Source: Victivallales bacterium
GTDB taxonomy: Bacteria > Verrucomicrobiota > Lentisphaeria > Oligosphaerales > Lenti-02
Assembly (NCBI GenBank): GCA_018648945.1
Contig: JABGQJ010000071.1
Coordinates: forward strand, 1-18,300
DNA length: 18,300 nt
Reading direction: 5' to 3'
Below the pieces are notes generated by a model. It searched no databases. It saw only the letters and a program-made list of their open reading frames with translations, and was not told the origin of the DNA. The translations under genes were made by a program, and so were the position numbers. This document shows, in pieces, positions 1 to 18,300 of this stretch (the first letter of the stretch is position 1; each line of letters begins with the position of its first letter).

Positions 1-1674
1 CTTTCCGGCAAGTGGCACGTGACCAAGCATACTAGCCCCAAAGGCCCCAACTCCGGCTGGCCCCGACAACGCGGTTTCGACCGCTACTTTGGCACCCTCA
101 ACGGCGCGGGCAGCTTCTGGACGCCCGCGACCCTCACCCGCGACAATGAGCCGATCCAACCGACCGGCGACGACTTCTACTACACCGATGCCATCAGCAG
201 TCACGCCGCTGGCTTCATCCGCGACCACCACGCTGAGACGCCCGACAATCCGCTGTTCATGTACGTCGCCTACACCGCGCCGCACTGGCCGCTGCATGCC
301 CCCGCCAAGACCGTCGCCAAATACCGTGGGCGCTACAGGCAGGGCTGGGACGCCATCCGCGCCACGCGCCACGAACGCCAGAAGAAGCTGGGCATCATCG
401 ATCCCGCATGGCAACTGACCGAACGCGATCCGAGCGGCAGCGATTGGGCGGCCCTGCCCCCCGAGAAGCGCGACGAGATGGACCATCGCATGGCGGTTTA
501 CGCGGCCCAGGTGGACCATATGGACCAGGGCATCGGGCGCATCGTGAGCGCTCTGAAGAAAGCGGGCCGATTCGGGAACACCCTCATTCTCTTCCTCGCC
601 GACAATGGAGGCTGTGCCGAGGGCGGCCCCCTTGGCTTTGAGCGCAAGAAGGGCGGCACGCTGGGCGAGGATTCCTCCTTCGCCAGCTACGGTCTTTCCT
701 GGGCCAATGCCAGCAACACCCCCTTCCGCCGCTACAAGCACTGGGTCCACGAGGGTGGCATCTCCTCCCCGCTCATTGCTCACTGGCCTGAGCGCATCCA
801 GGCCAAGGGCGAGCTGCGCAGGACCCCCGCCCACATCATCGATATCGTCCCCACCTGCCTTGCTGCCGCCGGGGCCACCTATCCGGCGCAGCTGGGCGAG
901 CACGTTCTGACCCCCTGCGAAGGCAAGTCCCTCCTCCCCGTGTTCGCCGACGACGCGCTGCCCGACCGACCCCTGTTCTGGGAACACGAGGGCAATCGCG
1001 CCGTCCGGGTTGGGGACTGGAAACTCGTCGCCAAGGGCAAGACCGGGCCCTGGGAGCTCTACGACCTGAAGGCCGACCGGACCGAAACCAACGACCTAGC
1101 CACGAAGAATCCGGACCGCGCCACCGCAATGGCCGCGCGTTGGCAAGCCTGGGCCGAACGCTGCAACGTCCTGCCCCTCTGCCCCAAGAAGCCGAGAGGG
1201 AAGGGGTCCAAGGCAAAGCGCTTCACGCTCAAACAGGGGCAGGATCTCCCCGCCGGGAAGTCCCCTTACGTGAAACGCCGTCCTCTCCGCATCAAAGCCG
1301 AACTGGTCGACATCCCCGTCAACGGCACGATCCTGGCCCAGGGCGGCTCCCGCGCAGGCTACGCCATGTATGTGAAGGACGGTTGCCTCGCCTTCACCCT
1401 CCGCTCCAAGAAGGGCAATGGGACCGTCAAGGCGAAGATCCCGCTGCCGAAGACGGCCACCGTCGAGCTTCTCCTCGCCAAGGACGCGTCCGTCCGTCTG
1501 TCCGCCGACGGCAAGGAGATCGCCTACGGCAGAGTGCCCGAACTGCTCTACGACATGCCCACCGAGGGCCTACAGGTCGGCTTCGACTCCGGGGCCGCCA
1601 TCGGCGAGTACCAGGGGGAGAACCGCTTCACCGGCAAGATCCGCAGCCTCACTCTGGAACTCGATCCGAAGTAG
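1..1674 (+). CDS. Sulfatase (arylsulfatase family S1), 5'-truncated by the window edge, with C-terminal beta-sandwich tail
   Basis: The reading frame is open from base 1 and no start is in the window; the 557 residues present are the C-terminal part. They begin with LSGKWHV, the GKWH motif whose Lys and His line the sulfatase active site. A PHWP motif follows near fragment residue 95 and a DNGG metal-binding motif at residues 201-204. The typical closing section (RVGDWKLV, then WELYDLKADRTETNDLA) comes near residues 330-370. The formylglycine CxPxR motif should lie upstream, outside the window. Residues from about 405 onward are a Lys-rich linker and a beta-strand-rich segment resembling a LamG/concanavalin-like domain, which could bind glycan; that role is inferred. 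The family hydrolyses sulfate esters, usually in the periplasm or outside the cell. The stop lies 5 bp from the stop of the opposing sulfatase gene. The natural substrate cannot be read from the sequence. Confidence 0.93.
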   Translation, partial: LSGKWHVTKHTSPKGPNSGWPRQRGFDRYFGTLNGAGSFWTPATLTRDNEPIQPTGDDFYYTDAISSHAAGFIRDHHAETPDNPLFMYVAYTAPHWPLHAPAKTVAKYRGRYRQGWDAIRATRHERQKKLGIIDPAWQLTERDPSGSDWAALPPEKRDEMDHRMAVYAAQVDHMDQGIGRIVSALKKAGRFGNTLILFLADNGGCAEGGPLGFERKKGGTLGEDSSFASYGLSWANASNTPFRRYKHWVHEGGISSPLIAHWPERIQAKGELRRTPAHIIDIVPTCLAAAGATYPAQLGEHVLTPCEGKSLLPVFADDALPDRPLFWEHEGNRAVRVGDWKLVAKGKTGPWELYDLKADRTETNDLATKNPDRATAMAARWQAWAERCNVLPLCPKKPRGKGSKAKRFTLKQGQDLPAGKSPYVKRRPLRIKAELVDIPVNGTILAQGGSRAGYAMYVKDGCLAFTLRSKKGNGTVKAKIPLPKTATVELLLAKDASVRLSADGKEIAYGRVPELLYDMPTEGLQVGFDSGAAIGEYQGENRFTGKIRSLTLELDPK

Positions 1675-1679
1675 CTGTC

Positions 1680-3083
1680 CTACTCCTCCGCGCTGTTGGG
1701 GCCGACCGGGGCGGTGCGGAGGGTGGCGTAGTGAGTGTTGCTGAGGGAGTCGTCGCCGATGGTCTTCATCTTCCGCCACATGCGGCGGCACATGTCCTCC
1801 AGCGTCTGGCGATGGGCCGGATCGTCGGCCAGATTGGTGGTCTCCTGGGGATCGTCGGCCAGATTGTAGAGCTCGTCGATGCCGCCGGGGGAGAACACGT
1901 ATTTCCACTGGTCATGCCAGACGAGGCGCTGGGTATAGACGAAGCGCTGGCCGAAGAACTCGGCGTAGGCATCGAGCCAGTCGGCACCATCGTGCTCGTC
2001 GGCCAACACCGGGCGCAGGCTGCGACCGTTGGCTTCGGGCAGGGAGGCCAGCCCCGCCAGGTCCAGCAAGGTCGGTCCCACATCGACGAGACTGGTACGG
2101 GTCCCGACGTCCTCCGTGCCGGCGGTCAAGCCGGGAGCGCGAATGATGAGGGGGATGTTGTAGACCTCCTCGTAGGCGGTCCCCACGCCCTTGGCCACGA
2201 GGCCGTGCCCGCCGAGCATGTCACCGTGGTCGCTGGTGAAGACGACGATCGTGTTCTCGTCCGCCCCGCTCTCGCGGAGCACGTCCATGATCCGGCCCAC
2301 TTCGTGGTCCAGGTAGGTAATGACAGCCCAGTAGGATGCGGCCATCCGCCGCCAATCCGCATCGGTCAGGTCTTGCCAGACTGCCTGCATGCGGCGCAAG
2401 ACTTCGGGCTTGCCGCCGAGTTCGTCCTTGAGGGTGGGGCTGAGCGGGATGCTGTCCACATCGTAGAGATTGAGGAATGCCTTGGGGGGCACGTATGGAT
2501 CGTGGGGTTCGGTGGTGGAGACGAAGCAGCAGAAGGGGGCATCCTCCTGCACCGCGCGCCGCAGGAAGTCAATGCCATGCTCGAAGGCGGGGTGGGCGGG
2601 ATGTCCTTCGGAATCGTCGCCGACAGCGGCCAACAGATAGTCGTTGTAGCCCGGCTTGGGGACCACGACTTGGCCCTCCGGGAGCTTCGCAAGTTTGCGG
2701 GTGCCCGCCTGGCTGGATTCCTGCCAACCGAAGTCATCGAGCTTCTTGGTCTGCTCCACGTGCCACTTGCCGAAGTAGCCGGTCTGGTAGCCCGCATCCT
2801 CGAAACGGGAGGCCCAATGCACAAGATGCGAGGCCACGTTCACCCACGCCTGGCGCTGGGTGTGCGTGCAGTCCCACATGCCGTGAGTGGAGGGATAGGT
2901 CCCAGTCATCAGCGATGCGCGGGCGGGGGAGCAGATGGCATTGGTGGTATAGCAGTGCGCAAAGCGCCGCCCTTCGGCGGCCAGCCGGTCCAGGCTCGGG
3001 GTCAGACAGGGACTGCCGGGGGCCAGGGCGGCGGCGTTGGTGTGGTCGGTCATGATGAACAGGACATTCGGGCGGGTCGACAT
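1680..3083 (-). CDS. Sulfatase (family S1), complete, 467 residues
   Basis: The start at 3083 is chosen because AAGGAG lies 8 bases upstream and the protein then opens with MSTRPNVLFIMTDH, the usual sulfatase N-terminus carrying the metal-binding Asp (D13). Cys51 in CSPAR is the residue converted to formylglycine. K106 and H108 lie in FGKWH, and D285/H286 in TSDHGD complete the metal site. A late motif, HGLVAKG...YEEVYNIPLIIRAPG, is typical of choline-sulfatase/iduronate-sulfatase-like enzymes. The frame stays open for 30 codons further upstream, but that stretch overlaps the putative promoter and has no family similarity. No signal peptide is evident from this start, so location is uncertain; a cytoplasmic enzyme acting on imported sulfated sugars is possible. 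CSPAR, rather than a Ser-type motif, implies maturation by an FGE or anSME-type enzyme, and neither is encoded here. Confidence 0.95.
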   Translation of the reverse strand: MSTRPNVLFIMTDHTNAAALAPGSPCLTPSLDRLAAEGRRFAHCYTTNAICSPARASLMTGTYPSTHGMWDCTHTQRQAWVNVASHLVHWASRFEDAGYQTGYFGKWHVEQTKKLDDFGWQESSQAGTRKLAKLPEGQVVVPKPGYNDYLLAAVGDDSEGHPAHPAFEHGIDFLRRAVQEDAPFCCFVSTTEPHDPYVPPKAFLNLYDVDSIPLSPTLKDELGGKPEVLRRMQAVWQDLTDADWRRMAASYWAVITYLDHEVGRIMDVLRESGADENTIVVFTSDHGDMLGGHGLVAKGVGTAYEEVYNIPLIIRAPGLTAGTEDVGTRTSLVDVGPTLLDLAGLASLPEANGRSLRPVLADEHDGADWLDAYAEFFGQRFVYTQRLVWHDQWKYVFSPGGIDELYNLADDPQETTNLADDPAHRQTLEDMCRRMWRKMKTIGDDSLSNTHYATLRTAPVGPNSAEE

Positions 3084-3125
3084 CGCCAGGTCTCCTTGCT
3101 GGTGGCAGGCATTGCGGGCGCGTTC

Positions 3126-3155
3126 CCTATAACGCCCCGTCGTCACAACGTCCAA
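3126..3155 (-). promoter_or_regulatory. Putative sigma70-type promoter for the sulfatase gene
   Basis: On the minus strand TTGGAC (3150-3155) is followed after 18 bases by TATAGG (3126-3131). This would place transcription start near 3118, about 35 bases before the chosen start codon. The match to consensus is moderate. Its position between the upstream hairpin and the ribosome binding site supports it. Confidence 0.35.
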
Positions 3156-3184
3156 CAGGGAGCCCGTCCGCACAAGACGAGAAA

Positions 3185-3212
3185 CCCCCTGCGGAGCGTG
3201 CTCCGCAGGGGG
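3185..3212 (-). terminator. Strong hairpin, probable terminator of the rubrerythrin/desulfoferrodoxin/ACT cluster
   Basis: CCCCCTGCGGAG (3185-3196) and CTCCGCAGGGGG (3201-3212) are perfect inverted repeats of 12 bp around a 4-base loop. The hairpin lies 24 bp after the stop of the ACT-like gene and upstream of the sulfatase promoter. On the minus strand only a short T run (GGTTTC) follows, so it is not a textbook intrinsic terminator, but its position fits transcript termination or 3'-end protection. Confidence 0.65.
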
Positions 3213-3236
3213 TCGAGTACAGGGGGATGGGGAACT

Positions 3237-3500
3237 CTAGGGGTGGTCGAAGACCATAGTCTGGACCTCGAGTCCCGCAATGCCGCCGAGCTGTGCTTCC
3301 AGGGCGGCGAGCCTATCATCCCCGCCGACAAACTCCAGCAGGAGCAGGCCATTGGGGGAACAGAACTCCTCGCCCGTGTCATGCAGCCCCAACCGCGTCC
3401 GAATGGCGCAGCCGTAGCTGGTACACACTTCCTGCACGAGTGCGGCATTGGTGACACGGTCCGTGATGTGGACCCCGACGATCACATGCTTGGCTAACAT
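3237..3500 (-). CDS. Small ACT/ferredoxin-fold protein, TM1266-like
   Basis: This is an 87-residue protein. The predicted order is strand (HVIVGVHITD), helix (NAALVQEVCTSYG), a strand region (IRTRLGLHD), strand (GLLLLEFVGG), helix (DRLAALEAQLGGIAG) and strand (LEVQTMVFDH). That is the beta-alpha-beta-beta-alpha-beta pattern of ACT/NikR-C-like domains. The family it most resembles is the small TM1266 group, sometimes named iron-only hydrogenase system regulator; this is recognition by pattern, not by search. It has no DNA-binding domain and no signal peptide, so a ligand-sensing or accessory role is more likely than direct regulation. GGAG lies 10 bases before the ATG. The gene follows desulfoferrodoxin by 38 bp and is probably co-transcribed with it. 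Confidence 0.7.
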   Translation of the reverse strand: MLAKHVIVGVHITDRVTNAALVQEVCTSYGCAIRTRLGLHDTGEEFCSPNGLLLLEFVGGDDRLAALEAQLGGIAGLEVQTMVFDHP

Positions 3501-3538
3501 GGCTTACATTCTCCGGTTCTGCGGGTTGGGCGACAGTC

Positions 3539-3922
3539 CTAGGCTTTCCAGAGACCGTGCTTGTTGCAATACTCCCGGGCGGTGATCGGGGTGTCGTCGC
3601 AGCAGCACAGGCAGAAGCAGGCTTCCGGGGCCATGCCGGGCTTCAGTTCCTGACGGGTGGTCTTGCCACACGCCACAATCTCGATCCACTGGATGTAATG
3701 GTCGTCCGCCATCGGGTGGGGCACGGAGCCGACCGTGACTTTCACACCGCCCTCGACCTTCTCGATCACGGGCACGTGTTTCTCGGTCGCGGCGTCGGCG
3801 GTTTTCTCATCGAGCAGTGCCATGGGCTCGTCACAGCAGACGAGCTGGCCAGCGCCACCATCGATGACTTCGACCATCGCGCCACAGAGTTCGCAGCGGT
3901 ACACTTCGCTTTTCTTGGACAT
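3539..3922 (-). CDS. dfx: Desulfoferrodoxin (2Fe superoxide reductase)
   Basis: This 127-residue protein reduces superoxide to hydrogen peroxide in the cytoplasm of anaerobes, normally with electrons from rubredoxin. The N-terminal desulforedoxin domain has C10, C13, C29 and C30 for the Fe(Cys)4 centre. The catalytic domain has H49, H69, H75, C119 and H122 for the Fe(His)4(Cys) site. The conserved E47-K48 pair precedes H49, and the [13 protein letters not shown] and CNKHGLW motifs are intact. An oddity is a cysteine-rich loop at residues 102-108 (CFCLCCC), plus C85, where family members usually have hydrophobic residues. The gene sits 119 bp downstream of rubrerythrin, which would remove the peroxide made here. 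An AAGGA about 8 bases before the ATG is the likely ribosome binding site. Confidence 0.96.
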
Positions 3923-4041
3923 GTTCTGGGAATCCTTATGCCAGTTGGTGATGGACTATCGCGGGGGAAACGGGCAGTTCTTGCGCAGCTTGGCCCCGCC
4001 CGCCCGCCTTTGGGCCTGCGAACGGAGCCCGTCCTGGTGAC

Positions 4042-4611
4042 CTACCAGTACTCGGCTGCCTCAAAATGGGCCTGGGGATGGACGCAGGCAGGGCAGACAT
4101 CGGGCGCATCAGGGCCGGTGTGGGTGTACCCGCAATTGCGGCACCGCCAGACAACCGGTTCGTCCCGCTTGAACACCTTGCCTGCCGCAATGGCGGCGGC
4201 CATGGCCAGATAGCGCTTCTCGTGATAGGCCTCCGCGACCGCGATGGCGCGGAATGTCTTGGCGATGACCGTGAAGCCCTCCTCGTCGGCAATCGCCGCG
4301 AACTCCGGGTACATGGCCGTGTGCTCATGGTTCTCGCCAGCGGCGGCGGCCTTGAGATTGTCGATCGTGTCACCGGTGACGCCGAAGGGGAACGAGCCCG
4401 TGATCTCGGCCTCGCCGCCGGTCATGAATTTGAAGAGGCGCTTGGCGTGTTCCTTCTCCTGGTCGGCCGTTTCCTCGAAGATGGCGGCGATCTGCACGTA
4501 GCCATCCTTCTTGGCCTTCGACGCGTAGTAGGTGTAGCGGTTGCGGGCCTGCGATTCGCCAGCAAAGGCAGCCATCAGGTTGGTCTGGGTACGGGAGCCC
4601 TGTAGTTCCAT
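4042..4611 (-). CDS. rbr: Rubrerythrin
   Basis: This 189-residue protein is a non-haem di-iron peroxidase that reduces hydrogen peroxide to water in anaerobes. The four-helix domain carries the expected di-iron ligands E19, E52, H55, E93, E96, E127 and H130. The C-terminal rubredoxin-like domain has C157, C160, C173 and C176. The ATG at 4611 is preferred over an in-frame TTG at 4626: AAGGAG lies 6 bases before the ATG and inside the would-be extension. The gene is the first of an apparent minus-strand set with desulfoferrodoxin and the ACT-like protein, giving a superoxide-to-peroxide-to-water pathway. The length matches classic rubrerythrins. Confidence 0.97.
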   Translation of the reverse strand: MELQGSRTQTNLMAAFAGESQARNRYTYYASKAKKDGYVQIAAIFEETADQEKEHAKRLFKFMTGGEAEITGSFPFGVTGDTIDNLKAAAAGENHEHTAMYPEFAAIADEEGFTVIAKTFRAIAVAEAYHEKRYLAMAAAIAAGKVFKRDEPVVWRCRNCGYTHTGPDAPDVCPACVHPQAHFEAAEYW

Positions 4612-4649
4612 GGTGATCTCCTTCAACGATGGGCAAATGGGGGAAGAGC

Positions 4650-4666
4650 CCTGCCGGAAGGGCAGG
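4650..4666 (-). terminator. Hairpin downstream of the LacI-type gene, possible weak terminator
   Basis: CCTGCC (4650-4655) and GGCAGG (4661-4666) pair around a 5-base loop, 44 bp after the regulator's stop and 39 bp before the rubrerythrin start. The tract after it on the minus strand is pyrimidine-rich but has no real T run. It may instead be a leader structure of the rubrerythrin transcript. Confidence 0.35.
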
Positions 4667-4709
4667 AAGTGGTGAAAACGCGACTTCCAGTCAGACCTTG
4701 GGCCAGTCT

Positions 4710-5774
4710 CTAGGTTTCATCGGCTTTGGCGGTTTCCGCGCCATCAGCCACGGAAACGGAAACCAATCGGCGCACGCGGGGCTCGTTGCGGTGGTTGACC
4801 CGCCAGAGCAGCTGGTCGACTCCCTGCCGAGCAATGTCCCGGATGTGGAGATCCATGAATCCCCGGAACACATCGAGCCCGCGCACCCCGCAGGGGAACG
4901 TGTCGGAGACGATGGCGGAGATCGGCGATGCCACCGGCTGGCTGGCCGAGAGCAGGTGAGTCTGCAGGACCAACGCCAGCGCCGTATTTTCGGCAAAAAC
5001 ACCGATGGGCCCAGTCCCGGGATCGGCCATGAGGGCCGGCAGATCCCGGGCGATGGCATGGCAGTCAAGCGCCGGGCCATGCAGCTCCGATCGGAAATAG
5101 TCGCGGCTGGTCAGACTGCGGAAGTCCAGCCCAAAGTGGTGGCACTCCACCTCCATGCACTCGGCAAACTGAGCGTAGACGAAGCGCTCCATGCCGAGGT
5201 ACCAGCAGGTCTTGCACGACGACGCCACCAAGGTCTCGCACACATGCCGCGCTGCCTCCAAGCCATCGAACCCCACGTGGTCCCAGGTGAGGGGATCGGG
5301 AGGCGAGCCGAGAAGCTGCACCGTGGGAGTGCGGCTGAGAAGCTCCGTCAGGCGTTCCCCGCTCGGCTGCCCGATGGCCAGCAAACCATCGAAACGCGAG
5401 TGGCGGATCATGGCCCGGACCTGCTCCGGGTCGGCCGCGATCACGGGCACGGCCTGGAAGCCCTCGGCCCCGCAGATGCGTGCCGCGCCCTGGACCAGTG
5501 CCGTGCAGACGCCATCCCGAAGGACGGCATCCGGGTAGCCACCAAGAACGATCCCCATCTGCCGGGAGATGATGTTGCGGCGAGGGCCAGGCTTGGGGCC
5601 GCGCTTCTTGCCAGGCCCCCCGCCCGGCTGGTAGTTCAGCTCGCGAGCCGCCTCCCGCACCGCCCTGGCCGTCGCCGGGGCCACATTCGGTCGGTTGTTC
5701 ATCACCAACGAGACCGTGGAGATGGATACTCCCGCATGCTTCGCAACGTCGGTGATCGAGGCACGATTGCTCAT
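4710..5774 (-). CDS. LacI-family transcriptional regulator
   Basis: This 354-residue protein starts MSNRASITDVAKHAGVSIST, the canonical LacI-family helix-turn-helix (about residues 6-25), followed by SLVMNNRPNVAPATARAVREAARELNYQP. A periplasmic-binding-protein-like sensor domain covers roughly residues 75-335 (MGIVLGG..., FDGLLAIG, WDHVGFDGLEAARHV). The usual hinge helix (ARxLR type) is absent. In its place is a Gly/Pro/Lys/Arg-rich linker, GGGPGKKRGPKPGPRR, reminiscent of an AT-hook. The ATG at 5774 is chosen because family similarity begins there, although no clear Shine-Dalgarno precedes it. It probably represses a carbohydrate gene set. The adjacent oxidoreductase and the divergent glycyl radical enzyme are the natural candidates, and the inducer is unknown. 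Confidence 0.93.
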   Translation of the reverse strand: MSNRASITDVAKHAGVSISTVSLVMNNRPNVAPATARAVREAARELNYQPGGGPGKKRGPKPGPRRNIISRQMGIVLGGYPDAVLRDGVCTALVQGAARICGAEGFQAVPVIAADPEQVRAMIRHSRFDGLLAIGQPSGERLTELLSRTPTVQLLGSPPDPLTWDHVGFDGLEAARHVCETLVASSCKTCWYLGMERFVYAQFAECMEVECHHFGLDFRSLTSRDYFRSELHGPALDCHAIARDLPALMADPGTGPIGVFAENTALALVLQTHLLSASQPVASPISAIVSDTFPCGVRGLDVFRGFMDLHIRDIARQGVDQLLWRVNHRNEPRVRRLVSVSVADGAETAKADET

Positions 5775-5847
5775 AGGACTGAAGTGGGGATTGGGGGGGT
5801 CCTGGCGACTGCACGGAGTGAGAATGTTCCCTTCTGCTCGCTGTCTG

Positions 5848-5875
5848 AAAATACCCCGAATTTCGCCACAGTCAA
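5848..5875 (-). promoter_or_regulatory. Putative sigma70-type promoter of the LacI-type gene
   Basis: On the minus strand TTGACT (5870-5875) and TATTTT (5848-5853) are 16 bases apart. Each is close to consensus, and the predicted transcription start is near 5840, about 65 bases before the ATG. It lies just downstream of the oxidoreductase terminator hairpin, which suggests the regulator is transcribed separately. Confidence 0.55.
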
Positions 5876-5886
5876 AAAGAAGCAAG

Positions 5887-5909
5887 CCTGCCCCGTGCAA
5901 AAGGGCAGG
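5887..5909 (-). terminator. Probable intrinsic terminator of the oxidoreductase gene
   Basis: CCTGCCC (5887-5893) and GGGCAGG (5903-5909) form a 7-bp stem with a 9-base loop, 33 bp after the stop at 5942. On the minus strand the stem is followed by CTTGCTTCTTTTT, a reasonable T-rich tract. The same CCTGCC/GGCAGG stem recurs after the regulator gene. Confidence 0.55.
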
Positions 5910-5941
5910 TTTACTTTGCTCAAAGAAGCTCCTGTGAGGGC

Positions 5942-6985
5942 TTACGCGTAGGTGACCGGCAAGGTCCGCCCGGCGCGCGCGCTCTGGCCAGCAAGATCCA
6001 AGATGTGGATCGGGCGCCGCGCGTACTCCGGCGTGATGATCAGGGGCTCTCCCGAGGTCAGATGGTCGGCAATGTTCTTGTAGAACCGCCAGGTCTCGGA
6101 CCCCCGATTCGGGCCCGACCGGTAGGCCACGCCGCCAGCTTCCTGCACCGTTGCCGACCATCCCTTGGGGGGCTCGACCACATAGGTGCCGCGCGTGCCC
6201 ACAACTTCGAGCATCCCCTTGCGTGGAGTTGAGTCGACATTCGAGTTAACGAGCGTGAGCAATTGGCCGTTGTCGAAGCGCACAATGGCCATCGCCTCGT
6301 CCTCGTTCGTGTCCTCGCTATAGCCGGTCACCTCATTCCAGAAACCGTAGCGGGCATAGCCAAAGACCTCGACCATCTTGCCTTCAAGCAACTGGAGCGA
6401 GTACTCGAGGTAGTGAGCGCCCCAGTCGTACATGATGCCGCCCGAAATGGACTTGCTGGAGCGCCACCAGGGATTGGCGCGGGGTTGCCGGAAGCCGACG
6501 GAGTGGGCCTCAATCCGCACCACATCCCCGATGATCCGTTGGTTGATGATGCGGTCGACGGCCTCCAAGATCCAGCCATCCCAGTGGCGGTTGTGGTAGG
6601 TGGAGAGCATCACGTCGTTGGCGTTGGCCGCCGCGATCATGGCGTCGCACTCGGCAGTGGTGACGGCAAAGGGCTTCTCGGTCACCACATGCCGTCCGGC
6701 GTTCATGCATTCGACGGCCAGGTCGGCGTGGGTGTTGTGCGGCGTGCAGATGGCGAGCAGATCCACGTCGCAATCGGCCAGCATCTGCGTGGCGCTGTTG
6801 AAGGTCTGGATTCCCGGGTAGTCTTCCTCGGCGACGGGCAAGCGGGTCTCGTCGATGTCGGCAACGGCCACTGGCGCCATGCCTTGGGCTTTCATGCCAC
6901 TGAGGTGATGCTTGGCAATACTGAAGGCGGCACCGTAGCCCACGACCCCGACTTTGATCTCCGCCGCGCTCTTGAACTGCTTCAT
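5942..6985 (-). CDS. Gfo/Idh/MocA-family NAD(P)-dependent oxidoreductase
   Basis: This 347-residue protein has an N-terminal Rossmann fold opening IKVGVVGYGAAFSIAKHHL (GxGxxx dinucleotide motif). The family EKP motif follows at E103-K104-P105, then a substrate-domain motif GGIMYDWGAHYLEY with D187 and H191 where the family has its catalytic Asp/His pair. Members oxidise or reduce hydroxyls of sugars, inositols and related compounds in the cytoplasm. The start at 6985 is chosen because the Rossmann strand begins directly after it and a weak AGGTG lies just upstream. The open frame runs 33 codons further up, but those codons overlap the divergent control region. The gene diverges from the glycyl radical enzyme across 131 bp and lies upstream of the LacI-type gene. 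Substrate is unknown. Confidence 0.93.
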   Translation of the reverse strand: MKQFKSAAEIKVGVVGYGAAFSIAKHHLSGMKAQGMAPVAVADIDETRLPVAEEDYPGIQTFNSATQMLADCDVDLLAICTPHNTHADLAVECMNAGRHVVTEKPFAVTTAECDAMIAAANANDVMLSTYHNRHWDGWILEAVDRIINQRIIGDVVRIEAHSVGFRQPRANPWWRSSKSISGGIMYDWGAHYLEYSLQLLEGKMVEVFGYARYGFWNEVTGYSEDTNEDEAMAIVRFDNGQLLTLVNSNVDSTPRKGMLEVVGTRGTYVVEPPKGWSATVQEAGGVAYRSGPNRGSETWRFYKNIADHLTSGEPLIITPEYARRPIHILDLAGQSARAGRTLPVTYA

Positions 6986-7116
6986 CTGACACCTGCTCGT
7001 AACTAGACAAGGGTTGAAATCCTGGCTCGGCACGCAATGTTCCGCCCCATTGGCGCAAGTGCAAGCGCAACCATGCGCGCTCATCGCTATGAACGCTCAG
7101 TACAGAGGTCCGCCAT
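6986..7116. promoter_or_regulatory. Divergent control region between oxidoreductase and glycyl radical enzyme
   Basis: These 131 bp must carry both promoters, but I see no convincing sigma70 pair for either gene. Three tandem hexamers of the form GYGCAA (GCGCAA, GTGCAA, GCGCAA) run from 7053 to 7070, and a related CACGCAATG lies at 7031-7039. These may be operator elements; the LacI-type protein encoded nearby is a candidate binder. AGAGG 8 bases before the ATG at 7117 serves as the ribosome binding site of the glycyl radical enzyme. Confidence 0.4.
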
Positions 7117-9378
7117 ATGCTCGCGAAGCTCCGTGACGAGATGACCCGCTACTACGAGCCGCGGCGCATGGACCGCCTGGCGAAGAACGAGGAGCACATG
7201 GCGCTCCGCCAGCGGCTGTTCGCCGAACTGGACGACGTTGCTGCAGCCCAGCCAGAGCTGCCAGCCGTGCTCCTCAAGGCCCGCAACCTGGAGATCCTGG
7301 CAGAGAGCTTCCAGCCAGCAGTCTTCCGCCACTCCCCCTTCTTCTTCGAGATGGGCATCCGGCCCGCCGAGTGCTGGGGGACGCCGCGCCCGCCGGGCCT
7401 GCATACCTGGATGATCGAGCGACGGCGGCACCTCTGCCACGACCTGCCGCAGTTCGCGAATCTCCGCGCCTTCTCCGCATCCGGCGGCGAGCCACGGGTC
7501 TGGAATATCAACGACGTCTTTGACTTCGATCACCACTGCCCGGGCTACACCCGCATTCTCCGCGATGGCTTCGCCGGCATCCTGCGAGAGATCGGCGAGG
7601 CGCGGCCGGGCGCCGATGCGGATGGCCTTGCCTTCCTCGAAGCGGCCGAACGGGGCATTCACGCCCTGCTGCGCTGTGCTCGGAAGTTCGCGGAGAGGGC
7701 GGAGGACATGCTCGCCAACGAGGACGATCCCGTTGTCCGGCGCAATCTGGAGCGGATCGCCGAAGCGGCCCGACGGGTGCCTCTCCACCCGCCGAGGACC
7801 TTCCACGAGGGACTGGCCGCCCTCCTCTTTGTCCGCGAGGGGATCGCTTCCCTGGAGGGCATCGGGGTCAGTGTCATTGGCCACATCGACCGCCTGCTTG
7901 GGGGTCTCTACGAGCAGGATCTCGCGGCAGGGCGCCTGACTCGCGAAGAGGCGGGGGACATGCTGGCCCGCTGGATGCTGCACACCGACGTGAAATTCCA
8001 CGTGGAGGAAAACGCCTGGCCCGAGACCAGCACCTGCATCGAGCTGGGAGGGTGCGATGCCGCCGGCGAGCCACTCTACAGTGACCTGACCCGCCTGTTC
8101 ATCGAGAGCCATCGCCAACACGGACTGATCAACCCCAAACTCAACTGCCGGGTCAGTTCCCAGAGCCCACGCGAGTACCTGGATTTGCTGAGCGAGACCG
8201 TGTTGGCAGGGCACAACCACATCGCCGTCCTCAACGACGACGTCCTGATCCCCGCCAATGTCCGCATGGGCAAGAGCCTGGCCGACTCCCGCCTCTACGT
8301 CAACGGCGGTTGCCAGGAGACCATCGTCGAGGGCTGCGAGCACTCGGCGGGGGCGTACTACTACTTCAACCTGGCGCGCGTCCTCGACCTCTGCCTGCAG
8401 GAGGCGCATTTCACCGCAGAGGACTACAGCCCAGAAGCCCAGGCGGTCTACCCCAGGCCGGTCACGACCGCTACGTTCGCCGAGTTCTACACGGCCTTCG
8501 TCCGGCAACTGCGACGCGTCATGCACGCGGGGGCCAAGTGGCTGCGCGAGGCGGGAATGCACTGGCCAGAGGTCCTCCCCTGCCCCCTCTTCTCCTCGAG
8601 TCTGACCGGCTGCATCGCCAAGGGCCGCGACTACACCGCCGGGGGGGCCAAGTACAATCCGGCCGGCATCGCTCTGGTCGGCCTGGGGACGGTGGTCGAT
8701 TCCCTTCTGGCCGTGCAGCGAGCCGTGTTTGCCGAGGGCTGGCTCAGCCTGCATGAACTCCGTGCTGCTCTTGCAGGCAACTGGCAGGACCGGGAACCGC
8801 TCCGGCTGCGTCTCCTCGCCCTGCCCAAATTCGGCCACGGCGAAGAGGAAGCAGACCAGCTCGCGGGGACCTTCTCCAGCGACCTGACCGCCATGGTGGC
8901 CGAGATGACCAACGAGCGCGGGGGACCGTACCAGCCGAGCTTCTTCGTCTACTACGCCTTTGTGCGCCTGGGGGTCATGACCCGCGCCACCCCGGACGGA
9001 CGCCGTGACGGCGAGATGCTCAGCCAGGGCGTGGCCCCCTCTCGGCTCCGCCCGGCCAACTCGCTGACCGAGGCCATCCGCGGGCTCGGACAGATCGACT
9101 TCCGCGACTACCCCGGCAATGCAGTGCTCGACGCGCAACTGCCTGCCGGAACCATGCAGGCCGACACCCTTTCCGCCGTGATCGGCACCTTCATCCAGAA
9201 CGGTGGCCCCACCCTCCAACCCAACTGCGTTTCCGTCGAGGACATGCGCGACGCGAAGCTCCACCCCGAGCGGCACCCCGCCCTTACCGTCCGCATCTCT
9301 GGCCTTTCCGCCCGCTTCGTGGCCCTTGCCGACGACGTCCAAGACGAGATCATCGCGCGCGCGGTGATGCGAGACTAG
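7117..9378 (+). CDS. Glycyl radical enzyme (pyruvate formate-lyase superfamily), function unassigned
   Basis: This 753-residue protein has the length of PFL/diol-dehydratase-type glycyl radical enzymes. The active-site loop is LYVNGGCQETIVEG, with thiyl Cys399 and Glu401, preceded by LNDDVLIPANVRMG as in glycerol-dehydratase relatives. A TPDGRRDGEMLSQGVAPS segment precedes the C-terminal domain. The glycyl radical loop is TVRISGLSARFVALADDVQ, with Gly729 as the radical site. Two departures stand out. The residue after the glycine is Leu, where Tyr or Phe is usual. The active site reads GCQET rather than the GCVEP of diol dehydratases and choline lyase. The reaction therefore cannot be assigned to a known subgroup; C-O, C-C or C-N cleavage of a sugar-derived compound is plausible. 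The enzyme should be cytoplasmic and oxygen-sensitive. It needs a radical SAM activase, not present here. The start is supported by AGAGG 8 bases upstream. Confidence 0.93.
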   Translation: MLAKLRDEMTRYYEPRRMDRLAKNEEHMALRQRLFAELDDVAAAQPELPAVLLKARNLEILAESFQPAVFRHSPFFFEMGIRPAECWGTPRPPGLHTWMIERRRHLCHDLPQFANLRAFSASGGEPRVWNINDVFDFDHHCPGYTRILRDGFAGILREIGEARPGADADGLAFLEAAERGIHALLRCARKFAERAEDMLANEDDPVVRRNLERIAEAARRVPLHPPRTFHEGLAALLFVREGIASLEGIGVSVIGHIDRLLGGLYEQDLAAGRLTREEAGDMLARWMLHTDVKFHVEENAWPETSTCIELGGCDAAGEPLYSDLTRLFIESHRQHGLINPKLNCRVSSQSPREYLDLLSETVLAGHNHIAVLNDDVLIPANVRMGKSLADSRLYVNGGCQETIVEGCEHSAGAYYYFNLARVLDLCLQEAHFTAEDYSPEAQAVYPRPVTTATFAEFYTAFVRQLRRVMHAGAKWLREAGMHWPEVLPCPLFSSSLTGCIAKGRDYTAGGAKYNPAGIALVGLGTVVDSLLAVQRAVFAEGWLSLHELRAALAGNWQDREPLRLRLLALPKFGHGEEEADQLAGTFSSDLTAMVAEMTNERGGPYQPSFFVYYAFVRLGVMTRATPDGRRDGEMLSQGVAPSRLRPANSLTEAIRGLGQIDFRDYPGNAVLDAQLPAGTMQADTLSAVIGTFIQNGGPTLQPNCVSVEDMRDAKLHPERHPALTVRISGLSARFVALADDVQDEIIARAVMRD

Positions 9379-9444
9379 GTGCGGGCCAAGCCGCCATATA
9401 TGGGCATCACTTTCCGATTGCGGGCTTGAATGTGCGTGAGCACG

Positions 9445-9473
9445 TTGCATAGTCCTTGATTCGACGGTATCAT
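9445..9473 (+). promoter_or_regulatory. Putative promoter of the envelope gene cluster
   Basis: TTGCAT (9445-9450) is followed after exactly 17 bases by TATCAT (9468-9473), one base off the -10 consensus. Transcription would begin near 9480, leaving a leader of about 140 bases before the ATG at 9621. Confidence 0.4.
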
Positions 9474-9582
9474 TAAGTGGTTTCTGACCACGTGGCCGAA
9501 ATGCGCGCATCGTCAGCTTGCGACATTGCCGGGAGTCAGGAAGCCCGCTGGGAACCATTCACGAGGCGACAAGATAGACATT

Positions 9583-9602
9583 GACGGCGAAAGTTCGCCG
9601 TC
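9583..9602 (+). promoter_or_regulatory. Perfect inverted repeat in the leader of the coiled-coil gene
   Basis: GACGGCGAA (9583-9591) and TTCGCCGTC (9594-9602) are perfect inverted repeats separated by AG. As RNA they would give a 7-bp stem with a 6-base loop, ending 6 bases before the GGGAG ribosome binding site of the gene at 9621. It could be an operator or a hairpin affecting translation or mRNA stability. Confidence 0.5.
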
Positions 9603-9620
9603 TACAGCTGGGAGCGTGCT

Positions 9621-11096
9621 ATGGGTAAACTAGGTAATATCTTCGGAGTTCTTGCCCTTCTGCTGGCGGGTGCGGCCGCGTTCTTCAGCTTCACCATCTC
9701 CGAGCGGCGGGCCGAATTCCGCCTCCGGGCCGACAAGATGGCGGCCACGGTAGCGGAAATCGTCCAGGCCATTGATGACGAGAGCGGCACGTCCGTCGCC
9801 TCCGAAGTCAGCTTCACGGCCGGCAACGTGGACGAAGGAACCAAGGGGGAAGGCTCCCTTAGCGCCATCAAGTTCCACGAGGCCAAGGACGAAGGCGGCG
9901 AGTTCGCTGACTTCCAGGGCGTGCTCGAAAAGGCAGTGGACCATGTCAACAGCCTCGCCACACGGCGCACTCAGTTGGCCGAGACCATATACGTCGCAGC
10001 CCAAACTCTGGAATTTCCCGAGGACCAGTTCCCCGAGGAGACGGTAATCGAGGACGAAGACGAAGACGAAGAGGAAGGCGATCTCGAAGGTGACGCGACG
10101 GAAGACGAAGAGGAAGGCGATCTCGAGGGCGCTCTCGAAGGTGAGGAAGAGGGCGAGGAAGAAGAGGAGGAAGTCGAAGTGCAGGGCGTTATGGCCAGGC
10201 TCGCCTACCTCCGCGACCCCGACGTCTTCGCCGATGCCGCCGAGAGGATCCAGGCCCACGTCGCAGCCGTCAAGGATCGCGACGACGCCATGCTGAGTAC
10301 GCTGACCGCCGCTGCCAAGGTGATTGACGAACCGATCAATGAAAAGGCCCTGACCGCGCGCAAGGAAAGCCAGGATGACGAAGGCAACACTGAGCTTGGC
10401 GCCTACCCCTGCGAAGCCACCCTCGGTGACTTTGAGAAGAACGTGGTGGCGCTCGACAAGCGCTCGGCCGCCTACTCCCAAACCCTGGTTGCCGCCATGG
10501 ACAAGGTGAAGCCCCATGAGGACATCTTCGAGTGGAAAGCAGACAAGGCTCGCGTCAAGTCCAAGCGCGAATCGGACTACGGTCCCGCCCACAGCGACTA
10601 CATCAACGACCTGATGAAGCTCAACGAGCAGCTCGACAACCTCGTCGCCGCCCGGGCCGACCTGGTCGCGAAAAAACAGCGGATCGGCGAACTGGAAACC
10701 GACCTCGATGTGGCGAACAAGAAGGTCAATGAAGGCACCAAGACGATGGAGGAACAGGTAGCGACCATCCGGAAGTTGCGCAGGGATCTGGCTGTCGCCC
10801 TTGGCACCGAGGTCCCCACGACACCTGGTGGCGAATCGACGGAGATCGTGGGAGCAGTCACGCGAGTGGATTCCGAGTTCAACTACGTGATTCTGAATAT
10901 TGGTCGGGGGGACAGGGTTGCCCCGGGAAGCGAGTGGCTCGTGGCCCGTGGGGACGAGTACATTGCCAGGGTGAGGGTTGCCCAAGTGCACCAAGACAAC
11001 TGTGTTGCCGACATCCTTCCTCTCGCCATGAATGGCACCGTGAAGCCCGATGACATGGTCATCAGGGTGGACCCCCCGAAGAAACGCCAGCAGTAG
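9621..11096 (+). CDS. Membrane-anchored acidic coiled-coil envelope protein with C-terminal beta domain
   Basis: This 491-residue protein is not assignable to a named family. Residues 7-24 are a hydrophobic helix (GVLALLLAGAAAFFSF) that should act as an N-terminal membrane anchor with the rest in the periplasm. Residues 30-135 are helical. Residues 140-187 are almost entirely Glu/Asp/Gly, with a 13-residue repeat beginning EDEEEGDLEG. Residues about 190-400 are helical, with strong coiled-coil character around 330-395 (KLNEQLDNLVAARADLVAKK). Residues about 408-485 form a compact beta-rich domain (GAVTRVDSEFNYVILNIGRG, then an ARVRVAQVHQD strand). That domain resembles the small beta-barrels of MreC- or FlgT-C-like envelope proteins; this is an impression only. 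GGGAG lies 7 bases before the ATG. It heads a tight cluster with a membrane micropeptide and a lipoprotein, suggesting a shared cell-envelope structural role. Confidence 0.88.
   Translation: MGKLGNIFGVLALLLAGAAAFFSFTISERRAEFRLRADKMAATVAEIVQAIDDESGTSVASEVSFTAGNVDEGTKGEGSLSAIKFHEAKDEGGEFADFQGVLEKAVDHVNSLATRRTQLAETIYVAAQTLEFPEDQFPEETVIEDEDEDEEEGDLEGDATEDEEEGDLEGALEGEEEGEEEEEEVEVQGVMARLAYLRDPDVFADAAERIQAHVAAVKDRDDAMLSTLTAAAKVIDEPINEKALTARKESQDDEGNTELGAYPCEATLGDFEKNVVALDKRSAAYSQTLVAAMDKVKPHEDIFEWKADKARVKSKRESDYGPAHSDYINDLMKLNEQLDNLVAARADLVAKKQRIGELETDLDVANKKVNEGTKTMEEQVATIRKLRRDLAVALGTEVPTTPGGESTEIVGAVTRVDSEFNYVILNIGRGDRVAPGSEWLVARGDEYIARVRVAQVHQDNCVADILPLAMNGTVKPDDMVIRVDPPKKRQQ
10062..10129 (+). 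repeat. In-frame 39-bp direct repeat encoding the acidic segment
   Basis: A 29-base stretch at 10062-10090 recurs at 10101-10129 with one difference (CTCGAAGG versus CTCGAGGG), a period of 39 bases or 13 codons. It encodes EDEEEGDLEG twice within the Glu/Asp-rich segment of the coiled-coil protein and probably arose by tandem duplication. Confidence 0.8.
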
Positions 11097-11120
11097 CGCA
11101 CAGCCAGGGAGCGACCCAAT

Positions 11121-11222
11121 ATGAATAAGCTTGGCGCCATCAGCCTGATCCTGGCCACGTTCTGCCTGGGATATGTCATCTACACGCAGTGGCTGGAAGC
11201 GACGCTGTACGGCCTGCTCTAG
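11121..11222 (+). CDS. 33-residue single-pass membrane micropeptide
   Basis: This short gene reads MNKLGAISLILATFCLGYVI and then YTQWLEATLYGLL before TAG. GGGAG lies 9 bases before the ATG. It begins 24 bp after the coiled-coil gene and ends 20 bp before the lipoprotein gene, so it fills the gap exactly as an operon member would. Residues 5-21 form one hydrophobic helix and the tail is amphipathic. Its opening M-N-K-L-G resembles the M-G-K-L-G opening of the preceding protein, which may indicate a common ancestry or a paired membrane helix. No function is known. Evidence for coding is the ribosome binding site, the spacing and the membrane-helix composition. Confidence 0.68.
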   Translation: MNKLGAISLILATFCLGYVIYTQWLEATLYGLL

Positions 11223-11242
11223 GGCCTGCGTTACCTGAGAGA

Positions 11243-11410
11243 ATGACGATGAGATTCCGCGCGATTCATCTTCTGGCCTTGCTCGCAGCCCTGCTCCTCA
11301 GCAGTGGCTGCGCCTCCATTATCCGCGAGGAAGACGACGCCAACGGCAACGAAATGCCGTGGAACACGCCAGCTCCCTGGGAAGGCCAAGGCATCGGCCT
11401 GCCCATGTAG
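11243..11410 (+). CDS. Small lipoprotein with a WNTPAPWEG tail
   Basis: This is a 55-residue precursor (53 if the second ATG at 11249 is used). A basic start (MTMRFRAIH) is followed by a hydrophobic core (LLALLAALL) and a lipobox LSSGC, so signal peptidase II should leave a lipid-anchored mature peptide of about 35 residues. The mature part is acidic near the anchor (REEDDANGNE) and ends PWNTPAPWEGQGIGLPM, a Trp/Pro-rich motif suggestive of a binding peptide. GAGAGA precedes both start options. An open frame runs back to 11189 but has no ribosome binding site and overlaps the micropeptide. It is the third gene of the compact envelope cluster. I believe short lipoproteins with a similar PWNTPxPWE tail occur in other PVC bacteria, but that is from memory. 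Confidence 0.78.
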   Translation: MTMRFRAIHLLALLAALLLSSGCASIIREEDDANGNEMPWNTPAPWEGQGIGLPM

Positions 11411-11700
11411 GCTCCTGGCGACCCGTTCCCCATGCCGGCCGCTCAGTTGCTGTCGTGCATGGGCGCACTGGCGAATCGGACAGGACTCCATGTCTGGCGA
11501 GAGATCGGTATGATACCGATTCCACGTCAAACCAGGACTCCCCCGCGCACCGGGGCCCGGCGCGCCTACCTGGTTCTCGCGTATGCCAGATGGGTAGGTC
11601 CGCCGGGCCCCGGTGGACGGGTCTTGGGCGATGTTGCGCGGCTTGGGGCGTCTCTCTGTCGCCACATCCGCGATTCCCTACGCACTGGGGCCCGACGCGC
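11411..11700. other. Convergent intergenic spacer with dyad and palindromic repeats, no gene seen
   Basis: This 290-bp spacer lies between the ends of the lipoprotein gene (+) and the FG-GAP/GH84-like gene (-). It holds no open frame with a ribosome binding site. Its recognisable content is a 17-bp perfect dyad at 11504-11520 and three copies of a palindromic GC-rich unit from 11546 onward. Termination for both convergent transcripts probably happens here. Confidence 0.7.
11504..11520. repeat. Perfect 17-bp dyad
   Basis: ATCGGTATGATACCGAT has 8-base arms around a single G. It is AT-richer than the surroundings. It could be a protein-binding site or, with a 3-base loop, a short hairpin at the end of the plus-strand cluster. 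No T tract follows. Confidence 0.55.
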
Positions 11701-11706
11701 CTACCT
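11546..11706. repeat. Three copies of a palindromic GC-rich repeat unit (REP-like)
   Basis: The unit contains CGCACYGGGGCCCGRCG followed by CGCCTACCT. Copy 1 (11546-11571, +) and copy 3 (11681-11706, +) match over 26 bases with two differences, at a spacing of 135 bases. Copy 2 (11593-11615) is inverted and pairs with copy 1 over 23 bases with two mismatches, giving a large hairpin with a 22-base loop. Copy 3 runs over the stop codon of the minus-strand gene ending at 11701. The arrangement resembles REP/BIME-type elements and could act as a bidirectional terminator. Confidence 0.75.
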
Positions 11707-14700
11707 CTTCTTCCGGACCACCGCGTAGTTGAGCATGAAGAACGGCGGGCCACCCGCACTTCCTCCCTGCTCGATGTTCTCGATGGTCAGTTTGCTGCGC
11801 CTCTGCAGCGCCTGGGCAGGGATGCGGTAGGTCTGGCGCGACCAACCGAGGCGGACGTGCGGGTTCTCGCCCTCGAACACCGTGGTCCCGTTCACTTGGA
11901 TGCGGATGTCGCATTTGGCTTCGGCATCGTCATCCTGGGCGCAGAGAACCAGCTCGTAGTCGGTATCGGGAGGGAAGGGCTCAACTCGGAAGGACGCGGC
12001 CATGCTCGGGTTGGCGCTGCGCTTGGCATAGACCCAGGTTGCCAGGCGTTTCTCGCAGCGGTTGGCGTAGTGTTTCGGGGCGAAGCCACCCGTGAAGTCG
12101 TAGGCGGAAAGGAAGGTGTCGACGCCTTCCTTGAGCCCGACTTCGGCCGCCGCATGGCCCTGGGACGTGGCAGCATCCCGGCGGTAGGCCGCAAGGTCGG
12201 GTGCCTCTTCCAGGCCGCGATGGAATCGGTTGACCTGAGCGACATGTCGGTCCATATCGGTCCAGCGCGCCACGGCGGCGGCATTCCGGTTCGCCTGGAT
12301 CTCCTCCCACACGGCATTCACCACGGCGAGTCTCCGCCCCATCTCCGGCAGTTGCTGCGCGGCCCCGGGGGTCCGGCGCAGGCCGAACTTGTCGAAATAG
12401 ACCAGTGCCTGGTTCAGTGCGACCAGCGCCGGATAGGTGTCCGCCCCGACCAGCTTGGTTGCGGCTTCACGGATCGACCGGTCGGGATCATAGGCACTCG
12501 GGTTCCAGCAGTAATCGGCGGCGACGGCCGCCGCCGCTGCGTAGCCAGGCATCATGCAGTTGAACATGTAGGTATCGACCGCCGCCAGGAACCCGTCGTA
12601 GTACCATTCACCGAGAGCGGGGATCGGGTCGGTCACATAGTGGTAGAGGAACATGTGCGGGGTGGCGAAGCCATTCTGCCAATACACGGGCCGCCGTCGG
12701 AGGCGCTTGGTGATCCACGCGGTCATGGCCGGCGTCACCTGAGTCGATTTGACCTTTGGCCCGGTCCAGAAGATCTCGATATCCGCAGGTAGGTTGGCGC
12801 CCAATGCGAACAGATAGTCGTCCCTCTTCTCAGGATACATCGCCGGCGAACTCGGGCCCCAGTAGAAGGGAGGACAGAAGAGGATCTTCGCCCTGGGGTA
12901 CCGTTTCTTGAGTTCCCGGTGCAGGCGCAGGAGCAGGTGTACATCGGCCTCGCGCGCCGAGCCGAACTGCGCCATGTCCTCCTGGCTGATCGGGAAGCGA
13001 TGGTCGTCGTACTTGATGCAGAGGTGGCCGCCAAGCTCCTCCACCGCACATGCCCAACCAAGAAGAACCCGGAAATCACCCTCGTCACCGCTCTGGATCT
13101 TCTTCTCGGCGGCAATGGGATTGTGCCCGGCGTACCACTCGATGCCGAGGGGCGTCAGCCCTGCGGCATAGGCCTTGAGGTCTGCCCGTGTTGCCTCGTT
13201 CAGGGGCTTCCGCCACGCCTCGTAGCCTTCCTTCCGGCTCGGTAATGTCCGGTCCATAAGAGCGGTCTGGAATACGGGCTTGTTGATCTTGAAGGCCACG
13301 CAGTATTCCACCGCATCAACCCAGTTGCCCGCGATGAAGCCACGATTGGCGGCGACCGGGTAGTCCACGATATCCGCTGAACGCACCACGCACTCGCCCG
13401 CTCGCAGGGAGACGAGCTGGGCAAAGGAGGAGACCGCCCACAGCAGGCCCAGCCGATCGTGGCCCTGCAGAATGACCACCTTCCGGTCAGCCGCTTCGGT
13501 GCACACCATGAGATAGCCTTGCTCTCGCTCGGGCACTGCCTGGGTGCCCAGGAGTGCCTTGGCCCCCGGAGCGTTCCCGAACAGAATGACCGTATCGACT
13601 TGCGCCGCGATGCTCTCCACCAGCTGCACCTTTCCCCCGTACCTCTCCACCCGCTCACGCAAGCGCCTGACCAGCGGGCCCTCCGGCTCGATCTCCTTCC
13701 CCAGAAGCAATCCCACGGTGCGCAGCGAGCAGTACTCGTCACGGTACGTTGCCTGCTGCGGAGTTGGCAGGACGACGCCGGTGTAGAACGGCATGCGGAG
13801 CGAGTCGGCATGGTCGGGACCCCGTACAGGGGGCGGCAGCTTTCCGAGCGATGCCGCCGCGTCGTCCTTCACAGGCAGCACTGTCTCCTTCTTCGGCCTG
13901 GGGGGCACGTGAACGGCGGCTTCCTTGGCAACGGTCGTTGGCTGGAGCGCTGGAGCGGGGCGGGGCGCGAACCGTCCGTCGTTGAGGTAGACCGAGACTC
14001 GTTTGCTGCCATCGGTCACCGCCAGGTCGGGGAATCCGTCGCCATCGATGTCACCTGCCGTCACCTGGTAGCAAGGAGCCTTCAGGGTCTGGTCGAACCC
14101 CTTCGGCGTGGTCGGGAACGTCGTGCCCTTCGCCTGCCGCCAGACGTGGATCTGGCGTTTGGAGTCGTCGGCGACGATGAGGTCGGCCATCCCGTCTCGA
14201 TCCAGATCGGTGGTCAGCACCTGGCCACCCACACCCTCAAGCAGGGCTGTGGGTTCCGGATTCCTGGCAAACCCAACCGGAGACCGTTGCTGGTATAGAG
14301 CCACAGCCCGCTTGCCCGATGCACGGTCGGCTAGCCCCGCCACGATGTCGGGGCGCCCGTCGCCGGTCAGGTCGGCAACCTGTACGCTTGCCACCGGCAA
14401 TGGGGTCTCGATCTCGAGCAACTCGGTGAGGTCTTCCGGCTTGACGGTCATCGTGCCGAATGGACCGTAGTAGACCCGGATGGCTTTGGCTGCCAGGAAC
14501 ACCATGTCGTTGTGCCCATCCTGATTCAGGTCGGCGATCGTGCCCCCTTGGTTGTCGTTCTGCTTTGGCCCGTAGCAATAGCCGGCGGCAAACACATCGC
14601 CTCCGCGCCACTTGCGCCAGGCAGGCCCGGGGAGGAAGTCCATCAACCCGCCCGGACTGAGCCGCCCCACCGCCAGCTGGCGGTCACTGTCGTTCACGTT

Positions 14701-15171
14701 CGCTGATGTGTGGAGTTTCTGAAGTGCCTCGGAACCGAGCAGGACGTGCAGGAAACGCCGCGTTTCCTTGATCGCCAGGTCGGTCTTCCCATCCTGGTCG
14801 AAATCCCCGGCCCGCATGGCCCATGGCGACCGGACGGAGATCTCACGGTCTGCAACTTCGGGGAAGGTCCCCTCGGGGCCCTGGTAGAAGAGCAGAACCC
14901 GGTCCCTGTCGTGGTCGTAGACCTCCCCAGCAACGGGCAGACGATGCCAACGGGCGACCGCCAGATCGCAGCGGCCGTCCTGGTTCAGATCCCCCAGCTC
15001 GACCTGGTACGGATACGCCAATCTCCCGACTGTCATGTTGGGGGCATCCGGGAAACCTGCCTGCAGGGAGCCGGCCAAGCCAAGCAGGGAGAGAACGAGA
15101 GCACGGGAGAGCATCTGGCACATGCCACGGGTTGCGCCTTGGGTAGAGGGGGTCACCATGAGTCGCCACAT
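11701..15171 (-). CDS. Secreted FG-GAP propeller fused to a GH84-like glycosidase
   Basis: The protein has 1156 residues from the first ATG. An ATG at 15123 (residue 17) is an alternative start that gives a cleaner signal peptide (SRALVLSLLGLAGSLQAG). Residues about 45-400 hold six FG-GAP/VCBS calcium-loop repeats (GDLNQDGRCD, GDFDQDGKTD, ADLNQDGHND, ADLTGDGRPD, TDLDRDGMAD, GDIDGDGFPD), which should form a beta-propeller. After a Pro-rich linker, residues about 470-610 resemble the GH20b/GH84 N-terminal domain (VILQGHDRLGLLWAVSSFAQLV). The barrel follows, from ANRGFIAGNW. The Asp pair D722-D723 in IKYDDHRF matches the catalytic DD of GH84 beta-N-acetylglucosaminidases, and IFWTGPKV is a GH84 hallmark. 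The later WDNYPVND-type motif reads YWQNGFATPH. A helical region and a C-terminal beta-sandwich end the protein. Substrate is likely an amino-sugar glycan (inference). It lies 24 bp after the GH106-like gene. Confidence 0.85.
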   Translation of the reverse strand: MWRLMVTPSTQGATRGMCQMLSRALVLSLLGLAGSLQAGFPDAPNMTVGRLAYPYQVELGDLNQDGRCDLAVARWHRLPVAGEVYDHDRDRVLLFYQGPEGTFPEVADREISVRSPWAMRAGDFDQDGKTDLAIKETRRFLHVLLGSEALQKLHTSANVNDSDRQLAVGRLSPGGLMDFLPGPAWRKWRGGDVFAAGYCYGPKQNDNQGGTIADLNQDGHNDMVFLAAKAIRVYYGPFGTMTVKPEDLTELLEIETPLPVASVQVADLTGDGRPDIVAGLADRASGKRAVALYQQRSPVGFARNPEPTALLEGVGGQVLTTDLDRDGMADLIVADDSKRQIHVWRQAKGTTFPTTPKGFDQTLKAPCYQVTAGDIDGDGFPDLAVTDGSKRVSVYLNDGRFAPRPAPALQPTTVAKEAAVHVPPRPKKETVLPVKDDAAASLGKLPPPVRGPDHADSLRMPFYTGVVLPTPQQATYRDEYCSLRTVGLLLGKEIEPEGPLVRRLRERVERYGGKVQLVESIAAQVDTVILFGNAPGAKALLGTQAVPEREQGYLMVCTEAADRKVVILQGHDRLGLLWAVSSFAQLVSLRAGECVVRSADIVDYPVAANRGFIAGNWVDAVEYCVAFKINKPVFQTALMDRTLPSRKEGYEAWRKPLNEATRADLKAYAAGLTPLGIEWYAGHNPIAAEKKIQSGDEGDFRVLLGWACAVEELGGHLCIKYDDHRFPISQEDMAQFGSAREADVHLLLRLHRELKKRYPRAKILFCPPFYWGPSSPAMYPEKRDDYLFALGANLPADIEIFWTGPKVKSTQVTPAMTAWITKRLRRRPVYWQNGFATPHMFLYHYVTDPIPALGEWYYDGFLAAVDTYMFNCMMPGYAAAAAVAADYCWNPSAYDPDRSIREAATKLVGADTYPALVALNQALVYFDKFGLRRTPGAAQQLPEMGRRLAVVNAVWEEIQANRNAAAVARWTDMDRHVAQVNRFHRGLEEAPDLAAYRRDAATSQGHAAAEVGLKEGVDTFLSAYDFTGGFAPKHYANRCEKRLATWVYAKRSANPSMAASFRVEPFPPDTDYELVLCAQDDDAEAKCDIRIQVNGTTVFEGENPHVRLGWSRQTYRIPAQALQRRSKLTIENIEQGGSAGGPPFFMLNYAVVRKKR

Positions 15172-15195
15172 TCCCCACGTTGAGGTACATCGAAG

Positions 15196-18100
15196 CTAGT
15201 CGCTCAGCACCTCCACGGGGCCGAGCAGTCCGGAGGTCTGGAGCTTCCAGTTGCCTTTGATCGTGATGTTGGTCTGCGTGTAGCGTTTGGCCTGCGGCTT
15301 GCCACGGTCACCGACCAGGCGGTTGCGCCAGGAGTTGACCACGGTGATCTCAAGCCGGTTTTTCCCAGTCTTGAGTGCGTCGGTCATCTCAATGCGAAAG
15401 GGCTTGGTCCAGGTGACGCCGAGATCCCGGCCGTTGAGCCTGACGGCGGCGATGCCGGTATCTGCCACCCGGTTGAGCCGCAACCAGTAGCGCTTGCCCG
15501 GAATGGGGGTCGTGTCGAAGGTGTTCGTGTAGGTCGCCTTGCCGGAGTAATGCCTGATGCCCTCGTCCGCGTGCTGCGTCCAGTCGGTCAACGCGTTGAA
15601 CACGATCGACTCGGGTCCACCCCACCCTTTGTCGAAACCAACCTGCCACGGGCCGCCGGCCTCCGCGACAGTCTTCAGGAGCGGGTAGTTCGAAGGGGCC
15701 GTGCCCTGCTGCGTGGCAGGGATGGCGGCGCGGAAGAAGACGAAGCAGGAGCCATGAGGATCAAACTCCATGGGGATAAGCGTCCGGCCATCCACCTGCC
15801 TGAAGGCACCCACCGTAGTGATCTCCCCGGTCAAGGGGTTCCACAGCTCCGGCTGCTTGCCGCTGACCCGGAACGCCAGCGGAACGGACCGCGCCTCCTC
15901 CGTCTGGTTGCAGACGAAGTAGACATCGGCACCAACGAGAGTGTAGTGGATGTACTCGTAGTCCGCCTGCCGCTTGGTGGCGAACGCCTCGAAGTCCGGC
16001 GCGACACCGTCGCCCTGCAGGAACGCGCGGGCGCTCTGTCCCCAGGCCAGGCGACCGACGCCTACCGGTCGCCCCCCCTTCCTCAGCGGCGCGTCTCCCC
16101 ACAGCCGGTCGGCCAGCGCATGGAATTCGCGCTGGGCAGCCTCGCCGCCGACCCGACTGACCAGCCGCTCCGGCTTCGACCCCAGCACGGTCGCGCCCTG
16201 ACCCAGCAACTGCTCGACCTTCTTCAGCGCCGCCATGGACAACACCTTGTGATCAGGCAACACCAGCACGCGATAGCGGACCCCGCCAGGCACCACGATC
16301 CTGCCTTCGGCAACCTTCGCCTGGATCAGCGCGTCCTCGTTGGTCGCATCGTAGTCGTAGCCCGGCAGCGCACCGGCTTGGTTGAACCCCTTGTTCACGG
16401 CGAAGTTGGGGACGTGGTCGCCGTAGTAATAGAGCACATCGGCCACAAACGTGCCTTGCTGAGCGATGAACTGCACGCGGTTGATGTAATCCATAAAGGC
16501 GTCCGACTCATCCCACCAGGTGACCTGCGGGTTCACGTGCGTGCCGGCGAAATACTCCTGCCCCGGCAACCCCATCTCCTTGGGGGAGCAGGTGAAGGTG
16601 TGGAAGAAGATCATGTTCAGCCCTTCGCAGAACTCGTAGTCCATGGCTGGTTTCTGCGCGTGCCACAGCACGTCGTTCCAGTGCGGGCCGATGGTCGTGA
16701 AGGCTTCTGCGCCAACGTACCGTTTGCCGTAGATGTGCGCCGCCGATGAGGCCTGCTTCACAAAAAAACGGTTCGCGGGCCTGGGGCGGTGCGGCGATTT
16801 GGCCCAGAACTCGCTCATCACGATGTCGCTGTGCGAGTAGTTCGTGATGCCGTCGAGTGGGCCGGCATGCGGGCCGGAGCACTCCGGCTGAGTCCCCATG
16901 CCATACCGGGCCGCGTGCTCCGCGAAGAGCTTGTAGTGGTTCTCCGAGATACAGTGGCCAATGGTCTTCCGGAAGTCCGCCAGAAAGGCATTGCTCACCT
17001 CGCGACTCTCCACGATCTTGCCGGCCAAGACGGGCAGATACTCGGTGAGGTCGTACTTGTTGAAGCGTTCGAACTCCGCCGCAAAGCCGGGACTCCAGTT
17101 CATCCCGCCACATTCCCAGCTATCGGTCTCCATATGGGTCAACACGGTGCCGGCCATGGGCCCCGCTTTCTTCAGCAGCGGCTCCACCACGTCGTACCAG
17201 TAGTGGTTGAAGGCCTCCTTGCTCAGATAGTCGAGGGCGTGGCCAGTCCAGTTGGCGCTGGAGGTGGAGACGTGGGCGCGGGTGGGCGTATAGCCGACCC
17301 GCAGCACGGTCCATTTCCCCGCCGGTACCTGCCATTTCAGGACGCCGCCTTTCCCGACGCTGCCGGTGAGATCGACGATGTCCTTGAGCAGGGCGTCTTC
17401 CTCGCCCTCGACGGAGGGATAGTCGTTGAGCAGATAGCGGCAGTCCGGTGCCGAGCCACCCAGCTCGCGCGCCGCGATCTTGCCAGACAGGTCACGGATG
17501 GTCTTACTGCCCCCTCCCATAAGTGGCTTGCCGTCCTTGCCCAGCAGGCAAACGCTAGCCACCTGCACATTGCGGGGAGCGCCAGGGGAGCCTCGGTCAT
17601 AGGCGGCCTCGAACACCAGGCGGAAGGCCCGGCCCGTGGTCGCGCCGAAGGAGAGCCGGTTCGCCCCATCCTTCAGGTGGAAGGTCTTCGTACGCTCTTC
17701 CGTGCCCACCGTCTCGATGCGACACGACTTGGGGCTGTAGCCCCTCCGCCCCACAAGCTCAACCCCGGATACCGTTACTGGCTTTGCGAACGAGACCTCG
17801 ATCCACTCCGGCGACTTGGCCGTCGGTCCCTCGCCACTCTTCTTCCCGGAGCTCACCCAGAACGGACCACCGTTGAGATTGGTCACGGGGTATTCCGCTT
17901 GCTGCGAACTCACCTTGAAAGTGAACGAGCGATCTTCCACGCGCTTGTCTGGCCAAGCCAGCACGCGGATGTCCCGATAGTAGCTGTAGTTGGACCTGGG
18001 GGTCGGCAACTGCCGCTCGGTCTGTCCCGGACCTTCGACCTGGATCTCCGACCAGGTGACCGCCTTGGCCTTGTCGTCAAGCGTGACCCGAGGGCCACCC

Positions 18101-18300
18101 AGATTCCAGCCGCTTTGGATGGAGAGCCCCAGCTTCAGGTCCAGCCGCTTGGCTTCCGCAAGGGCGTGCAGGTAGAGCTCCGTCCATTCATCACTGCCGT
18201 ACATCGGGCCGGCGGGAACCCGTTTGTTCCCCCCTTGGCTGTACCCTCCCGCATCGAAGATCATCGCGCCGCTGAAGCCCTTGTCAGCCATCGCCTCCAG
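15196..18300 (-). CDS. GH106-like alpha-L-rhamnosidase, 5' end outside the window
   Basis: The frame is open to the window edge (codons LEA precede the first internal Met at 18291), so the 1031-residue stretch is the C-terminal bulk of a larger protein. KGFSGAMIFDAGG at the start is a barrel-strand motif of GH106-type enzymes. A discoidin-like beta domain follows (SPEWIEVSFAKPVTVSGVEL). Then come conserved acidic motifs: HMETDSWE with NWSPGFAAEFERFNKYDL (about 17145-17050), MSEFW, and GAEAFTTIGPHW (about 16715-16680). The C-terminus is a beta-galactosidase-like sugar-binding fold (WLRLNRVADTGIAAVRLNG) ending SGLLGPVEVL, typical of the family. Family members remove alpha-linked L-rhamnose from complex plant or algal polysaccharides. 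It is probably co-transcribed with the FG-GAP/GH84-like gene 24 bp downstream. Any signal peptide is outside the window. Confidence 0.9.
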   Translation of the reverse strand: MEAMADKGFSGAMIFDAGGYSQGGNKRVPAGPMYGSDEWTELYLHALAEAKRLDLKLGLSIQSGWNLGGPRVTLDDKAKAVTWSEIQVEGPGQTERQLPTPRSNYSYYRDIRVLAWPDKRVEDRSFTFKVSSQQAEYPVTNLNGGPFWVSSGKKSGEGPTAKSPEWIEVSFAKPVTVSGVELVGRRGYSPKSCRIETVGTEERTKTFHLKDGANRLSFGATTGRAFRLVFEAAYDRGSPGAPRNVQVASVCLLGKDGKPLMGGGSKTIRDLSGKIAARELGGSAPDCRYLLNDYPSVEGEEDALLKDIVDLTGSVGKGGVLKWQVPAGKWTVLRVGYTPTRAHVSTSSANWTGHALDYLSKEAFNHYWYDVVEPLLKKAGPMAGTVLTHMETDSWECGGMNWSPGFAAEFERFNKYDLTEYLPVLAGKIVESREVSNAFLADFRKTIGHCISENHYKLFAEHAARYGMGTQPECSGPHAGPLDGITNYSHSDIVMSEFWAKSPHRPRPANRFFVKQASSAAHIYGKRYVGAEAFTTIGPHWNDVLWHAQKPAMDYEFCEGLNMIFFHTFTCSPKEMGLPGQEYFAGTHVNPQVTWWDESDAFMDYINRVQFIAQQGTFVADVLYYYGDHVPNFAVNKGFNQAGALPGYDYDATNEDALIQAKVAEGRIVVPGGVRYRVLVLPDHKVLSMAALKKVEQLLGQGATVLGSKPERLVSRVGGEAAQREFHALADRLWGDAPLRKGGRPVGVGRLAWGQSARAFLQGDGVAPDFEAFATKRQADYEYIHYTLVGADVYFVCNQTEEARSVPLAFRVSGKQPELWNPLTGEITTVGAFRQVDGRTLIPMEFDPHGSCFVFFRAAIPATQQGTAPSNYPLLKTVAEAGGPWQVGFDKGWGGPESIVFNALTDWTQHADEGIRHYSGKATYTNTFDTTPIPGKRYWLRLNRVADTGIAAVRLNGRDLGVTWTKPFRIEMTDALKTGKNRLEITVVNSWRNRLVGDRGKPQAKRYTQTNITIKGNWKLQTSGLLGPVEVLSD

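Follow-up and report, generated by a model that had tools for sequence, protein, structure and literature searches.

Three consecutive genes in the window, the 18,300-nucleotide stretch of DNA analysed here, encode a coiled-coil protein (CC), a membrane micropeptide (MP) and a small lipoprotein (LP) (Table 1). Judged by sequence comparison, the trio is a real, old and apparently undescribed envelope gene set of this phylum. The first-pass annotation had proposed three successive plus-strand genes with short gaps, and all three open reading frames were present as described. It had also known of no named system of such composition, in agreement with our searches: no Pfam or NCBIfam match above cut-off was obtained for CC, MP or LP of the window. 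A family scan of the members of four alignments (A3, A4, A5 and A8) gave weak matches only, partly among the matches listed. No description of CC, MP or LP was found in the literature, a weak negative because only open-licence papers were covered.

CC and MP are separated by 24 nt. LP has two candidate ATG start codons, at 11243 and 11249. The gap of 20 bp before LP reported earlier is right for the first ATG and becomes 26 nt for the second. The start at 11249 is preferred, because GAGAGA (11237-11242) lies 6 nt ahead of this ATG but touches the one at 11243. Purine-rich ribosome-binding sites had been noted too, and likely ones were recovered as GGGAG before CC and MP and GAGAGA before LP. 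A simple scan of the + strand between 9300 and 11900 found no promoter-like or terminator-like site, and neither an Rfam family nor a tRNA was found within the window.

Table 1 Features of the CC-MP-LP gene set, in window coordinates.
Feature	Position	Strand	Basis
CC, 491-aa membrane-anchored coiled-coil protein with predicted C-terminal beta barrel	9621..11096	+	ORF, homologues, models
MP, membrane micropeptide of 33 aa, one helix, Q23 and E26 nearly invariant	11121..11222	+	
LP, small lipoprotein of 53 aa, Cys21, mature form 33 aa, motif PWNTPAPWE	11249..11410	+	
Putative ribosome-binding site of CC, GGGAG	9610..9614	+	sequence reading
Putative ribosome-binding site of MP, GGGAG	11107..11111	+	sequence reading
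N-terminal membrane helix of CC, ~residues 8-27	9642..9701	+	hydrophobic stretch, by eye
Glu/Asp tract of CC, ~residues 138-187, lineage-specific insertion	10032..10181	+	alignment, model
Predicted C-terminal six-stranded barrel of CC, ~residues 407-485	10839..11075	+	models, fold searches

Conservation was followed in a class set of 197 genomes around a Victivallales relative (G001, the genome of locus L001), with the relatives recorded as Victivallales or Lentisphaeria. CC was detected in 186 of these genomes (profile A3, a 30-row alignment, E ≤ 1e-5) and LP in 168 (A5, E ≤ 0.01). Adjacency was counted among the matches listed, which covered 142 genomes with CC, 147 with LP and 117 with both. 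LP was downstream of CC on the same contig and strand in 114 of the 117, with 16 to 1,005 nt between the match ends (median 236). In the remaining three genomes, the two matches were on separate contigs. The Victivallales loci L001 and L002 carry, on one strand, CC, a 40-aa MP and an LP with PWNTPANWEGQG, and among those of L005-L032 whose sequence extends far enough, nearly all repeat the CC-MP-LP order. Loss of co-conservation had been named beforehand as an observation that would speak against the gene set; the comparison was run, and the trio is co-conserved.

In a sample of the whole phylum, class included, CC was detected in 321 of 387 genomes (E ≤ 1e-3). Among the matches listed, those of A3 outside the class draw mainly on the C-terminal half and in part on coiled coil. 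Aligned by hhalign, A3 (class CCs) and A8 (25 other CCs) matched in the barrel and the helix preceding it, the last one (99.9% probability, E 1.7e-34). Two sets of 20 loci were inspected outside the class. In the first, chosen for a strong CC match (L053-L072), LP followed CC in 19 loci; the LP match was weak in L067, and L069 had none. The second was chosen for an LP match (L073-L092), and 17 of its loci had no A3 match, with weak ones in G434, G377 and G258. CC was beside LP in seven of these (L075, L078, L085, L086, L087, L089 and L091), and L092 had a 128-aa coiled coil without barrel beside LP. No recognisable CC was found beside LP in the other 12 (L073, L074, L076, L077, L079-L084, L088 and L090), and a search of those 12 genomes with A8 gave no match or the coiled-coil part only. 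LP was thus found without a recognisable CC in 12 of the 20 loci picked by LP, so it does not need CC. In L081, L082 and L088, a glucose-6-phosphate isomerase gene is ahead of LP and no CC is recognisable. A short barrel-like match was seen in G333 in the A8 search. Conservation of order and spacing, suggested earlier as a check, held for the trio within the class; beyond it, the claim applies to CC and LP, with MP added in 13 of the 20 loci picked by CC.

MP is a genuine gene. A hydrophobic MP-like ORF of 28-60 aa was present between CC and LP in 27 of 28 loci (window included; missing in L017), all with an assigned LP and with close relatives among them. When the 28 gaps were dinucleotide-shuffled over 200 rounds, such ORFs averaged 0.42 per round and never exceeded two. 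In the MP frame, pooled pS was 0.43 and pN 0.11 (11 pairs), versus pN of 0.15 and 0.19 against pS of 0.18 and 0.04 in the two alternative frames (5 of these 11 pairs). Both MP and LP are under purifying selection. The scan detected MP in 18 of 20 further class loci (L033-L052, of which L033 shares its genome with L018). MP is readable in L036, where A5 detected no LP in the examined stretch; in L048 there is no MP, and LP begins at the CC stop. Of the out-of-class loci L053-L072, L053-L064 and L070 have an MP; none was found in the other seven. We guess that these 13 loci are from Kiritimatiellia. A joint alignment of 29 MPs from inside and outside the class has one Gln and one Glu at ≥90%.

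The start of MP overlaps the end of CC in several class loci, as ATGA in L016 and as a GTG inside the CC end in L021, L022 and L030. The 13 out-of-class MPs begin inside CC, 14-32 nt upstream of the point where its stop codon ends. The end of CC is under double coding, since its last codons also encode the MP start in the +1 frame; this was seen at L021 2681, L022 2708, L030 1511, L053-L064 and L070. The genes, their co-conservation and the selection on MP and LP are directly supported. It could be argued that there is no functional unit, and that three unrelated small envelope genes stay together by chance, as the flanking genes vary and some lineages are without CC and MP. However, the order is kept across class-level divergence, the starts overlap and MP is under selection, and we consider chance very unlikely.

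LP has the features of a lipoprotein, a predicted signal peptide with a lipobox Cys after it, and the Cys is invariant in 71 aligned LPs. Among the 27 LPs of A5, the mature protein is 28-36 residues long and consists of a linker and a motif. Conservation is confined to the lipobox and this short motif near the C-terminal end, of the PWNxPAxWE type. None of the 27 has Asp after the lipobox Cys. The rule that Asp at position +2 directs sorting comes from E. coli, where the absence of Asp means the outer membrane.

The class model detected LP in 283 of the 387 phylum-sample genomes, class included. With the wider model A9, built from 71 LPs, the number was 357, although A9 contains members from the searched genomes, which match by construction, and ~44 of the 357 matches were between E 1e-6 and 1e-3 by our own count of the table. 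As a rough control, the second-best A5 match in 60 loci (L033-L092) scored <14 bits, versus ≥21 bits for most LPs; exceptions were L067 (10.5 bits) and L070 (15.9 bits), and no LP was detected in L036 and L069. LP was present even in the 0.9-Mb genomes G221 and G235. G221 (0.916 Mb) was taken as Xiphinematobacter, whose genome has 915,884 bp according to the accessible part of PMC4607532, which gives 2,664,102 bp for A. muciniphila. G221 had matches to LP, Omp85 and LptD, and none to CC in the A3 and A8 searches. LP is probably basic to the cell envelope, because it is kept even in a relative with a drastically reduced genome. In L067 (G272, taken as A. muciniphila), two tandem CCs precede a lipoprotein whose motif is degenerate (A5 E 0.32). 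Tandem CC paralogues outside the class were seen in L053, L059, L061, L067 and L069.

The homologues of CC, 12 at first and 31 in all, align along their length, and the alignment has a conserved MGKL start. The first-pass annotation had put its emphasis on a 48-residue Glu/Asp tract, which did not hold up. The tract is a lineage-specific insertion, found in the window protein and two of the 31 homologues (P0001, 95% identical, and P0002, 78% identical), that is, in three of 32 aligned proteins, and is absent from the other rows of A3. It was accordingly rejected as a hallmark of CC. Two structure models of CC (pTM 0.40 and 0.43) have a membrane helix, helices and one barrel; in one of them, pLDDT was <50 at the helix of residues 2-55 and at residues 140-195, the region of the acidic tract. 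What had been called a small beta domain is corrected here to a predicted six-stranded barrel.

The CC barrel is predicted to resemble FlgT-C, F1-ATPase crowns and, loosely, MreC. Its predicted fold is of the FlgT-C type (PDB 3w1e and 8z5n chain 0), but in CC a membrane helix and long helices take the place of FlgT's other domains, and the F1-ATPase crowns fit about as well. The window CC gave no FlgT sequence-family match (Pfam E ≤ 1, NCBIfam E ≤ 0.1), and no flagellar genes were found among the window proteins scanned. Family matches of CC were weak coiled-coil ones, among the matches listed. A PDB sequence search with the window CC alone gave no match; with A3, it gave weak coiled-coil matches (best E 9e-4; only CC was searched).

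CC may share with MreC the plan of membrane helix, coiled coil and beta barrel; that of MreC has tandem barrels, and one barrel was seen in the CC models. The trio might serve wall synthesis or cell shape, with CC as an MreC-like scaffold and LP as an Lpo-like activator peptide. Consistent with this, the Foldseek list of the second CC model contained 9a5z_B (from a YpmB-MreC model, chain B taken as MreC; E 8.2e-4) and MreC 2j5u_A (E 3.3e-3). However, these hits had a high rmsd (21.4 and 11.3, respectively). Among the matches listed, the out-of-class CC of L057 had an NCBIfam MreC match below the cut-off (E 0.0063), but the window CC had no MreC match in Pfam (PF04085, E ≤ 1) or NCBIfam (E ≤ 0.1). 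Moreover, MreC is a separate gene in 57 of 59 class genomes, and on this ground the idea that CC is the missing MreC was rejected. MurG-like or MurA genes adjoin LP in some loci. By eye, a MurG-like gene follows LP in L018-L020, L024-L026, L028, L029, L031 and L048; the gene after LP in L033 and L047 reached 242.6 and 248.5 of 250.25 bits for TIGR01133, just below the cut-off, and MurA follows LP in L077. The murG neighbourhood is nevertheless limited to part of the class, and a wall or shape role of this kind is unlikely. Other neighbours are a TrmL-like gene at the L034 locus, glucose-6-phosphate isomerase ahead of CC in L085, RsmI after LP in L087 and a heptosyltransferase-like gene after LP in L084. 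Because the genes flanking the trio vary, no pathway is firmly implicated.

LptM (YifL) and Lpp are very short lipoproteins like LP, but the conserved motif of LP differs and is near the C-terminal end. Lpp ends in Lys, and the window LP does not. A further alternative is that LP is an LptM-like factor that helps LptD or another outer-membrane barrel to mature, with CC as an accessory often nearby. The small size and near-universality of LP fit this, as do NCBIfam LptM matches, all of them weak, in 8 of the 27 LPs (best E 0.019). However, the match of the window LP to NF047847 (LptM) reached 10.6 of 27.7 bits and was limited to residues 1-21, the signal peptide and lipobox. With no NF047847 match above cut-off, LP was rejected as a member of the LptM family, which is described in the accessible part of PMC10567701. 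Omp85 was found in all 10 genomes tested, including G221 and G235. LptD was found in six, including the reduced genome G221 but not G235 or G001, and the four without it have LP or an LP locus, although the distant family model may miss LptD. Because LptD was matched in six of the 10 genomes, it leaves the LptM idea undecided, and overall we rate this idea as quite improbable.

PqiB/PqiC-type pairs combine an inner-membrane protein and an outer-membrane lipoprotein, a general plan like that of CC and LP. The window CC had Pfam matches (E ≤ 1) that included no MCE domain, as in MCE/Pqi systems. The PVC signature protein CT421.2 is a small conserved protein of obscure function reported from Verrucomicrobia and Lentisphaerae, and the accessible part of its source (PMC3444138) calls a 53-aa region of it well conserved, in contrast to LP with its conserved lipobox and short motif.

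Conserved order, strand and spacing support the earlier proposal of a single envelope unit. The inner-to-outer link that came with it is possible, and we infer it from topology. In its simplest form, the CC barrel would bind the LP motif directly, and the sole job of the trio would be to set the intermembrane distance. The topology of CC and LP and their adjacency in the class, among the matches listed, agree with such a tether, and the fold predicted for the CC barrel also occurs in FlgT, which the accessible part of PMC7693769 presents as a periplasmic H-ring protein of the Vibrio flagellum. On the other hand, mature LP has only ~33 aa, and LP is retained where only a truncated CC, or none, was found. 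A two-ended tether cannot account for all that LP does, because the majority of out-of-class loci picked by LP are without recognisable CC, and we hold it to be improbable.

The reading that we prefer, tentatively, is that LP acts as a docking peptide for a core envelope machine, held at the outer membrane by a lipid anchor, and that CC and MP are its inner-membrane-anchored partner. The LP Cys would occupy the outer membrane's inner leaflet, and the short linker would present the motif to the machine. The partner of LP should be a core machine, because LP occurs in several lineages, and in an Omp85-keeping symbiont, where no CC was found. This machine would be nearly universal and act in outer-membrane protein or LPS assembly, or in wall synthesis. 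CC would form the inner-membrane end, with one membrane helix, long periplasmic helices that possibly cross much of the periplasm, and the FlgT-C/MreC-like barrel farther from this membrane; there the barrel would contact LP or the machine that LP serves. MP would be a single-span subunit that stabilises or gates CC in the membrane, made in step with CC, since in many relatives the MP start and the CC stop overlap. The outer-membrane location of LP, every contact and the machine served are what we infer. A bolder version is rather doubtful: LP would be a phylum-defining, near-essential outer-membrane factor, a lipid-anchored peptide of roughly 30 residues that serves, by its PWNxPAxWE-type motif, a universal machine of the outer membrane or wall, with CC and the translationally coupled MP as trans-envelope partners in a module not described elsewhere.

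Knowledge of envelope biology in this phylum, the gut bacterium Akkermansia included, comes largely from analogy with E. coli. LP is nearly universal and has no family name, and the MP gene is easily missed. Both have clear sequence signatures, and together they offer a testable handle on the peculiarities of this phylum's envelope.

Just 3' of LP (11541-11622 and 11676-11706), the window has a 29-nt inverted repeat (86%). The stretch has a folding energy of -73.3 kcal/mol (z -6.3), with a half-copy (87%) 135 nt further. It resembles a REP-type element, or else a strong hairpin ending the unit. Upstream of CC is a pyruvate-formate-lyase-like glycyl radical enzyme (7117-9378), below all listed NCBIfam cut-offs, and a similar ORF is upstream of CC in L001 (3448-5757). 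By their predicted gene content, the window surroundings are polysaccharide-degrading. On the - strand, a 1156-aa FG-GAP and beta-N-acetylglucosaminidase protein (11701-15171) adjoins a GH106-type protein (15196-18291), and a sulfatase is at the opposite end of the window (1-1674, + strand).
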